NCBI GenBank assembly: GCA_029248525.1
Contig: JAQWJE010000013.1
Span: forward strand, 1 to 64,000
Direction: 5' to 3'
DNA: 64,000 nt
From: Candidatus Binatia bacterium
GTDB taxonomy: Bacteria; Desulfobacterota; Binatia; UBA12015
The notes under the pieces were generated by a model, which worked only from the letters and a program-made list of their open reading frames with translations, was not told the origin of the DNA and searched no databases. Below are positions 1-64,000 of this stretch, in pieces. The position numbers and the translations under genes were made by a program. Numbering within the stretch: the first letter of the stretch is position 1; the number at the start of each line of letters is the position of its first letter.

Positions 1-159
<159 letters not shown>

Positions 160-226
160 AGCGAGGTTTCGGCGCGGGACCCCGTTTCCGGTTGGAGTCC
201 GGGCGCTCAGTCGTTAATGGCTAGGG

Positions 227-1246
227 ATGCCCGACGGTATCGATATTGAAAAAGTAAGCGCCTGGCTTGAGGCCGAGATCGAAGGAGTGAAAGCTCCGTT
301 CACGTTTTCTCCTATCGCAGGCGGTCGCTCGAATTTGACCTTCCGTGTGCAGGGCGCGGACGGGAAGTTGCTGGTTTTGCGGCGGCCCCCGATGGGTGCC
401 GTTCTGGCAACCGCTCATGATATGGCGCGTGAGCATCGTATCATCGCGGCCGTCGGGGCCAGCACGGTTCCGGTGCCGCCGGCACTCGGACTTTGCCTGG
501 ACGAAGAGGTCAATGGTGCTCCCTTCTACGTGATGGACTTTGTCGAGGGTGTGGTGCTGGGTGAGCCCGGCAGCGGTGAAGATCAATTCGATGCTGCCGC
601 CGGCCGGCGCACCATGGAGCATATGATCGAGGTGATTGCTGATCTGCACACGGTGGATCCGGACGATATCGGTCTGGGGGATCTGGGTAAAAAGGAAGAC
701 TACCTCGGACGACAGCTGAAGCGCTGGCGCGGACAATGGGAGAAGTCCAAGCAACGCGAGTTGCCGGCGATGGAATCCTCCTACGACCTGCTCGTCGATA
801 TGCAGCCCGAGCAGCGCTACACCGGCATCGTGCACGGGGATTATCGCCTCGGCAATGTGCTGCTGGCCCCGGAAGGCCGCGTGGCCGCCGTGCTGGATTG
901 GGAGCTCTGCACACTCGGCGATACCCTGGCTGACATCGGCTACCTGCTGAACAACTGGCCGGAAGCCAGCGCGGGCTCGGCGACGCTCAGCGTGGTGCTT
1001 GCGGGGTGCCCGTCCAAGGAAGAGTTTCTGGCCATCTACACCGAACGCACCGGCCGCGAGGTTCGCAATATCGAATACTATCAGGCGTTTCAGTTATGGC
1101 GTCTGGCCTCGATCTGCGAGGGTGTCTACGCCCGGTTTCGCAAGAAAGTCATGGGGGATCAGAAAGTGGATCTCACCCAATTCGAAGCGCAGGTGACCTA
1201 CCTGGCCGAGGCCTCGCTGGACATGGCGCGGCGCGTGGCCGGCTGA
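227..1246 (+). CDS. Phosphotransferase family protein (APH/ACAD10-type kinase fold)
   Basis: This 339-residue protein is of the aminoglycoside-phosphotransferase/choline-kinase fold, in the subgroup often found next to acyl-CoA dehydrogenases. The N-lobe has the glycine-rich stretch IAGGRSNLTF. The catalytic loop is HGDYRLGNVLL (about residues 203-213), with the base Asp and metal-binding Asn. The second metal site is in LDWELCTLGD. No signal peptide or membrane segment is seen, so it is probably cytoplasmic. Related proteins are thought to phosphorylate hydroxyacyl-CoA-type or similar small substrates, but the substrate here cannot be told. An ATG ten bases upstream runs straight into a stop, so the ATG at 227 is the start. 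It is convergent with the TonB receptor gene. Confidence 0.85.
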   Translation: MPDGIDIEKVSAWLEAEIEGVKAPFTFSPIAGGRSNLTFRVQGADGKLLVLRRPPMGAVLATAHDMAREHRIIAAVGASTVPVPPALGLCLDEEVNGAPFYVMDFVEGVVLGEPGSGEDQFDAAAGRRTMEHMIEVIADLHTVDPDDIGLGDLGKKEDYLGRQLKRWRGQWEKSKQRELPAMESSYDLLVDMQPEQRYTGIVHGDYRLGNVLLAPEGRVAAVLDWELCTLGDTLADIGYLLNNWPEASAGSATLSVVLAGCPSKEEFLAIYTERTGREVRNIEYYQAFQLWRLASICEGVYARFRKKVMGDQKVDLTQFEAQVTYLAEASLDMARRVAG

Positions 1247-1289
1247 AGGCCTGCCCGCAGGCAGTCCCTCAGCCGACATCCGCATAGCA

Positions 1290-3905
1290 TCAGAAGCGGT
1301 AGCTGAATTCGGCGCCGAAGGTCGCCGGCGGCGCGTAGAATTGCATGACGGTGCCCATGGTGCTGGCAACCGGTGTGGCATTATTGAAATACCTCGTGTT
1401 CGTGACGTTCTTGCCCCAGAGAGCAAATTGCGCCTGATCGTTCATGAACTCATACGACAAGCGCAGGTGCAGCAGGTGGTAGGCGGGTTGGGTGGCCGAG
1501 GTCAATTCGGGCCCATAGTAGTGGACCGAGGTCTGGAAGGACCAATCAAAGCGAGGCGTGATCCAACCGTTCATCATCGAGCTGCCCAGATCGATCGGGA
1601 AGGAATATTGTGCGCCAAGATGGGTCTGCATCTGCGGCACGCCCGGGAAGGTCTCGCCCGAGCGGTTTACAAAAGCGTTGTCGGGATCAAATGTCGGATC
1701 AACCAGGTCGGATGCGGCTCTGGGAAAGCTGTTGTACTTCGCATCGAGCAAGGCGAATGAACCCTGAATCCGCAGGCCTTCAATGGGAAGAGCCATGAAC
1801 TCCAATTCCAGACCGCGCGTCGCGGCGCTGGCGGCATTCTCGATCACCAGGTCGACTTGCGGGACGCAGGGTTGGGGAGAACAAGGTTGCGGCACAATCG
1901 TACGCACCTGGATCTCGTCATATTGCCCCATGAAGACTGCAGCGTTGAGGGTCAGTCGCTGCTCGAAAGCAATCATCTTCGATCCGATCTCGAAGTTGTC
2001 GAGAGTCTCGGGGTCATAAGCGTTCAGGTTGGATTGCGAATCGGACCGCGCCCCGCCGTTGAAGCCGCCCGCCTTGTAGCCGCGACTGTAGGTGAAGTAG
2101 GCCATCAGGCTGTCGATCTCGGTATCGTCGAAGTAAGCTTCGGGCATTCGGTAGGCGACACTCGCCATCGGTGTCCAGGCAGAATAGGTTTGCGAAAGAG
2201 AGGTTGGTACGAGAGCGCCGGTTTCCGGATCAACGGTACCGACGAGCGGCTTGAAGGTGGTTTCCTGCCCTGTTTCGCGGTTGTAGAGGGGCGGGATCGA
2301 CATAAGCTGGTCATATCCCTTCTTGTCCTGACTATAGCGGAGTCCGGCGGTGATCCCGAGCCACTCCACCGGGTCGACGGTGGCTTGTGCGAAAAGTGCC
2401 CAGGACCAGTTGTCGACCTCGATCTCTTTCAGTGTCGATCCGCCCTGAGTCCTGGTCGCGACGCTCGGGAAATACTCCTCGGCGCGGGTGGTATCTGCCT
2501 TTTCCCAGAAGCCATAGGCACCAAAGACACCCACCGCGCGCCCGTCCCAGGTCTCGACGGTGGCCTGCGCTTCCTGACTGGCCTGCCACGCGTTGCCAGG
2601 CTCTCCCCAGGCTCCTGGTCCGCCAACCTCGTTGGCGCCAAGGCCACTGAAATCGCGGTTTCCGCCCGCGGCTCCGCGGTAACCCACCGGCTGAGTGGTC
2701 ATGTCGATATCGGTCTTCTCGCGGGACTCTTGCGCGCGCCAGGATGTAATCGATTTAAGTTGGAGATCCTCGATGAAGCCGAAGGCGCCCGCTTCATAGG
2801 TCGCGGTGGCCCAGGTACCATAACTTTCGATGGTGGCCAGCTGCGGGGTATTCAGGGCGATATTATAAGCGGTGCTTCCCTCGCATGCATCAAAGTAATC
2901 AGCCCCTGCATTTGGAAGGAAGCTGTCGGTCAAAAGCGTTGATTGCACAAAGACGCATTTGGCCCCTCGTGCCCGGGTCTGGTCCTTGAACCAGCTACCG
3001 GTCACTTCGATCGTCAGCTCGTCGGTGGGCAGGAATCGCAGGCTGCCCAGAAAACCGAGTGAAGCATGATTGTTCAGGTAGACATCGTTGCCCGCGTCAT
3101 ACACGTAGCCGCGCTCATTCTGTGAGGCGAAGGTGAAACGAGAGAAGAGTTTGTCTTCCAGCCAGCCGATATCAATCGGGAGATCGAGCGAAACGCGGGT
3201 ATCGACGGTGCCGAGCGTGCCGGCGCGCAGGTAGGCATAGGCACCGAGTTCCTGTGCGGGTTTGATCGTGGTCAGGTTGATGGCACCACCGACGGTGTTT
3301 TTCCCGAAGAGTGTTCCCTGCGGCCCGCGCAGGACTTCGATGCTCTGGGTGTCGACCAGGCTGAGGATCGATCCTTGCGAGCGGGCAAGATAGACGCCGT
3401 CCACATAGATGCCGACGCCGGGGTCGAAGGTGATCTCGGTGTCGCCCTGGCCGACGCCGCGGATGATCACGGTGGCATCATAGCCGGTGATGCCGTCGCG
3501 GATCTGCAGGTTGGGCACAAGGTTCTGGATTTCGTCGAGTCGCTCGATGCCGGCGTCGCGCAGCATATTGTCGCTCAGCGCAGTCACGGCAATCGGCGTG
3601 TCTTCCAGAGCTTCTTCGCGCTTGCGCGCGCTGACGACGATCTCTTCGATCCGGTTGGCGGTGCGGCGTGAGACCTCGGGGATTTCGCCGTCGTTGTCGG
3701 CGGCGGCCTCGACTTGCGCGTCCATGGCGTCGATCTCGTCGGTGATCCCGCCGGTATCGGCCTCGTCGAAGAATTCGGCGGCGGGATCGGTGACAATGCC
3801 ACCCGCATCTTCCTGCGCTGTGGCGCGGCTGGCAAAACTCAGCAGGGCAAGGCTCAGGACCGCAACAAAATGGACCGGCATCAGCTTGGCATTGGCTTTA
3901 CGCAT
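1290..3905 (-). CDS. TonB-dependent outer-membrane receptor
   Basis: This is a receptor of about 871 residues for energy-dependent uptake of a large or scarce ligand across the outer membrane. An N-terminal signal peptide (hydrophobic core VAVLSLALLSFASRATA) is followed by an acidic low-complexity stretch of about 50 residues. The plug domain begins at EEIVVSARKREE, which is also the TonB-box region, and contains IRGVGQ, GVYIDG-like VGIYVDGVYL and the signature EVLRGPQGTLFGKNTVGGAI. The rest is a large beta barrel ending in Phe (FSYRF), as expected for BAM-dependent insertion. A longer in-frame start exists at 3944. The ATG at 3905 is preferred because it starts the signal peptide and follows a GGGGGG stretch. 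The ligand is unknown; the plug resembles FecA/sphingomonad-type receptors that often serve hydrophobic or sugar ligands. It is divergent from the CoA-transferase gene. Confidence 0.9.
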   Translation of the reverse strand: MRKANAKLMPVHFVAVLSLALLSFASRATAQEDAGGIVTDPAAEFFDEADTGGITDEIDAMDAQVEAAADNDGEIPEVSRRTANRIEEIVVSARKREEALEDTPIAVTALSDNMLRDAGIERLDEIQNLVPNLQIRDGITGYDATVIIRGVGQGDTEITFDPGVGIYVDGVYLARSQGSILSLVDTQSIEVLRGPQGTLFGKNTVGGAINLTTIKPAQELGAYAYLRAGTLGTVDTRVSLDLPIDIGWLEDKLFSRFTFASQNERGYVYDAGNDVYLNNHASLGFLGSLRFLPTDELTIEVTGSWFKDQTRARGAKCVFVQSTLLTDSFLPNAGADYFDACEGSTAYNIALNTPQLATIESYGTWATATYEAGAFGFIEDLQLKSITSWRAQESREKTDIDMTTQPVGYRGAAGGNRDFSGLGANEVGGPGAWGEPGNAWQASQEAQATVETWDGRAVGVFGAYGFWEKADTTRAEEYFPSVATRTQGGSTLKEIEVDNWSWALFAQATVDPVEWLGITAGLRYSQDKKGYDQLMSIPPLYNRETGQETTFKPLVGTVDPETGALVPTSLSQTYSAWTPMASVAYRMPEAYFDDTEIDSLMAYFTYSRGYKAGGFNGGARSDSQSNLNAYDPETLDNFEIGSKMIAFEQRLTLNAAVFMGQYDEIQVRTIVPQPCSPQPCVPQVDLVIENAASAATRGLELEFMALPIEGLRIQGSFALLDAKYNSFPRAASDLVDPTFDPDNAFVNRSGETFPGVPQMQTHLGAQYSFPIDLGSSMMNGWITPRFDWSFQTSVHYYGPELTSATQPAYHLLHLRLSYEFMNDQAQFALWGKNVTNTRYFNNATPVASTMGTVMQFYAPPATFGAEFSYRF

Positions 3906-4046
3906 TCGATTCCCCCCGCGACCGCTGGATTGGGCCGCTTGCATCTATTCTCAGGAAATCGTCCATTCGTCTAGCGTTTTCGGGTGGGTGCTTCGCTCCG
4001 AGTGTTTGGTTTGCGTATCCGGTCGACGGCAGGCTTAAACGGATTT

Positions 4047-5201
4047 ATGGATCCACGACCGCTTGCTGGAATTACTGTTCTCGACCTGACTCGGGTGTTG
4101 GCCGGACCCTATTGCACGATGGTGCTGGGGCATTTGGGGGCGCGCGTGATCAAGATCGAAGGCCCCGGCCATTCACAGGATGCCGCGCGGACGCTGGGGC
4201 CCTTTGTCGGCGGGAAAAGTCTCTATTACGCGGGCCTGAACTACGACAAGGAGTCGATCCTTCTCGATCTGAAAAAGGACGAGGATCGCGCCATTTTCGA
4301 GGATCTGTTGGCAGAGGCGGATGTTGTGGTCGAGAACTACCGACCCGGCGTGATGGAACGTCTTGGCTACGGTTTCGATGCCTTGCACGAGCGCTACCCA
4401 CGCTTGATCTATGCGGCGGCCTCCGGTTTCGGTCACACCGGGCCGCTCTCCCCGCGTCCCGCTTACGATATGGTCGTGCAGGCGATGAGCGGCCTGATGA
4501 GTCTCACGGGACCTCTCGGCGGCGATCCGGTGCGGGTCGGTGTATCGGTCGGCGATATCGTGGCGGGACTCTTCCTGACCATCGGGATCAACTCGGCTCT
4601 CTATAAACGCGAAGAAACCGGTCGGGGCCTGAAAATCGATGTGGCGATGCTCGATGCTCAGGTCGCGATTCTCGAGAACGCGCTCACCCGCCATCTGGCG
4701 ACGGGTGAAGTTCCCGGTCCGCTCGGCACGCGCCATCCCAATATCGCTCCATTTCAGGCTTTTCGTGCGAAGCAGGGGCAATTGGTGGTCTGCGCGGGCC
4801 ATGACGAACTTTACTGGGATTTCTGTGATGCGATCGGGCGCTCGGATCTGAAGGAGGACGAACGCTTCCTCACAGCCGACCTGCGACGTCAGAATATCGA
4901 CGAACTCGAGCGCCAGGTCGAGCAGACCTTTGCCTCGGAAGATGCCGCGCATTGGCTCGGCGTGCTCGAGAAGGCCCGCATTCCGGTAGCCCCGATCAAC
5001 ACTGTTGCCGACGTGGCGCGCCTCGATCAGGTGGCCGCCCGCAAGATGATTCGGTCGGTGGAAGATCCACCGATCGGCACGCTGCGGGTGCCGGGCAACC
5101 CCATCAAGATGTCGGGCGTACCTGAGCCCGAGACCCACCGGCCCGCACCCGAGCTCGATCAGGATCGTGCGATGATTCTGCGGTGGTTGGGCGGCACCTG
5201 A
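4047..5201 (+). CDS. CaiB/BaiF (family III) CoA-transferase
   Basis: This 384-residue enzyme moves CoA between an acyl-CoA and a free acid through a glutamyl- or aspartyl-CoA intermediate. The N-terminus ITVLDLTRVLAGPYCTM and the VIKIE segment are typical of the family. Further diagnostic segments are VVENYRPGVMERLG and ASGFGHTGP. The conserved catalytic Asp lies in VGDIVAGL (about residue 172). The length matches the usual 380-410 residues. The reading frame is open from 3984, but family alignment begins at MDPRPLAG, so the ATG at 4047 is chosen. The divergent neighbour is the TonB receptor and the convergent neighbour an SDR, a context consistent with acyl-CoA catabolism. The acyl group cannot be inferred; alpha-methylacyl-CoA racemases belong to the same family. 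Confidence 0.9.
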   Translation: MDPRPLAGITVLDLTRVLAGPYCTMVLGHLGARVIKIEGPGHSQDAARTLGPFVGGKSLYYAGLNYDKESILLDLKKDEDRAIFEDLLAEADVVVENYRPGVMERLGYGFDALHERYPRLIYAAASGFGHTGPLSPRPAYDMVVQAMSGLMSLTGPLGGDPVRVGVSVGDIVAGLFLTIGINSALYKREETGRGLKIDVAMLDAQVAILENALTRHLATGEVPGPLGTRHPNIAPFQAFRAKQGQLVVCAGHDELYWDFCDAIGRSDLKEDERFLTADLRRQNIDELERQVEQTFASEDAAHWLGVLEKARIPVAPINTVADVARLDQVAARKMIRSVEDPPIGTLRVPGNPIKMSGVPEPETHRPAPELDQDRAMILRWLGGT

Positions 5202-5231
5202 CCTCGCGCCTTATATCGCGCCACGACCAAT

Positions 5232-6071
5232 TCAGCCGGGTTTTTTACCCGTCAGCACTTCATCGCCCACCGCGTCGCGCAGGAATGACGAAAAGTCGGG
5301 ACCTCGCCGCAGGGCTTGGCCGCCGTCAATATTGATGGCGGCCCCGGTGATCCAGCGGGCCTGATCTCCGATCAGGAACCGGACCAGATGGCCCACGTCC
5401 TCGGGTTCGCCGACATCCCCCAGCGGCGTGTTCTTGACGTAACTCTCGAAGACTTCACTGTCGCGGGGGACCCCCTCCATGATCTCGGTGGCAATAAACC
5501 CGGGTCGAACACTATTGAAGCGGATCTTTGCCGGACCGAACTCGTCGGCGGCATTGCGCATCATTTGCTCGATCCCGGCCTTGCCGGCCGTATAGGCCCC
5601 GAAAAGAGGGTGCGTGACATGGCCCGCGAGCGAAGACATGCCGACAAAAGAGCCGCCGCCCGCGTCTCGCATCAGCGGAACCGCATGTTTGATGCAGAGC
5701 ATGGTCCCCAACACATTGAGTTGCAGGACCCGCAGGAATTCGTCCTTTTCCTGCATATGAAATGGCGCGATCATGCCCCCACCACCGGCATTCGCGACCA
5801 CACCGTCGAGGGTGCCGGTGAGTGAGGCTGTGGATTCGATGGTCTCGCGCACCGAGTCCTCATCGGTCACATCGCAGACCCGATGTTGGACATCGCCACC
5901 GAAGCCCGCCTTGTCGCGGGCACGTCCAGCGGAGTCGACCAGGCTGGATTCGGTCCGGCCGCAGATCATCACTTGCGCGCCGTCGGCTGCCAGCGCGGCG
6001 GCACAGGCATGGCCGATGCCGGTGCCTCCTCCGGTTACCAGAATTGATTTTCCCTCAAGTCCACCTTGCAT
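5232..6071 (-). CDS. SDR family NAD(P)-dependent oxidoreductase
   Basis: This classical short-chain dehydrogenase has about 279 residues. The coenzyme loop is TGGGTGIG near the N-terminus, followed by VANAGGGG. The catalytic Ser is in GMSSLAGH, and the Tyr/Lys pair is YTAGK. The C-terminal part holds the PG/IATEI segment that follows the active site. Rossmann-fold enzymes of this length oxidise or reduce alcohols, ketones or enoyl/hydroxyacyl-CoA groups; the substrate is unknown. A GTG at 6080 is in frame, but GGAAGGAAG is directly against it. The same Shine-Dalgarno sits about 8-11 bases from the ATG at 6071, which is therefore chosen. Convergent with the CoA-transferase gene 30 bases away. 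Confidence 0.9.
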   Translation of the reverse strand: MQGGLEGKSILVTGGGTGIGHACAAALAADGAQVMICGRTESSLVDSAGRARDKAGFGGDVQHRVCDVTDEDSVRETIESTASLTGTLDGVVANAGGGGMIAPFHMQEKDEFLRVLQLNVLGTMLCIKHAVPLMRDAGGGSFVGMSSLAGHVTHPLFGAYTAGKAGIEQMMRNAADEFGPAKIRFNSVRPGFIATEIMEGVPRDSEVFESYVKNTPLGDVGEPEDVGHLVRFLIGDQARWITGAAINIDGGQALRRGPDFSSFLRDAVGDEVLTGKKPG

Positions 6072-6197
6072 GCGTGTCACTTCCTTCCACCTCTAGTGCC
6101 GGAATACTGCAAGAGGCGTTACGCGTCGAGCCATTCTCTGACTTTTGCTGAGGTCGGGTCCTGTTCCGGACCCCGTCTGACCATGGGAGGTGAACCA

Positions 6198-6488
6198 TTG
6201 AAGATGATTCGGAATCGATTGCACCGGGTTCTTTTCGAGCGCGAGGTTCTGGGGAAGGATTTTGCGAGTTGGTGCGAGATGGACCCCAGCCATTTCAATC
6301 GGATCAAAAATGGGCATGTTGTGCCCAGTTTGAAAACGGCTTTGCGGATTTGTGAAATCCTCGGTCTGGAGGTCGAGGAGATTTTCTCATTGGATGACAC
6401 GAAAAAATCAGCGCCGGCACGCGCGAGTTCATCGTCGGGAGAGACAGCCAAGAACATCGGCAATATGAGGGGCCGATGGTCCGCCTGA
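6198..6488 (+). CDS. Small XRE-family helix-turn-helix regulator (first of a tandem pair)
   Basis: This protein of about 96 residues has one Cro/C1-type helix-turn-helix domain covering most of its length. The recognisable core runs from WCEMDPSHFNRIKNG to EILGLEVEEIFSL, which is the usual end of the fold. A Ser/Ala/Lys-rich tail follows. There is no ligand-binding domain, so it may act alone or with its neighbour. The reading frame is open from 6066, but GGAGGTGA at 6186-6193 sits seven bases before a TTG at 6198, giving MKMIRNRLHRV; this start is chosen. ATGs at 6183 and 6204 are alternatives. Its 3' end overlaps the next HTH gene by 13 bases, suggesting coupled translation. Confidence 0.75.
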   Translation: MKMIRNRLHRVLFEREVLGKDFASWCEMDPSHFNRIKNGHVVPSLKTALRICEILGLEVEEIFSLDDTKKSAPARASSSSGETAKNIGNMRGRWSA

Positions 6489-6718
6489 GTCTCGACAACC
6501 GCATCGCAAAAATACTCGCAGCTTCGGGATGGCGCGAGAGCGAACTGGCCTTCCATTGCGAAATGGACCAGGGCCACCTCAATCGCATCAAGCATGGGCG
6601 GGTGCAGCCGAACCTGCTGACCGCGCTCAAGATCTCGCGGAGCCTCGAGTTGCCCGTGCGTGCGATTTTTCGCTTGCGGCGCTCGGATCCGCGGGGAGAC
6701 TCAGAGCCGGACGCGTGA
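6476..6718 (+). CDS. Small XRE-family helix-turn-helix regulator (second of a tandem pair)
   Basis: This 80-residue single-domain HTH protein is a clear paralogue of the preceding gene product. HCEMDQGHLNRIKHGRVQP aligns with the matching part of its neighbour, and both end the domain with a version of L-x-V-x-x-IF-x-L. A short charged tail (RRSDPRGDSEPDA) follows. The ATG at 6476 lies inside the upstream gene with a GAGGGG stretch just before it. The final 18 bases overlap the 3' end of the SH3-domain gene on the opposite strand. The two proteins could form a heterodimer. No operator can be assigned from this sequence alone. Confidence 0.75.
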   Translation: MVRLSLDNRIAKILAASGWRESELAFHCEMDQGHLNRIKHGRVQPNLLTALKISRSLELPVRAIFRLRRSDPRGDSEPDA

Positions 6719-7339
6719 GTTCTTCTTGCGTCCGTTCCCGCGCAAGACAGCACCCAGCGCCATGCCGAACAGAAGGATCCCTCCGCCCGTCAGCCATTCT
6801 CGCCATCGAACGTCGGCCCGGAGTTGGTCTCGCTCGGCCTGTAGCAGGTCGATTTTGGCGACCTGATTTTTGTCGCGGCTCTCCAGTGCAAGGTTCTCGG
6901 ATTCGAGTTCCTCGGTTCGCGACCGCAGGCCGTTGGTGATGCGAGCGGCTTCGGTTTGGGCCTGTAGGAGAGATTCTTTGGTGGCCGCCAGGGCCGCGGT
7001 GACGGTTTCCAACTGGATACTGGCGGGTGGGGTGTCCACCAGATAGCCCGAGGGAATCCAGCCCGAGCGGCCCTCGTCCGGTTGGACCTCTCGCCAACCC
7101 TCGCGCGAGTTGAGGATGTCCACATGTGCCTCGGCCGAGATCTTGCCGAGGATCTTGTATTGCGTGCCAGGGCCACGCCGGAGGTTCAAGGTCACCTTGC
7201 CGCTGACCCAGGCGTCTTCGGCGTGGCTTGTTTCGGGGCCGAGTCCGAGGAGGCAAAGCGAGGCTAGTATGATTCCCGTGCGACGAAGCGGATTCCGGAT
7301 GCGCATCATCGGAGTATTGAGCCATCCGGGGTTGATCAC
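6701..7339 (-). CDS. SH3-domain, membrane-anchored protein (YgiM-like)
   Basis: This 212-residue envelope protein follows the YgiM/TIGR04211 plan. A signal peptide (IILASLCLLGLGPETSHA) leads into a bacterial SH3 domain (WVSGKVTLNLRRGPG to SGWIPSGYL, about residues 47-102). A Glu/Ala/Leu-rich coiled coil of about 70 residues follows, then a C-terminal membrane helix (WLTGGGILLFGMALGAVL) and a basic tail. Bacterial SH3 domains of this kind bind peptidoglycan or protein ligands, and the coiled coil would project into the periplasm. The GTG at 7339 overlaps the folA stop codon (GTGA) and is preceded by GAGGGCTT, so translation is probably coupled. Third gene of the thyA-folA operon, which is an unusual place for it. 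Confidence 0.8.
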   Translation of the reverse strand: MINPGWLNTPMMRIRNPLRRTGIILASLCLLGLGPETSHAEDAWVSGKVTLNLRRGPGTQYKILGKISAEAHVDILNSREGWREVQPDEGRSGWIPSGYLVDTPPASIQLETVTAALAATKESLLQAQTEAARITNGLRSRTEELESENLALESRDKNQVAKIDLLQAERDQLRADVRWREWLTGGGILLFGMALGAVLRGNGRKKNSRVRL

Positions 7340-7854
7340 AAGCCCTCGGGGTTCGTCGGCCCTGCCACTCGCGAAAGTATTGAAAAATTGAAGGAAAACG
7401 TATGCTTGCTGTCGGCCGGATGGGTCTTGCCGCGCTCTTCCTGAAAAAGTGAGGTGTCGATTGGAGGCAGAAAGACGTCGCCTTCAGGGGCCGCATGAAC
7501 ACGGGTCAGATAGATTCTGTCCGCAAGAGGGAGGGCTTCGGCGTAGAGCGATGCCCCGCCGATAACGAAGGCTTCGGTTTCTCCAGCGCTCTGTGCTGCC
7601 TTGAGTGCCTCGGTGAGATCGGGCAGGACCCGAGCGCCCGGCAACTCGAGAGATTTCGAGCGGGAGAGCACCAAACTGGTGCGCCCGGGCAGAGGTCGGC
7701 CAATCGAATCCCAGGTGCGCCGGCCCATCAGAATATGATGTCCGGTCGTCAGAGCTCGGAATCGTTTCAAATCCTCCGGAAGGCGCCAGGGAAGGTCGCC
7801 GCGCTGCCCGATCACGTTATTCTCACCGGCAGCAACGATCAGCGAAACTTTCAA
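7336..7854 (-). CDS. folA: Dihydrofolate reductase
   Basis: This 172-residue enzyme reduces dihydrofolate to tetrahydrofolate with NADPH and so regenerates the cofactor consumed by thymidylate synthase. The N-terminal strand [14 protein letters not shown], the substrate-binding [13 protein letters not shown] (active-site Asp), the cofactor segment [18 protein letters not shown] and [12 protein letters not shown] are all typical. The C-terminus has the family's final strand [10 protein letters not shown], with a short extra tail. No ATG fits: the enzyme begins at a TTG at 7854 whose bases overlap the thyA stop (TTGA), giving MKVSLIV. There is no strong Shine-Dalgarno, which fits translational coupling to thyA. 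The frame is open far upstream, but that part is antisense to thyA. Confidence 0.92.
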
Positions 7855-8645
7855 ATCGCGACCGCGGCCTTGATATGGGGATGAGGATCGTAGGCTTCGA
7901 GGGAAAAATCCTCGTAGGTGAAATCGAAGATGGATTCTCTGGGCTGCAGGATTCGCATCGTCGGGAGTTCCCGTGGCTCTCGCTCCAACTGGAGCCGCGC
8001 CTGGTCGAGGTGGTTGGCGTAGAGATGGGCGTCGCCGAGAGTGTGGACGAACTCGCCAGGCGCCAGACCTGTGGTCATCGCCAGCATCTGTGTGAGGAGA
8101 GCATACGAGGCGATATTGAAGGGAACGCCCAGAAAAACGTCCGCGCTTCGTTGGTAGAGCTGGCACGAGAGCCGGCCCTGACTGACATAGAACTGAAACA
8201 GGCAATGGCAGGGGGGCAGGGCCATTTTTTCGACATCCGTTGGGTTCCAGGCCGTAACCATGAGCCTCCGGGAGTCCGGATTAGTGCGAATTTCATTCTC
8301 GACCCAGGCGATCTGGTCAATGGTCTCGCCGCCCCGGCCCGGCCAGGAGCGCCACTGATGGCCGTATACCGGCCCCAGGTCGCCTTCGGCATCTGCCCAC
8401 TCGTCCCAGATGGAAACGTTGTTCTGTTTCAGCCATGCGATGTTGGTCTCACCGCGTAAAAACCAGAGGAGTTCAATAATAATTGAGCGTAAGTGGAGCT
8501 TTTTTGTGGTCAGGCAAGGAAACCCCTGAGCCAGATCGAAGCGCATTTGATGGCCGAAAACGCTTCGTGTGCCGGTCCCCGTGCGGTCACTGCGGTCGGT
8601 ACCGGTGGCAAGGATTCTCTCCAGAAGGTCATGGTAAACTCGCAT
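7851..8645 (-). CDS. thyA: Thymidylate synthase
   Basis: This 264-residue enzyme, the standard short ThyA length, methylates dUMP to dTMP using methylene-tetrahydrofolate and releases dihydrofolate. The phosphate-binding region [12 protein letters not shown] is near the N-terminus. The catalytic Cys is in [12 protein letters not shown] (about residue 146). The nucleotide-binding [19 protein letters not shown] and [12 protein letters not shown] segments are intact, and it ends in the usual AVAI-type C-terminus. It is the first gene of an operon with folA, overlapping it by four bases, the classical pairing of dTMP synthesis with cofactor recycling. The folate-dependent ThyA route implies no need for flavin-dependent ThyX here. 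Confidence 0.96.
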
Positions 8646-9057
8646 CGCGGACCCCGATCATAGTCGGAAGGGTGGGCTTGCTCCATGGTTCGGGATGAAT
8701 TGAGGCATGATTTTTTGGAAAACTGCCGATGGCGTAGCCAGAGGTTGGAAAAGGCAATGGTATGCCCCGCGTTTGGGCAATCGCTGCTGATTTAGGCACT
8801 CGAGATCAGGGGGGTTGGGCGGTGCTTGCATTGAACCCCATGATTTCTGTAGAATGGAGCGACTTCTCGTTGTCCCAAGGTGGTGACGACGTTCGGGCAT
8901 GATGGTTGCTGTGTGGATGTGGTGTGGCCTGCGTTGCAGGATTGGCTCTCGGATCAAAGGATCCCAAGTGCGAACTTTGCGCAAAGCTTGATCTCGTTGG
9001 GGGGCGTCCCCAATGGGTCCAAAGGCTCGCCCAGAATTGAATGAGGAGAAAAAGAAA
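8646..9057. other. Intergenic region between divergent thyA and the porin-like gene
   Basis: This 412-base stretch carries no convincing reading frame on either strand. It must hold the promoters of thyA (minus strand) and of the porin-like gene (plus strand). A candidate plus-strand promoter at 8826-8855 is listed separately; it would leave a 5' leader of about 195 bases. I see no tRNA, riboswitch fold or terminator in it by eye. Confidence 0.6.
8826..8855 (+). promoter_or_regulatory. Candidate sigma70-type promoter for the porin-like gene
   Basis: TTGCAT at 8826-8831 and TAGAAT at 8850-8855 are separated by 18 bases. The -10 match is good (5 of 6); the -35 match is weak (3 of 6). Transcription would begin near 8862. 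Confidence 0.3.
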
Positions 9058-10017
9058 ATGAAGAGTTTGAAAACAGGAAAGAGCTTCCGCTTCGCGGTGG
9101 CAATGATGGCTGCGGGTTCGCTCGCAATGGCGGGTGCGGCGCAGGCGGACGAGGTCGTCCCCGGCGAAGCCGTAATCGTTGGCGAGGAAATCGTCGTAGT
9201 CGAAGAAGGATGTGCCGATTGCCCCGTGGGCAATAACGGTTTCATCACGATCGCCGGCGGCGTGGACCTCTACGACAAGTACTTCTTCCGTGGACTGACC
9301 CAGCAGACAGCCGGTTTGCAGGCGCAGCCCTGGGCCGAGATAGCGATCCAGTTGGTCGATAACGGCGAAGGCCCTTTCCAGAACGTTTCGTTCTTTGTGG
9401 GCACGTGGGCCAGCCTGAACTCCAAGGATCTTGGTTTCGGGAATCTGGATGCCACGCAAAATCCGGCTCCTCTTTATGAGTTGGATCTCTACGTCGGCGT
9501 GAGTGCATCGCTGGGCGCCGGTTTCACCGCTTCGGTGAGCTACGTCAACTATCTCTACCCCAACAACGGATTCTCGACGATTCAGGAATTGGATCTCGGA
9601 ATCAGCTTCGATGACTCCGAGCATTTGGGTGCCTTTGCTCTCTCTCCCTACGCGTTGTTCGCTTTTGAAGTGGCAGGCGGCAGCAGCGGTATCAACGGCA
9701 ACAAGAACGGCAGCTATCTCGAAATCGGCGCCGAGCCGGGATACACCTTCAACGAAGATGGCTCCACGCCGATTACGGTCAGCGCCCCGATTGCTTTGGG
9801 CATGGCCATTGGCGAGGACTACTACTACGGTGGCGACACGCTCGGCTTTGCTTCGCTGGGCCTCTCCGGAGCGGCACCTCTGTCGTTTGTGCCTGCGGGC
9901 TACGGCGACTGGTCTGTCTGGACCGGGATCACCGGCATCTGGCAGGCTGCGGCAATTCGTACGGGTGGTTCGGATTGGAAGCCGAACTTCGGTGCCGGCA
10001 TTTCCATGGAGTACTGA
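9058..10017 (+). CDS. TorF-like putative outer-membrane porin
   Basis: This secreted protein of about 319 residues is predicted to form an outer-membrane beta barrel. A signal peptide ends near AMAGAAQA. An acidic stretch and a CADCP pair follow, then the start of the barrel, GFITIAGGVDLYDKYFFRGL. That segment, with later DLYVGVSASLG and LDLGISFDD strands, resembles the TorF/TIGR02001 family of uncharacterised porins. Alternating aromatic/small residues continue to the C-terminal WKPNFGAGISMEY. GAGGAG at 9043-9048 lies nine bases before the ATG at 9058, which decides against an upstream in-frame ATG at 9013. The gene is followed by a strong intrinsic terminator, so it is a single-gene unit and probably well expressed. 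The solute is unknown. Confidence 0.75.
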   Translation: MKSLKTGKSFRFAVAMMAAGSLAMAGAAQADEVVPGEAVIVGEEIVVVEEGCADCPVGNNGFITIAGGVDLYDKYFFRGLTQQTAGLQAQPWAEIAIQLVDNGEGPFQNVSFFVGTWASLNSKDLGFGNLDATQNPAPLYELDLYVGVSASLGAGFTASVSYVNYLYPNNGFSTIQELDLGISFDDSEHLGAFALSPYALFAFEVAGGSSGINGNKNGSYLEIGAEPGYTFNEDGSTPITVSAPIALGMAIGEDYYYGGDTLGFASLGLSGAAPLSFVPAGYGDWSVWTGITGIWQAAAIRTGGSDWKPNFGAGISMEY

Positions 10018-10030
10018 TTTCCCTTTGTTC

Positions 10031-10061
10031 GGAAAGCGGTTTCCAAGGGGAACCGCTTTCC
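10031..10061 (+). repeat. Inverted repeat (hairpin) just after the porin-like gene
   Basis: The arms GGAAAGCGGTTTCC and GGGAACCGCTTTCC pair with a very short loop. The hairpin lies between the stop codon and the terminator and has no T-run of its own. It could protect the mRNA 3' end. Confidence 0.6.
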
Positions 10062-10077
10062 GGCAGATGGTTTTCAA

Positions 10078-10108
10078 AGCCCTCGACCTTCGGGTCGGGG
10101 GCTTTTTT
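10078..10108 (+). terminator. Intrinsic terminator of the porin-like gene
   Basis: An 11-base stem (AGCCCTCGACC / GGTCGGGGGCT, with one G-T pair) closes on a TTCG tetraloop, and six T residues follow. This is a textbook Rho-independent terminator 60 bases after the stop codon. Confidence 0.9.
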
Positions 10109-10247
10109 GTGCCGAAAGAGTTGGGCCGGGGACTGACGCGACCTGAGTCTCGGTCGAGTCGCCGGTGCCCCGCAAATTCCCGGCGGGATCACGGGAGGTC
10201 AACCGCGGAAGCAGGCGCTCGAACGGTCTTCGCCAGCCCGGCGATTG

Positions 10248-10391
10248 CTATTGGGGAGAGGTACCGCCGAGAACAGAGGCTCCGACGAGAATCAGAGCCG
10301 ATATCAGCCATACCCCAAGTGCGAGGGTGATCGGAAGCGGCGTCGCTTCTTCCTCCCCAACAACCTCTTCCACCAACCCCTCCGTCCGCAT
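10248..10391 (-). CDS. Candidate 47-residue single-span membrane protein
   Basis: This short reading frame runs from an ATG at 10391 to TAG at 10248. It encodes an acidic N-terminus (TEGLVEEVVGEEE), one strongly hydrophobic span (LPITLALGVWLISALILVG) and a short tail ending GGTSPQ. The acidic-then-hydrophobic pattern is non-random and fits a small inner-membrane protein. The Shine-Dalgarno is weak, which is the main reason for doubt. The frame lies on the same strand as, and downstream of, the Gly/Trp-rich lipoprotein gene, but a perfect 14-base hairpin sits between them. No function can be inferred. Confidence 0.4.
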   Translation of the reverse strand: MRTEGLVEEVVGEEEATPLPITLALGVWLISALILVGASVLGGTSPQ

Positions 10392-10493
10392 GGGTCTTGC
10401 TTAACAGTTCCGCAGAGTCGTTTCGATCGCAAGCTGGCAAAAACTGAGATCGGGGGGCGTGTCGACTCGATGCACGCGGCCTTCGGTGAGGCT

Positions 10494-10526
10494 CCGAGGG
10501 CCATGATTCAGGATCATGGCCCTCGG
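10494..10526 (-). terminator. Perfect 14-bp hairpin after the lipoprotein gene
   Basis: Arms CCGAGGGCCATGAT and ATCATGGCCCTCGG pair without mismatch around a five-base loop, 11 bases past the lipoprotein stop codon. No T-run follows on either strand, so it may end transcription weakly, stabilise the mRNA or be a protein-binding palindrome. Confidence 0.5.
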
Positions 10527-10537
10527 TCTCGGGTCGA

Positions 10538-11065
10538 TCAGAATTGGGCGATGATCTTTTCGCCGCTCTTGGTTTGGCATTCGCCTACGCCGCCGCCTTC
10601 CATGCCGGCTGCGGGCTGCGAGAGGTGGAAACGGCAGCGCATGGTGCCCCCCTTGTCGCCAAAGAGCGTCGCGATGACCTTGCCGCTATAGTTTTTCACA
10701 AAGGTCGAGTAGTTATTTCCATAACCCCAGGGACTCCCGTAGGGGCCCCAATCATTCCAGTAGCCGCCGCCGGCGCCCCAGCCGCCGCCCCAGCCGCCCA
10801 TATAGCCGCCTCCGCCGAGGGTATTGGCGCTGGTGGAGGAAGTGATCTGGAGATATTTGCCGGTATAAAGCTCCCCCGAGGGGACGTGTACCGACATGGT
10901 GCCCCCACCGCTGAAGCCGGGGGTATTCCAGTTCATGGTGACGGGCGTGGTTGCTTTTTCGCCGGGGACTTCCAATCGGCCGAGGATGGTGCCTTGTTGC
11001 GCACATCCTGCGAGTAGCGCGAAGCTGGCCGCAATCCCAAAGTTCCGAATTAATTTAGCGTTCAT
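10538..11065 (-). CDS. Lipoprotein with Gly/Trp/Tyr-rich segment, unknown function
   Basis: This precursor of about 175 residues has a lipoprotein signal peptide with lipobox LLAGC, so it should be lipidated and membrane-anchored. After the anchor comes a beta-rich segment (TPVTMNWNTPG, GTMSVHVPSGELYTGKY). A strikingly Gly/Trp/Tyr-rich stretch of about 40 residues follows (GGGGYMGGWGGGWGAGGGYW and after). A small C-terminal domain with two cysteines (MRCRFHL and GECQTKSG) ends the protein. AGGAGGG lies six bases before the ATG at 11065, which fixes the start against an upstream in-frame codon at 11149. I do not recognise the family. The low-complexity segment could be a flexible linker or self-associating region. 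It follows the helicase gene by 90 bases on the same strand. Confidence 0.75.
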   Translation of the reverse strand: MNAKLIRNFGIAASFALLAGCAQQGTILGRLEVPGEKATTPVTMNWNTPGFSGGGTMSVHVPSGELYTGKYLQITSSTSANTLGGGGYMGGWGGGWGAGGGYWNDWGPYGSPWGYGNNYSTFVKNYSGKVIATLFGDKGGTMRCRFHLSQPAAGMEGGGVGECQTKSGEKIIAQF

Positions 11066-11155
11066 TATGAGCCCTCCTAGGCGCCTAGTATACGCTCTCT
11101 GGCCTACGTCGATTCCGGAGCTCCTGCAAGCTGATCCAGAGAAACCCAAAGATTT

Positions 11156-12547
11156 TCAGTAGAAGCTGGGTTGGACCGGGCGGGCCAGCCGGCCCGTCTG
11201 CAGGGCCGACTCGAATTGGCGCACAGCGTCCGCGACATGCAGATCGCTGGTGCGGATGGGTCGCAGGAGCAGCACGTCTTCGAGGCGACGGCAGCGGCTG
11301 AGAGCGACGTAGAGTTGACCGTCGGCAAACGCGCCGCGGCCAAGGTCGATGGCCATTTTCTCGAGAGTCATTCCCTGACTTTTATGAATGGTGATCGCCC
11401 AGGCCAAAACCAGCGGCAGCTGGTGATATTTGCCGATCACGCGGCTTTCGATGCGCCCGGCCCCCGGGTTCCACTCAAAAGAGGTCGATTCCCAAGTCAC
11501 CTCGCGGACCTCATGAACGTCGCCGGTTCCGGGACCCCAAAGAATCTCGACCTCGGCACTTTCCTCGCCGACCTCGACCACGCGCCCCAGGGTGCCATTG
11601 ACCCAACGGTGCCCCGAATCGTTGCGGGTAAACAGCACCTGAGCTCCTACGGCAAGATCCAGCTGCATGGGGGCGGGGAGCCGCTCCTTTGTCGGGGGCA
11701 ACTCGCCCTCGGTCCGACCCAAATACCGACGAGAAGCGTCGGTGAGCTCCCGGAGTTGATAGCGATTCCGAGTTTCGGCGTCGTTGACTCGTGTGGTCAG
11801 GGTGACGCGTCCCTCGAGTGCGGCAGCGTCAATCCCGTCCGGAAATCCGACCCGGCACCGTTCGTTGATTGCCTCGATGGCCGCAGGTGCGCCGGGACCG
11901 CCGTCGCGGACAGCTTCAAGCAGCGCGAGATCTTCGGCATCCTCCTGTCGATACACGGTTTCCAGTTCGACATGCTGCAGCACCGCATCCTGCAGGCAGA
12001 GGGCATCAAAGAACCATTCGCTGGCATAATGGGTGTCAAAAAAAGGTTTTTCAGCCTCGCGGACCACAGGGGCGAGTTGAAAGAGATCGCCCACGCAGAT
12101 CATCCGCACGCCACCGAAGGGGCGGTCGCGGTAGGGCCCATTCATGCGGAGGAACTTCTCCATTCCATCGAGGAGGTCTGCACGTACCATCGAGATTTCA
12201 TCCACGATCAAGACGTCGAGGTTCTCGTAGAGCGCCCGGTTGCGGAGCTTGCGGATATCGGTCAATTCCACGGGCCTGGGGGGGAGGCGGCAGAAAGAGT
12301 GGATGGTTTGCCCCCCGATCTGAATCGCCGCCAACCCGGTAGGCGCGACCACAGCGACATTCGCCTTGTTTTCCAGAGAGTCGCGCAGAAGGTGGATCAG
12401 GGTGCTCTTGCCGGTCCCCGCGCGCCCGGTGACGAGGAGAAACGGGGCTTCGTCCTGCACCAGCTCGATGGCTCGAAAAAATCCTTCGTCGAGTTTCAGC
12501 CCTCGCTCGGCGGCATCTTCCTGAATCTGATCGAGAATGAGGTCCAT
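11156..12547 (-). CDS. Pif1-like superfamily 1 DNA helicase
   Basis: This 463-residue ATP-dependent helicase is of the Pif1/RecD-like 5'-3' group. Motifs in order are Walker A GRAGTGKST (about residue 40), APTGLAAIQIGGQTIHSF (motif Ia), Walker B VDEISMVRADLL, the GDLFQLAPV motif III, and the C-terminal TIHKSQGMTL and QLYVALSRCRR motifs. The length is close to that of bacterial Pif1 homologues with no extra domain. Such enzymes unwind forked DNA and G-quadruplexes and help replication past barriers. The gene starts 10 bases after the sirtuin gene on the same strand, so the two are probably cotranscribed. Annotation as an 'AAA family ATPase' would also be usual. Confidence 0.88.
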   Translation of the reverse strand: MDLILDQIQEDAAERGLKLDEGFFRAIELVQDEAPFLLVTGRAGTGKSTLIHLLRDSLENKANVAVVAPTGLAAIQIGGQTIHSFCRLPPRPVELTDIRKLRNRALYENLDVLIVDEISMVRADLLDGMEKFLRMNGPYRDRPFGGVRMICVGDLFQLAPVVREAEKPFFDTHYASEWFFDALCLQDAVLQHVELETVYRQEDAEDLALLEAVRDGGPGAPAAIEAINERCRVGFPDGIDAAALEGRVTLTTRVNDAETRNRYQLRELTDASRRYLGRTEGELPPTKERLPAPMQLDLAVGAQVLFTRNDSGHRWVNGTLGRVVEVGEESAEVEILWGPGTGDVHEVREVTWESTSFEWNPGAGRIESRVIGKYHQLPLVLAWAITIHKSQGMTLEKMAIDLGRGAFADGQLYVALSRCRRLEDVLLLRPIRTSDLHVADAVRQFESALQTGRLARPVQPSFY

Positions 12548-12557
12548 GGGTTCTGCC

Positions 12558-13322
12558 TCAGAGGTTTTCGGCCGGCGAGCGGACCAGAAGGCTCAGCGTC
12601 TCGCTGATACCGGCATGCACGACGGCGTCTGCCTGATGATCCATTTCCGTGGGCTCGCCATTGATAATCACCACCCGTGCGCCATTTTTTCTGGCCAGAG
12701 GTACGACTCCGGCGATCGGGTAGACGCCAAGCGTGCTGCCGATCGCCAGAAGCAGATCGCAGTTGCGGGCTTCCTCCTTGGCGCGACTCAGATCTTCGGG
12801 GACCAGAGCCTGACCGAAGGAGATCGTGGCGGATTTCAGAATCCCCGCACAGTCAATGCACGCAGGGTCGGACTCGCCGTCGTTGACACGGTCCAATGCA
12901 TGCGACATCGGCCAGCGACGATCGCAAGAAAGGCAGACCACCTCGCGGACCGTGCCGTGGATCTCGACAATCTTTTCCGGGTCGGAACCCGCGGCGTGAT
13001 GCAGACCGTCCACGTTTTGTGTCAGGATCGCCTGCAATTTCCCTTGTTGCTCGAGTTCGACCAGGGCGAGATGGCCCGGATTTGGATCCCGCGGGCTCCC
13101 GAACATTGCCTGCCGGCTTTGCCATGCCGCTTCCCTCACTTCCGGGTCGGCCACGTAGTGTTTGAGGGTGGCCATTTTTTCCGCCTTGGGGTTCTTGGTC
13201 CAGAGCCCCTGAGGCCCGCGAAAATCCGGGATCCCGGAATCCGTGGAGATTCCGGCGCCGGTCAGAGCGACGATGCGTTCAGCCGCTTCGATCCAATTTC
13301 TGATTTCTTCCATCTCGCTCAC
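12558..13322 (-). CDS. cobB: SIR2-family NAD-dependent protein deacylase
   Basis: This 254-residue sirtuin removes acyl groups from lysines using NAD+, releasing nicotinamide. The NAD-binding motif GAGISTDSGIPDFRG, TQNVDGLHHAAG and the catalytic His in EIHGT are present. The structural zinc site is CLSC...CIDC, followed by FGQAL and GSTLGVYP. It is a class III/CobB-type protein, though the YxxR residues that mark desuccinylases are not obvious: the matching region reads AAWQSRQ, so deacetylase activity is the safer call. The GTG at 13322 has AGGA seven bases upstream; an ATG at 13313 is an alternative. It probably forms an operon with the Pif1-like helicase. In other bacteria CobB activates acetyl-CoA synthetase; no such gene is here. 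Confidence 0.9.
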   Translation of the reverse strand: MSEMEEIRNWIEAAERIVALTGAGISTDSGIPDFRGPQGLWTKNPKAEKMATLKHYVADPEVREAAWQSRQAMFGSPRDPNPGHLALVELEQQGKLQAILTQNVDGLHHAAGSDPEKIVEIHGTVREVVCLSCDRRWPMSHALDRVNDGESDPACIDCAGILKSATISFGQALVPEDLSRAKEEARNCDLLLAIGSTLGVYPIAGVVPLARKNGARVVIINGEPTEMDHQADAVVHAGISETLSLLVRSPAENL

Positions 13323-13440
13323 AGCTTGGTCCTAGCCCAGCCCGCGCCGGTCGGGAAGTGTGGCGCTGGTACAAATACCCGCGGCCAGCATAGAGTGGTC
13401 CCGGAGTTGAACGGGCCCCGCGCCCAAGAAGGAGAAGTCG

Positions 13441-14565
13441 ATGTCGGATCCCGAGAGTGTCAGTCGAGAAGCCCTGCGGCGTTTGATCGCCTTGTTGGAA
13501 GAAGTGGATAGCCGCTGGCTGGGACCGGAATGGAACCTGAACTCCGCAGACGATATCGCACAAGGCACGCGCGCGCTGATGCATATGCTCCAGGGTGGGC
13601 TCGATTCGTTTTTCGAGTGTGATCCCAAGCATCCCGATTTTCGCAAGATTGTGACCCCCTACAAGAAGTTCACGGGTGATAATGCAGATGCGATTTATTA
13701 CGACGCTCCGATTGATCCGGGATGTTCCTACGAGGTGGAAGGCAACCTGAGCGGCGCGGTCTATACGGCCTTTACCATAGAATGTGGTGTCGGAGATGGC
13801 CGGATGGGCACGCGTCTGGGCGGTGTTCTGAATGACTCGGACCTCGATATCGATGCAGCGGGCAACTTCGTGATTCGTCTCGGCGGTGCGCCGCAGGAGC
13901 GGAATTGGCTTCCTTTACCCGAGGACGCCTTCCGGATTACGACGCGACATTATTTCGAAGACAAAGTTCATGCCGCTGTTGATACGAACCGGCATTGCTC
14001 TCTAAGTATTCGCAACTGCGATGCTTCGGCACCGCCGCCGGCGCCCAGCGATACCACCGTGGCTGCCGGCATCGACCGCGTCGGCAATTTCATTCGCTCA
14101 CGCACCCTGGAGCAGCCTGCGATGGCAGACGCCGAGACACCGGCCTTTGTGTCCAAGGTGCCCGGAGTTTTTCCCGCTCCGGTCTCGCCCGGCGATCATG
14201 GTTTGGCCGCGTCGGATGCTGCCTATTCCATGGCGCCGTTTTTTCTCGGCCCGGACCAGGCATTGGTGATGACGGCTCGATGGCCGGAATGCCGTTGTGC
14301 GAATGTCGTGCTCTGGAACCGGCATATGCAGACGTTTGATTACGTGAATCGCACGATATCCCTGAACCGGGAGCAGACGGTGCTGGAGGAAGACGGTAGT
14401 TTGCGAATTATCGTGGCCCCTGCTGATCCGGGGCATCCGAACTGGCTGGATACCGAAGGGCGGGCCCTGGGGTTGGTTTTCTGGCGCTTCATGTTGCCGG
14501 AGGGCTCGATCGAGACGCCGGTCGCCGAAGTCGTTTCCATGGAGTCGCTTGTGGCGAAGCCATGA
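13441..14565 (+). CDS. DUF1214-like domain protein
   Basis: This 374-residue soluble protein has no signal peptide. The segment NWLPLPEDAFRITTRHYFED, with a preceding GNFVIRLGG, resembles the DUF1214 region found in actinobacterial and proteobacterial proteins near lipid or steroid genes. The C-terminal half has a second, similar-looking strand set (HPNWLDTEGRALGLVFWRF), which suggests an internal duplication. The N-terminal 70 residues are helical. AAGGAG at 13428-13434 places the ATG at 13441. The carbamoyltransferase gene follows 61 bases later on the same strand and may be cotranscribed. Function is unknown; DUF1214 proteins often occur in aerobic lipid-degrading bacteria. Confidence 0.6.
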   Translation: MSDPESVSREALRRLIALLEEVDSRWLGPEWNLNSADDIAQGTRALMHMLQGGLDSFFECDPKHPDFRKIVTPYKKFTGDNADAIYYDAPIDPGCSYEVEGNLSGAVYTAFTIECGVGDGRMGTRLGGVLNDSDLDIDAAGNFVIRLGGAPQERNWLPLPEDAFRITTRHYFEDKVHAAVDTNRHCSLSIRNCDASAPPPAPSDTTVAAGIDRVGNFIRSRTLEQPAMADAETPAFVSKVPGVFPAPVSPGDHGLAASDAAYSMAPFFLGPDQALVMTARWPECRCANVVLWNRHMQTFDYVNRTISLNREQTVLEEDGSLRIIVAPADPGHPNWLDTEGRALGLVFWRFMLPEGSIETPVAEVVSMESLVAKP

Positions 14566-14626
14566 TCCGACGGGTGAGGCATCGAGTTGAGGCTCGATAC
14601 CGGTTGAGATACCAGCAATAGATCCT

Positions 14627-16420
14627 ATGGTCGTCCTTGGTCTGTCTTTTTTTTACCACGATAGCGCGGCCGCGCTGGTGCAAGATGGTGTGGTGGTGGC
14701 CGCAGCAGCCGAGGAACGATTTTCTCGTATCAAGCACGATAGCGGGTTTCCGTTGCGGGCGATCGATTTCTGTTGCAAACGTGCCGGCATCTCGATTCAC
14801 GATGTGGATCAAATCGTTTTTTACGAGAAACCGTTTGTGAAATTCGAGCGCCTCTTGCTAACGGCATTCGCTACCTTTCCGCGATCGCATCGGGTCTTTC
14901 AGGAGTCGATGCGTCGTTGGATTACGGACAAACTTTGGGTCAAACCTCTGATCCGCGACCAGTTGAAAGTCGATCCTCGAAAAATTCTCTTCTGCGACCA
15001 TCATATGTCGCATGCGGCAGCTTCGTTTTATTGCTCGCCCTACGAGGAGGCCGCGATTATTACGGTCGATGGGGCCGGTGAGTGGACGACCGGGACAACA
15101 GGTCTGGGTCGCGGCAATCATATCGACCTGGAACAGGAAAGCCGTTTCCCGCATTCGCTGGGCTTGCTCTATTCGGCTTTCACTGCGTATTGCGGCTTCG
15201 AGGTCAATGAAGGTGAATACAAGCTGATGGGGATGGCGCCCTATGGCGAGCCGCGTTACGTCGAGCGGATCGAAAAGATGATTCACGTCGGCAGCGATGG
15301 GTCCTATTGGCTGGATCTGGATTATTTCTCATTCCATCATTCTCCGGACCAGACCTTGTCGCCCAAATTTTCCGAGTGCATGGGTGCCCCGCCACGTGAT
15401 CCGTCGCTGGGGGACAAGACCCTCGATCCATTTTATTGTGACGTGGCGATGTCGATTCAGGCAGTCACCGAATCCATCCTGATCAAGCTCGCAAGGAATA
15501 TGCGGCAAAAAACTGGCCAGGATAATCTCTGCCTCTCCGGTGGGGTCGCGCTGAACTCGGTCGCGAATGCGAAGATTCTTCGCGAATCCGGATTCTCGAG
15601 TATCTATATACCGCCCGGCCCCGGGGATGATGGTGGGGCCATCGGGGCGGCATTGTGGTGTTACCATCAAGTCTTGGGCAAGCCCCGTGGCCCGATGCTC
15701 GACTCGGCCTATCTGGGGAGTGAGTACAGCGAGAGTCAGATCGGAGATTTCCTCAAAGAGCATGATTTGCCGTTCGAGCATATCGATGACGATGAGAAAT
15801 TCTTTGATCGAGTCGTCGAGAATTTGCTCGACGGCCGTGTAGGCGGATGGATGCGCGGCCGTCAGGAATGGGGCCCGCGTGCTCTTGGGGCGCGATCGAT
15901 TATTGCCGATCCACGGCGCGCCGAGATGAAGGAAATCGTCAACGCGAAGATCAAGTTTCGGGAGGCCTTCCGTCCCTTTGCGCCCAGTGTTTTGGCCGAG
16001 CGCTGCAGCGAGTTTTTTGAACTCCCGAATGCACTGGACCATTATCCGGCTGATTTCATGCTCTATGTCGTTCCTGTGGTCGAAGATAAGCGCGAGGAGC
16101 TGCCCGCGATCACGCATGTCGATGGCTCCGGTCGCCTGCAGACCATTCGGCAGTCGACAAATCCGGCGTATCATCGGGTTGTCGAGAAGTTCGGTGAAGC
16201 GACGGGTGTTCCTGTGGTGCTCAACACGAGCTTCAATCTAAAGGGAGAGCCGATCGTGGAAACGCCTGCGAACGCCTTCAATACGTTCAGTCGTTCCGAG
16301 ATGGACGTGCTCTATCTCGGGAATTTCATCGTCCCGCATAAGGCCAAGAAGAAGATCGTTGACGACGAGAAGTTTGTTCTCCGCCACGCCGGAGACTCTG
16401 TCGTCGGGATGCTCTCCTGA
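14627..16420 (+). CDS. Carbamoyltransferase (NodU/CmcH/TobZ family)
   Basis: This 597-residue two-domain enzyme transfers a carbamoyl group from carbamoyl phosphate to a hydroxyl. The N-terminal Kae1-like domain starts with VLGLSFFYHDSAAALV and holds the metal-binding HHMSHAAASFY. ITVDGAGEW and EYKLMGMAPYGEP follow. SGGVALNSVANAKI and PPGPGDDGGAIGAALW close the nucleotide site. The C-terminal YrdC-like part contains GRQEWGPRALGARSI, FRPFAPSVL and VVLNTSFNLKGEP. The length is normal for the family. Members modify Nod factors, antibiotics or surface sugars. No biosynthetic cluster or glycosyltransferase is adjacent, so the acceptor is unknown. Confidence 0.9.
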   Translation: MVVLGLSFFYHDSAAALVQDGVVVAAAAEERFSRIKHDSGFPLRAIDFCCKRAGISIHDVDQIVFYEKPFVKFERLLLTAFATFPRSHRVFQESMRRWITDKLWVKPLIRDQLKVDPRKILFCDHHMSHAAASFYCSPYEEAAIITVDGAGEWTTGTTGLGRGNHIDLEQESRFPHSLGLLYSAFTAYCGFEVNEGEYKLMGMAPYGEPRYVERIEKMIHVGSDGSYWLDLDYFSFHHSPDQTLSPKFSECMGAPPRDPSLGDKTLDPFYCDVAMSIQAVTESILIKLARNMRQKTGQDNLCLSGGVALNSVANAKILRESGFSSIYIPPGPGDDGGAIGAALWCYHQVLGKPRGPMLDSAYLGSEYSESQIGDFLKEHDLPFEHIDDDEKFFDRVVENLLDGRVGGWMRGRQEWGPRALGARSIIADPRRAEMKEIVNAKIKFREAFRPFAPSVLAERCSEFFELPNALDHYPADFMLYVVPVVEDKREELPAITHVDGSGRLQTIRQSTNPAYHRVVEKFGEATGVPVVLNTSFNLKGEPIVETPANAFNTFSRSEMDVLYLGNFIVPHKAKKKIVDDEKFVLRHAGDSVVGMLS

Positions 16421-16453
16421 AAGATTTCGTTGCCCTCAGGCGGCCGCCTTGGA

Positions 16454-19400
16454 TCAGTGGGCTTCGGGTTGTTTGCCTCGAATGCGTGAGGCGAACTGTT
16501 GCAGGTCTCCCGCGACTGTATAGATGACGGGAACGAAGGCGAGGCTCGCGATGGTTGTGAGTGCCAGGCCCCAGCCAAGTGCAAGTGAGATCGGTGCGAC
16601 GACCGAGTCGTAGCCGCCGATTCCATATGCCATCGGAATCACACCGCCGAGTGTTGTAATGGAAGTCACCAGAATGGGGCGGAGTCTGCCGCTGGCTGCC
16701 TTGATAATCAGCGATTGTCGGGCGGCGCCATGCACTTCCTTGCCCTTGGCTTGTCGGTGAATGGAATCGACCATGACGATGGCCGAGTTGACCACAACGC
16801 CGGAGAGGCCGATCGTTCCGGTCATGGCAAAAAGCGATAGCGGCTGGTCGTGCACGAAAAAGACGAGGAGAACCATCGCGAGAGCAAAGGGGATGATCGA
16901 AATCAGAAGGAAGGCTTCGAGGAATGAACCGAGCATCAGGGCAATGGTCACGGCGATTCCTGCCATGGCTATCAGTGCGGCGGTTCCGATATCGCCGCCG
17001 GTCTTGCGACTTTCGACAGCCTCTCCGCCCAGTCGGACGGCAAGACCGGAGACGCCGGCAAACTCCGGCATCAACTCGCGATCAATTTTTTGACCCATCG
17101 ACAAGGGGGTATGCCCGCTATCGGGAACGAAATTCGCGGTGACCGTCGTCGCTCGAACTCCGTTGCGATGGTTGATTCTCGAGAGGGCAGGCATCTCGAT
17201 CGGATCCACGACATCGCGCAACTGGACCAAGGAACCATCGTGGGCACGAATGGGTAACTCGAGAAGTGAATCCAAAGAGTTTCGGTAGGCCGGGTCGATG
17301 GTCACGAGCAATCGAGTTGTTTGGTCGATGTCGCGGTGTTCGGATGCCGGAATTCCGTAGAAAGCGGCTTGCAGCGTTCGACCAATATCGGCCGCTCGCA
17401 AGCCTCGCAGTGCCGTCCGTTCGGGGTCGAGATTGAGATCAATCTGGAAGGGTCCCGATCTTTCGTCCACATCGATATTGCTGACGCCGTCGACGCTACG
17501 GAGCCATTCCGCCACGCGGTTGGCAGCCTGTCGCCTTTGGGTGTCATCATTGCTCTCGATGTAGAGTTCGACGGGGTAGCCCATCGGTGGACCGAGCACC
17601 TCGGGCACGAAGACAACGGTGACGTCGTCGGGGACGACGATTCTCTCCCGGAAAATGGGAACCCATTCGGCACTCGATGTTGCGCGTTTTCTCGTGTGAT
17701 CAAAGATCGCCCGGACAACAGCCTCGTTGGTGTTGGCACCCGTATCTCGTTCGAAGCCTACATCCGTTTCGCTATGGCCGATTCGAGCGGTGACGGCGAG
17801 GAGATCATCGCCGGTAATTTCCGGGATCTGTCGCTCAATCGATGCCGCGACTGCCTCGGTTTGTTCGATCGGAGTTCCAGGGGGCATGACAATTTTCGCA
17901 AACAGGGATTGCGAGTCGTCCTGCGGAAAGATGACCACGGGGGTGCGGGGTCCCACGACCAGGAAAGCGAATGCGAGAATCGCAAAAAATCCGGCGATGA
18001 CGAAGGCGCGACGGCGGAGCAAGCGCCGGAGCAGGCCGCGGTAAATCTCCTCGAGGCGTGTCACGAAAGCGCGCTTGGCAGGGGGCGTACTTCCGCCCAT
18101 GCTCATATGGCCGGGTAGAATAAAGAACGACTCGAAAAGAGACAGTAGAAGCGCCAAGATGACAACCGTCGGCATCGTTTGGAGCATTTTTCCCGCCAAT
18201 CCGCCAATCGACCACATGGGCATGAACGCCAGCATGGTGGTGATGGCCGATGCCGTTACGGGTCGAATCATCTCCATGGCGCCTTGGACGGCGGCGTCGC
18301 GCGCGGACTGACCTTCCTGGCGAAGTGTCGTGATGCGTTCTGCGACAACGACGGCATCGTCCACCAGCATTCCCAAAACGACGACACAGCCGGTCAGCGA
18401 GATGACGTTGATGGTCAGGCCGAGCCAGGGGAAGAGGGCAAAGGTGCCCAGAAATACAACAGGCACTCCGATCAGGACCCAGACTGCAACGATACGCGAC
18501 AGGAAAATAAAAAGGGTGATCATGATCAGGGCAGCCCCGACCATTCCATTGGTCGTAATCAGATCGATACGGTTTCTCGTCCAATGCGAATCGTCATTCA
18601 GCAGTCGCGCCGAGACGCCCTCGGGCATCTGGAAAGTTCCGAGAAAACCGCGAACCTCGTCGACGGTATCAAGGATATCGGAGCCTTCACGTTTGATAAT
18701 CTCCAGAGCAATACCGGGTCGACCGTTGGTGTGAACGATCAGGCCTCGGTCTTCACGCGTGCGTTCGACGCGCGCGACATCAGATACATGAAGTGCACCT
18801 CCGTCGGGGAGATAGCGGATCACTGCATTGGCGGCGTCTTCCGGTTCCTCGAAGCGATTCCATAGAACGACTTGTCGCCTGTCGCCGCTGGTTTCGAGGA
18901 CGCCGCCAGTGTTGGAAACGTTGCTGCTCGCAATTGTTTCCACCACATCAAGAATGGTGACCTGATGCGCGCGGGCGAGCAGCGGGTCGATGAGGACTCG
19001 TAGCTCGGGATCTTCGAGGCCGATGGTCGTTATTCGGGAAATATTCTCGAGCCGTCGAAGCTCGTCTTCAAGTTTTTCGGCCGCGGTAATCACGCCATCG
19101 GTCGGTCCCCAGAGGGCAATCTGGACCACCGGGAAACGCTTGGTGTTGGCCCTCTGAACTCGAGGCTCTTCCTCCATTTCAGGTGGAAAGTCGGTGATGG
19201 AATCGATCAGTGCACGAAGTTCCTGCTCGGCGTCGCGGATCCGCGCGTCCGAAACATCTTCCGGGAACTCAATCTGGGTCTGGCTACTATTATCGGTGAT
19301 GACCGATGTGAATTCTCTTACACCGTCGAGTTCCTGAACGGCTTCTTCGATCGGTTGTGTCAGCTTTGTTTCGATATCTTGCGCGGCAGCACCTGGCAGG

Positions 19401-19552
19401 GCGGCTCCGACAAAGAGAGTGGGCAGGGTGATCTCGGGGAATGTTTCGCGGGGGGCACTGGCGAGGGAGCGTGCACCCAGAGCAATGATCGTGAGTACGA
19501 TGATGTGGACGACGAGATGTCGCTCGACGAACCAGCGGACAAGTTTCTGCAC
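16454..19552 (-). CDS. RND-family efflux permease (HAE-type inner-membrane pump)
   Basis: This 1032-residue proton-driven inner-membrane transporter has the usual RND layout: one helix, a large periplasmic loop, six helices, a second loop, then five helices. The N-terminus (ERHLVVHIIVLTIIALGA, then APRETFPEI) matches the AcrB-like plan. The proton-relay pair Asp-Asp is present in GMLVDDAVVVAERI (helix 4). The helix-10 counterpart reads SGVVVNSAIVMVD, so the Lys that completes the AcrB relay is Val or absent; many HAE/uncharacterised RND pumps share this. The adaptor gene lies six bases upstream on the same strand, so the pair forms an operon. No TolC-like outer-membrane channel is encoded nearby. 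The substrate is unknown. Confidence 0.92.
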   Translation of the reverse strand: MQKLVRWFVERHLVVHIIVLTIIALGARSLASAPRETFPEITLPTLFVGAALPGAAAQDIETKLTQPIEEAVQELDGVREFTSVITDNSSQTQIEFPEDVSDARIRDAEQELRALIDSITDFPPEMEEEPRVQRANTKRFPVVQIALWGPTDGVITAAEKLEDELRRLENISRITTIGLEDPELRVLIDPLLARAHQVTILDVVETIASSNVSNTGGVLETSGDRRQVVLWNRFEEPEDAANAVIRYLPDGGALHVSDVARVERTREDRGLIVHTNGRPGIALEIIKREGSDILDTVDEVRGFLGTFQMPEGVSARLLNDDSHWTRNRIDLITTNGMVGAALIMITLFIFLSRIVAVWVLIGVPVVFLGTFALFPWLGLTINVISLTGCVVVLGMLVDDAVVVAERITTLRQEGQSARDAAVQGAMEMIRPVTASAITTMLAFMPMWSIGGLAGKMLQTMPTVVILALLLSLFESFFILPGHMSMGGSTPPAKRAFVTRLEEIYRGLLRRLLRRRAFVIAGFFAILAFAFLVVGPRTPVVIFPQDDSQSLFAKIVMPPGTPIEQTEAVAASIERQIPEITGDDLLAVTARIGHSETDVGFERDTGANTNEAVVRAIFDHTRKRATSSAEWVPIFRERIVVPDDVTVVFVPEVLGPPMGYPVELYIESNDDTQRRQAANRVAEWLRSVDGVSNIDVDERSGPFQIDLNLDPERTALRGLRAADIGRTLQAAFYGIPASEHRDIDQTTRLLVTIDPAYRNSLDSLLELPIRAHDGSLVQLRDVVDPIEMPALSRINHRNGVRATTVTANFVPDSGHTPLSMGQKIDRELMPEFAGVSGLAVRLGGEAVESRKTGGDIGTAALIAMAGIAVTIALMLGSFLEAFLLISIIPFALAMVLLVFFVHDQPLSLFAMTGTIGLSGVVVNSAIVMVDSIHRQAKGKEVHGAARQSLIIKAASGRLRPILVTSITTLGGVIPMAYGIGGYDSVVAPISLALGWGLALTTIASLAFVPVIYTVAGDLQQFASRIRGKQPEAH

Positions 19553-19558
19553 GATGGT

Positions 19559-20689
19559 TCAAGTCCCGTTGTTTCTGTCGATGAGGACAGGTGAGCCATC
19601 GTTCAAGGCGAAATGGCCATCGGTGACCACCATTTCTCCTGCTTGAACTCCATCGAGAATTTCGACCTTGTCCTGATCGCTCCGACCCAGGCGGACCATC
19701 CTGCGCGTTGCTCTCTGGATCTCGCCCGCGCCTTCGACGACAAAAACCACGGCGCCCCGGGGCGAACGTGCAAGGGCGGCCCGCGGGACGAGAGGGCCAT
19801 CACTCTCGGTGGAAGGGTTGAACGCCAGCGTCGCCGTGATGCCATCGCGAATGGATCGGTCCGCGTTTGGCATCCAGACCTCTACGGAAAAGTTGCCCGT
19901 ACGTGGATTGGCGACTTGGCCAATACTTTGAACCAAGGCCTCAAAGGGCCGCCCACTTCCGGCGTCGAATACGATTTGCACGGGGTCACCAACGGCCAAT
20001 CGCGATGCTTCGCTCGCGGTCACTCCTGCGTGGACCCGGACGCGCGCGAGATCGACGACCATCGCGACCGGCGTTCCGGCACGGAGGAAGTCACCCGGAT
20101 CGGCATCGATGCTCTCCACAATCCCGTCGAATGGCGCTCGAACGGTCGTGTCCGCGAGGTCTTGCAGTGCGCGTGCAAGATGAACCTCGGCGAGGCTCAA
20201 GGCGGCTGCGGCGCGATCGCGCCGCGAACGCAGGCGATCCAATTCGCTATCGCTGATGGCTTTTTCTGCAGACAATTCCTCGCCGCGTCGGGCACTCCGC
20301 GTGGCCTCGTCCAGGTCTGTTTGTCGGGAAACCACACCAGCTTCAGCTTCCCTCAGGGCGAGTTCGGTGCGGGTGGGGTCGAGTTTGAGGAGGGGGTCGC
20401 CGGCGCGCACCGACGCCCCGGGTTCGGCGGCGCGCTGAAGGACTCGCCCGCTGACTTCGGCAGCCACTTGGGCCCGCTGGAAGGCACGCGTGAGTCCGGT
20501 CGCGCTGGGGCGCACCTCCAATTTATCCCGCTTGGCCTCGGCGACGAGAACACGAACCGCGGCCTGCTGAGTCGTGTCGTCCGCGATCGTTTTCGTCGAT
20601 TCCTCAGGGCGCTTCTCGCCGCAAGCTGCGAGCGGCAGAAAGGGAATAAAGCAAAGAATAAAGAGCTTTTTCTGGCAAACTGAGAACAT
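19559..20689 (-). CDS. RND efflux periplasmic adaptor (membrane fusion lipoprotein)
   Basis: This adaptor of about 376 residues links the RND pump to an outer-membrane channel. The signal peptide ends in a lipobox, LPLAAC, so it is a lipoprotein. It then shows the lipoyl half-motif GRVLQRAAEPGASVRAGDPL, a coiled-coil hairpin (ALREAEAGVV to ALSLAEVHLARALQDL), the second lipoyl half (TTVRAPFDGIVESI) and beta-barrel/membrane-proximal strands. The reading frame is open for another 650 codons upstream, but that part is antisense to the haloperoxidase-like gene. The real start is the ATG at 20689, with AGGAAAGTGAG just before it. It is the first gene of the adaptor-permease operon and divergent from the haloperoxidase-like gene. 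Confidence 0.9.
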   Translation of the reverse strand: MFSVCQKKLFILCFIPFLPLAACGEKRPEESTKTIADDTTQQAAVRVLVAEAKRDKLEVRPSATGLTRAFQRAQVAAEVSGRVLQRAAEPGASVRAGDPLLKLDPTRTELALREAEAGVVSRQTDLDEATRSARRGEELSAEKAISDSELDRLRSRRDRAAAALSLAEVHLARALQDLADTTVRAPFDGIVESIDADPGDFLRAGTPVAMVVDLARVRVHAGVTASEASRLAVGDPVQIVFDAGSGRPFEALVQSIGQVANPRTGNFSVEVWMPNADRSIRDGITATLAFNPSTESDGPLVPRAALARSPRGAVVFVVEGAGEIQRATRRMVRLGRSDQDKVEILDGVQAGEMVVTDGHFALNDGSPVLIDRNNGT

Positions 20690-20821
20690 CTCACTTTCCT
20701 TTCTAACGATCCGTCGGCCTCCGTACCAGCATGGCGCCTTGCAAAGAAAATGTACTGGCAACCGCGTCGTTCTGCGGTAAGCTGTGGGCGGTCCGTGTTC
20801 CAAGGCGGACAGCCACTCGTC

Positions 20822-23254
20822 ATGAGAAAAATTCTGCCGATTTTCCTGATTCTGATCCTTATGCCGGCGACCAGTTTTTGGGCGACTCCGGTGCACGGGC
20901 AGGAAGCTCATAGCGCCGCGCGGCATTGGAACGAGCAGGCTTTGGCGGCAGTTCGGCTCGATTTTGCTCGCCCTACCGTCATTGCGCGGAACCTTTTTCA
21001 TCTTTCCATCGCGATGTACGACGCGTGGGCTGCGTACGATGAGGTGGCTGCGCCGGTGCTGTTTGGAGAAAGACCCGTCTCGGTCGATCCTGCCATGGAT
21101 CGCGAGATTGCAGTCAGCTTCGCGGCTTATGGCGTCTTGCGGTCTCGATTCGCCGGTTCGCCGAATGCAGGGGCGACTCTGTCGGCACTCGAAAACCAGA
21201 TGATCGCACTCGGCCATGACCCGACGAATCAGACTCTTGTCGGCGATTCGGCTCAGGCCGTCGGAAATCGTATCGCTGCTCGCGTCCTCGAATTCGGGCG
21301 AACCGATGGGGCGAACGAGGCCGGAGATTTCGAGAACCGATGGTACACTCCCGTGAACCCGCCATTGCTCCCGGCATTGCCGGGGAATCCGGATCTGGTC
21401 AATTGGAACCAATGGCAGCCTCTGGCGCTTTCGTTTTTTGTGGACCAGTCCGGAAATATAATCATTGGCGGCTCGCCCGATTTTCTCAGCCCGGAATGGG
21501 GCGACGTGACCCCCTTCGGTCTTTCGCCCATCGATCGGACGCTTCGCCAGCGGGCCGGCAACACCTGGACGGTATGGATGGATCCTGGTCCGCCGCCCTT
21601 GATGGGATCGGACAGGGAAGACGAATATCGCCGAAATTTTGAAATGGTCCTCGCGTGGTCGAAGCACCTCTCGCCGGATAATGAGGCCGTTTGGGATATT
21701 TCCCCCGCCGGTATTGGTGCTGCCTACGTCCCGGACTCGGCCGCCGACTGGGAAGATTTCTATAATTTCACGGAAGGCGGGGACGGCTCGACGGGTTATC
21801 CCGCGAACCCGGTTTCCGGTGAAATCTATACGCCACAGCTCGTCCAGCGCGGTGATTATGTCCGCGTTCTGGCGGAGTTTTGGGCGGATGGCCCGGGCTC
21901 GGAAACTCCTCCGGGGCATTGGTTTCAGATTCGGAATCAAGTGATGGACCATCCACAGTTCGAGAGACGGATGGGCGGTGCAGGACCGGAAATCGAGCCT
22001 CTGGAATGGGATACGAAATCCTACCTGCTTCTCGGCGGGGCGATGCATGATGCGGCGATCACGGCATGGAGCCTCAAGGGTTTTTACGATTTCATTCGAC
22101 CGATTTCCGTCATTCGCGCCATGGCCGAGCGCGGTCAGAGCTCGGACCCCGCGCAAGCGTCCTATCATCCGGAGGGTCTCCGGCTGATTCCGGATTTGAT
22201 AGAAATGGTGACTTACGAGACGACTCGAGTTCGGAAGAAGCACCGACACCTCCGGGGGAATGAGGGCAAAGTAGCCGTCCATGCCTGGCGCGGGCCCGAT
22301 TTCATCAATAATCCACTCCGCGATACCGCGGGGGTCGGATGGATCCTGGCCGAGGAATGGTGGCCCTATCAGCGACCGTCTTTTGTAACCCCGTTTTTTG
22401 CGGGGTACGTGTCCGGCCATAGTACATTCAGTCGAGCCGCGGCCAACGTTTTGCATCGCATTACTGGCTCGCCATATTTCCCCGGGGGACTCGCAGAATT
22501 CGTCGCCGAGAAGAATGAATTCCTGGTTTTCGAAGACGGCCCCAGTGAAACGGTCCGTCTGCAGTGGGCCTCCTATTATGATGCGGCCAATCAATGCTCT
22601 CTCTCCAGGATCTGGGGCGGAATTCATCCTCCGGCAGATGATCTCCCCGGCCGCGAGATTGGGGATCAGGTGGCTCTGGGAGCCTGGGATCGCGCACAGC
22701 AGTATTGGACGGGCGCAGTTCCCGGTCTTTCGATCGCGCTATTCGAATTGCCGATCGCGCAGGAAGACCTCTTCTACGAAGTCGATCTCGGGATTGCCGG
22801 GGGGACGACACCGTACGAATGCCGGTTGATCTCCGGTGATCTACCCGAGGGATTGGTCCTGACGGCGGATGGTCGCATTCGGGGCACGCCGGAGCGGCGC
22901 CGTCGAGCTGAAACGATCGTGATTGGTGTCGAGGATGCCTTGGGCGTGCCAGCCCAGCGATCCTTTGAAATCGAGTCCGTGAGCGCGATGAACGTCGGTG
23001 CCCGGCGATTCCGTCGGGGCCGCGAGGGCAAGAAATATAAAATGCGCTTGCGTCCAAAACGCGGCGTTCCTCCCTACTCAATTTCGATCGCGGCGGGTGC
23101 TCTTCCTGCAGGACTTTTCATCAACGATGAAAAATATCGAGTCGAGGGTACGCCCAGCGAGTCCGGCTTCTTCCCGCTGACCTTGGAAATCCAGGATTCT
23201 ATCGGAGCAAAGCGCACGCTGCAGGGTGAACTGTTCGTTCGACCGGCGAAGTAA
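20822..23254 (+). CDS. Vanadium-haloperoxidase/PAP2-like secreted protein with two C-terminal Ig-type modules
   Basis: This protein of about 810 residues has a signal peptide (ILPIFLILILMPATSFW). A helical haloperoxidase-like domain follows. The vanadate/phosphate-binding motifs are RPSF, then GYVSGHSTFSRAAA (catalytic His in SGH) and SRIWGGIHPPADD with the second Arg and His. The usual Lys seven residues before the first Arg is replaced: the segment reads EEWWPYQRP. The last 170 residues hold two putative-Ig (He_PIG-like) repeats with G-LP-GL and G-P patterns, which often serve as surface adhesion or spacer modules. Enzymes of this superfamily oxidise halides with peroxide or hydrolyse phosphate esters; which applies here is unclear. 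The ATG at 20822 starts the signal peptide; an in-frame ATG at 20750 is less likely. Confidence 0.8.
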   Translation: MRKILPIFLILILMPATSFWATPVHGQEAHSAARHWNEQALAAVRLDFARPTVIARNLFHLSIAMYDAWAAYDEVAAPVLFGERPVSVDPAMDREIAVSFAAYGVLRSRFAGSPNAGATLSALENQMIALGHDPTNQTLVGDSAQAVGNRIAARVLEFGRTDGANEAGDFENRWYTPVNPPLLPALPGNPDLVNWNQWQPLALSFFVDQSGNIIIGGSPDFLSPEWGDVTPFGLSPIDRTLRQRAGNTWTVWMDPGPPPLMGSDREDEYRRNFEMVLAWSKHLSPDNEAVWDISPAGIGAAYVPDSAADWEDFYNFTEGGDGSTGYPANPVSGEIYTPQLVQRGDYVRVLAEFWADGPGSETPPGHWFQIRNQVMDHPQFERRMGGAGPEIEPLEWDTKSYLLLGGAMHDAAITAWSLKGFYDFIRPISVIRAMAERGQSSDPAQASYHPEGLRLIPDLIEMVTYETTRVRKKHRHLRGNEGKVAVHAWRGPDFINNPLRDTAGVGWILAEEWWPYQRPSFVTPFFAGYVSGHSTFSRAAANVLHRITGSPYFPGGLAEFVAEKNEFLVFEDGPSETVRLQWASYYDAANQCSLSRIWGGIHPPADDLPGREIGDQVALGAWDRAQQYWTGAVPGLSIALFELPIAQEDLFYEVDLGIAGGTTPYECRLISGDLPEGLVLTADGRIRGTPERRRRAETIVIGVEDALGVPAQRSFEIESVSAMNVGARRFRRGREGKKYKMRLRPKRGVPPYSISIAAGALPAGLFINDEKYRVEGTPSESGFFPLTLEIQDSIGAKRTLQGELFVRPAK

Positions 23255-23267
23255 CGTCCCCGCGCTG

Positions 23268-23290
23268 CGGCTACTCAGCCGTCTTTTTTT
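23268..23290 (+). terminator. Candidate intrinsic terminator after the haloperoxidase-like gene
   Basis: CGGCT and AGCCG pair around ACTC, followed by TCTTTTTTT. The stem is short (5 bp) but the T-run is strong. It overlaps the stop codon of the convergent SDR gene, so the two genes share this 3' boundary. Confidence 0.5.
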
Positions 23291-24251
23291 GCTGACCATC
23301 CTGAAAGATTTTCATCACTCTCACATGGAAGTCGGCATCGTAGGCTTGTTCCGGAGATTCTCGAACGAGTGCATCGATGGCTTCGGCATCGTTACCGACG
23401 AGGATCCGCCAACGTTCCTCTCGCACCCCATCAAGGATGATCTCGGCTGCGCCTTCTGCGGTCAGCGGCGCTTTTTTCTCGAAATCGATCGCCTGCTGCG
23501 CGACAATGCCACGCACCTGATCGTCGCTGAGAGCATCAGCGTCCAGACCCATACGCTTCATGCGGGTTCGCACCCCAAGCAAGTCTTTGGGGCCCATATC
23601 GCCCGCTTTGGGGGCTCCATGGATACGTGCGGAGTTCGCGACGATGCCCGTGCCAATATGACCCGGCATGACTACAGCTGCCTTGACGTGGGGCGCGTTC
23701 ATTCGCAAATCCGTGATCAAGGCTTCGGTGAAACCCTTCACTGCGAATTTGGAGGCGCTGTAGGCTGAGTGAGCGGTATGGGGGCCCAGACTGGCCCAGA
23801 AGCCATTCACGCTGCTCGTGTTGACGATGTAGCCGTCATCGGCTGCGACGAGCAGGGGCATGAATGCTCGCGCACTATAGTAGACACCGAACCAGCAAAT
23901 ATTGAACGTCTTTTCCCAGCTCTCTCGCGGATCATTCACAAAGCTTCCGCCGCCACCAACACCTGCATTATTGAATAGTAAATGGATGGCTTCTGTCTGA
24001 TGTTCGCGCTGAACCTCGTCGCGAAAATTTTCAACATCGGGTTCTTGCGAGACGTCGCAATGGTGTGTCGAGATCCGCAAACCGTCGGGTGCCTCAGCTC
24101 GGGCGAGGCGGACGGTCTCTTCCAGATTTTCCATCAGAATATCGCAGAGGGCGAGGTGGCATCCGGCTGCGGATAATTGGCAGGCAAGCGCTCGGCCCAT
24201 TCCTGTGCCGGCACCTGTGATCACAGCTATCTTATTTTTGAAATCTCGCAT
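23271..24251 (-). CDS. SDR family NAD(P)-dependent oxidoreductase (C-terminally extended)
   Basis: This short-chain dehydrogenase has about 326 residues. The coenzyme loop is TGAGTGMGR near residue 12, with LFNNAGVGGGG, the catalytic Ser in NTSSVNG and Tyr/Lys in YSASKFAVKGF. About 60 extra residues follow the core (QQAIDFEKKAPLTAEGA and after), a form common in SDRs of lipid-degrading actinobacteria and deltaproteobacteria. The start is set at the ATG at 24251, preceded by GAGAGAG. The upstream ABC-transporter gene stops two bases earlier, so this is the last gene of the exporter operon. The enzyme may act on a hydrophobic alcohol or ketone handled by that exporter, but this is only a context inference. 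Confidence 0.88.
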   Translation of the reverse strand: MRDFKNKIAVITGAGTGMGRALACQLSAAGCHLALCDILMENLEETVRLARAEAPDGLRISTHHCDVSQEPDVENFRDEVQREHQTEAIHLLFNNAGVGGGGSFVNDPRESWEKTFNICWFGVYYSARAFMPLLVAADDGYIVNTSSVNGFWASLGPHTAHSAYSASKFAVKGFTEALITDLRMNAPHVKAAVVMPGHIGTGIVANSARIHGAPKAGDMGPKDLLGVRTRMKRMGLDADALSDDQVRGIVAQQAIDFEKKAPLTAEGAAEIILDGVREERWRILVGNDAEAIDALVRESPEQAYDADFHVRVMKIFQDGQQKKTAE

Positions 24252-24253
24252 CG

Positions 24254-26176
24254 TTACTCTCTCTCGGCTGCTCCAGCAGCGGCCCAAGTCTCGAACATGG
24301 CTGCATAGCGACCTTTTTGGAAGATCAGCTCTTCGTGGGTTCCAATTTCAACTATCCGGCCATCATCGACGACTCCGATTCGATCGGCTCTTTGTGCTGT
24401 GGCCATTCGGTGGGCGATGATAATCGCGGTGCGGCCCTCAAGAAGGATGTCGAGAGCTTGTTCAATGCGGGCCTCCGAGCGGAGGTCGAGATTGGAGGTG
24501 GCTTCGTCCAGGACCAGCAGTCTTGGTTCGGCGAGAAAGGCCCGAGCCAGAGCGAGCAACTGTCGCTCCCCTGCGGAAAGAGTGACGCCTCGTTCATGAA
24601 CCATGGTATGGATCCCCTCCGGAAGTTTTTGGACCTGCTCGATCACACCGACGGCGCGGCAGGCGTCGAGAACCTCGTCATCGGTCGCATCGGGGCGGGC
24701 AAAAGCGACATTGTCCCGGACTGAACTGGCAAAGAGAAAAGGCTCCTGCGGGATCACACCGACCTGAGATCGAAGAGAGCGAAAGGTGATGTCGCGAAGG
24801 TCGTGCCCGTCGATCCGCACACTACCTCGGTCGGGCTCGTAGAAGCGAGATACCAGTTTGGCGATTGTGGATTTCCCTGATCCGGTCGAGCCCACCAGAG
24901 CAAACGTTTCGCCGGGGCGAATTTGCAAGTTCAGATTTTCCAGAACCTGCTGGTCCTTGGCGTAGGAAAAGTCCAGGTTCTCCAGTTCGATCGCCCCGTG
25001 AATCGGAGGAAGTTCGTAGGCTTCGGACTTCTGACGAACTTCAGGGGCAACGGCGAGAAATTCTCGCAACTTCACGACGGCCGCACCACCTTGTTGGTAA
25101 ACTGAATATAATTGCACGAGTTGTTGAATGGGCGAGAAAAATGCCGTCAGATAGAGAATGAAGGCGGCAAGATCGCCCACGGTCAATTCTCCTTGCAGGA
25201 CCATATTGCCGCCCACGAAAAAGAGGATGGACTGGCCCAAAATGCCGACCATTTCGCTCCCTGGGCCGTATAATGCGTTCACCCGGGAGGTAGCTTCATT
25301 TGCCTCTCGATAGTCTCCGACAATATTCCGGTGCTCGACGGTATTATAAGCGTTGCGGTTGAAGGCAGTGACCGTTCGGATCCCGGCCAGGTTTTCTTGC
25401 AGGTGGGCGAGAACATCCGCAATTCTGTCCCGCACCGCGAGAAAGCGATCGGCCGAAGCGCTACGGAACCAAAGCGTCATTACGGTCATCGCTGGAATCA
25501 CCGAGAGCAGGAGAATCAGTGCCAGCTTGACGTTCAGAGTGAGAATAAAAGCTGTGACCACGAGCAAAGTGAAAATCTGCACGGCAAGCTGCACGAGTCC
25601 TTCATGGAACAATTGGGCCAGGGACATGGGGTCGCTGGTCATCCGGCTGAACAGAACGCCGCCCTTTTCCTGTGTGAAGAAACCGAGAGATAGACGTTGC
25701 AGGTGGGTAAAGAGGCGAACGCGGAGGCGAACCATCAGGTCGGCACCCACTCGGGTGGTGACAATGATCCGCGCTCGAGATGTGAGAATCGTGATTCCGA
25801 TCAGGACGAGATAGGTGAGGGCCACGCCTACGAGGACATCAAACTTTCCGGCGCGAATTCCCGAGTCGATGGCGATCTTTGTGAGCAGAGGCCCTGCTTG
25901 AAGCGCGAGCGTTTCGAGAACAACCAAACCGAGAGCACCGCCGAGCGCGAATTTATGAGGAGCCAGAAATCGCCAGAGCCCGAAGGGGCGACGGTCGTAA
26001 TCCTCGGGGTCGAATTCAATCTCTCGGCGAGGAATCTCGGGTTCATCCTCGAGAACCCGATCAACCTTCTCGCGCAACTCCTCGGGTACACCAGCAAACG
26101 GAAGGTTCTGCCCTCCCTGTCCTCCCAGACCTCCGAACATCGGTCCCGGGGCAAAGCCGCCACCGCCAAAACTCAT
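24254..26176 (-). CDS. ABC exporter half-transporter, subunit B (consensus Walker B, altered signature)
   Basis: This 640-residue protein has a six-helix membrane domain fused to an ATPase domain. A Gly/Phe/Pro-rich leader (SFGGGGFAPGPMFGGLGGQGG) and an acidic stretch precede the membrane part, which starts near residue 70. The ATPase has Walker A GSTGSGKST, Q-loop VGVIPQEPFLF, Walker B LLVLDEATSNLD with the catalytic Glu, and the switch His in IIAHRMATAQ. The signature is LSAGERQ instead of LSGGQ. The ATG overlaps the stop of the companion gene (ATGA), so the two subunits are translationally coupled and very likely form a heterodimer. It would export lipids, peptides or drugs; the cargo is not deducible. 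Confidence 0.9.
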   Translation of the reverse strand: MSFGGGGFAPGPMFGGLGGQGGQNLPFAGVPEELREKVDRVLEDEPEIPRREIEFDPEDYDRRPFGLWRFLAPHKFALGGALGLVVLETLALQAGPLLTKIAIDSGIRAGKFDVLVGVALTYLVLIGITILTSRARIIVTTRVGADLMVRLRVRLFTHLQRLSLGFFTQEKGGVLFSRMTSDPMSLAQLFHEGLVQLAVQIFTLLVVTAFILTLNVKLALILLLSVIPAMTVMTLWFRSASADRFLAVRDRIADVLAHLQENLAGIRTVTAFNRNAYNTVEHRNIVGDYREANEATSRVNALYGPGSEMVGILGQSILFFVGGNMVLQGELTVGDLAAFILYLTAFFSPIQQLVQLYSVYQQGGAAVVKLREFLAVAPEVRQKSEAYELPPIHGAIELENLDFSYAKDQQVLENLNLQIRPGETFALVGSTGSGKSTIAKLVSRFYEPDRGSVRIDGHDLRDITFRSLRSQVGVIPQEPFLFASSVRDNVAFARPDATDDEVLDACRAVGVIEQVQKLPEGIHTMVHERGVTLSAGERQLLALARAFLAEPRLLVLDEATSNLDLRSEARIEQALDILLEGRTAIIIAHRMATAQRADRIGVVDDGRIVEIGTHEELIFQKGRYAAMFETWAAAGAAERE

Positions 26177-28050
26177 GGTGCCGCCTCTTCTTCTTCCTCA
26201 TCGCTGAAATGAGCCAATACCTCGGCATAGCGCGGCTCGGTGCGCATCAGGTCGAGGTGTTTTCCATCGGCAACGACCTGACCGTCATCGATCAGAATCA
26301 CTCGGTCGGCCAGGGCGATTGTCGAAAGTCTGTGCGCGATGATCATGGTGGTTCGGTTCGCGAGCAGGTCACGAAGTTTGTCATGAATGGAACGCTCAAC
26401 GTGGACATCGATGGCGCTGGTCGCGTCATCGAGAATCAGGATTTTTGGATTCGCGAGGAGAGATCGCGCGATGGAGATTCGCTGTCGCTGTCCGCCAGAC
26501 AGGTCGTAGCCCCGCTCGCCGATCACCGTATCGAAACCATCGGGCAGATTTTCTATGAACTCGAATGCCCCCGCAGCACGCGCAGCTTCTCGAACCTCCG
26601 CTCGCGTGGCTGAGGGTCGAGCGTAGGCAATATTTTCATGGATCGCAGCGGTGAAAAGAAATGGATCTTCCGCAACGACGCCTACCTGTGCGCGCAGGCT
26701 GTTCAGGGTGAAATCCCGGATGTCTTCGCCATCGACCAGGACAGCACCATCATTGACTTCATAGAACCGAGCCAGAAGTCGCCCTATGGTCGATTTTCCA
26801 CAGCCTGTCCGTCCGACAATCGCTATCGATTCTCCGGCCGGAATTTCCAGAGAGAAATTTTCAAGGACTTGAGGTCCGTCTCCGTAGCGGAAGAAAACAT
26901 TTCTGAACTCGAGAGCGCCGGAGGGTTGGTGCAGGTCGGTCGCATGCATCCGGTCCACAACCTCGGGATCCTCGTCGAGGACTTCATAGATCCGCAGGGC
27001 AGAGGCAGCAGCACGTTGGAGCATCATCAGGAAAAATCCGAACATCCGAAATGGCGCCTGAAGCATTACGACATAGGTCGTGAAGGCAACGATCGCACCG
27101 ATCGTGAGGTGCCCTTCGAGCGTCAGCCAGCCACCGACGAGCAGCACCATGGCCGTCCCGATTCTGGGCATGGCTTCCATGGCTGGCGCGTTGGCGGCCT
27201 GAACCTCGGCCTGTCGCACATTGATCCATTGGAGCTGACGCGCGATCTGATCAAATTGCTCGATTTGAGAACGCTCGCCGGCAAATGCCTTTACGACCCG
27301 GACGCCGGATAAATTCTCCTCAACGGTAGTGGCCAGATCGGCCTGTCGCGCCTGCACAATCCAGGAGATCGGGAAGGTGAGGCGGCCGAGCCGCGCGCCG
27401 AGGATCGCGACAAAGGGAAGGGGAAGAATCGTGACGATCGTCAGCGGAATGCTGATGGTCAGCATGAGTCCGATAGCCGCAGCGAAGGAAAGCAGGGTGA
27501 GCGACATAAGAGGTCCGAAAGTCAGAAAGAGTTGTAGCGTGCGGATATCGGAGTTGGCGCGTGAGATGAGTTGCCCGGATTGTACGCGGTCATAGAAGGA
27601 AAAAGAAAGGCGGGAGAAATGCTCGAAAAGCATCACGCGCAGGTCGTTCTCGATCGCGTAGGCTACCCGAAACAGGAAGGATCGACTGATATACCCACCG
27701 ACACCGCGCAGAAGTCCCAGCCCTGCAATCAGAAAAATGAATCCCGATAGCGGCTCAGTGCGCTGGTCGAGGGCTTGATCGATGGCAGCCATCATGATGC
27801 GGGGCACGGCAACTCCGCAGAGCAGGCTGACAACGGAGGCCCCAAGCGCGATTGCAAAGATACCGCGGTGGCCTGCGACCACCGGCCAGAGTCGTCGAAT
27901 CCAGCCCAGATCGCGGTCCGGATGAATGGTGCCGCGAGGGGCGGCGAAGCGAGCATGCGCGTCGGCTGCTGCCGAAGGTTCTGGCTCTGGAGCAGACCCC
28001 GAGGCGGTGGGATCGGAACTGGTGGTGTTGACCGGCACTGTGGGGGTCAT
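26173..28050 (-). CDS. ABC exporter half-transporter, subunit A (consensus signature, Asp in place of catalytic Glu)
   Basis: This companion subunit has about 625 residues. It begins with a Pro/Ala/Ser-rich cytoplasmic leader of about 45 residues. A six-helix membrane domain (from about residue 60) and an ATPase domain follow. Walker A is GRTGCGKST, the Q-loop VGVVAEDPFLF, and the signature a normal LSGGQRQ. Walker B reads ILILDDATSAID, so the catalytic Glu is Asp. AGGCGG six bases before the ATG at 28050 supports this start; an in-frame ATG-like codon at 28077 would add nine residues. Together with the next gene it forms an asymmetric heterodimeric exporter. It is 123 bases downstream of the TMEM220/propeller gene on the same strand. 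Confidence 0.9.
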   Translation of the reverse strand: MTPTVPVNTTSSDPTASGSAPEPEPSAAADAHARFAAPRGTIHPDRDLGWIRRLWPVVAGHRGIFAIALGASVVSLLCGVAVPRIMMAAIDQALDQRTEPLSGFIFLIAGLGLLRGVGGYISRSFLFRVAYAIENDLRVMLFEHFSRLSFSFYDRVQSGQLISRANSDIRTLQLFLTFGPLMSLTLLSFAAAIGLMLTISIPLTIVTILPLPFVAILGARLGRLTFPISWIVQARQADLATTVEENLSGVRVVKAFAGERSQIEQFDQIARQLQWINVRQAEVQAANAPAMEAMPRIGTAMVLLVGGWLTLEGHLTIGAIVAFTTYVVMLQAPFRMFGFFLMMLQRAAASALRIYEVLDEDPEVVDRMHATDLHQPSGALEFRNVFFRYGDGPQVLENFSLEIPAGESIAIVGRTGCGKSTIGRLLARFYEVNDGAVLVDGEDIRDFTLNSLRAQVGVVAEDPFLFTAAIHENIAYARPSATRAEVREAARAAGAFEFIENLPDGFDTVIGERGYDLSGGQRQRISIARSLLANPKILILDDATSAIDVHVERSIHDKLRDLLANRTTMIIAHRLSTIALADRVILIDDGQVVADGKHLDLMRTEPRYAEVLAHFSDEEEEEAAP

Positions 28051-28172
28051 CAGTAACCGCCTGTGCGCTGCATGCAATCAGCGCGATGTCGGAAGGTGAA
28101 TTTGTGGGTGCACCCGGTTCGATACGTGCTTGTACGGGCGTCGAGCCGGGAGCGGATGCCCGGTGGCGTTCG

Positions 28173-29750
28173 CTATCGCCCGAGCAGGCTGCGCTGCGAG
28201 AACCGGCGACGTAAAATTCGGGTCGGGCTGCAGGACTTTTTTTGCGCAAAGGATTCGCTCGAGACCCGAACGGCTTCGACGCGGCCTTCCAGCGGTAGGT
28301 CTATCCTGTCGGGGCCCGGGATCTGTCGGCCGGAAGTGCCCATTCCGGTGGAGATTAATAGCCATCCACCGGCCGATGACAGGTTTGTTGGCGTATCGAG
28401 TTGTCGGGCGATCTCCTCGACGGTTCCGGCAGTGCGATCGATTTGCAGAAGGCGACCGGAAAAACGACGGAATCCGCCATGCGTTGTTGTGTCAGCCATT
28501 TCGCGGCGATTGCGGACGGGGCCGACAAAGCTGTCGCAGAGTTCGAGGATCCAGAGCGTATTCCCATCGGCTGAAAGCTCGAGATCGGTCGGGGCGGTCA
28601 GGCCGGTAACCAGATCGCGTGTGGTGCCTGTCTGCGGATCGACGCTCACAACCTTTCCGGCTCCGTGAATGATTTCGGTGCCGTCCCCGCCGGCTTCACC
28701 GAGTGGCGAACCGGAGAAAAGGCTCACGAGAAGTTCGTCGGTCCGGGGGTCATGACGAAGGTAGCCCGGAACCGCTTCCTGCCCCCCCTCGAGTGCAGGA
28801 AAGGAGGTGATAGTGACCGGAGCGCCGCTTTCGGAAAGCCTCAACAGTTCATTGGCGGAGCTCGATACCGCAAACCATCGTTTTTCTCCGGGATGCCAGA
28901 CGATATCATTCAGATTTCCTGCCACGTCGCCTACCGTGCGCACGCGACTGTCGTCGATGGTGAGAATTCGCGAGGGTCCTTCGTAATAGGCCGCGGTGGC
29001 GCGAATCTCATTTTCGCCAGCTTTGATCGCCGCCACCCCGAAAACTTCGTCCCGGCGAACCAGCGCGAGAAGATTTTGCGAATGCTGATTGGCCAGAAGG
29101 GTTGCCGGTGACCGGGGATGTCCACCGGCGTCGAGTTGGAAGCGGAGGATTCCCCCATCGGATCGCTCGGTCCCGGTGCCGGCGACCGCCACCAGAAGCG
29201 TTCCGTCGTTCGCGAGGAGTGTCCCCCGGGGGTTATGAAGTCGACGAAGTACATGGCTGCGCGCGGATAATTTTTGCGGGACTTCCGCCGGGATTTGTAT
29301 CGCCTCGATGGGTGGAGGAGCGGACGACCACGGTGTCGCCAGCGCGCAACCTCCGAGAAAGGGAAGCGCCAGAACGAGAATCGCGGCTCGCCTGCTGGTT
29401 GTTGCCGATTCTTTCGCGTTTCTCCTACGCAGAAAGGCCGTCCAGCTCGCGGCGAGCAGCAGGCCCGCGCTTTCGCGGGCGCGTTCGGCGCCGAGATCGG
29501 CCATTCCGAAACTGGCGTAGGACGAAAGTGGGGCCCCCACAAGATCGCCAAGCAGGGGAATCGCGGGCAATAGGCATGTCAGAAGCCAGAAATTCAGCAG
29601 AATCGGAGAGATTCGGCCAAGTCCGAAGGCCAGAGATACGCCTGCGGTGCCGCTGTAGATCAGGACCCAGGGCAGGGAATCCGGATCATTGATTTGCACC
29701 CCGGCAAACGCGAGAAACACCAAACTAGCGACGATCTCCAACCAGCGCAT
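28173..29750 (-). CDS. TMEM220-like membrane domain fused to a ScyD/NHL-type beta-propeller
   Basis: This protein of about 525 residues has two parts. Residues 1-110 hold three or four membrane helices with the segment VQINDPDSLPWVLIYSG, which strongly recalls the TMEM220 family. A further helix (about 122-137, ILVLALPFLGGCALA, lipobox-like) leads to a large extracytoplasmic part. From about residue 150 repeated blades appear (HNPRGTLLANDGTLLVAVAG, LTAPTDLELSADGNTLWILE, LDTPTNLSSAGG), resembling ScyD/ScyE or NHL-type propellers. The gene may be a fusion of two usually separate proteins. The ATG at 29750 is chosen; an in-frame TTG at 29780 has no better ribosome site. It heads the ABC-exporter operon, so it may act on the envelope or on the exporter's cargo. 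Confidence 0.7.
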   Translation of the reverse strand: MRWLEIVASLVFLAFAGVQINDPDSLPWVLIYSGTAGVSLAFGLGRISPILLNFWLLTCLLPAIPLLGDLVGAPLSSYASFGMADLGAERARESAGLLLAASWTAFLRRRNAKESATTSRRAAILVLALPFLGGCALATPWSSAPPPIEAIQIPAEVPQKLSARSHVLRRLHNPRGTLLANDGTLLVAVAGTGTERSDGGILRFQLDAGGHPRSPATLLANQHSQNLLALVRRDEVFGVAAIKAGENEIRATAAYYEGPSRILTIDDSRVRTVGDVAGNLNDIVWHPGEKRWFAVSSSANELLRLSESGAPVTITSFPALEGGQEAVPGYLRHDPRTDELLVSLFSGSPLGEAGGDGTEIIHGAGKVVSVDPQTGTTRDLVTGLTAPTDLELSADGNTLWILELCDSFVGPVRNRREMADTTTHGGFRRFSGRLLQIDRTAGTVEEIARQLDTPTNLSSAGGWLLISTGMGTSGRQIPGPDRIDLPLEGRVEAVRVSSESFAQKKSCSPTRILRRRFSQRSLLGR

Positions 29751-29838
29751 GGGTACGAAAGTTACCGTATCTTCGGCCAAAAGCGACCATGCCAGAGCAA
29801 ATACTCGACGTCGGCGCCTGTTCCGTTAAGAAGGCGCT

Positions 29839-30627
29839 ATGGCTGAAAATCCGATCCTCCAGGAACTCGATGAAGAGGGCGTCCTTCTCGTCACGATGAA
29901 TCGCCCCGACAAGAAGAATGCCTTCAATGACCCGCAATGGGACGGGATGCGCGACGCCTTGCGAGAGGCGCGCGAAAATCCGGCGGTCGCGGTCGTGGTC
30001 CTGACCGGCGCTGGTCGCGACTTTTCCTCCGGGCAGGACCTCTCGGCATTCAATCAGGCGTCGGAAGCACGCGACGATGGAAACCCGAACGGTTTTCAGG
30101 GATGTGTCGATGCGGTTTTTGCGTTCGACAAGCCGCTATTGGCTGCGGTCAAGGGCGTCGCCGTCGGTGGCGGGTGCACGCTCGCGGTGGCATGCGATAT
30201 CGTCTACGTGGGCGAGAGTGTCCGGATGCGCCTGCCCTTTGCCAGCCTGGGCCTCGTTCCCGAGCTTGCGAGCAGCTACACGCTGCAATCGGCGATTGGA
30301 CGGCAACGTGCCGCGGAATTATTTTTCACCGCCGAATGGATTCATGCTGATCGAGCCGTTGAGGTAGGGATGGCGGCCCGGAAGTTCTCTGACGAGGAAC
30401 TATTGGCGGCAACCATGAGCAAAGCTCGCGAAATCGCGCAGTGGCCCGTCTCTGCGTTGATGGGCATCAAGCAAACCCTTCAGGTGGCCAACCGCGGTGG
30501 CATTGATGCCGCGCGAGTTGCCGAAGATGAGGGCATGGTTCAACACGCAGGATCGCCGGAAAATATGGAGGCTGTCATGGCCTTCATGGAAAAAAGGCCT
30601 GCGGACTTCAAGAAGTTTCGCCGCTAG
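29839..30627 (+). CDS. Enoyl-CoA hydratase/isomerase family protein
   Basis: This 262-residue crotonase-fold enzyme belongs to fatty-acid or related acyl-CoA metabolism. TMNRPDKKNAFN and SSGQDLSAFN near the N-terminus bind CoA and form part of the oxyanion hole. VKGVAVGGGCTLAVACD is the second oxyanion segment. The position of the second catalytic Glu reads LGLVPELASS, a form seen in delta3,delta2-enoyl-CoA isomerases (ECI/PECI type), and the usual first Glu is not obvious. Isomerase is therefore somewhat more likely than hydratase. The C-terminal helix (MEKRPADFKKF) is normal. It is divergent from the propeller gene. Confidence 0.88.
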   Translation: MAENPILQELDEEGVLLVTMNRPDKKNAFNDPQWDGMRDALREARENPAVAVVVLTGAGRDFSSGQDLSAFNQASEARDDGNPNGFQGCVDAVFAFDKPLLAAVKGVAVGGGCTLAVACDIVYVGESVRMRLPFASLGLVPELASSYTLQSAIGRQRAAELFFTAEWIHADRAVEVGMAARKFSDEELLAATMSKAREIAQWPVSALMGIKQTLQVANRGGIDAARVAEDEGMVQHAGSPENMEAVMAFMEKRPADFKKFRR

Positions 30628-30767
30628 AGTACCTATTCCGTCCTTTGCCGGATCCGTTCGGGCCCTTCGCCTGCCGCGGCGCGTCGTGAAAGTCTTCCCA
30701 AATAAGGGTAGATCGTCAGGCTCTCTCCCAGTAGATACTTCTGCCCCCTGTTCTGGAGCAACCTCTC

Positions 30768-31793
30768 ATGCGCCTCGTTGGCCTTGCACCCATCTTTTTG
30801 ACCACTCTTCTTCTTGCCACCAGCGCGATCGCTTCGGGCGGGGTTTGTGGGAACAACGTGGTCGAACTTGGCGAAACTTGTGACGACGGGAACCATGCGA
30901 ATGGCGATGCCTGTTCAAGTCGCTGTCAGGTCGAAGCCTCGCAGACCAAAGAGCAGCAGAAGTGTATTGTTGTGCTCAACGGTTTGACGACCAAGTTGGT
31001 AGATACGCAGGCGCAGGTCAGTTCGTCCTGTTTCAAGAATGCCGGCCGTAAAAAACTTCGAGGAGACCAGAGTTTGTCGGATTGTCTGGTGATCGAGGGG
31101 GGGCGTAAATCGCGCAGCATCGCCGCGCGGATCAAGGTCGCTCAGGACGGTACCCCGCAATTCCCGGGTCGCACCAAATGTCCCGAGACGCCGAACTTTG
31201 GCTACGCTGATGATGAGGTTATCGCGGCGGCGGCACTCGCGGAGGCGAGGGCCTTCCTGCAAAAACTGATCGTGGCAACCCCCGAGGAAATTGTTGTCGA
31301 TTCTACTGTGCCGGGAAATAAATACGCAGCGCTCTGCCAACTTCTTCTGCTCAAGACCTCGGATCAGGTCCTGCGCAGCCAAATGAAAGAGTTTGCCTCT
31401 TGCCAGAAACGGCTGCTCGGAGCTTCGTCCGGACCCGCGGTTTCTGCGGAGGATTTGGAGGGGTGCTTCGCGGAGAGCCGGACCGACGCAAAGGGCCGCG
31501 TGGAGAAGGCCCGCGCCCGAATCGAACGAATTTATGACCGCAAATGTTCTGCTTTCGATGTGGGATTGAACGAGGTGATGGGCGTATCCGAGGAACAGCC
31601 GATTTCCGTTTTCGCCGAGGATGCGGTGGTCGCTGGCCGATGCACGGCTTGTCGGATCTTGAACGCAACGGAAGGTTTGGAGCAGGACTGCGATTTTTGG
31701 GATGATGAGGCAAGAAACGAGTCCTGTGCCGAGGAAGGAATGCCTTCGCCCCGGGGCGCATTCGTTGACGGCCCAATCTTCGCTCGTTTCTGA
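30768..31793 (+). CDS. Secreted cysteine-rich protein with one Myxococcus-type repeat
   Basis: This 341-residue protein starts with a signal peptide (PIFLTTLLLATSAIA). The first mature segment is a DUF4215-type Cys repeat (VCGNNVVELGETCDDGN, then GDACSSRC). Two copies of a Cys-containing helical domain follow, each with spaced Cys and basic stretches: about residues 65-150 (KCIVVLNG...SSCFKN...SDCL) and about 185-265 (ALCQLL...SCQKRL...GCFAE, ending DRKC). The C-terminus is MPSPRGAFVDGPIFARF. Similar Cys/SKGK-type segments and an SP-x-GAFVDG tail recur in the next two genes. GGAG lies nine bases before the ATG. The protein is probably exported and disulphide-bonded. Function unknown. Confidence 0.75.
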   Translation: MRLVGLAPIFLTTLLLATSAIASGGVCGNNVVELGETCDDGNHANGDACSSRCQVEASQTKEQQKCIVVLNGLTTKLVDTQAQVSSSCFKNAGRKKLRGDQSLSDCLVIEGGRKSRSIAARIKVAQDGTPQFPGRTKCPETPNFGYADDEVIAAAALAEARAFLQKLIVATPEEIVVDSTVPGNKYAALCQLLLLKTSDQVLRSQMKEFASCQKRLLGASSGPAVSAEDLEGCFAESRTDAKGRVEKARARIERIYDRKCSAFDVGLNEVMGVSEEQPISVFAEDAVVAGRCTACRILNATEGLEQDCDFWDDEARNESCAEEGMPSPRGAFVDGPIFARF

Positions 31794-31975
31794 CGCAGGT
31801 AATCGCAGGGATTGCAAAATTACTTAGACACCCCATTTTCAGCTGATAGCTCGATTATCGCTTGACGCCGTGCCCGATGGTGTGGTCTTGGACAGGGAGG
31901 TCGCGGAGGCAGATGCGTTTGGCAAATTGTCTGCCGTGCCTCGAAAAACTTTTCGCAGACTTGGGGGATTCAAAG

Positions 31976-32437
31976 ATGTTGAGGAAGATGACGCGGTGGC
32001 TTCTGGCCGCATCCTTGATTGTCGGCCTTGCCGGTTGGGGTAGCGCAGCACCCTATTCGTCCGGTCCTTTGCCGCCTGAGTTCACCAACCCTGGAGATCA
32101 GGCCTGGCTGCCCACGGAACCCAAGATGTTCGTCAACCAGATGGCGATCTCGAAGGAGCAGACCAAACTCCTGCAAAGAAGCGCCAAATGCTACACGATC
32201 GGCGCAAAGAATTACTCCAAAGGGAAGCCGACTCTCTTGTTCGAATGCCTCGCGTCGGTGGAAGCGAAATATCAGCTGAAGCTGGAGAAAATCCGAACCA
32301 AACCCGAAGGGCTGCCGGTCTGTCACGCGTATGAGGAAGAAGCGGCGCTTTCGATGGACTCGATCGGTGCTGCGATTCCGGACCTTCTATGTGCCTCCCC
32401 CGAGGGTGCATTTGTCGATGGGGCGGTGATCCTTTGA
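31976..32437 (+). CDS. Small secreted protein sharing a Cys domain with its neighbours
   Basis: This precursor has 153 residues. A signal peptide (WLLAASLIVGLAGWGSA) is followed by a Pro-rich linker. One Cys domain follows: KCYTIGAKNYSKGK, then FECLASVEAKYQLKLEKI and GLPVC. It ends LLCASPEGAFVDGAVIL, closely matching the tail of the upstream gene product. The GAKN-x-SKGK segment recurs in the downstream giant protein. GGGGGA seven bases before the ATG at 31976 sets the start; the frame is open from 31862. The stop codon overlaps a possible TTG start of the next gene (TTGA) and the genes are 17 bases apart, so the two are almost certainly an operon. Confidence 0.7.
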   Translation: MLRKMTRWLLAASLIVGLAGWGSAAPYSSGPLPPEFTNPGDQAWLPTEPKMFVNQMAISKEQTKLLQRSAKCYTIGAKNYSKGKPTLLFECLASVEAKYQLKLEKIRTKPEGLPVCHAYEEEAALSMDSIGAAIPDLLCASPEGAFVDGAVIL

Positions 32438-32454
32438 AACCCGAATTGCCGAAC

Positions 32455-35400
32455 ATGAAATTGACCAGCCTTCGTCGGAGTCTGCGATTCCTCGCGATGT
32501 TTGCGTTGATGCTTTTCGCTGGTTTTGGATTTTCCATGACCTCGTTCGCGGATCCGGACTCGGATCGCATTCCGGATGTTGGGGGTTTTCTCGCGCCGGA
32601 TGACGATGTGATGAAGGCGGAACTGAAGGCCCTGGCGGCCTGGGGCAAGCTGCAAAAGGATCTGAAAACTTGCCTCGATAAAGGGGCCAAGAATCAGTCG
32701 AAAGGCAAGGATTCAGGGCTAGATATCTGCACCTTGCGCGCTCGGGCCAAGTTTGAGGCACGGACGAGTTCGCTGGCCCTGCCGGAATGCTGGGATCGGG
32801 ATGCCCTTTTTGCGAAGAGTCAGGAGGAAGCAAAAGCTGCCTTTGCGCGCATGTATTGCGACGAGAACTCGCCGGCACCGGTTTGTGGCGACGGAACCGT
32901 GGATCCCTGGGAAGAATGTGACGATGGGAATACATCCTCCGGAGATTGCTGCGCTTCAGATTGTACTTTCGAGTCTGCTGGGTCGGTATGCCCCGCCGAC
33001 GGGAATGTCTGTACCGACGAAGTTTGTGACGGAAGCGGGCAATGCCTCTCCCAGGCTAATATCGCCCCGTGCGACGACGGTCTTTTTTGCACAATAACCG
33101 ATATTTGTGCTGCAGGAGTCTGTGGTGGTTCGGGCGATCCGTGTGCCGGAGGCGATACGTGCAACGATCAATGCGATGAAACCGGGGATACCTGCGCGGA
33201 AACCGGAACAGCTTGCGAAGATGGCTTGTTCTGCACGGGCAACGATACCTGCCAGAGCGGTACATGCACAGGAGGCAGTGATCCCTGCAGTGCGGGGGAT
33301 TCCTGCAACAACACCTGCAATGAAGATCTCTTTCATTGTTTTGCGCCGTCTGGTTCCGATTGCGTCGGAGGGGAATGCGATGCTGCCGGAATGTGTTTGC
33401 TGGACCAAGGTGGCACCTGCAACTCGGATGCTGACTGTCTGATCGGCGGCTGTATCGACGGAACTTGTTGTGAGTCGGCCTGCGACGGTGGTTGCGAAGC
33501 CTGCAGTTTCTCCTTGACCGGAGTGGCAGACGGGATTTGTGCCCCGGTGCTGGCCGGAACAGACCCCGATGATGAGTGCCGACTACCGGGCGGCGTCGAT
33601 ACCTGCGACGGCAGCGGTTCCTGCACATTTTGCGGCGACGGGATGCTGGAAATCGGAGAAGAATGTGATGACGGTAATTTTGAGTCAGGGGATTGTTGCA
33701 GCTCGAGTTGCCAACTCGAGAACGAGCTCCCCGGATGCGCCCCTCGTCCGACGATTCTGACACCGACCCACGGTGACTTTACCGAAGCGCAAAGCGTTCT
33801 GGTGGAGGGGCAGGTGGATAATATTCAGTGGGGAAACGCATCGCTGACCATTGGTGGTCAGTCGATCCTGCTCAACCCCGATATGTCCTTCTCGACACAG
33901 GTGGCGATTTCACCGGATCAGGTCTTCCAGCCGATCGTTGCCAAGTTGACGCGCACCAGTGATGGCGAGGAGTTCAATGACCGCGTGGTCTTGATTCGAG
34001 GTGTTGCTGTGCCCGTCGGCGCCAATATTGCTGATGGGATCGGGATGCGCCTGACCGATACCGGTCTGGATTCTGTCGAGCCGGCGATCACCAATCTTGT
34101 CAGTATCGATCCCAAGGAGCTCATCCCGGACGGAACCTGTTTCCTCACCAACTACTGTTATCAGGACACCTTTTTAGGCTGTCTGGGGCGGGTCGATATC
34201 TGTATCATCCACACGCCGACCTTGCCGCGTATCGATGGGTTCTCTCTGGACGTCGATTCGCAGCAGGACTTCGTTGAAGGCGATATTGAGCTCACTGGTT
34301 TGGCTGTGCGAGCCAAGGTGACCAACCGGACCGGAGTCAGCGTGAATTGCAATATTGATATCTCGGCCCAGACCACCGAAATTTTCGGAGACTATAGTCT
34401 CGAGCCAATGCCGGTACTGGCGACCAAAGTGGATGTCGTGCAACAGGGCGGGGTTGCGGTTGCGACCACTGGCTTCAGCTACTCGACCAGTTGTAGCGGT
34501 TTTCTTGGCGGGATTATCGAGGGTCTGATCGGTGCGTTTGTGACCGACATGGAGGCCTTGGTCCGGGATGGATTACAGGATTTCCTCAATGCGACCGACG
34601 GCAGCGGCAATACGCCGATTGCGGGTGCGATCGAGACGGCTCTGGACGGAATTGATCTGGCGGGCCCGATTGGAGAGGGCCTCGGATTGGATCTCGATAC
34701 GCCTTTTGCGGGTGTGTTGGAGGATACGCTCGGGATCACCTTCCCCATGGACGCTTCGATTCTGGCGACGGCCCCGGATCCGGAAGCACCCACATTTGCC
34801 GGTTCGCTGGCAGTACCCACCGCGACGCCCACATGGCCGGATACGGTTCCCGGAACACAGGATTCCTATGGGATCGCGTTGGGGTTCAGTCCCTCCACCT
34901 TCAACCAATTCTTGTCCGAGAGTGTCACTTCGGGGCTGTTGCGCCTGACTCTCTCGGAATTGGATGTGGGGGGCACGCCCGTGCCGATCAATTCAACCGT
35001 CCTGGGAGCATTCCTGCCCGCCTTCAATGCCCTGCCGCCGCTGACGCCATTGGAGGTGCGGATCGCTCCGACGCTTTCCCCGGTGGTCACCGATACTGTG
35101 GGCCCGGATGGTGAGGTCGCGACCTTGTACCTGCCCCAGCTGTTGATCGAAATCGTGCAGCCAACTGCGGGAGACGCGGTTCGCCTTGCGGCCGCGGTCG
35201 ACCTGGAACTCGGCTTGAGCCTTGAAGCCGGAGAAGCCGGTCTGGATATTCAGGTCGGTTCTCCTGTGACCGAGAGCATCAACGTTGTCTTGCTGGATAA
35301 CCCGTTGTTTGTGGAAACGGTCAATGTCGAGGCTTTGTTGCCCCCGATGTTGGAGTTGGCCTTGCCGGCATTCCAGGGCGAACTCGGCAGTTTTCCGCTG

Positions 35401-35535
35401 CCCTCGTTCTTCGGCCTTTCTCTGCAACCGGCCTCGGACATGGTGCGCTACGAGAACTACCTCACGATATTCGCGGATCTGGTGTCGGAGGGAGCGCCGA
35501 GTCCAGCTTTCATGGACGAAGAGGATAATTTCTAG
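32455..35535 (+). CDS. Large secreted Cys-rich protein with BPI/TULIP-like C-terminal half
   Basis: This protein of about 1026 residues has a signal peptide (FLAMFALMLFAGFGF...SFA). Residues 50-135 form the same Cys domain as the two upstream gene products (TCLDKGAKNQSKGK, then ICTLRARAKFEA and ALPEC). From about 143 to 430 it is extremely Cys-rich, with DUF4215-type repeats at each end (VCGDGTVDPWEECDDGN near 143 and FCGDGMLEIGEECDDGN near 392) and short Cys-Gly-Asp loops between. The remaining 600 residues have few cysteines and long amphipathic strands and helices. They include YGIALGFSPSTFNQFL and a C-terminal GSFPLPSFFGLSLQP...YLTIFADLV block like that of BPI-type lipid-binding proteins. 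It may bind lipid or LPS at the cell surface. A TTG at 32434 is an alternative start. Confidence 0.75.
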   Translation: MKLTSLRRSLRFLAMFALMLFAGFGFSMTSFADPDSDRIPDVGGFLAPDDDVMKAELKALAAWGKLQKDLKTCLDKGAKNQSKGKDSGLDICTLRARAKFEARTSSLALPECWDRDALFAKSQEEAKAAFARMYCDENSPAPVCGDGTVDPWEECDDGNTSSGDCCASDCTFESAGSVCPADGNVCTDEVCDGSGQCLSQANIAPCDDGLFCTITDICAAGVCGGSGDPCAGGDTCNDQCDETGDTCAETGTACEDGLFCTGNDTCQSGTCTGGSDPCSAGDSCNNTCNEDLFHCFAPSGSDCVGGECDAAGMCLLDQGGTCNSDADCLIGGCIDGTCCESACDGGCEACSFSLTGVADGICAPVLAGTDPDDECRLPGGVDTCDGSGSCTFCGDGMLEIGEECDDGNFESGDCCSSSCQLENELPGCAPRPTILTPTHGDFTEAQSVLVEGQVDNIQWGNASLTIGGQSILLNPDMSFSTQVAISPDQVFQPIVAKLTRTSDGEEFNDRVVLIRGVAVPVGANIADGIGMRLTDTGLDSVEPAITNLVSIDPKELIPDGTCFLTNYCYQDTFLGCLGRVDICIIHTPTLPRIDGFSLDVDSQQDFVEGDIELTGLAVRAKVTNRTGVSVNCNIDISAQTTEIFGDYSLEPMPVLATKVDVVQQGGVAVATTGFSYSTSCSGFLGGIIEGLIGAFVTDMEALVRDGLQDFLNATDGSGNTPIAGAIETALDGIDLAGPIGEGLGLDLDTPFAGVLEDTLGITFPMDASILATAPDPEAPTFAGSLAVPTATPTWPDTVPGTQDSYGIALGFSPSTFNQFLSESVTSGLLRLTLSELDVGGTPVPINSTVLGAFLPAFNALPPLTPLEVRIAPTLSPVVTDTVGPDGEVATLYLPQLLIEIVQPTAGDAVRLAAAVDLELGLSLEAGEAGLDIQVGSPVTESINVVLLDNPLFVETVNVEALLPPMLELALPAFQGELGSFPLPSFFGLSLQPASDMVRYENYLTIFADLVSEGAPSPAFMDEEDNF

Positions 35536-35561
35536 AGACGCTGTCCGGGGCTGTTTCCGGG

Positions 35562-35614
35562 ACCCTTCGGATTCACTCGACTGCCAAAGATCGGCGGGAG
35601 TGACTCCGAAGGGT
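35562..35614. terminator. Long hairpin between convergent Cys-rich and YceI genes
   Basis: Arms of 17 bases (ACCCTTCGGATTCACTC / GAGTGACTCCGAAGGGT) pair with one mismatch around a 19-base loop. It lies between two convergent stop codons and can form on both strands, so it may serve as a bidirectional terminator although there is no clean T-run. Confidence 0.55.
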
Positions 35615-35632
35615 TTCGGGGTCGCTTTGTGA

Positions 35633-36247
35633 TCAGCCGCAGTTGGACGTGAAGTTTCCCCTCAAGGCGAGGTCCACCTGAGTCCACGTCTTGGAGATGC
35701 CGTCGTCGCCGGTATGTTGCCCTTCACAGGCCTTGTGGATCTGGTCGTACGCCGGCTTCATGCGAAAGTCGAGAATATCGATCGAGGCCTTCGCGGCCAC
35801 GGTGCCATCCTTGCCAATCGTATAGGCAAAAGGAACGTCGCGGGTTTCCCCGTTCATGGTGATGTCGATATGAACGGTGCCGCTGGTATCATCGCCTTCG
35901 ACCTTGGTGGCCTTGCCGGTGATATTGCCGCTGTCTTTCATGAACGCAAAGAAGAAGCCGGCGACGGTTGCATCACGACCGGGGTTTCCCGTTTTCACGG
36001 ATTTTCCGACGATCTTCATCGACAGCCCCTCGGCCAGGGCGGTTAGAGTCTTCGCTTCTCGCGGACCTTCGAGCGTGGTGTCGGCAAAATTCCCACTGAC
36101 GGGAGCCTTGCTGGTGAATTTGAAGGCCGTCCATTCAGCCTGAACGCCGTCCGCATTCAGATTGTAGGTGCACTCAGCATGAGCAAGCGTTGCACCCACC
36201 GAAGTGCTGGCGAGAGCCATGGCGACGAGAAATGGTTTCCAGATCAT
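35633..36247 (-). CDS. YceI-like periplasmic lipocalin-fold protein
   Basis: This 204-residue secreted protein has a signal peptide (FLVAMALASTSVGATLAHA) and an eight-stranded lipocalin-like barrel. WTAFKFTSKAPVSGNF, VHIDITMNGETRDVPF and the final VDLALRGNFTSNCG match the YceI family, which binds isoprenoid or other amphipathic lipids. Two cysteines near the ends (mature residue 2 and the penultimate residue) could form a disulphide; a third is in HKACEG. GGAGG seven bases before the ATG supports the start. It is the last gene of a minus-strand set (pgeF, mutY, ROK kinase, yceI-like), 30 bases after the kinase gene. Confidence 0.8.
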   Translation of the reverse strand: MIWKPFLVAMALASTSVGATLAHAECTYNLNADGVQAEWTAFKFTSKAPVSGNFADTTLEGPREAKTLTALAEGLSMKIVGKSVKTGNPGRDATVAGFFFAFMKDSGNITGKATKVEGDDTSGTVHIDITMNGETRDVPFAYTIGKDGTVAAKASIDILDFRMKPAYDQIHKACEGQHTGDDGISKTWTQVDLALRGNFTSNCG

Positions 36248-36277
36248 AGTTTTCCTCCGCAGATGATTTCCTTCAGA

Positions 36278-37177
36278 CTAGCCGTTGGTTGTCGACTTGG
36301 CGAGGAGGGCCGCTCCCAGCACTCCGGCAGAATCTCCCAATTCGTTTCGCATAATGGGGGTGCACAGTTCGTCATTGAACAGATGGGCCGCGATTGCGGG
36401 CGGCCCCATTTCATAAATTTCGTCGATATTGGAGAGCCCGCCACCCAGCACCACGACTTCCGGATCCAGAATGTTGATGACATTGGCCATCGCGCGGCCA
36501 AAATTCTGAATCCAGCCAGAAAAAACCTCCCTTGCCTCAGAATGGCCATCGCGAAGATCCTGGAGGACCCCCGCGGCATCGGATGCTTTGCCGGTAGCCT
36601 CCCTGTACGACTGAGAGAGCGCGGGGCCGGACAAGCGCGATTCGACGCAACCGCGGCCGCCACAGTAGCATAGGTGCCCACGGTCATCGATTTTATGATG
36701 CCCCCACTCGCCGGCGATATGCTGCGGCCCGCTCCAGATTTTCCCTCCCAGAATGATTCCGCCACCGACACCCGTGCCCAGGATGACGCCAAAGACGACC
36801 GCGGAATTTCGAGCGGCACCCAACTTGGATTCGGCGAGGGCAAAGCAGTTCGCGTCATTTTCGAGGTGAATTTTGCGCTCCAGCAGGGTTTGCAGATCCT
36901 CATGAAGTCGTTTGCCATTGAGACATTGGGTATTGGAGTTCTTGAGTGTTCCATCCCGGCTTGAAATGGAACCGGGAGTCCCGATGCCGAGAGGTAATCT
37001 CCCGCCGCTTCCTTCCAATTCGCTGACGACTTGCCGAATACGGTCAAGGATCGCTTCGTAGCCGTCCTCCTGATTCGTCGGGATTCTGTATCGATGAAGC
37101 ACGCGGCCAGCAGGCCCCATCCGGACCCCTTCGATCTTGGTGCCTCCCAGATCGATTCCCAGACATTCATCGCTCAT
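36278..37177 (-). CDS. ROK-family sugar kinase (Mak-like fructokinase)
   Basis: This 299-residue kinase phosphorylates a hexose with ATP. The N-terminal phosphate loop is GIDLGGTKIEG. GTPGSISSRDGTLKNSN and LENDANCFALAE, with the catalytic Asp in NDANC, follow. The zinc site is GEWGHH...CYCGGRGCVES, and INILDPEVVVLGGGLSN is the C-terminal adenosine motif. The order and wording of these segments are closer to E. coli Mak (fructokinase) than to glucokinases or NagK, so fructose or a related hexose is the likely substrate. It lies 48 bases downstream of mutY on the same strand. A small shadow reading frame on the same DNA is not real. Confidence 0.88.
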   Translation of the reverse strand: MSDECLGIDLGGTKIEGVRMGPAGRVLHRYRIPTNQEDGYEAILDRIRQVVSELEGSGGRLPLGIGTPGSISSRDGTLKNSNTQCLNGKRLHEDLQTLLERKIHLENDANCFALAESKLGAARNSAVVFGVILGTGVGGGIILGGKIWSGPQHIAGEWGHHKIDDRGHLCYCGGRGCVESRLSGPALSQSYREATGKASDAAGVLQDLRDGHSEAREVFSGWIQNFGRAMANVINILDPEVVVLGGGLSNIDEIYEMGPPAIAAHLFNDELCTPIMRNELGDSAGVLGAALLAKSTTNG

Positions 37178-37225
37178 GAATTTTCCATGCCTTGCCCTGC
37201 GCGACAGTGCAATGCCATCGGTTAC

Positions 37226-38269
37226 TCAAGCCCACCCAGCCTGTCGCAGAGACTTTGTGAGGAGAGAGGATCGACCGATCGATTCGAGCTCTGCCGGAGT
37301 GAAAATCCGGCACTCCGCCGTGTCCGAATCCTTTCGCAACTCTTTCTGGAGTCTTCGAGAGGTGACCTCGCGCGTGATCACATGGACCTCAAAGACGCGA
37401 TGCACGATGGCGTGCCGGAAGTCACCTCGGGAAAGCGGCGCTGGTATCGACTGGATCGGCGGTAGCCATAGATGAGGGAGAGCCTGAAAGTTTCCTTTTT
37501 GCAGGAGAAGTCGGCTCTCGGAATCACGGATCAGTTCGACTCGAATCCCTTCACGGGTGATCTTTCGCCGTGCTTTTGGCGGCGGGTGTTGCTCCACGAC
37601 CCCGTCTTGATGGGCTGTGCAGTCCGAACGCCAGGGGCAGGCGGGGCAATCGGGGTTTCGGGGACGGCAATGGGTCTCGCCGAGTTCCATCAAGGCTTCG
37701 TTCCAGTCCCCGGGGCGTTTCGGGTGAAGGAGAGTTTGCGCCCGACCCGCGTAGGGCTCGCGCTTATGGTCCGCAACGCCTAGCCGATCCAATCTGGATA
37801 AAACGCGGGTCACGTTCCCATCGACAGCGGCATAGGGTTTCTGATGCGCGATGGAGAGCACGGCGGCAGCGGTATAATCGCCTACGCCGGGCAGGCTTAG
37901 CGCCTCCTCCCAACTTGTGGGGAACTGGGTGGCACCGCTGGCATGCAGTGTCCGAGCGGCGCGGTGGAGCGAGCGTGCGCGCGAGTAGTAGCCGAGACCC
38001 GACCAGAGAGCGAGCACATCGTCCTCGTTGGCAACCGCCAGGCTCTCGATATCCGGGAAGCGTTTCAGGAACCTCTCCCATGCGGGTGCGACGACGGCCA
38101 GGCGTGTCTGCTGGGCCATGGCCTCGGAGATCCAGATTCCGTAGGAATCCGTGCGCCCTCTCCAGGGCAGGTCGTTATGGCCGGCATCCCACCACGCAAG
38201 AAGCGTGCGCCGCAGACGCCGATTGCGTGCTTCGTCCGTTCGATCTGTCGCCGTCCCGGCGGCACTCAT
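37226..38269 (-). CDS. mutY: A/G-specific adenine DNA glycosylase
   Basis: This 347-residue base-excision enzyme removes adenine mispaired with 8-oxoguanine. The catalytic Glu is in ISEAMAQQT (about residue 49), the helix-hairpin-helix in SLPGVGDYTAAAV, and the catalytic Asp in AVDGNVTRVLSR. The iron-sulphur cluster ligands are C-x6-C-x2-C-x5-C (CRPRNPDCPACPWRSDC). The C-terminal NUDIX-like domain that reads the oxidised guanine is present (from about residue 225). Its ATG overlaps the pgeF stop codon (ATGA), indicating coupled translation. Guarding against oxidised guanine fits an aerobic lifestyle. Confidence 0.94.
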   Translation of the reverse strand: MSAAGTATDRTDEARNRRLRRTLLAWWDAGHNDLPWRGRTDSYGIWISEAMAQQTRLAVVAPAWERFLKRFPDIESLAVANEDDVLALWSGLGYYSRARSLHRAARTLHASGATQFPTSWEEALSLPGVGDYTAAAVLSIAHQKPYAAVDGNVTRVLSRLDRLGVADHKREPYAGRAQTLLHPKRPGDWNEALMELGETHCRPRNPDCPACPWRSDCTAHQDGVVEQHPPPKARRKITREGIRVELIRDSESRLLLQKGNFQALPHLWLPPIQSIPAPLSRGDFRHAIVHRVFEVHVITREVTSRRLQKELRKDSDTAECRIFTPAELESIGRSSLLTKSLRQAGWA

Positions 38270-38949
38270 CTGGCTGCCCGAATCCAGCTGATTTGTCGCC
38301 CGGCTGCCTCACCATCGCGACGATAAGAGGCGAAGGCGTCGCCGCCGCAAAAAGTACAAGGGCCGACCTGATGGATTGCATCCTCCGGAACGCCCGCGCG
38401 AGTCAGCAGCATCCGGTTGAGACCCGGCAAGTCCAAAGCCCCATGTCCTTCTCGGCCCGGTTGCCAGTGTTGGCGAGTCTCGTCTCCGAGGGTATCTACG
38501 AATCGCGCTTCGAATTCGCTCTCGACTTCAAAACAGCAAGGACCGATCGCGGGTCCGATGGCCGCTTCAAGGTCCTGCGGATCGATGCCTCGCTCTCCGA
38601 GAGACCCTACCACCACGGCAGCGATATTCTGGAGAGTACCCCGCCAACCTGCGTGAATGGCGGCGACCGCATCTGCGCTCCTGTTGCTTAATAAAATGGG
38701 AACGCAATCGGCGGTGGCGATGGCGACGGCTACCCCCGGAGTCAGGCTGATCAGGGCATCGCTTTCGCCGGCCGGCGAGGGTGTTTCTGCGGATACCTCG
38801 AGGCAATGGTTGCCATGGACCTGCTGGACGCGCACTGGCAATGGTTTGGTCGTCGGAGGAGCTTCGGGGCCCGAAAACCCATGGAGAATCCCGCGTGAAT
38901 TCCAGCGGTCAAGTTGCCGATCCTTAATCACCGACTTCTTCTCTACCAC
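38266..38949 (-). CDS. pgeF: Peptidoglycan editing factor / multicopper polyphenol oxidase domain (YfiH/PgeF)
   Basis: This 227-residue cytoplasmic protein is of the DUF152/YfiH family. Diagnostic segments in order are VQQVHGNH, TADCVPILL, AIHAGWRGT, GPCCFEV and CTFCGGDAFASYRRDG, covering the metal-binding His and Cys residues. Family members edit cell-wall precursors by removing wrongly joined L-Ser, and some show purine nucleoside or polyphenol oxidase activity. The length is typical. It is the first gene of the minus-strand set, with mutY starting at its stop codon, and is divergent from the uvrA-like gene, six bases separating the two starts. Confidence 0.92.
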   Translation of the reverse strand: MVEKKSVIKDRQLDRWNSRGILHGFSGPEAPPTTKPLPVRVQQVHGNHCLEVSAETPSPAGESDALISLTPGVAVAIATADCVPILLSNRSADAVAAIHAGWRGTLQNIAAVVVGSLGERGIDPQDLEAAIGPAIGPCCFEVESEFEARFVDTLGDETRQHWQPGREGHGALDLPGLNRMLLTRAGVPEDAIHQVGPCTFCGGDAFASYRRDGEAAGRQISWIRAAR

Positions 38950-38954
38950 GTGGG

Positions 38955-41936
38955 TTGGTTGATTCGATCGCGCGCTCTCGCCGGCCCGAGGTGCTTTTTC
39001 TGGCGAGGATAGATATTCAAGCCGAGGTGCAGAGTGAAATCGAAATCCGTGGGGCCCGAACGCATAACCTCTCGGGAATCGATTGCGCGATTCCGTCCCG
39101 AAAATTGACTGTGGTAACGGGGGTCTCGGGTTCCGGAAAATCGAGCCTCGTTTTTGATACGCTCTATGCGGAAGGTCAAAGGCGTTTTGTGCAATCGATG
39201 TCGACCTACTCGCGAATGTTTCTCGAACGTATGGAACGTCCCGACGTCGATTTTATTTCAAATATTCCACCCGCCCTTGCGTTGGCTCAGAAGAATACGA
39301 TCCGGAACGCTCGCTCGACGGTCGGGACGATTACCGAGATCAACGACCATCTGCGTCTTCTCTTTGCCAATGCCGGTGAGACATCATGCCCCGACTGCGG
39401 CGGGCGTGTTCTGCGGGATGATCCTGAAACAGGCCTCGCGGAGTTACGCGGACTGCCGAAGGGACAGGTGGTGTTGGTGGTGGCACCTGTCCCGGTGGGC
39501 GAAATTCCCACGGAAGATCTGCTCGTCGGTTTGCTCAAGAATGGTTATCGCCGCCTCCTGATCGATGGAAATCTGGTGCGACTCGAGGAGGATTCTCAGC
39601 TGGGAGATTTGCCGATCGCAGCAGAGCGCCCGGCCGCTTATCTGGCTGGGAGCGATCGGCCGGTACGTGGGCGCCGCAAGAAGAAGAAAGTTGCCGTCCG
39701 AAAGCCGAGAGCGGTCGACAAGGGTGGAAGATTTCTTCCCGTCGTGGTGGATCGCCTGACGGTAGGCAAGACCAGAGGCGCCCGTATGCGCGAGGCACTC
39801 GAAGCAGGGTTCGCGTTGGCGGAGGGGCGGGTGTCGCTCTTTTTGGAAGAGGAGGAAACGACGATCGAACTTGATCGTCGCTTCACTTGTCGGCCCTGCG
39901 GACGCGCGATGCCGGAGCCGACGCCGAATCTTTTCTCCTTCAACAGTCCCCTCGGGGCCTGTCCGGATTGTGAAGGTTTCGGGCGCATCGGTGGGATCGA
40001 TATGTCAAAGGTGATTCCCGATACCCGCCGTACACTCGAGGACGACGCGCTTGCGATTTGGGCGACGCCTGCCAACCGCCGATTGCATCGATGGATGCTG
40101 CGTACCGCACGTGAGCATGGAGTGCGCACGGACGTGCCGTGGGCGAAACTCAAGGCGTCCGAGCAGGCCTTCGTGATGGACGGCGAGGAGGCCGGAAGCA
40201 AGGTCGGCCGTGAGCGGTTTTTCGGACTGCAGGGATTTTTTCGATGGCTGGAGCGCAAGCGTTATAAAACCCATGTACGCGTGCTGCTGGCGCGCTATCG
40301 CGGCTATACGCCTTGCACAGCCTGCGCTGGCTCTCGATTGCGCCCGGAGGCGCTCGCGGTGCGAATCGATGGTCAGTCGATGGCGGACCTTGCCGTCCAG
40401 TCGATCGGGGACCTTCTCGCGTGGGTGGAATCTCTCGAGCTTGATTCGGCCGCGTCGGCGCGTGGGTCCCGGCTATTGGACGATATCCGTAATCGGCTCC
40501 GATACCTGGTGGAAGTCGGACTGGAATATTTAAGCCTTTCGCGGCAGGCGCGCACCTTGTCGGGCGGCGAGGCCCAGAGGATCCATCTCGCGAGTGCCCT
40601 GGGGGCTTCGCTGACCGAGACACTTTATTGTCTCGACGAGCCGACCATCGGTCTTCATTCTCGGGATTCCGAGCGCTTGTTGCGAGTTCTTGGACGTCTG
40701 ACCGACGCCGGCAATACGGTCGTACTCGTCGAGCATGACCCGGTTCTGATCGAGGGTGCGGAGTTCCTGATCGATTTGGGCCCGGGTGGTGGGAGCGAGG
40801 GTGGCCAGATTGTGTTTGCGGGTCCTCCCGCGAAGTTGTCCGAGGCTTCCTCGGAGACAGGTCGCATGCTTCGGGACCGTCGTGCCGATCGCGAGGCAAG
40901 ACCCAAGCCGGGATCCCGATCCTTCATGACCATCAAGGGTGCTCGGGAGAATAATTTACGTGACCTGACAGTGAAGATACCGAGGGAAAGACTGACCTGC
41001 ATCACGGGTGTGTCCGGATCCGGGAAATCGACGCTTATGGAACAAACTCTGTTCCACGGATACTTGCGGCAACAGGGACAGGCGGCAGAACCCGGCGAGT
41101 GCGATGCCTTACAGGGTTTGGAAGGATTTTCCGAGGTTGTCTTGATGACGCAAGCCCCGGTCGGGCGTTCCTCGCGATCGAATCCGGCAACCTATCTCAA
41201 GGCCTGGGACGAAGTTCGGAAGGTATTCGCCGCGACACCGGCGGCGAAGGACGCCGGTATCAAGCCGGGTGCATTTTCCTTCAACGCGGCCGGTGGGCGC
41301 TGTGAAGAATGCGGCGGCATGGGCACAGTGACGCTGGAGATGCATTTCATGGCGGACTTGACCGTGGATTGCGAAGCTTGTGGAGGGCGACGATTCCAAA
41401 GGCACGTTCTGGACCTCCGCTATCGCGGAGTAGCGATAGACGAAGTATTGCGCATGACGATCGACGCGGCTGCGGAGTTTTTTGCGACGACCCCGCGAGT
41501 CGGGCGTCGTTTGGCACCGCTGCGAGCTGTCGGCCTCGGCTATCTGACGCTGGGTCAGCCGACATCCACGTTGTCCGGCGGCGAAGCTCAGAGAATGAAA
41601 TTGGCCAGTTTCCTCGATTCCGGTGGTGACGGGGGCAAGCGACTTTTTCTCTTCGATGAGCCGACAACCGGTCTCCACCTTAGGGATGTGGCTCGGCTCG
41701 TAGGTGTTCTGCACGAACTCGTCGCCGAGGGGAATACGGTCGTGGTTGTAGAGCATAATACCGACTTCATCGCGGCCGCCGATTGGGTGCTCGATTTAGG
41801 GCCAGGCGGTGGAATCTCCGGTGGCTCGCTTGTTGCGGAGGGCTCCCCCTTGTCGCTGGTCCGGGCGGGCACGGGTGAGACGGCAAAGGCTCTGGCCCCC
41901 CTGTTCACGGATGCGCTGACTAACGATCGCCCATGA
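38955..41936 (+). CDS. UvrA-family excinuclease subunit (divergent paralogue type)
   Basis: This protein of about 993 residues has the tandem ABC ATPase layout of nucleotide excision repair UvrA. Walker A motifs are GVSGSGKSSL and GVSGSGKSTL, signatures LSGGEAQRI and LSGGEAQRM, and Walker B LYCLDEPTIGLH and LFLFDEPTTGLH. Zinc-binding pairs are present: CRPCG with CPDC, CTAC, and CEEC with CEAC. The UvrB-binding region carries an extra basic insertion (GRRKKKKVAVRKPRAVDKGG). The segments QKNTIRNARSTVGT and TQAPVGRSSRSNPATY differ from canonical UvrA and resemble the second UvrA class found beside a standard UvrA in many genomes. The start is unsure: TTG at 38955 gives the longest form. It overlaps the convergent M50 gene by 17 bases. 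Confidence 0.88.
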   Translation: MVDSIARSRRPEVLFLARIDIQAEVQSEIEIRGARTHNLSGIDCAIPSRKLTVVTGVSGSGKSSLVFDTLYAEGQRRFVQSMSTYSRMFLERMERPDVDFISNIPPALALAQKNTIRNARSTVGTITEINDHLRLLFANAGETSCPDCGGRVLRDDPETGLAELRGLPKGQVVLVVAPVPVGEIPTEDLLVGLLKNGYRRLLIDGNLVRLEEDSQLGDLPIAAERPAAYLAGSDRPVRGRRKKKKVAVRKPRAVDKGGRFLPVVVDRLTVGKTRGARMREALEAGFALAEGRVSLFLEEEETTIELDRRFTCRPCGRAMPEPTPNLFSFNSPLGACPDCEGFGRIGGIDMSKVIPDTRRTLEDDALAIWATPANRRLHRWMLRTAREHGVRTDVPWAKLKASEQAFVMDGEEAGSKVGRERFFGLQGFFRWLERKRYKTHVRVLLARYRGYTPCTACAGSRLRPEALAVRIDGQSMADLAVQSIGDLLAWVESLELDSAASARGSRLLDDIRNRLRYLVEVGLEYLSLSRQARTLSGGEAQRIHLASALGASLTETLYCLDEPTIGLHSRDSERLLRVLGRLTDAGNTVVLVEHDPVLIEGAEFLIDLGPGGGSEGGQIVFAGPPAKLSEASSETGRMLRDRRADREARPKPGSRSFMTIKGARENNLRDLTVKIPRERLTCITGVSGSGKSTLMEQTLFHGYLRQQGQAAEPGECDALQGLEGFSEVVLMTQAPVGRSSRSNPATYLKAWDEVRKVFAATPAAKDAGIKPGAFSFNAAGGRCEECGGMGTVTLEMHFMADLTVDCEACGGRRFQRHVLDLRYRGVAIDEVLRMTIDAAAEFFATTPRVGRRLAPLRAVGLGYLTLGQPTSTLSGGEAQRMKLASFLDSGGDGGKRLFLFDEPTTGLHLRDVARLVGVLHELVAEGNTVVVVEHNTDFIAAADWVLDLGPGGGISGGSLVAEGSPLSLVRAGTGETAKALAPLFTDALTNDRP

Positions 41937-42969
41937 TACTGCGGCTCGCAGGCCGCGGTGCCAGCTGAACTTCGAGGAGCTTTTCCTGGGGGCCTCTGTA
42001 GCGTCGCTCGTAACGGGGCTCTGCAGGTGATGTCGGCGTTTCGTTGATGACGAAGGGAACCGGCATGAAGGTCGCAAAAAAGATGACGACTGTCGCCCAG
42101 GCGAGCGCGCGTCGTTTTCGATCCAGAGGTGTGTCCCGGTCAACTGTATCCGGGTGATCTACGCGAAGAACGAAAAAGAGCAGAAGGGCCCAGAGCAGCC
42201 AGCCGTTCCACCCTCCCGGAAGAAAGTAGAGGCTGATCAGGACGACCAGAAACCCGCGTGAGACCAGTCGGTGCCTGTCTCCGAGGAGCGCGTAGGCGAC
42301 ATGACCGCCATCGAGTTGCCCGACAGGCAGGAGGTTCAGGAAGGTGACAAAGAAGCCGAACCATCCAGCGACTGCGACCGGGTGGAGCATGACATCGACC
42401 TCATCGAGGTCGACGCCGAGAACCAGAGTGCCCATCAGGTCGAAGAGGAAAGATGTGCCGAGAGCAAAGGGAGCCTCCGCCCCGATCTGTCGAGGCAGAA
42501 TCTCGGACCATGAAAGTCCTATGGCGACCGCCGGCAGTGCGATTACCATCCCGGCCCATGGGCCGGCCGCACCGACGTCGAAAAGTGCGGCGCGGTTGCG
42601 AGGCATCCCGTTCATCTTGATGAAGGCTCCAAATGTCCCAATCAGAAACGGTGGTCCGGGAATGAAATACGGCAAGGTGGTTTGAATGCCGTGCCAGCGA
42701 GCCAGCGAGTAGTGACCCATCTCATGACAAAAGAGAATGAGCAGAAGGGTGAAGGAGAAGGGGACGCCCAACGCCAGACTCTGGGGATCAGTGAACGGGT
42801 TGGCCCCTTGTTGAAATGCGCCAGCAGCGGTCGTGGTCAGCGCCGTCGCGATGAATAGCAGCCCGTGCAGCCACAGGGACTTTCGGGGGGCTTTTGCCGC
42901 GGCGGGAAGCGGTGGGGGCCGCAGCACTGACGGGAAAGGGGGAACGGTTTCGTGGTTCGGGGGATTCAT
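41920..42969 (-). CDS. M50-type site-2 protease (intramembrane metalloprotease)
   Basis: This 349-residue polytopic membrane protease has seven or so helices. The zinc motif HEMGH lies in LLLILFCHEMGHYSLARW (about residue 85), and the third ligand in NLLPVGQLDGGHVAYAL. An N-terminal Pro-rich cytoplasmic segment of about 30 residues precedes the first helix. Site-2 proteases cut membrane-anchored anti-sigma factors or transcription regulators. There is no PDZ domain, as in the short, cyanobacterial/plant-like group. The target is unknown. It is convergent with the uvrA-like gene and overlaps its last 17 bases. Confidence 0.88.
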   Translation of the reverse strand: MNPPNHETVPPFPSVLRPPPLPAAAKAPRKSLWLHGLLFIATALTTTAAGAFQQGANPFTDPQSLALGVPFSFTLLLILFCHEMGHYSLARWHGIQTTLPYFIPGPPFLIGTFGAFIKMNGMPRNRAALFDVGAAGPWAGMVIALPAVAIGLSWSEILPRQIGAEAPFALGTSFLFDLMGTLVLGVDLDEVDVMLHPVAVAGWFGFFVTFLNLLPVGQLDGGHVAYALLGDRHRLVSRGFLVVLISLYFLPGGWNGWLLWALLLFFVLRVDHPDTVDRDTPLDRKRRALAWATVVIFFATFMPVPFVINETPTSPAEPRYERRYRGPQEKLLEVQLAPRPASRSIMGDR

Positions 42970-43059
42970 GTGTCTTCACGATCAGTATAGACCCGGATGT
43001 TCGGGCAGGGAAACTCTTTAACCGGAGGGGGGTTCAGGAGCGAACCAGACGAGCCTCCG

Positions 43060-44064
43060 TCAGGAGACGCTCTCCCGATGCGATTTTCCCTCCAACCCTT
43101 CGAGGATGGCTCCCACAAGAAGGGGAAAGAGCAATTCGTGGTGCCCGGTAATGCGCAGCCCGGTGCCTCCCGAAGCGGTGGGGCGATTCACAACGTTGAC
43201 TCCGGGCCGATAGTGGCGGATGAAATCCAGATCTACGGTGGTCAGCGGTTTTACCCGATGACCGAGATTTCTTGCCAGATTCAGGGCTTTGACAAACACC
43301 TCGGGCAAGATCACGGCAGAGCCGAGGTTGATATAGACGCCACGGGTCAATCCGGCGACGATTTCCGCCAACCGATGGAAGTCACGCATGGAAGACTCAC
43401 CGATGGCCGCACCGTCAGCACTCGGGTGCATATGAATGATATCGGTGCCGATCGCTACGTGAACGGTGACCGGGATGCCAAGCCGCGCACCCGCGGCGAG
43501 AATGCTGCGGTCGCGGTGCGGGTAGCGTCCTCTGGCGATATGATTCCCCACGGCTTCGCCGATGCCGAGGCCGTTTCGAGCACCGAGCCGAATGGTTTTA
43601 TTGAGAATCGCCCCCGTTTCGCGTGCCATCCCGAATTTGCCCCGGTCGAGGCCCGGGCCTACGTCCTCGGAAGTTTTCCCGCTCGCAGCCATCTCGAAAT
43701 CATGGATGATGCCCGCTCCATTCAGCGAAATCGAGGTCAGAATGCCGCGCTCCATCAAATCGATGATGATGGGTGAGAGGCCGACCTTGATGGGATGAGC
43801 GCCCATTCCGAGCGCGACGCTGCGTCCTTTTTTTCGAGCGAGCACGATCGCAGCCGCGGCCCGGCGAAGGTCTTCTCCCGCGAGGATATTGGGTAAGCGG
43901 TCCAGAAACGCAGCCAGGCTGAGGCCGGGCTCCAGCGGGAGAGGCAGGCTTTCAATCTGTACTTTGCTCGGACGTTTTTGCAGTGGATAGGTGCGCGCCT
44001 TGCGAAGGTCGAGCCGAGGCCTCTCGGGAATCGGGTAGGATTTTTTCTCTTTGGACGCCTTCAT
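43060..44064 (-). CDS. Conserved protein of unrecognised function (deoxyhypusine-synthase-like Rossmann fold possible)
   Basis: This 334-residue soluble protein has a basic N-terminus (KASKEKKSYPIPERPRLDLRK). Its strongest segments are VALGMGAHPIKVGLSPIIID, SISLNGAGIIHDFEMA, GTDIIHMHPSADGAAIGE and INLGSAVILPEVFVKAL, and it ends with ITGHHELLFPLLVG. The alternating strand/glycine-rich loop pattern is that of a Rossmann-type enzyme, and the 'NGAGIIHDFE' region is loosely like deoxyhypusine synthase. The active-site Lys segment of that enzyme is not seen, so I do not assign the activity. The His-rich loops could bind a metal. It lies 18 bases downstream of gmhA on the same strand, hinting at a shared sugar or envelope role. 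Confidence 0.6.
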   Translation of the reverse strand: MKASKEKKSYPIPERPRLDLRKARTYPLQKRPSKVQIESLPLPLEPGLSLAAFLDRLPNILAGEDLRRAAAAIVLARKKGRSVALGMGAHPIKVGLSPIIIDLMERGILTSISLNGAGIIHDFEMAASGKTSEDVGPGLDRGKFGMARETGAILNKTIRLGARNGLGIGEAVGNHIARGRYPHRDRSILAAGARLGIPVTVHVAIGTDIIHMHPSADGAAIGESSMRDFHRLAEIVAGLTRGVYINLGSAVILPEVFVKALNLARNLGHRVKPLTTVDLDFIRHYRPGVNVVNRPTASGGTGLRITGHHELLFPLLVGAILEGLEGKSHRESVS

Positions 44065-44082
44065 GGCCGCAACCTCGATGCT

Positions 44083-44676
44083 CTAATCTGACTCGGGGAA
44101 AAGAATTCGGTCGACAAGCTCGCAGATCATATGCCCGACCAGAATATGGGTTTCCTGTATGCGCGCGGTTTCGCGAGAGGCCGAGACGTTGAGCAGAAAA
44201 TCAACATGATTTTTCATCGAGCCTCCGTCCCCCCCGGTCAAGCCCACAACGAAACAACCAGCATCGCCGCAGGCCTCAATCGCGCGCAAAACGTTTGGCG
44301 AGTTGCCGCTCGTTGAAATTGCGATCGCGATGTCGCCGGTTTGGCCGAGAGCTTCGACCTGTTTGGAAAAGATCTCCTCGAAGCTGTAGTCGTTGCCGAT
44401 CGCCGTGATCGCGGAAGTGTCGACCGTCAGGGCGAGTGCGGGGAGCGGACGCCGTTCCATGCGGAACCGGTTGACGAATTCTGCTGCAAGGTGCTGGGCG
44501 TCCGCGGCACTGCCTCCATTGCCGAAAAACAGCAATTTATGGCCATTGGTCAGAGCATCGGCGCAGAGCCTGGCGACGCTCTCGATCGTCTCGCCATGCT
44601 CGTTGAGAAAAGTCTCTTTGACCCGGATGGATTCGGTGAACGCGGCGCGAATAAGATCCTGCATTACCGTGAACAT
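44083..44676 (-). CDS. gmhA: Phosphoheptose isomerase-like SIS-domain protein
   Basis: This 197-residue SIS-fold protein is of the GmhA group, which makes D-glycero-D-manno-heptose 7-phosphate from sedoheptulose 7-phosphate for the LPS inner core. Segments are LLFFGNGGSAADAQHLAAEFVNR, TSAITAIGNDYSFEEIFSKQ, ISTSGNSPNVLRAI and the C-terminal ETHILVGHMICELVD, with zinc-binding His/Glu. Residues and length match GmhA. DiaA, a DnaA-binding relative, is an alternative. The ATG at 44676 follows GGGA; an ATG at 44664 is also possible. It is divergent from the phosphotransferase gene. A 9-base inverted repeat lies between them. Confidence 0.82.
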   Translation of the reverse strand: MFTVMQDLIRAAFTESIRVKETFLNEHGETIESVARLCADALTNGHKLLFFGNGGSAADAQHLAAEFVNRFRMERRPLPALALTVDTSAITAIGNDYSFEEIFSKQVEALGQTGDIAIAISTSGNSPNVLRAIEACGDAGCFVVGLTGGDGGSMKNHVDFLLNVSASRETARIQETHILVGHMICELVDRILFPESD

Positions 44677-44696
44677 AGAATTCCCGGGTCCGGGAA

Positions 44697-44755
44697 GCTA
44701 CCCTGCGAGGAATTTTCACGAATCTTCACCGATCAACGCTTCGCTTCAGGGTAGC
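44697..44755. promoter_or_regulatory. Inverted repeat between divergent gmhA and phosphotransferase genes
   Basis: GCTACCCTG (44697-44705) is matched by CAGGGTAGC (44747-44755), perfect over nine bases with a 41-base gap. It lies in the 99-base divergent promoter region and could be two half-sites for one regulator or a chance repeat. Confidence 0.3.
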
Positions 44756-44775
44756 CTCGCGCTAGGAATGTAGGC

Positions 44776-45792
44776 ATGTCACCCGAGGAAATGGTCTCTC
44801 GACTCGAACCTTTTTTTGCCGAGGCCGCCGGCGTATCCAGCGCGCGGATCGAAGGATTTCGCACTCTGACTGGTGGGGCGGTGAGGTCCGCTTTCGCGCT
44901 GGACCTGCACCTCTCCGGATCTCCCACTGTTCAGGAATTGGTTCTGCTGGCTTTTCGCCCGGGAGGTGCGAGCACGTTCGGCGCGCCCGAGGAGTTCGGT
45001 TTGCTGGGGGCTGTTCATGACCTGGGAGCGCCCGTGCCGAGACCGGCTTACGTCGGCGAAGAGACGTTGGGCCGCCCGTTTTACGTGATGGAGAGAATGG
45101 CAGGAGAAAGTATCGGTCGCCGGATTGTGACGGCCGACTCTCTGGCATCCGCACGCGAGGCGCTACCCCGACAACTCGCAGCCGCTCTGGCTTCGATTCA
45201 CCGTGTCGATACCGCGGATCCGCGGCTGGCGTTTCTGGGGCAACCCGAGGCAGGCCAATCGGCGGCCGAGCATACGCGCCTGCAACTGGATGCGATCTAC
45301 GAGATGATTCGGGTCGAAGCCCATCCGGTGTTCGACGAGGCGTTCCGCTGGTTGGCGGAGAATCCTCCTCAGGAGGGGGCGCTCGCTCTGGTTCATGGAG
45401 ACTTCAGAATTGGAAATGTGCTGGTGAGCCCGGATGGGCTCGAGGCCGTTCTTGATTGGGAACTGGCCCACATCGGAGATCCGATCGAAGACCTTGGTTG
45501 GCTTTGCGGCCGATCCTGGCGATTCGGTCTCGATGAGAAAACCTGCGGCGGAGTCGGTAGCCGGGAGGATTTGCTGGCGGCCTATCAGGAGTCCAGTGGT
45601 CGCGCGGTTTCGACCGGTGACCTTTTATATTGGGAAGTTTTTGGCAACCTGCGTTGGGGGGTTTTCACCCTGGTCCAGACACGTCCCTTTCTGGATGGAA
45701 GTTCTCGGAATATCGAGCTCGGTATGATCGGTCGCCGAGTCGCCGAGACCGAGTGGGAATTGTTGAACTTGATGGAAGGAAAGGCACTTTGA
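44776..45792 (+). CDS. Phosphotransferase family protein (APH/ACAD10-type), DUF6285 partner
   Basis: This 338-residue kinase-fold protein is related to the one at the left end of the window. It has the N-lobe RTLTGGAVRSAF, the catalytic loop HGDFRIGNVLV (about residues 206-216) and the metal-binding LDWELAHIGD. Proteins of this group lie beside acyl-CoA dehydrogenases in many aerobic bacteria and are thought to act on acyl-CoA-related hydroxyl groups. Here its stop codon shares one base with the ATG of the following DUF6285 gene (TGATG), so the two are translated as a pair. No acyl-CoA dehydrogenase is nearby. Confidence 0.87.
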   Translation: MSPEEMVSRLEPFFAEAAGVSSARIEGFRTLTGGAVRSAFALDLHLSGSPTVQELVLLAFRPGGASTFGAPEEFGLLGAVHDLGAPVPRPAYVGEETLGRPFYVMERMAGESIGRRIVTADSLASAREALPRQLAAALASIHRVDTADPRLAFLGQPEAGQSAAEHTRLQLDAIYEMIRVEAHPVFDEAFRWLAENPPQEGALALVHGDFRIGNVLVSPDGLEAVLDWELAHIGDPIEDLGWLCGRSWRFGLDEKTCGGVGSREDLLAAYQESSGRAVSTGDLLYWEVFGNLRWGVFTLVQTRPFLDGSSRNIELGMIGRRVAETEWELLNLMEGKAL

Positions 45793-46151
45793 TGACGGAT
45801 CGACCGAGTTCCCGGGAGCTTTTGTCTGCGGTAGAGCGTTTCCTGGACGAGGATCTGGTGCCTGACCTCAAGGGGCGGCGACAGTTTCTCGCGCGCGTCG
45901 CCGCGAATGCCCTGCGATTGGTGGCTCGTGAGATGGCGACGGAGTCGCCCTCGAGTACGAAGCGCGACCCGGAGTTGCTGAGGCAGCAGATTCGCCAGGG
46001 AGAGTATGCTGGCTCTGAAGAGCGGCAGCACTTGCTGAGGATCCTGCGAGAAGACGTGCGGGCCAAACTATTGGTTTCGAATCCTCGCCTCCTTGAAGCA
46101 GACGAAGCGCGCGGACGTGCGTCGCCAGAGGGGGCGGCAGATCGCGCATAA
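45792..46151 (+). CDS. DUF6285 protein
   Basis: This 119-residue soluble helical protein starts with DRPSSRELLSAVERFLDED, followed by GRRQFLARVAANALRLVARE, the core of DUF6285. Genes for this domain regularly follow an APH-type phosphotransferase, and here the ATG overlaps the kinase stop codon by one base. The small protein may be a regulatory or stabilising partner of the kinase. The frame is open from 45630, but that part lies inside the kinase gene. No catalytic residues are obvious. Confidence 0.85.
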   Translation: MTDRPSSRELLSAVERFLDEDLVPDLKGRRQFLARVAANALRLVAREMATESPSSTKRDPELLRQQIRQGEYAGSEERQHLLRILREDVRAKLLVSNPRLLEADEARGRASPEGAADRA

Positions 46152-46182
46152 ACTCTCCCGGGAAGTTTTTTTACTTTTCGAT

Positions 46183-46199
46183 TTGGAGTAAGGCTCCAA
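46183..46199 (+). promoter_or_regulatory. Hairpin over the ribosome-binding region of the large membrane-protein gene
   Basis: TTGGAG and CTCCAA pair around TAAGG, one base before the GTG start at 46201. The likely Shine-Dalgarno AAGG is in the loop and GGAG in the stem, so the fold could lower or regulate initiation. Confidence 0.4.
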
Positions 46200-46200
46200 C

Positions 46201-48252
46201 GTGCGTACCTCGAGCCTAGCTGCTGTCGCCGGCTTTTTGATATTGGCGGCCTTCTGCTTGCAGCCCGTCTGGTCGAGTCCGACAACTCTACTCCTCGAGA
46301 ACGTGAACCTTGAGGAAGGTTGGGGCCTTCTGGGCCGGACCGACCAATCGATGGTTCTTTCAGTGGTGATGCGCAATGCAGACCTTCTACTGTCGGATCC
46401 GGCGGCGCTTCGAGGCTGGGGGCCATGTTTCCCCTTCCCCCAGAGCTTCACCCTGGGCGAACATGCGTTTGGCGAGGGGGTTCTGGCGATGTTGCCCTGG
46501 GCTGTCACTGGCGATCCCATTCTCTCCTACAACTTCGTGCTCCTGATCACCTTTTTTCTGCCCGGTTTTACGATGTTTGTCTGGGCCCGCTATTTTACAG
46601 GCAGCGCAGCAGCCGGCTTCATCGCCGGGATGCTGTTTCAGTTGATACCTTCTCGTATTTTCGATGGCGGCCATCCCTTCCTGCATGCCGACTATTGGTT
46701 TCCCCTGGCGATGCTGGCGTTGCACCGACTCTTTGTGACCGGACGTGCGGGCTACGCGTTTCTGCTTGCGGCCCTTCTGGTTCTGCAGTCCTTTGCCAGC
46801 ATCTATCTGCTGATTGGTATTTTTGTAATCTTGACGGTGTATGGAAGTTTTCTTTTGTGGCGACACCCACAGTACCGAGCGCGAGGTCTCGCAGCTTCGC
46901 TGTCGGTTGTCGTTGTGGTGACAGGGTTCGCCGTCTGGCTGCTGAATCCATACCTGACGACCCGCGAGCAATGGGACCTTCTTGCCGGTAGAGATGCGAT
47001 CTTCGCACCTTTGCAGTCCTTCCTTCCGGGTGATTTCGGCTTTCCGGGTTGGGTGTTTGCAGGACTGGTTCTGATCGGTCTTCTGGATCGGGGGCGGGGA
47101 CCGATTCTCCGCGCGGGAGAGGACCCCCGACTCATCATGGTGGTCGCGATTGTCATTCTGGTCCTGGCAACGTTCTCCGGGCTCCCGACCATGGGAGGGG
47201 GAACACCATTTCCCCCGCTGCTGGTGTGGTTGAGTGATATCGTTCCCGGGCTGGATGCGGTCCGCGCGCCAAGTATTGCGGGACTGATGATCTGGGGCCC
47301 GCTGGCGCTCGTCGCAGGCTATGGCGCGCGGGCATTGCTCGCCAAGCGGGGCCGCCTGGTGGAGATCGCGGGCTTTTCCGTGTTGGTGCTGGGCATCGCG
47401 GCTTTTCGTTTTGTTCCCGCGCTGGCAAGTGCGTCTTTCGGACCCGATGTGTCGGAGGTCGAGGCTTGGCGGGCGCGGCCTGCTGAATCGAATATTGCCT
47501 TGGCGCAGTCTTTTTTTCGCGGTGCGATCGCGGAGCTTCCCGTCGGCAAGGCATCCAATCCGCTGACAAATTTTCACGAGGCCGACAGACTTCTATTAAA
47601 CAGCTACGCGCCTCATCCAACGACAAGTTGTTATAATTCCTTCCCTTCGCCCTATGCGGATCAGATGTCGCAATTATTGAAACGCCTTCCCCGCTCGAGT
47701 GCTGTGGCCGCCTTGCATGCTTTGGGGGTGGAAACACTTACGGTTTACCCCGAACTCTTTGGCCCTCGCAGTTGGGACCACTTCCAGGCGGTTTGGGCCA
47801 GCGATAGCGTGGCACCCGAGGACCGGAAAGATCTTCGACTTCTCGGGACAAGCGATACTTTGCAAATTTACCGACTGTCCGCGGGCGGGCAGGAGATTAC
47901 CGCCGATGCAGGTGTTCTGACCCCGGGGGACTCGGAGGTGCAGCAGGTTCGGGACGACTCGGGAGTCTCTGTCCGGTTCCGGGTGCAAAATAATTCCGAT
48001 CAGGTCTACCGGGAGGACATTCCGCTTGGCTACCGCGAGGGATTTCTGACTTGGCAGGGAGGAGTCCCCGAGCGCCGCGAGCGCAGCAAGGTTCGTTTTC
48101 TGATGCCGGTCGTTTTGGGCCCGGGGGAGGCGATATCACTTGCGGTGCGATCCGAATCACCCCGTGGCGGCCCGGGGACCTATGGCGTTTCGTTGGTTCT
48201 CGGTGGTACCCCGGATCGTATTCTGGGGGAGTCGATCGTCGAAATTCCCTGA
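46201..48252 (+). CDS. Large polytopic membrane protein (YfhO/GT-C-like)
   Basis: This 683-residue protein has a first helix at the N-terminus, about ten further helices through residue 400, and an extracytoplasmic C-terminal domain of about 280 residues. The first loop contains a DQSMVLSVVMRN segment and GPCFPFPQSFTLGEHAFGEG, which fits the acidic first loop of GT-C glycosyltransferases or YfhO-type proteins. The helices are separated by short loops with PGF, DGGHPFLHADYWF and AP/PS motifs. The C-terminal part is beta-rich (VQQVRDDSGVSVRFRVQNNS). Such proteins add sugars from lipid carriers to envelope polymers, but the donor and acceptor cannot be told. The GTG at 46201 has AAGG seven bases before it. 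Confidence 0.6.
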   Translation: MRTSSLAAVAGFLILAAFCLQPVWSSPTTLLLENVNLEEGWGLLGRTDQSMVLSVVMRNADLLLSDPAALRGWGPCFPFPQSFTLGEHAFGEGVLAMLPWAVTGDPILSYNFVLLITFFLPGFTMFVWARYFTGSAAAGFIAGMLFQLIPSRIFDGGHPFLHADYWFPLAMLALHRLFVTGRAGYAFLLAALLVLQSFASIYLLIGIFVILTVYGSFLLWRHPQYRARGLAASLSVVVVVTGFAVWLLNPYLTTREQWDLLAGRDAIFAPLQSFLPGDFGFPGWVFAGLVLIGLLDRGRGPILRAGEDPRLIMVVAIVILVLATFSGLPTMGGGTPFPPLLVWLSDIVPGLDAVRAPSIAGLMIWGPLALVAGYGARALLAKRGRLVEIAGFSVLVLGIAAFRFVPALASASFGPDVSEVEAWRARPAESNIALAQSFFRGAIAELPVGKASNPLTNFHEADRLLLNSYAPHPTTSCYNSFPSPYADQMSQLLKRLPRSSAVAALHALGVETLTVYPELFGPRSWDHFQAVWASDSVAPEDRKDLRLLGTSDTLQIYRLSAGGQEITADAGVLTPGDSEVQQVRDDSGVSVRFRVQNNSDQVYREDIPLGYREGFLTWQGGVPERRERSKVRFLMPVVLGPGEAISLAVRSESPRGGPGTYGVSLVLGGTPDRILGESIVEIP

Positions 48253-48404
48253 GAGCAAGATGTCCTGCGTCCGCGGGATCGCTGTGGCTGTGCTTGAGAT
48301 CTGGCGAGCCGTAGTTCATGATTGTGCAAAGATGGATCTTGTTTTATCCGAAATCGAGGTTAGGTTCCGGAACATATTACACCTCACAACAAGGAGATAG
48401 AGTC

Positions 48405-48731
48405 ATGTCGGGAGTAAGCGAAGTCACAGATGCATCGTTCGATGCCGAAGTTATGGAGTCGGAGATTCCGGTGCTGATCGACTTTTGGGCTCCCTGGTGC
48501 GGTCCCTGCCGCGCGATCGCCCCTCTGGTGGATGAACTGGCCGGTGAGTACGAAGGCAAGCTCAAGGTCGTGAAGATGAATGTTGACGACAACCCGCAGA
48601 CACCCGGCCGGTTCGGTGTGCGCGGGATTCCCAATCTCATCTTGTTCAAGGGAGGAACAGTTCACGAACAGATCGTTGGCGCCGTGGCGAAACAGAAGCT
48701 GACCGATGCTGTCGATGGAGCTCTGAGCTGA
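48405..48731 (+). CDS. trxA: Thioredoxin
   Basis: This 108-residue disulphide reductase has the active site WAPWCGPC (Cys pair at about residues 31-34) and the conserved cis-Pro in RGIPNLILF. The N-terminal VSEVTDASFDAEV and the C-terminal HEQIVGAVAKQKL are typical of TrxA. It donates electrons to ribonucleotide reductase, reductases and others in the cytoplasm. AAGGAG at 48391-48396 sets the ATG at 48405. A strong terminator follows, and a separate upstream gene leaves 150 bases for its own promoter. Confidence 0.95.
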   Translation: MSGVSEVTDASFDAEVMESEIPVLIDFWAPWCGPCRAIAPLVDELAGEYEGKLKVVKMNVDDNPQTPGRFGVRGIPNLILFKGGTVHEQIVGAVAKQKLTDAVDGALS

Positions 48732-48765
48732 TCTGATTTTTTCTGTACAGCAGGATTTTGAGCAA

Positions 48766-48803
48766 GGGCTCGTATGGCGATTGGCTATACGAGCTCTTTT
48801 TTT
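48766..48803 (+). terminator. Intrinsic terminator of trxA
   Basis: A stem of about ten pairs (GGGCTCGTAT / ATACGAGCTC with one G-T) with an 11-base loop is followed by seven T residues. It overlaps the last bases of the convergent rodA gene. Confidence 0.85.
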
Positions 48804-49938
48804 AGAAGCGCGGTAATCGCTCTCGATCGAGTCGTCGCATGCTCACATTGATCACGAGGCCCATGCTGGCCATCAGTGTGAGAAGCGAGGATCCGCCATA
48901 GCTCAAATAGGGCAGGGTCATGCCAACCACGGGCAGCAGTCCGGTGGTCATTCCGAGATTGATCAAAACTTGCCAGAAGATGTTGGCAAGGATTCCGAAA
49001 GCCAGCAGCGCACCAAATCGTTCCTTGGCATGGCCGACCACGAAAAGGCCACGGAGCAGGAGAGCGGCGTACAGGCTCAAGAGAACGAGCGCTCCTGAAA
49101 AGCCCCATTCTTCGGAGAAGACCGAGAAGATGAAATCGGTATGTTGTGCGGGGAGGAAATTGAGCTGATTCTGACTTCCTTCGAGAAACCCTTTGCCCCA
49201 TAAACCACCGGAGCCGATCGCAATTTTTGACTGGATGACATTATAGCCCGCTCCCAGAGGGTCGAGTTCCGGGTTCAGGAACGTGACGATACGTCGTTGC
49301 TGATACTCCCTGAGCATCGAATAGAGGAATGGAATCAGGGGGAGCAAAGCCAGTCCGCTACCCGCAACGATCGCCAGAGTGCGCGGACTGGGGCCCGCGA
49401 GCAGGGCCATGGTGAGAAAAAGGAAGAGAAAAAGGGAGGCTGTCCCGAGGTCCGGTTGCATCAGGGTCAACGCACCCGGGACCAGCGTATAGAGCAGAGG
49501 GATGCCGAAATCGCGTAATTTGAGGCCACCGGGGCGCGAGTTGTGGTGGAAATAACGCGCGAGAAGAACCACCAGCCCCAATTTCATGGTCTCGGAAGGC
49601 TGCAGATTCGCTGGCCCAAGCGATAGCCAGCGACGAGAGCCTCCGGACATCGAGCCCAGCAGAGGCACCGCTGCGAGAAGCAGCAAGCAAATGGCGTAAA
49701 TCAAGGGGGCCCAGCGCTCGAGGCGGCGGTAGTCAAAACTGACCATCGCCAAAGCCGCGATCAAACCGACGCCACCCCACATGGCTTGCCGGAGGGCGAA
49801 CCGCGGAATGCCCTCTTGCCCCGGCGAAAAGCTGGCGCTGTAGATGGTGAGCGTTCCGAGGCTGACGATCAGCAGCATCGACAGCAAAAGATAAATATCA
49901 AAGCGTGCGATCAGCCTGCGATCGAGCATCAGGCGCAT
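48802..49938 (-). CDS. rodA: Rod-shape-determining peptidoglycan glycosyltransferase RodA
   Basis: This polytopic protein of about 378 residues belongs to the SEDS family and polymerises lipid II during lateral wall growth together with PBP2. Ten helices are expected. Signature segments are GGSRRWLSLGPANLQPSETMK, LMQPDLGTASLF, GGLWGKGFLEGSQNQLNFLP and GMTLPYLSYGGSSLLTLMAS. AQHTDFIFSVFSEEWGF is the loop that carries the catalytic Asp region. The ATG at 49938 lies four bases after the mrdA stop with GAGG upstream, so the gene is the last of the mreBCD-mrdA-rodA operon; the longer frame to 50046 overlaps mrdA. Confidence 0.93.
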   Translation of the reverse strand: MRLMLDRRLIARFDIYLLLSMLLIVSLGTLTIYSASFSPGQEGIPRFALRQAMWGGVGLIAALAMVSFDYRRLERWAPLIYAICLLLLAAVPLLGSMSGGSRRWLSLGPANLQPSETMKLGLVVLLARYFHHNSRPGGLKLRDFGIPLLYTLVPGALTLMQPDLGTASLFLFLFLTMALLAGPSPRTLAIVAGSGLALLPLIPFLYSMLREYQQRRIVTFLNPELDPLGAGYNVIQSKIAIGSGGLWGKGFLEGSQNQLNFLPAQHTDFIFSVFSEEWGFSGALVLLSLYAALLLRGLFVVGHAKERFGALLAFGILANIFWQVLINLGMTTGLLPVVGMTLPYLSYGGSSLLTLMASMGLVINVSMRRLDRERLPRF

Positions 49939-49942
49939 GGCA

Positions 49943-51916
49943 TCAACCCTCGGCGCCCGGTCGTTCGGAATCGACAGGAGGCAGAGCTTCGGCATGCGTG
50001 CCGGCACCTGCAGGGATCTCTCGCGCGAGAACTTCGGGTACCGCAATATCCCAAGGTGCCGGAAACGCGCGAGCGCCCGAGTCGGCGATCTGATAGTCCC
50101 GGCCTCGCGTCAGCGAAAAATAGAAATCGGCAAGATCGTGGGCCAGTGGCGCCGCGCGTGAACCGCCGCCACCTCCGGCATGCTCGATCAGGACCACAAT
50201 CGCAATCTCGGGATTTTCGACGGGAGCAAACGCGATGAACCAGGCATGATCGCGTAGGTGTCGCGCCAGAGAGTCGGTCTTGATCTGCTCTTTGCCCATT
50301 TTGAAGACCTGAGCGGTCCCGGTCTTGCCAGCCACCTCGATCGTATCGAGTCGGGCGGCTTTGCCTGTTCCCTTTCGCGCGTGGACAACCGAACGCAGCG
50401 CCTCGCGAATTTGCTGCAACGTTTTGGGCTGCAGGCCAAGGCGACCGCGGGTCTCGGGTTCCATCTCGAAGAGGGTCTCGCCATCTTCCGATTCAATTCG
50501 CTCGATGAGCTGAGGTTTCATGCGCAGACCACCGTTGGCGATGGTGGCTGCCAGATTGGCGATCTGGAGTGGGGTCGCGAGCAGGAAACCCTGGCCGATC
50601 GCGACCGAAAGAGTTTCCCCCGCGTACCAGGATTCGCCGTAACGCTCTTTTTTCCAGTTTCGAGTCGGAACGAGGCCGCGTTTTTCGCTGGCCAGGTCGA
50701 TACCGGTTTGTTCACCGAGGCCGAATCGCGCGGCGTAAGCGGCGATCCGATCTACCCCGAGCTTGTGGCCCACTTGATAAAAATAGACATCGCAGGACTC
50801 GGCAAGTGCATCGTGCAAATCCATCTCGCCGTGGCCCCCACGTTTCCAGCAGCGATAGGTCCGATTGCCCAATTTATGTGAGCCACCGCAGAAAACCTTG
50901 CTTTCGGGGGTGATGATTTCTTCCTCGAGTGCGGCTGCCGCTGTCACGACCTTGAAGGTCGACCCCGGAGGATACTGACCCTGAACGGCCCGATTGTTGA
51001 GAGGCCTGAGTTCGTTCTCGAGGAGGGCGCGCCAATCGGTATTGCCGATCCCGCGAGCGAATTGATTCGGGTCGTACCCGGGTGCGCTCGCCATCGCGAG
51101 AATTTCGCCGGTCTTCGGGCGGATCGCGATGATCGAGCCCTCCTGACCGTCGAGGAGCTGCTCGGCGAAGGCCTGCAGCCGTTTGTCGATCGTGAGATAG
51201 AGGCTTTCTCCGCGCTGACCTCCTGCTTCTGACAGGACACGAAGGCGCCGGCCCCGGGCATCGACTTCGATTTGTTGCGCACCTGACGCACCACGCAGAT
51301 TCGATTCCCACATTTGCTCCGCCCCTGTTTTACCGATGCGATCTCCGGGGCGATATTGCTGACGATTGCTTAGGTCTTTTTCGGACACTTCACCGACGTA
51401 GCCGAGAATATGCGATGCGAGGTCACCTTCGGGATAGGTGCGCATGGGTCCCACGGCGAGACGAACGCCAGGCAGCCGATGCTCGTTGGTCTCCAGAGCA
51501 ACGATCGAGGCCCAATCAATATCTCGCTCGATGACGATGCCTTCGAAGGGTGGGCGTTTGCGGGCGGCGGCGCGGATTTCTTCGGGCTTGCGCAGCTCGC
51601 GGCCGACCAAATCTTCGACCTGCGCCATCGTATGATCGAGGTTTTTGGTATCCTCGGGCACGAGGACGATATCGAAGGAAGGACGGTTATCCGCGAGAGG
51701 TTGCCCGTGGGTATCCAGAATTCGTCCTCTTGTCGCTGCAATTCTCTCCCACCGAATCCGATTGACGTCGGATCGGTCCTGCCAGTTCTGACCGTCACCG
51801 ACTTGCAGGGAAAAAAGCCGGACCGCGAGTCCGACGAGAAATCCCAGAACGACCAGCGAGGCAACTCGCGACCGCCTGCGAAGCTCTTCCGGCGGTTCGG
51901 GATCATTCAGCTGCAT
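49943..51916 (-). CDS. mrdA: Penicillin-binding protein 2 (peptidoglycan transpeptidase)
   Basis: This bitopic transpeptidase of about 657 residues crosslinks the wall for rod growth. A single membrane helix (VASLVVLGFLVGLAVRLF, about residues 18-36) anchors the periplasmic part. A pedestal/dimerisation domain with RGRILDTHGQPLADNRPSF follows. The active site has the nucleophile in PPGSTFK, the SxN-type motif in ESCD (Asp in place of Asn) and KTGTAQ. A Pro/Ala/Glu-rich tail ends the protein. The ATG at 51916 overlaps the mreD stop by 14 bases; an upstream TTG at 51934 is less likely. Its partner rodA follows directly. Confidence 0.93.
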   Translation of the reverse strand: MQLNDPEPPEELRRRSRVASLVVLGFLVGLAVRLFSLQVGDGQNWQDRSDVNRIRWERIAATRGRILDTHGQPLADNRPSFDIVLVPEDTKNLDHTMAQVEDLVGRELRKPEEIRAAARKRPPFEGIVIERDIDWASIVALETNEHRLPGVRLAVGPMRTYPEGDLASHILGYVGEVSEKDLSNRQQYRPGDRIGKTGAEQMWESNLRGASGAQQIEVDARGRRLRVLSEAGGQRGESLYLTIDKRLQAFAEQLLDGQEGSIIAIRPKTGEILAMASAPGYDPNQFARGIGNTDWRALLENELRPLNNRAVQGQYPPGSTFKVVTAAAALEEEIITPESKVFCGGSHKLGNRTYRCWKRGGHGEMDLHDALAESCDVYFYQVGHKLGVDRIAAYAARFGLGEQTGIDLASEKRGLVPTRNWKKERYGESWYAGETLSVAIGQGFLLATPLQIANLAATIANGGLRMKPQLIERIESEDGETLFEMEPETRGRLGLQPKTLQQIREALRSVVHARKGTGKAARLDTIEVAGKTGTAQVFKMGKEQIKTDSLARHLRDHAWFIAFAPVENPEIAIVVLIEHAGGGGGSRAAPLAHDLADFYFSLTRGRDYQIADSGARAFPAPWDIAVPEVLAREIPAGAGTHAEALPPVDSERPGAEG

Positions 51917-52412
51917 GGATTTTCTTTCGCGCAATCGCCGGGATGTAGAAATCGAGAGCCGAGAACGCCAGAGGTGCGATCAGCAAGGCGAGTGCGGCCT
52001 CGATCACCAATGTCCGCAGAACGCCGCCCACAGCAGACCCCATATTCCCCGTCATCGTGAAGTAGGCGGCAAGCGTGGTGACCTCCAGAATGCAACCGAG
52101 AATCATGATTGCGAATCTGGTGAAGGGGTTCTGCATCCATAGGCGTCCCGACACAAAATATACCATGGCGAAGACCAGCGTCATGGTAAAGCAGTGCAGG
52201 CCCGGAACCGAGCCGGAAACGGTATCGAGCAGGTAGCCCAGCAGGAAGGCGCCGAGGGCCCCCCAAGGTGTGGGCAGACGCAGTCCGATGTAGACAGACA
52301 GGATCAGGATCAGGTTCGGCGGCGCGGGCAGAATTCCGAGTCTTCCGAGCAGGGTCGTTTGGGTGACCACGGCAAGAATGCCACAAAAAGCGAGAATCAG
52401 TGCGGCGCGCAT
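51903..52412 (-). CDS. mreD: Rod-shape-determining membrane protein MreD
   Basis: This 169-residue inner-membrane protein has five or six helices and is a member of the elongasome. The N-terminal helix (LILAFCGILAVVTQTTLLG), the PNLILILSVYIGLRLP segment and GYLLDTVSGSVPG are family features. It connects MreC to the cytoplasmic and wall enzymes. The gene starts three bases after mreC and its end overlaps mrdA, so all three are cotranscribed. Confidence 0.88.
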   Translation of the reverse strand: MRAALILAFCGILAVVTQTTLLGRLGILPAPPNLILILSVYIGLRLPTPWGALGAFLLGYLLDTVSGSVPGLHCFTMTLVFAMVYFVSGRLWMQNPFTRFAIMILGCILEVTTLAAYFTMTGNMGSAVGGVLRTLVIEAALALLIAPLAFSALDFYIPAIARKKIHAAE

Positions 52413-52415
52413 CCG

Positions 52416-53261
52416 TCAATCCGCCTCGATGACGGGAACTTCGTCGCGTTTGGGTGCGTCGAGCACCAGAACTTCTGCCAGTTTCCCGAAATCGACTGAA
52501 GGCAGAATCTCCGCTGTCTGGAAGAGGCCGCCCGGCGCCGAGCGTACCTCGATGATCCGGCCAAGGGCGATCCCGCGCGGGAAAATCTGATCGAATCCGG
52601 AGGTCACGACGGTATCCCCAACCCGCAACTCTTCGTCCGGCTTGATATATTTGAGTCGAAGGCGTCCCTCCGAGCCCCCCTCGAGGATACCACGCGCACG
52701 TGAGCGCTGAACCACGGCGTCGACTCCGCTGGCCGGATCCTCCAGAAGCAGCACGCGTGAGGCGTTCGGGCTGGCGGCAACGATTCGCCCCACGACGCCT
52801 TCGTGGGCCAGAACCGCCATCCCTGCGGTGATTCCCTGCGAGGTGCCACGGTCGAGTGTCGCGGTATGGAAAAGTGGGCTGGCACCGATACCGGTGACTC
52901 GGGCCGCGATCGGCATACCACCGAGGGCTTCCCGCAGATCGAGCAAGGCCGTGAGGCGCTGATTTTCGCGTCGGATCTGTTTGTCGGCATCGGCCGCACG
53001 CTCCAATGTGCGTACCCGATTTCGGAGCCACTCCCGCTCTTCGCGGACGCCGACCAGATCCACATAGGAACTCCAGGCCTCTCCGAGTCGTCGTGTCACG
53101 GCGCCGGAAAGGCTCGCAACTGGCGTGACCGCTTCGAGAAAAATCACGCCCAGCGGGTCCACGCGGCGCTGGCCTCGCGTATTGACCATCAACAGGGTCA
53201 ACGAGATCAGAAGCAGGCCTGCGGTTGTGACCAGCACTGCGTGCTGCCGGAGCCAGCTCAC
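52416..53261 (-). CDS. mreC: Rod-shape-determining protein MreC
   Basis: This 281-residue protein has one N-terminal helix (VLVTTAGLLLISLTLLMV), a periplasmic coiled coil (REEREWLRNRVRTLERAADA and after) and two beta-barrel-like domains (from about residue 110). GTSQGITAGMAVLAHEGVVGRI and VVTSGFDQIFPRGIALGRI match the MreC core. It activates PBP2 and organises the elongasome. The start is a GTG at 53261, six bases after the mreB stop. The C-terminus has a short acidic tail. Confidence 0.92.
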   Translation of the reverse strand: MSWLRQHAVLVTTAGLLLISLTLLMVNTRGQRRVDPLGVIFLEAVTPVASLSGAVTRRLGEAWSSYVDLVGVREEREWLRNRVRTLERAADADKQIRRENQRLTALLDLREALGGMPIAARVTGIGASPLFHTATLDRGTSQGITAGMAVLAHEGVVGRIVAASPNASRVLLLEDPASGVDAVVQRSRARGILEGGSEGRLRLKYIKPDEELRVGDTVVTSGFDQIFPRGIALGRIIEVRSAPGGLFQTAEILPSVDFGKLAEVLVLDAPKRDEVPVIEAD

Positions 53262-53267
53262 AACTGG

Positions 53268-54302
<1,035 letters not shown>

Positions 54303-54397
54303 TTAGGCCCTGTACCCCTCATCCATGGAGGTCGCGAAGCGCGACTTGGTTTTGGGTATCAGATGGCCCCCGGGCCAACAAGGGAATCCCGGGGTGG

Positions 54398-54426
54398 TTG
54401 CTACCTTCGCTCTGCATTCGTATCCT
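54398..54426 (+). promoter_or_regulatory. Candidate promoter giving a leaderless ppiD-like mRNA
   Basis: TTGCTA (54398-54403) and TATCCT (54421-54426) are separated by 17 bases, and each matches consensus at four of six. The expected start is at or next to the ATG at 54433. No Shine-Dalgarno precedes that ATG. Confidence 0.35.
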
Positions 54427-54432
54427 CCCTGC

Positions 54433-56361
54433 ATGCTCCATATCGTTCGACAACACGCGCAATCTCTCGGGATCAAGATTATACTGGGCATCATCGTCGC
54501 CGTTTTCGTCTTCTGGGGGGTCGAAGGCGTCGTCAGCGGCGTCAACTCGCAGGCGACAGTGGCTGTGATCGATGGGGCTCCCATCGAGATCAATACCGTG
54601 GCTCGTGCCGAGTTCAATCTTCGCCAGGCTTACGAGCGGAACTTCGGGGATCAGCTGACGCCCGAGATCATGACCCAGCTGGACTTACCCGCCCGCGCGC
54701 TCGAGGGACTGGTCGAGCGACGACTACTTGCTCTGGAAGCGGATAATCTGGGACTTGAAATCAGCGATCGGGAGGTCAGCGATCGCGTGCGCGCAAGTAC
54801 GGCCTTCTTTTCGAATGGACGTTTCGACAAGGAAACCTACGTTCGCTCACTTCGCTTTTCCCAGCTCACGCCCGCTGAATACGAATCTTCGGTTCGGGAG
54901 GACCTCGCGATCGCCCGACTTCAGGGGTTGATTGCCGATGAGGTCGAAGTCTCCGAGAGCGAGGCTCGAGCCGAGGTGACAGCGCAGGAAGAAAAACGAA
55001 CTCTTCAGTACGCCAGTTTCCGCCAGGCAGACTTTCAGGAAGCCGTCGTGGTTGAGGATGGCGCGCTCTCCGCTTGGTACACGGAAAATGAAGACAGCTT
55101 CGAGGAGCCCGAGAAAGTTGTTGTGGCGATGCTGGTCTATCGCGGCGGTGATTTCGAAGAGGGCATCGTCCTCGAGGAAGACGATATCGTTGCCGAGTAT
55201 GAAGCCGGCCGGGAAACGACCTTCCAACAGGAAAATGAAATCAGTGCGCGCCACATTCTGAAACGGATCAATCCTGAAGCAACGGAAGAAGAGAAGCAGG
55301 CGGTTCGTGCTTCGATAGAGGCGTTGGCGGCTTCCCTGGCCTCGGGCGCAGATTTCGCAGAACTCGCGACCGCGGAATCGGAAGACCCGGGCTCGGCCGC
55401 TCGGGGCGGCTCGCTGGGCTTCTTCGGCAAGGGGCGGATGGTGCCCGAATTTGAAGCGGCGGCCTTTGCGACAGAGCCCGGTACCGTGAGCGAAATTGTG
55501 GAGACACCCTTTGGTTTGCACCTGATTCAGGTGGACGAGGTGCGCGAAGAGCGTGCCCTGACCCTCGAAGAGGTTCGTGCGGATATCGAGTCGAACCTCC
55601 GTCAGACGAAAGCTGGCGAGAGGGCCGCAGAAGCGGCGAAAAGTGACCGAGAGGCCGTCAGTGGGGGGCAGGCATTGACGGAAACTGCGACGGCCCGTGG
55701 AATGGAAGTCGAGACACCGGCTCCCTTTGCAAGGTCCGGAGGCGTAGCGGGTGTCGGCCGATCCTTTCCGCTGATGAACGCAATTTTCTCCATCGAGCCC
55801 GGTGAAGTAACGGAAGTTTTCGAAGTTTCGGGGGATCATGTGCTTGCGGTCCTGCAGGAGAAGATCCCGGAGCGAATTCCCGATTTTGAGGAAGTTCGGG
55901 CTGCCGCGGAGCGGGCCTATCGCGATGCTGAAGCGAGTGCTCTGGCGCTGGCCGCTGCCAACGAATTCATGGCCAAGGTTCAGGCCGGCGAAGATTTCGC
56001 CGCTGTGGCGAATGCCGGCGGCCAGAGGCTGAATGACTCACTTCCTTTCTCGCGGCAGGAACAATTCATCCAGCCTCTCGGCGGCAACCGCAAGATGAGG
56101 GACGCGGCGTTTGCTCTTGGCGCGAACGAATCTCTGCTGGAGGAGCCCTTCGTGATTGCGGGTGACGTTTATATCGCGTCGGTCAGCAATCGTGAAGTCC
56201 CAGAGGGCAGTGATCTGGAAGAGAAGGTCTCCGATATCCGAGCGCAGATGACGCAAAGTCGCCGCGAAGAAGTCTTCCAGCGATACGTCGAGGAACTTCG
56301 CGCGGCAGCAGTTGTGGAAGTCTATTCGGAACGTCTCGACGCGCTCCGCGCACCCAGTTGA
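54433..56361 (+). CDS. PpiD-like membrane-anchored peptidyl-prolyl isomerase/chaperone
   Basis: This protein of about 642 residues has an N-terminal membrane helix (IKIILGIIVAVFVFWGVEG), then a SurA/PpiD-type N-terminal helical domain. A parvulin (PPIC) domain starts near EISARHILKRI (about residue 270) and continues through DPGSAARGGSLGFFGKGRMVPEFE to FGLHLIQVDE. A second, degenerate parvulin-like or helical section follows to the C-terminus. Such proteins sit at the outer face of the inner membrane near the Sec channel and help newly exported proteins fold. It is coupled to the esterase gene, whose start lies at its stop codon. The longer open frame to 54325 lacks support. Confidence 0.88.
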   Translation: MLHIVRQHAQSLGIKIILGIIVAVFVFWGVEGVVSGVNSQATVAVIDGAPIEINTVARAEFNLRQAYERNFGDQLTPEIMTQLDLPARALEGLVERRLLALEADNLGLEISDREVSDRVRASTAFFSNGRFDKETYVRSLRFSQLTPAEYESSVREDLAIARLQGLIADEVEVSESEARAEVTAQEEKRTLQYASFRQADFQEAVVVEDGALSAWYTENEDSFEEPEKVVVAMLVYRGGDFEEGIVLEEDDIVAEYEAGRETTFQQENEISARHILKRINPEATEEEKQAVRASIEALAASLASGADFAELATAESEDPGSAARGGSLGFFGKGRMVPEFEAAAFATEPGTVSEIVETPFGLHLIQVDEVREERALTLEEVRADIESNLRQTKAGERAAEAAKSDREAVSGGQALTETATARGMEVETPAPFARSGGVAGVGRSFPLMNAIFSIEPGEVTEVFEVSGDHVLAVLQEKIPERIPDFEEVRAAAERAYRDAEASALALAAANEFMAKVQAGEDFAAVANAGGQRLNDSLPFSRQEQFIQPLGGNRKMRDAAFALGANESLLEEPFVIAGDVYIASVSNREVPEGSDLEEKVSDIRAQMTQSRREEVFQRYVEELRAAAVVEVYSERLDALRAPS

Positions 56362-56363
56362 GG

Positions 56364-57146
56364 ATGATCGAAGGTTTTCATCTGGGGGCCGCCGGAACCG
56401 CGGGGCAGGTTTGTCTGATGCATGGCTTCACCGGCTCGCCCTGGGATCTGATTCCCGTGGGGGAGAGCCTGGCGGCCGGCGGTTTCGAGGTCGATTGTCC
56501 GCGCCTTCCGGGTCATGGTTTTCCGGATCAAGCCGAGGATAACTGCTGGGAGGCCTGGCTGGCACGGGGTCAGTCGTGTCTCGATGCCGCGGTCGATCGT
56601 GCGGATGGGCGCCCGGTGATTGTCGCAGGGTTGTCGATGGGCGCCTTGCTTACGCTGCAGTTGGCCTACGCGAATGCCGGGCGGATTGACGCGATCGCCA
56701 CGTTTGCTCCAGCGGTCGAGGTATCGACTTTCAATCGCTTTGGTATCTGGGTCCTGGGGAATCTTTCGCGGGTTGGCCTGGGGGCGCTGGAGATGCCGAA
56801 GGGAGCATCCGATGCTCAGGATCAGGCGTCCCAGGAGGAAAACCCTGGTTCAAACCCCTTTCCCTTCTCGGCGTATCGCTCTTTTGGCGAATTGCGAGTG
56901 CGGACTCGAGCGATTGCAGGTGAGGTTCGTACGCCGACCTTGATTTTGCATGGTGCGCTGGATGCGACTTGTCCCGTGGCGGGGTCCGCGTGGCTGGAGC
57001 AAGCTCTGGGTGCCACGGATGTGGAGCGCCATATTCTGCCTCGCAGTGGTCATGTCATTACTCGGGATCTGGAGGTGGCTGAGGTCGGCTCCCATTTACT
57101 GGATTTTCTCCGGACCCGTTTGAAGACGAACGCAGTCGAAGTCTGA
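56364..57146 (+). CDS. Alpha/beta-hydrolase, carboxylesterase/lipase type
   Basis: This serine hydrolase of about 260 residues is similar in plan to thermophilic carboxylesterase Est30. The oxyanion region is LMHGFTGSPWDL. The nucleophile Ser is in VAGLSMGALLTL, the acid in LHGALDATCPV and the catalytic His in SGHVITRD. A lid-like insertion (about residues 130-180) covers the active site. It hydrolyses short- to medium-chain acyl esters or monoglycerides. A TTG at 56358 is an alternative start and overlaps the stop of the ppiD-like gene. The next gene, radA, is convergent. Confidence 0.85.
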   Translation: MIEGFHLGAAGTAGQVCLMHGFTGSPWDLIPVGESLAAGGFEVDCPRLPGHGFPDQAEDNCWEAWLARGQSCLDAAVDRADGRPVIVAGLSMGALLTLQLAYANAGRIDAIATFAPAVEVSTFNRFGIWVLGNLSRVGLGALEMPKGASDAQDQASQEENPGSNPFPFSAYRSFGELRVRTRAIAGEVRTPTLILHGALDATCPVAGSAWLEQALGATDVERHILPRSGHVITRDLEVAEVGSHLLDFLRTRLKTNAVEV

Positions 57147-57161
57147 ACCAGGCGAGAGGTC

Positions 57162-58538
57162 TCAGCTGACGGCGCGCAGGAGTTCGGCGACCGAAGCAAT
57201 CGGTGTGAGGGCAAGGCCGGGCGGGGGTTTGATTTGCTGGGCGACGGCTTGCGGTACGAGGGCTTGCTCAAAACCCAGTTTGGCGGCCTCGCGCAGGCGA
57301 GTTTCGGCGTGACGCACGGCACGGACTTCTCCGGCCAGACCAACTTCCCCGAAGACGACGGTATTTGCGGGAACTGCCTGATCCCGAGCGCTCGACATGA
57401 TGGCCGCGAGGATGGCGAGGTCGGCGGCCGGTTCCTGAACCTTGAGCCCCCCGGCGACGCTGGCAAAGAGGTCATGTTCATAAAGCTTCAGGCCGGCTCG
57501 TTTGTCCGCGATTGCGGTCAGGACGGCGGTTCGGTTGCCATCGAGTCCCAGCGTTGTGCGGCGCGGCATGGCGAGGGAGGAATGGGCGGCCAGGGCCTGA
57601 ATTTCGACAAGGAGCGGCCGGGTGCCCTCGATCGCGGGAAGCACTACGGAACCAGCGGCACCGCGGGGCCTCTCGGCGAGCAGGAGAGCAGACGGATTGT
57701 TCACATCGACAAGGCCGCGCTCTCCCATTTCGAAGACCCCGACTTCATTTGTGGGACCAAAGCGATTCTTTACGGCGCGGAGCAGACGAAGCCCGCCATC
57801 AGCATCGCCCTCGAAATAAAGAACCGTATCCACCACGTGCTCGAGAACACGCGGTCCGGCGATGGTCCCTTCCTTGGTGACATGCCCCACCAAAATTGTC
57901 GGGATGCTAGAGGCCTTCGCCCGGGTCACCAGAGTCGCGGCGCATTCTCTCACCTGTCCGACGCTGCCCGGCGCGGAGGTCAGTTCTCGTGAATGCACGG
58001 TCTGGATGGAGTCGATCAGCAGAATTTCAGGGGCGACACGATCGGCATGCAGCAGGATTTCTTCGACACAGGTCTCGGGCAAGAGGATGATATTCTCGTC
58101 AGCGCCAAGCCGGTCGCCGCGCAGTTTGACCTGCTCGGGAGATTCTTCTCCGGTGACATAGAGAGTTTTTTTACCGGCCTTGGCGAAACCGGAGAGAATC
58201 TGGAGTCCGATGGTGGACTTCCCGATACCGGGGTCGCCGCCTAAAAGGATCACCGAACCCGGAACGAGACCACCGCCGAGCACGCGGTCGAGCTCTTCGA
58301 GTTCGGTGCTGGTGCGCGCATGGCTTTCCGGAGTGACCTCGGAGAGCTTGATGGGCGCCGCGTTACGCGCAGCCCCGATAGCCAGAGAGGTTCGACTGCT
58401 TCCCGCGGCCTTGGTCGGAGGTAGAATGGTCTCCTCGACCACGCTTTCCCATGCCCCGCAATCCTTGCATCGGCCCACCCATTTGGGGTGCTGGCAGCCG
58501 CATTGCTGACATACAAAGCTGGATCGTGTTTTCGCCAC
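57162..58538 (-). CDS. radA: DNA repair ATPase/helicase RadA
   Basis: This protein of about 458 residues acts in recombination and branch migration. The zinc finger is CQQCG...CKDCG. Walker A is GGDPGIGKST, and the RadA-specific KNRFG motif and GEVGLAGEVRAV are both present. The C-terminal Lon-like domain is complete. The frame is open to an ATG at 58556, but a GTG at 58538 gives the family N-terminus MAKTRSSFVCQ and has GGAAG seven bases upstream, so it is preferred. It is divergent from the GH15 gene. Confidence 0.95.
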   Translation of the reverse strand: MAKTRSSFVCQQCGCQHPKWVGRCKDCGAWESVVEETILPPTKAAGSSRTSLAIGAARNAAPIKLSEVTPESHARTSTELEELDRVLGGGLVPGSVILLGGDPGIGKSTIGLQILSGFAKAGKKTLYVTGEESPEQVKLRGDRLGADENIILLPETCVEEILLHADRVAPEILLIDSIQTVHSRELTSAPGSVGQVRECAATLVTRAKASSIPTILVGHVTKEGTIAGPRVLEHVVDTVLYFEGDADGGLRLLRAVKNRFGPTNEVGVFEMGERGLVDVNNPSALLLAERPRGAAGSVVLPAIEGTRPLLVEIQALAAHSSLAMPRRTTLGLDGNRTAVLTAIADKRAGLKLYEHDLFASVAGGLKVQEPAADLAILAAIMSSARDQAVPANTVVFGEVGLAGEVRAVRHAETRLREAAKLGFEQALVPQAVAQQIKPPPGLALTPIASVAELLRAVS

Positions 58539-58642
58539 TAGGGGTCTTCCAACCATATCTGCGCGAGAAGTACAGCTGATCCGGGTGCGGAAGGCGCTAT
58601 TTGCCGTGACCTGACTCGAGACCTGCGCTACTTTGTTGGCAC

Positions 58643-60553
58643 ATGGATCTCTACAGCACCGCCAAACACATCGCCGATCCCTATCTGATTGATGAATCCC
58701 TCGATCTGAATCATCTTCCGATCGGGGCGCACGGCGTTATCGGGGACGGATACTCAGCGGCTCTGGTGCGGGTGGACGGGGCGATTGACTGGCTTTGCTG
58801 GCCTCGTTTTGACAGCCCCAGCCTGTTCTCGGCTCTGCTGGACCCGGAGCGTGGCGGGTATACAGCGATTACCCCCATAAAGCGGCCGTTCGAGAGCCTG
58901 CAGCGGTATGACCCCGACACGAATGTGCTGGAGACCCTGTTCAAGGTCCCCGGCCGCGGCGTGGCTCGATTGACGGATTTCATGCCATGGACAGATGATC
59001 CGCGCGCGTCGATCCATGAAGTGCATCGTCGGATCGAATGCCTGGAGGGGGAAGTCGAATTTTCGATCGTTTTTGATCCGCGCTTTGACTATGCGCGTGT
59101 GGCCCCCCTGATCGAGATTGCCGAGCACGGGGTGGTGGCCGAGAGCCCCAGTGGCGAGCGCGTGATCGCGGTGGTCGGGCAGGGTCCGCATTGGCAGCAT
59201 CGCCCAAACGGTGGGGTAGAGGCGAAGGTCAAACTGCGAGCGGGTCAGCGAATCTGGATGATCATCTCCTGGGACGCGGCTGATCCCGAGCCGCCCGCGG
59301 CTTACCGCCCCTTCGATCTGCTGAGAACCACGCGTCTGCGGTGGCGACAATGGTCCTCCCAGTTGCAATACGATGGCCCGTTTCGTCATAACGTCGTGCG
59401 ATCTGCCCTGACCATGAAACTGCTGACCTATGCGCCAACCGGTGGCATGGTCGCCGCGCCGACGACCTCGCTTCCCGAGTGGATTGGAGGTCGTCGAAAT
59501 TGGGACTACCGCTACGCCTGGATTCGCGATGCGGCACTGGCGGTTCGCTCGAATAATCTGGTGGGTTGTCGGACCGAGGCACGGGACTTCTTTCACTTCA
59601 TTCGAGATACGATTTCGACCGATAATGGCCTCGAAGTGATGTATGCGATCGATGGGAAGCGGGTGCCCGAGGAGGAGGAAATTCACCATTTGCGCGGGTA
59701 TCGCCAGTCGGGCCCGGTGCGGATCGGCAACGGGGCCCGCGAGCAACTACAGATCGATTCGGCGGGCGCGCTCGTGGATGCCGCTCATCTCTACGAACAT
59801 TTTGGCGGGACGCTCACCGTGCGAGCCTGGCGAAAGTTGCGCCGAATCGTGGAGGAGATGCGCCAGATTTGGCGAGAGCCAGATCACGGAATCTGGGAGC
59901 CGCGGGATGGCAAGCGGCAGAATACTCACTCCAAGTTGATGAGCTGGCTGGCTCTGGATCGAGGGGCGGGTATCGCGCGTGCTTTTGGCGATATGCCGCT
60001 GCATAATGCATGGCTGGAAGAAGCGCGGCTGGTGCATGCCGATATCTGTGCCAATGCGCTCGACAGCACGGGTAAGCATTTTGTCGCGGTCTATGGCGAA
60101 GACCGTGCGGACGCGACCCTGCTCCTTCTGGCGGGGCATGGATTTCTCCCTGAAGACCATCCCTTGATTCGCTCCACAGTCGATTTTGTTCGCCGAGAGT
60201 TGGCCACCGGTCCTTACCTGCACCGCTACCGGGCGGACGATGGCGTCGGGGGGGAAGAAGGTGCCTTTGTCCTCTGCGGATTCTGGTTGGCCGAGACTCT
60301 GGCGCTGCAGGGGCAACTCGATGATGCGCTGGAGGTTTTCACAGCGCATATCGATGCATCCAATCATCTTGGTTTGTTGGCCGAGGAGATCAACCCGTCG
60401 AGTGGCGAGCTTCTGGGGAACTTTCCCCAGGCCTTCAGCCACCTCGGTCTGATCAACGCAGCGATGCGATTGGATCAGGCCCTGCGTTTTCGTGATGAGG
60501 GCCTGCACTCGGTGCCCCATTTGATCGGTGGGACGCCCCGGCGCATCGGTTAG
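58643..60553 (+). CDS. Glycoside hydrolase family 15 protein (glucoamylase/trehalase-like)
   Basis: This 636-residue enzyme hydrolyses alpha-glucosidic bonds from non-reducing ends or splits trehalose. An N-terminal beta-sandwich ('trehalase-like') domain covers about residues 1-240 (IGDGYSAALVRVDGAIDWLC). The catalytic (alpha/alpha)6 barrel follows: WDYRYAWIRDAAL, the general acid in GIWEPRDGK and the general base in GLLAEEINPSSGELLGNFPQ. No signal peptide is seen, so it is cytoplasmic, as for bacterial trehalases of this family and glucoamylases acting on stored glycogen. It is divergent from radA and convergent with the P450 gene. Confidence 0.92.
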   Translation: MDLYSTAKHIADPYLIDESLDLNHLPIGAHGVIGDGYSAALVRVDGAIDWLCWPRFDSPSLFSALLDPERGGYTAITPIKRPFESLQRYDPDTNVLETLFKVPGRGVARLTDFMPWTDDPRASIHEVHRRIECLEGEVEFSIVFDPRFDYARVAPLIEIAEHGVVAESPSGERVIAVVGQGPHWQHRPNGGVEAKVKLRAGQRIWMIISWDAADPEPPAAYRPFDLLRTTRLRWRQWSSQLQYDGPFRHNVVRSALTMKLLTYAPTGGMVAAPTTSLPEWIGGRRNWDYRYAWIRDAALAVRSNNLVGCRTEARDFFHFIRDTISTDNGLEVMYAIDGKRVPEEEEIHHLRGYRQSGPVRIGNGAREQLQIDSAGALVDAAHLYEHFGGTLTVRAWRKLRRIVEEMRQIWREPDHGIWEPRDGKRQNTHSKLMSWLALDRGAGIARAFGDMPLHNAWLEEARLVHADICANALDSTGKHFVAVYGEDRADATLLLLAGHGFLPEDHPLIRSTVDFVRRELATGPYLHRYRADDGVGGEEGAFVLCGFWLAETLALQGQLDDALEVFTAHIDASNHLGLLAEEINPSSGELLGNFPQAFSHLGLINAAMRLDQALRFRDEGLHSVPHLIGGTPRRIG

Positions 60554-60618
60554 GTCCCTGGTCTCGTTTCGCTCGTGGCGTTACGCTTGTGGCGCGGCGG
60601 CCGGGCTTGCGGAGTTCT

Positions 60619-61866
60619 TTATGCGGCGCGGAGTCGGTACCGAATCGGCAGGCGTTTGATGCCCCCGACGAGATTGGAGTGCAGTCGGGAGGGTTCGCCG
60701 GCCAACTCGATTTCTTCGATCCGCGGAAGGAGATGCTTGAAGATCATCTCGAGCTCGAGCCGCGCGATATGGGCGCCTGCGCAGAAATGTTCTCCCACGC
60801 CAAAAGCGAGATGGTTGTTGGGAAACCGATCGATGCGGAACTTGTAGGGGTCCGCGAACAGATCTTCCTGGCGGTTCGCCGAGGGGAAAAAGATCGCGAT
60901 ATGGTCGCCCTGTTTGAATTTGGTCCCCTGAAGTTCGGTGTCGCAGGACGCGGTTCGTGCGAAATGAATGATCGGACTGGTCCAGCGCAGGATCTCCTCG
61001 AGCATCGGCTTCATCAGGTTATCCGGATCGCTTTGGAAGAGATGGAGCTGGTCCGGATTGTCGATCAGAGCCATGAGTCCGCGGCTGGTGCCATTGCGGG
61101 TGGTTTCATTGCCGGCGACCATGATGATCTGACACCAGGCGAGAATCTGAATCAGCTCGAGAGGCTTGCCGTCGACTTCGGCATTGCAGAAGAGGCTGAT
61201 CAGATCGTCCTTGGGATCCTTCTTTCGTTTTTCGACGAGTCCGGTGAAGTAGGTGAACATTTCGACGAGCGCGCGGGTGGCCACCACGCTGGCGTCCTCT
61301 TCCCCCGAGTACTCCGGATCGTTGCTGCCGAGTTGCTGGTTGGTCCAATCGAAGATCAATTCCCAATCCGATTCGGGAACCCCCAACATCCAGGCGATGA
61401 CGGCGATGGGGACCGGGGCCGAAACCCTGTCGACAAAATCAACTTCCGTATCACCACCCTGTTCGAGAAGGTCATCGACGATTTTGCCGCAGATCCGTTC
61501 GATATCGGGGTGGAGTTTCCGGACATTCCGTGGCGTGAACTTTTTGGCAATCAGCATTCGATGCTGAGCGTGCATGGGAGGATCCATTTCGATCAGGGTC
61601 GGCGGTCGATCGAAATCGAGATCGGTGGACTCCTCCATATTCCCGATGATCAGTCGGGGTCCGTTTTGCCAGATTTCCGGGGTTTTCCCGACCTGAGCGA
61701 TCGCCTCATGGCGTGTGACGGCGTGGAAAGGAATGTCCCAGTCGAGAAACGGGTGAACTGGGGATTGGGCTCGAAGGATGTCCCATTCCCGCCAGGGGTA
61801 CCCCAAGTTGCCGTAGGCATCGTCGCTGATGATCCGCTCGGCGGTGATTTCGCTTAACTCGCTCAT
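60619..61866 (-). CDS. Cytochrome P450
   Basis: This 415-residue soluble haem monooxygenase has the I-helix MVAGNETTRNG (oxygen-activating Thr), the K-helix EEILRW, and the haem-binding loop LAFGVGEHFCAGAHIARLELE with the ligand Cys. The N-terminal part is typical of bacterial class I P450s such as CYP125/CYP142-like or CYP107-like enzymes that act on hydrophobic substrates such as sterols, terpenes or fatty acids. No ferredoxin or reductase gene is adjacent. GGGAG nine bases before the ATG sets the start. The promoter region carries a palindrome that may be an operator. Confidence 0.93.
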   Translation of the reverse strand: MSELSEITAERIISDDAYGNLGYPWREWDILRAQSPVHPFLDWDIPFHAVTRHEAIAQVGKTPEIWQNGPRLIIGNMEESTDLDFDRPPTLIEMDPPMHAQHRMLIAKKFTPRNVRKLHPDIERICGKIVDDLLEQGGDTEVDFVDRVSAPVPIAVIAWMLGVPESDWELIFDWTNQQLGSNDPEYSGEEDASVVATRALVEMFTYFTGLVEKRKKDPKDDLISLFCNAEVDGKPLELIQILAWCQIIMVAGNETTRNGTSRGLMALIDNPDQLHLFQSDPDNLMKPMLEEILRWTSPIIHFARTASCDTELQGTKFKQGDHIAIFFPSANRQEDLFADPYKFRIDRFPNNHLAFGVGEHFCAGAHIARLELEMIFKHLLPRIEEIELAGEPSRLHSNLVGGIKRLPIRYRLRAA

Positions 61867-61915
61867 TTGGCAGGCTCCCTTGCCGCGACCGGTTGGATGG
61901 TTGCGGATCCAGAAG

Positions 61916-61942
61916 GATATAAACGAACGATCGTTTGGGCAA
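61916..61942 (-). promoter_or_regulatory. Candidate promoter with an overlapping palindromic operator for the P450 gene
   Basis: On the minus strand, TTGCCC (61942-61937) and TATATC (61921-61916) are 15 bases apart. Between them lies a palindrome, AAACGA-ACGA-TCGTTT (61921-61936), containing a perfect AACGATCGTT. A regulator bound there would block the promoter, as TetR-family repressors do. Confidence 0.45.
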
Positions 61943-62004
61943 GCCCGAAACGGCTGGATCAGGGCAGTTTTTCGACCGATTGGCGGCGAAATTGACCTGA
62001 CGCG

Positions 62005-62820
62005 TCAAGCAGCTGTCGCGACCGCGGGTCGGCTCGGGAATCCCCACACAACTTCGCCCATGCCGGCGTTGCCTTTGCTCCCCTTGAGGATCGCAATCCC
62101 GGTCGGGTGGAAGGCTGCCGGCTCGGGGATTCCGAGGCGCTGGCGCACTTCGTCGAGCGGCAGCGGCAGGAGTTCTTCGTAGCGGACCTGAGGCAGGGTT
62201 TTGGCCAGAGTGCGCCCGCGACGCCAGGCCTGGAACAAATAGCGTCCCCAGGTCGCGGTCTTGAGGTTGGGTTGGACAAAGACTGAGGCCATCGCGATGA
62301 AGGCCATGCCCGGGTTGGGGAATTGCGAGACTGAAAAGGCGAGGTTCGCGGCTTCGCCGGCCTCGTCCATGCCGTAGCCGCTCAGAACGTGCCAGAGGTC
62401 GTGCTGATCGCGCAGGCGCTGGCCGAAAAATTCTCGATTGGGATCGATTTCCAAATCGTCCGGGCGATCCAGGCGCTCTCGCGCAATCTCGCCGGCCTCC
62501 ATCAATCCCGCTGGGGTGATTCCGCCGCGTTGCATGAAGTCCGCATAGACCTGCCCGAAGGATCCTTCGGGCAGCCGCTGAAGGGCCTCCCGATCGGACA
62601 ACGTCGCAAAAAGGTCGGGTCGATCCCGAAGCAGCTGCTGGCCACCGGAGGATTTGTAGAAGCGCTGGTAGGCTTTCTCGAAACTGGGCCCCGCGAGAGC
62701 ATTGATGATCTCGATGATATCATCGGTTCTCTCGGGGTTTTCGATCACGCGCCGGATCACTCGAAAGGCTAAAGGCCAGTCTCTCTTGGGAATTTCGTAA
62801 CGGGGGGGATCGTTTTTCAT
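62005..62820 (-). CDS. Coq4-family protein
   Basis: This 271-residue protein carries the Coq4 core RDQHDLWHVLSGYGMDEAGE, in which HDLWH and the Glu eleven residues later form the metal-binding site. EAANLAFSVSQFPNPG and TWGRYLFQAWRRGR follow. Coq4 is needed for ubiquinone synthesis and acts as a decarboxylase or scaffold. Bacterial relatives outside that pathway are known, and no other ubi genes are nearby, so the role here is uncertain. AGGTG lies before the ATG. It is preceded on the same strand by a 51-residue membrane-protein gene and followed by the P450 gene. Confidence 0.88.
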   Translation of the reverse strand: MKNDPPRYEIPKRDWPLAFRVIRRVIENPERTDDIIEIINALAGPSFEKAYQRFYKSSGGQQLLRDRPDLFATLSDREALQRLPEGSFGQVYADFMQRGGITPAGLMEAGEIARERLDRPDDLEIDPNREFFGQRLRDQHDLWHVLSGYGMDEAGEAANLAFSVSQFPNPGMAFIAMASVFVQPNLKTATWGRYLFQAWRRGRTLAKTLPQVRYEELLPLPLDEVRQRLGIPEPAAFHPTGIAILKGSKGNAGMGEVVWGFPSRPAVATAA

Positions 62821-62897
62821 TTTATCACCTGATGCTTCGTCTCTGTTTTCGGGTCTTGCCGACGGGAGAACCTCTGCCGCAAAGCGATGCTGCTTGC

Positions 62898-63053
62898 CTA
62901 GGATTCGCTGGCCGGGATCTGGAGCACGAGGGCTTCCCGATCATCCAACCAAAAGTTTACCCCCACAATCAGGGTGATCACACCCCCGAGGAGTCCGATC
63001 GGTGAAAGTCCGGTGGTGAACAGTCCTAAAAGCGTTGCCAATGTAATTGTCAT
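62898..63053 (-). CDS. 51-residue membrane protein, unknown
   Basis: This small protein starts at the ATG at 63053 with GGAGG eight bases upstream; another ATG at 63059 is too close to that site. It has two short hydrophobic spans (LATLLGLFTTGLSPIGLLGG and VITLIVGVNFWL) and a charged tail, LDDREALVLQIPASES. The hydrophobic runs and strong ribosome site make it credible. It lies 77 bases upstream of the Coq4-like gene on the same strand. No family is recognised. Confidence 0.6.
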   Translation of the reverse strand: MTITLATLLGLFTTGLSPIGLLGGVITLIVGVNFWLDDREALVLQIPASES

Positions 63054-63199
63054 ATTCATAACCTCCGATGCTCTGACCAATGCAGTTCCTGTGCCAACGA
63101 GTTCGGCGCCCCTGAGGGTTGGTAAATAAGGGCTTTCGCGCGGGGATCCCAAGCGGTCTGCCTAATCCGTTGTGCAGAACTGTATGTTTCCATTGGCAG

Positions 63200-63238
63200 C
63201 CATGCGGTTGGTGAATCTTGCCGGATCCCATGCGGTTG
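63200..63238. repeat. Direct 11-bp repeat upstream of bioF
   Basis: CCATGCGGTTG occurs at 63200-63210 and again at 63228-63238, 28 bases apart, within the divergent promoter region of bioF and the small membrane-protein gene. A pair like this could bind a regulator in tandem, or be chance. Confidence 0.35.
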
Positions 63239-63263
63239 TGGGGATTTTGGGGTAGATTATCCC

Positions 63264-64000
63264 ATGACCTTGTCCCACGATCTCGGCACCGAGCTTGCCG
63301 CTCTCGAGGATCAGGACCTGCGACGAATCCGCCGGACGGTGGGCGGATTGCAAGGTCCGTCGATCGAGTTGCATGGCCGACGCGTCCTCTGTCTGGCTTC
63401 GAATAATTATCTGGGGTTGGCGGGCGATCCGCGCGTGGTTGCGGGCGGTGTCGCGGCACTCGAGGCGGGCGGCGCGGGTGCAGGAGCTTCGCCCTTGATC
63501 AGTGGCCATATGCAGGCGCATGAAGCCTTCGAGATCGCTCTGGCTGATTGGCAGGGAACCGAAGCGGCTTTGGTCTTTGGTTCGGGCTACCACGCCAATA
63601 TCGGCGTGATCGGAGCTCTGGTCGGAGCGGGAGACGTCGTTTTCAGCGATGAATTGAATCACGCCAGCTTGATTGATGGTTGCCGGTTGTCCAAGGCGCG
63701 GCGCGTGATCTACCGGCACCGCGATCTGGCGGACCTCGAGAGCAAGCTGCGCGAATCCCCGGGGCGAAGGCGCCTCATCGTTACAGACTCGGTATTCAGC
63801 ATGGACGGAGATCTCGCGCCCCTGGAAGGGCTGGTTTCCCTCGCCCGACAATATGATGCTGAAATCCTGCTCGATGAGGCTCACGCGGTGGGCGTCTTTG
63901 GTGACGAGGGTGGGGGGTATGCGGATGCTCTCGGCCTCGGAGCCGAGGTCGCGATACGGATGGGAACTTTGGGCAAAGCGTTTGGCAGCTACGGCGCCTT
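63264..64000 (+). CDS. bioF: 8-amino-7-oxononanoate synthase (partial, runs off the window)
   Basis: The first 245 residues of a PLP-dependent alpha-oxoamine synthase are present. It joins pimeloyl-ACP or -CoA with L-alanine in biotin synthesis. LASNNYLGLAGDP, GHMQAHEAFEIALADWQG, FSDELNHASLIDGCRLSKA, VFSMDGDLAPL and the DEAHAVGVFG segment that holds the cofactor are conserved. The cofactor-binding Lys lies in GTLGKAFGSYG at the window's edge. The C-terminal third is outside. 2-amino-3-ketobutyrate CoA ligase (Kbl) and serine palmitoyltransferase are related; the sequence best fits BioF. Confidence 0.88.
   Translation, partial: MTLSHDLGTELAALEDQDLRRIRRTVGGLQGPSIELHGRRVLCLASNNYLGLAGDPRVVAGGVAALEAGGAGAGASPLISGHMQAHEAFEIALADWQGTEAALVFGSGYHANIGVIGALVGAGDVVFSDELNHASLIDGCRLSKARRVIYRHRDLADLESKLRESPGRRRLIVTDSVFSMDGDLAPLEGLVSLARQYDAEILLDEAHAVGVFGDEGGGYADALGLGAEVAIRMGTLGKAFGSYGA

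Follow-up and report, generated by a model that had tools for sequence, protein, structure and literature searches.

One intact gene in a genome of Candidatus Binatia bacterium joins a TMEM220 domain to a six-bladed β-propeller, and this joining is a real fusion. The gene lies in a stretch of 64,000 nucleotides (GenBank assembly GCA_029248525.1, contig JAQWJE010000013.1, positions 1 to 64,000), hereafter the window. The same continuous frame was found in eight genomes of a single family, namely the window genome (G000) and seven further ones, and in sister genera the fused gene is encoded inside the ebo operon. Fusion, repeated adjacency and a shared operon are usual signs of shared function. 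Taken together, the fusion, the adjacency of the separate genes and the position in ebo operons suggest a role in small-molecule traffic on the outer side of the inner membrane, and they provide a testable clue to the role of TMEM220-type proteins, a family also found in humans.

Architecture of the fusion gene

The initial annotation had described a TMEM220 domain joined to a ScyD/NHL-type propeller at 28173-29750, and both profiles and the open frame agree with these coordinates. The gene is read from the minus strand, with its stop codon ending at 28173 and 0 internal stops across the 525 codons in the frame reading of the window; the plus strand of the same interval contains many stops. 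A frameshift or an internal stop between the two parts was looked for and found neither in the window copy nor in the seven further genomes. Because the frame is continuous in these seven genomes, a frameshift artefact is very unlikely as the source of the fusion. In-frame ATG, GTG and TTG codons are absent between residue 85 and Cys135 of the window copy, and its propeller is therefore without an ordinary start of its own. In-frame start codons of these three kinds exist at the same junction in six fusions of other species, so a second start is possible there.

Table 1. Positions of the fusion gene, its parts and the neighbouring exporter genes in the window
Feature	Position	Strand	Basis
TMEM220-propeller fusion gene, 525 aa, ATG at 29750	28173..29750	-	Open frame; TMEM220 match; ScyE_fam match below cut-off
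TMEM220 domain (residues 12-107), predicted four-helix membrane domain	29430..29717	-	PF15071; AlphaFold2 helices
Internal signal-peptide-like segment (residues 108-135)	29346..29429	-	RRR...RR, hydrophobic run, lipobox-like LGGC with Cys135
Six-bladed β-propeller, ScyE-like / SMP30-DFPase-NHL fold (about residues 156-497)	28260..29285	-	Profile; AlphaFold2; fold alignments
Two ABC exporter halves	24254-28077	-	Conserved pair

The N-terminal part matched the Pfam profile PF15071 (TMEM220) over residues 12-107 with 47.1 bits (E 4e-12), above the gathering cut-off of 27 bits. The AlphaFold2 model of the window protein, built from an alignment of 13 sequences, has a mean pLDDT of 78.6, with values below 50 in the linker and some loops. 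It places helices at residues 2-19, 25-43, 49-72 and 86-115, followed by a mostly strand domain. Four helices were also predicted for the stand-alone TMEM220 protein of G253 (pLDDT 92). Helix 4 of the window copy falls under the hydropathy threshold used (17-residue mean 1.3), whereas the helix-4 region has a passing segment in six fusions of other species, and the predicted topology of the window copy is therefore less sure than that of the other fusions. In a 15-row alignment Q20, N22, D23, W29, Y33, E90, R93, E94 and G97 are invariant, and P24 and D25 are kept in at least 90% of rows (G253 numbering). The most conserved residues form the Q-x-N-D-P-D motif after helix 1 and the E-x-x-R-E motif at the start of helix 4. 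If the N-terminus is cytoplasmic, the helix count would put both the N-D-P-D loop and the E-x-x-R-E segment at the outer, periplasmic side. A Foldseek search with the TMEM220 part alone was empty at a limit of E 0.001, and the TMEM220 profile matched none of the PDB sequences. VIA-align Z scores of up to 10.2 to helix bundles were set aside as uninformative for a four-helix protein.

We know of no established molecular function of TMEM220. None of four names tried for the bacterial family occurs in the open-licence papers searched, and the TMEM220 literature, among the matches listed, was mostly human cancer work. Human TMEM220 is reported in PMC6979480 to reside at the Golgi, which becomes fragmented when the protein is knocked down, with an effect on secretion.

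The C-terminal part matched the NCBIfam model ScyE_fam (NF033206) over residues 253-469 (E 8e-14) with 51.9 bits, below the curated cut-off of 80 bits. Several relatives exceed this cut-off, namely G253 (86.5) and, scored with neighbouring stretches, G250 (92.2), G254 (81.7) and G340 (81.5); G257 (74.3), G251, G255, G258, G261 and G268 remain under it. The propeller model (residues within 152-507) aligned to six-bladed propellers with Z of 25.3-28.1 and rmsd of 2.4-3.2 over 242-270 residues in the 50 rows listed. Fold matches include Campylobacter Cj1041c, a Nostoc lactonase-family protein, NHL domains, DFPase and Diels-Alderases. At the level of the predicted structure, these alignments fix the fold class as a six-bladed propeller of the SMP30/gluconolactonase/DFPase type, but not its function. 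As regards a catalytic metal site, invariant Asn and Asp residues are present in the propeller alignment. Matches to a viral fold library were rejected as unrelated-looking propeller and repeat proteins. Among PDB sequences, phmmer with the window protein gave a best E of 0.12; the propeller profile retrieved mostly designed propellers (best E 2.8e-6), with strictosidine synthase at 0.0095.

In the propeller tree the window protein stands on a branch distant from a clear ScyE_fam protein. With long rows for G000 and G253 and a number of open forks, the trees do not decide whether the fusion had a single origin; one of two outgroup rows was left out because of stops, and the place of the remaining one is unsure.

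Other open reading frames of the window were noted in passing. Two neighbouring ones, at 30768-31793 and 31862-32437, share a similar short tail, GAFVDG, and the former has a weak match to DUF4215, below the cut-off. At 20750-23254 an 834-aa frame resembles, by eye, a phosphatase/vanadium-haloperoxidase-type protein with C-terminal Ig-like repeats.

The junction and the possible processing of the precursor

A lipobox-like helix leading into the propeller had been proposed, and such a segment is present: in the window copy a linker of the form RRR...RR is followed by a hydrophobic run and then by LGGC at residues 132-135, between the two parts. The same annotation had put the propeller outside the inner membrane. 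The signal-like segment agrees with this, and a periplasmic location is accordingly the predicted one. A Cys at the lipobox-like position is found in all seven distinct fusions within an otherwise variable linker. Its column coincides with the lipoprotein-type signal Cys of three of the four stand-alone propellers (G268, G340 and G261, the exact starts of the latter two genes being unsure); in the fourth, that of G253, the start is signal-like but this Cys is missing.

The strict lipobox is [LVI][ASTVI][GAS]C. None of the seven fusions contains it, and LGGC of the window copy has Gly at -2. A relaxed pattern occurs in 7/7 fusions; it was set after the sequences had been inspected, and a match to it arises in 7-37% of shuffled single linkers. 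Conservation of the Cys across three genera is suggestive only as a sign of an internal lipoprotein signal.

These observations bear on whether the protein is cut or stays whole. In the latter case the fifth hydrophobic segment would simply span the membrane as a helix and tether the propeller, an enzyme or receptor domain of TMEM220, in the periplasm, with the function otherwise unchanged. This possible but somewhat unlikely reading draws on the lack of a strict lipobox in any of the fusions and on segment 119-142 of the window copy, which passes the hydropathy threshold for a membrane helix. Evidence against an uncut protein is the constant Cys in a variable linker, which falls in the same column as the signal Cys in three of the four stand-alone propellers. 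Cutting at Cys135 is slightly favoured over an uncut protein on these sequence features. No literature on internal lipoprotein signals in polyproteins was found among the open-licence papers searched, and the fused form would be a clean test case for the processing of a mid-chain lipoprotein signal.

Distribution of fused, split and separate genes

A profile of the window-type propeller (threshold E 1e-20) had one match each in 12 of 145 genomes of the class, and the TMEM220 profile was found in 14 of 148. The survey of how often the two domains are fused or adjacent, suggested by the initial annotation, gave 11 of the 12 propeller genomes: eight carry the fusion, and three carry adjacent genes, which overlap by ATGA in G253 and are convergent neighbours in G268 and G340. 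The twelfth propeller genome, G261, gave no TMEM220 match, and three other genomes (G341, G278 and G352) have TMEM220 with no match to the window-type propeller. Co-occurrence has a hypergeometric P of 4e-13 by genome and of 9e-6 with one vote per genus; kinship is uncorrected in both values, and nine of the 11 genomes sharing the two domains belong to one family.

All fusion carriers come from the family of the window genome. G355 is a second assembly of the window's species; G250 and G254 represent one genus (g175), and G251, G255, G257 and G258 another, so that the frame is kept across three genera. Stops inside the genes were first indicated for G251, G253 and G268. They lie outside the genes: the G251 fusion runs through 501 codons with no stop, and the propeller genes of G253 and G268 extend to their own stops. 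Independent genes, which had been named as evidence against the fusion if seen in close relatives, do occur, in the same family in G253 and in a second family of the class in G268 and G340. The split genes mark the two parts as partners that can be separated, and they are no sign that the fusion is an error.

The split state bears on a further explanation, namely that operon neighbours were joined by loss of a stop codon and that the product is tolerated, with no functional meaning. The overlapping two-gene state of G253, one step from a fusion, fits such an origin. We consider it very unlikely, given that the frame is kept in three genera and eight genomes and that the pair is adjacent even when its genes are convergent.

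Outside the class survey, TMEM220 was found in 1 of 247 and 1 of 395 genomes in two draws from the phylum, both times only in G000; few genomes in these draws were from this class (10 and 16 among those listed, counting G000). A plasmid collection searched with the propeller and TMEM220 of G253 gave no match, and of 24 stretches in viral contigs scanned with the TMEM220 alignment none was confirmed. The scan of genome contigs confirmed a single locus, 100% identical.

Stand-alone TMEM220 genes have recurring neighbours of their own, taken from mechanically called open reading frames that include spurious ones. A TonB-dependent receptor lies beside them in G268 (locus L030), G340 (L056) and G352 (L059), and at about 2 kb in G341 (L057); this second recurring neighbour might hint at uptake. 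An aminotransferase-like gene of one cluster, its type read from the sequence, adjoins TMEM220 in G278 (L032) and G352 (L058). G278 and G352 have two TMEM220 matches each, and their EboE genes are on other contigs.

Genomic context, proposed mechanism and known systems

The fusion had been reported to precede an ABC exporter, which holds for the window's species: the ABC frame starts on the same strand with TTG at 28077 or ATG at 28050, 95 or 122 bases downstream of the fusion. The further claim that this operon context ties the fusion to export fared worse. G251 and G257 carry orthologues of the two exporter halves (72-74% identical) next to each other at a locus that lacks the fusion, and for this reason the link of the fusion to the exporter looks local. 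Neither half had a tblastn match (E 1e-20) near the module in G250, G251, G253, G254, G255, G257 and G258, within stretches of 13.5-18 kb around it. By profile the pair resembles MsbA, although its 446 bits stay under the cut-off of 602, and no capsule permease was recognised by any search made. That the fusion is an accessory to this exporter pair is thus highly improbable, even though the spacing and strand are the same in both assemblies of the window's species and, in a part of PMC6282210, the ebo model itself invokes a capsule-type ABC permease.

BtuG works with a BtuB-like TonB receptor for vitamin B12. The least probable alternative is a comparable role in nutrient uptake instead of export, with a periplasmic or surface propeller serving such a receptor: the receptors adjoining TMEM220 in G268, G340 and one copy of G352, or about 2 kb away in G341, are of one cluster, that of G268 is BtuB-like (180.6 bits, cut-off 599.7) and BtuG2 ranks 39 in the Foldseek list of fold matches, but the receptor cluster is absent from the stretches around the fusions and from G253, and the fold match is generic among propellers.

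A different link to export exists, judging from gene order, in the place of the module within the ebo operon. In G251, G253, G255, G257 and G258 the TMEM220/propeller gene or genes lie between eboB and eboD, in the order eboA-eboB-[module]-eboD-eboE-eboF-eboC on one strand. EboE of G253 scored 410 bits (cut-off 250), and the gene after this match scored 541 bits (cut-off 333) with a 3-dehydroquinate-synthase model; we take the latter to be EboD. The other ebo genes were assigned by order and type in comparison with sections of PMC5133447 and by similarity to G253. EboE was found in 15 of 145 genomes of the class, and stretches around all 15 contain TMEM220/propeller genes inside the ebo cluster in 5/5 cases in the window's family and in 0/10 elsewhere; among these ten, four stretches are incomplete (G263 with only D, E and C near a contig end, G279 without A, G281 without C or D and G269 without D). 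PMC5133447 mentions operons of ABDEFC order and, without analysing them, inserted genes that are uncharacterised, and the terms 'TMEM' and 'NHL' are absent from the main text of the ebo papers searched.

EboE and EboB had no match in the window's species (G000 and G355, 98.9% and 63% complete), in G250 (88%) or in G254 (70%), and all four genomes keep the fusion. Since neither protein was matched, the window's species, as far as these searches reach, keeps the module without an ebo operon.

Passages of PMC6282210 report that Nostoc ebo mutants retain the scytonemin monomer in the cytoplasm, posit that periplasmic ScyE dimerises this monomer and suggest, as the authors' hypothesis for future testing, that a capsule-type ABC permease moves a lipid carrier. 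According to a portion of PMC9235831, the EboC homologue UbiA-297 farnesylates quinoline acids.

The reading that we tentatively prefer is a two-part envelope module, in which an inner-membrane TMEM220 protein and a lipid-anchored periplasmic propeller, obtained from one precursor cut at Cys135, would act on a small molecule, with ebo where it is present. TMEM220 would be a four-helix protein of the inner membrane, and the lipoprotein signal peptide of the propeller would have been made internal by fusion of the neighbouring genes. The chain may be inserted through the TMEM220 helices, whereupon the next hydrophobic segment would act as a signal, be lipidated and probably be cut at Cys135 by signal peptidase II, giving two proteins in equal amounts. 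This pair could then act at the outer face of the inner membrane, with a small molecule as its substrate, a periplasmic role proposed by analogy. Where the ebo operon is present, the module might receive or process what the ebo products deliver, for which the posited handling of the scytonemin monomer by ScyE in Nostoc offers a parallel; in the window's species, in which EboB and EboE were not found, it would serve another substrate supply. Several results count against this reading: four genomes keep the fusion without an EboE or EboB match, ten of the 15 ebo stretches of the class hold neither TMEM220 nor the propeller, the window's propeller scores below the ScyE_fam cut-off and branches far from a clear member, helix 4 of the window copy is weakly hydrophobic, the strict lipobox is absent and the G253 propeller lacks the Cys. 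A broader generalisation appears doubtful at present: TMEM220 would be the inner-membrane partner that hands small molecules to a periplasmic processing protein, or anchors it, and would form the outer-face part of metabolite traffic in ebo operons with this insert, the fused form being a polyprotein cut at an internal lipoprotein signal. If it held, it would open a way to the function of a family with a human member whose mechanism is unknown.

Compared with known systems, the window protein resembles the PF15071 family in its match above the cut-off, its four predicted helices and the Q/N/D and E-x-x-R-E residues kept in 15/15 rows, and differs in the propeller fused to it, relatives being fused or adjacent. 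With the ScyD/ScyE family (NF033206) it shares propeller kinship by profile and, in relatives of the window gene, ebo genes as neighbours; however, it scores 51.9 against a cut-off of 80 and has TMEM220 fused on. ScyE is assigned to the β-propeller clan (in part of PMC4870267) and is targeted to the periplasm in Nostoc (in part of PMC6282210). It has an N-terminal signal peptide, whereas the window protein has the lipobox-like segment instead. The ebo operon of A-B-D-E-F-C order accommodates the module between eboB and eboD in five relatives, in contrast to the window's species, which is without an EboE or EboB match. A parallel for the precursor comes from FbcH of Bradyrhizobium, on which no paper was found by title among the matches listed. 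FbcH is a cytochrome b/c1 precursor that is cut into two proteins by ordinary signal peptidase. As in the form proposed here, its multi-helix membrane part is joined through an internal signal sequence to a domain in the periplasm, but its products are respiratory proteins, while the window protein has a lipobox-like site and unrelated domains.
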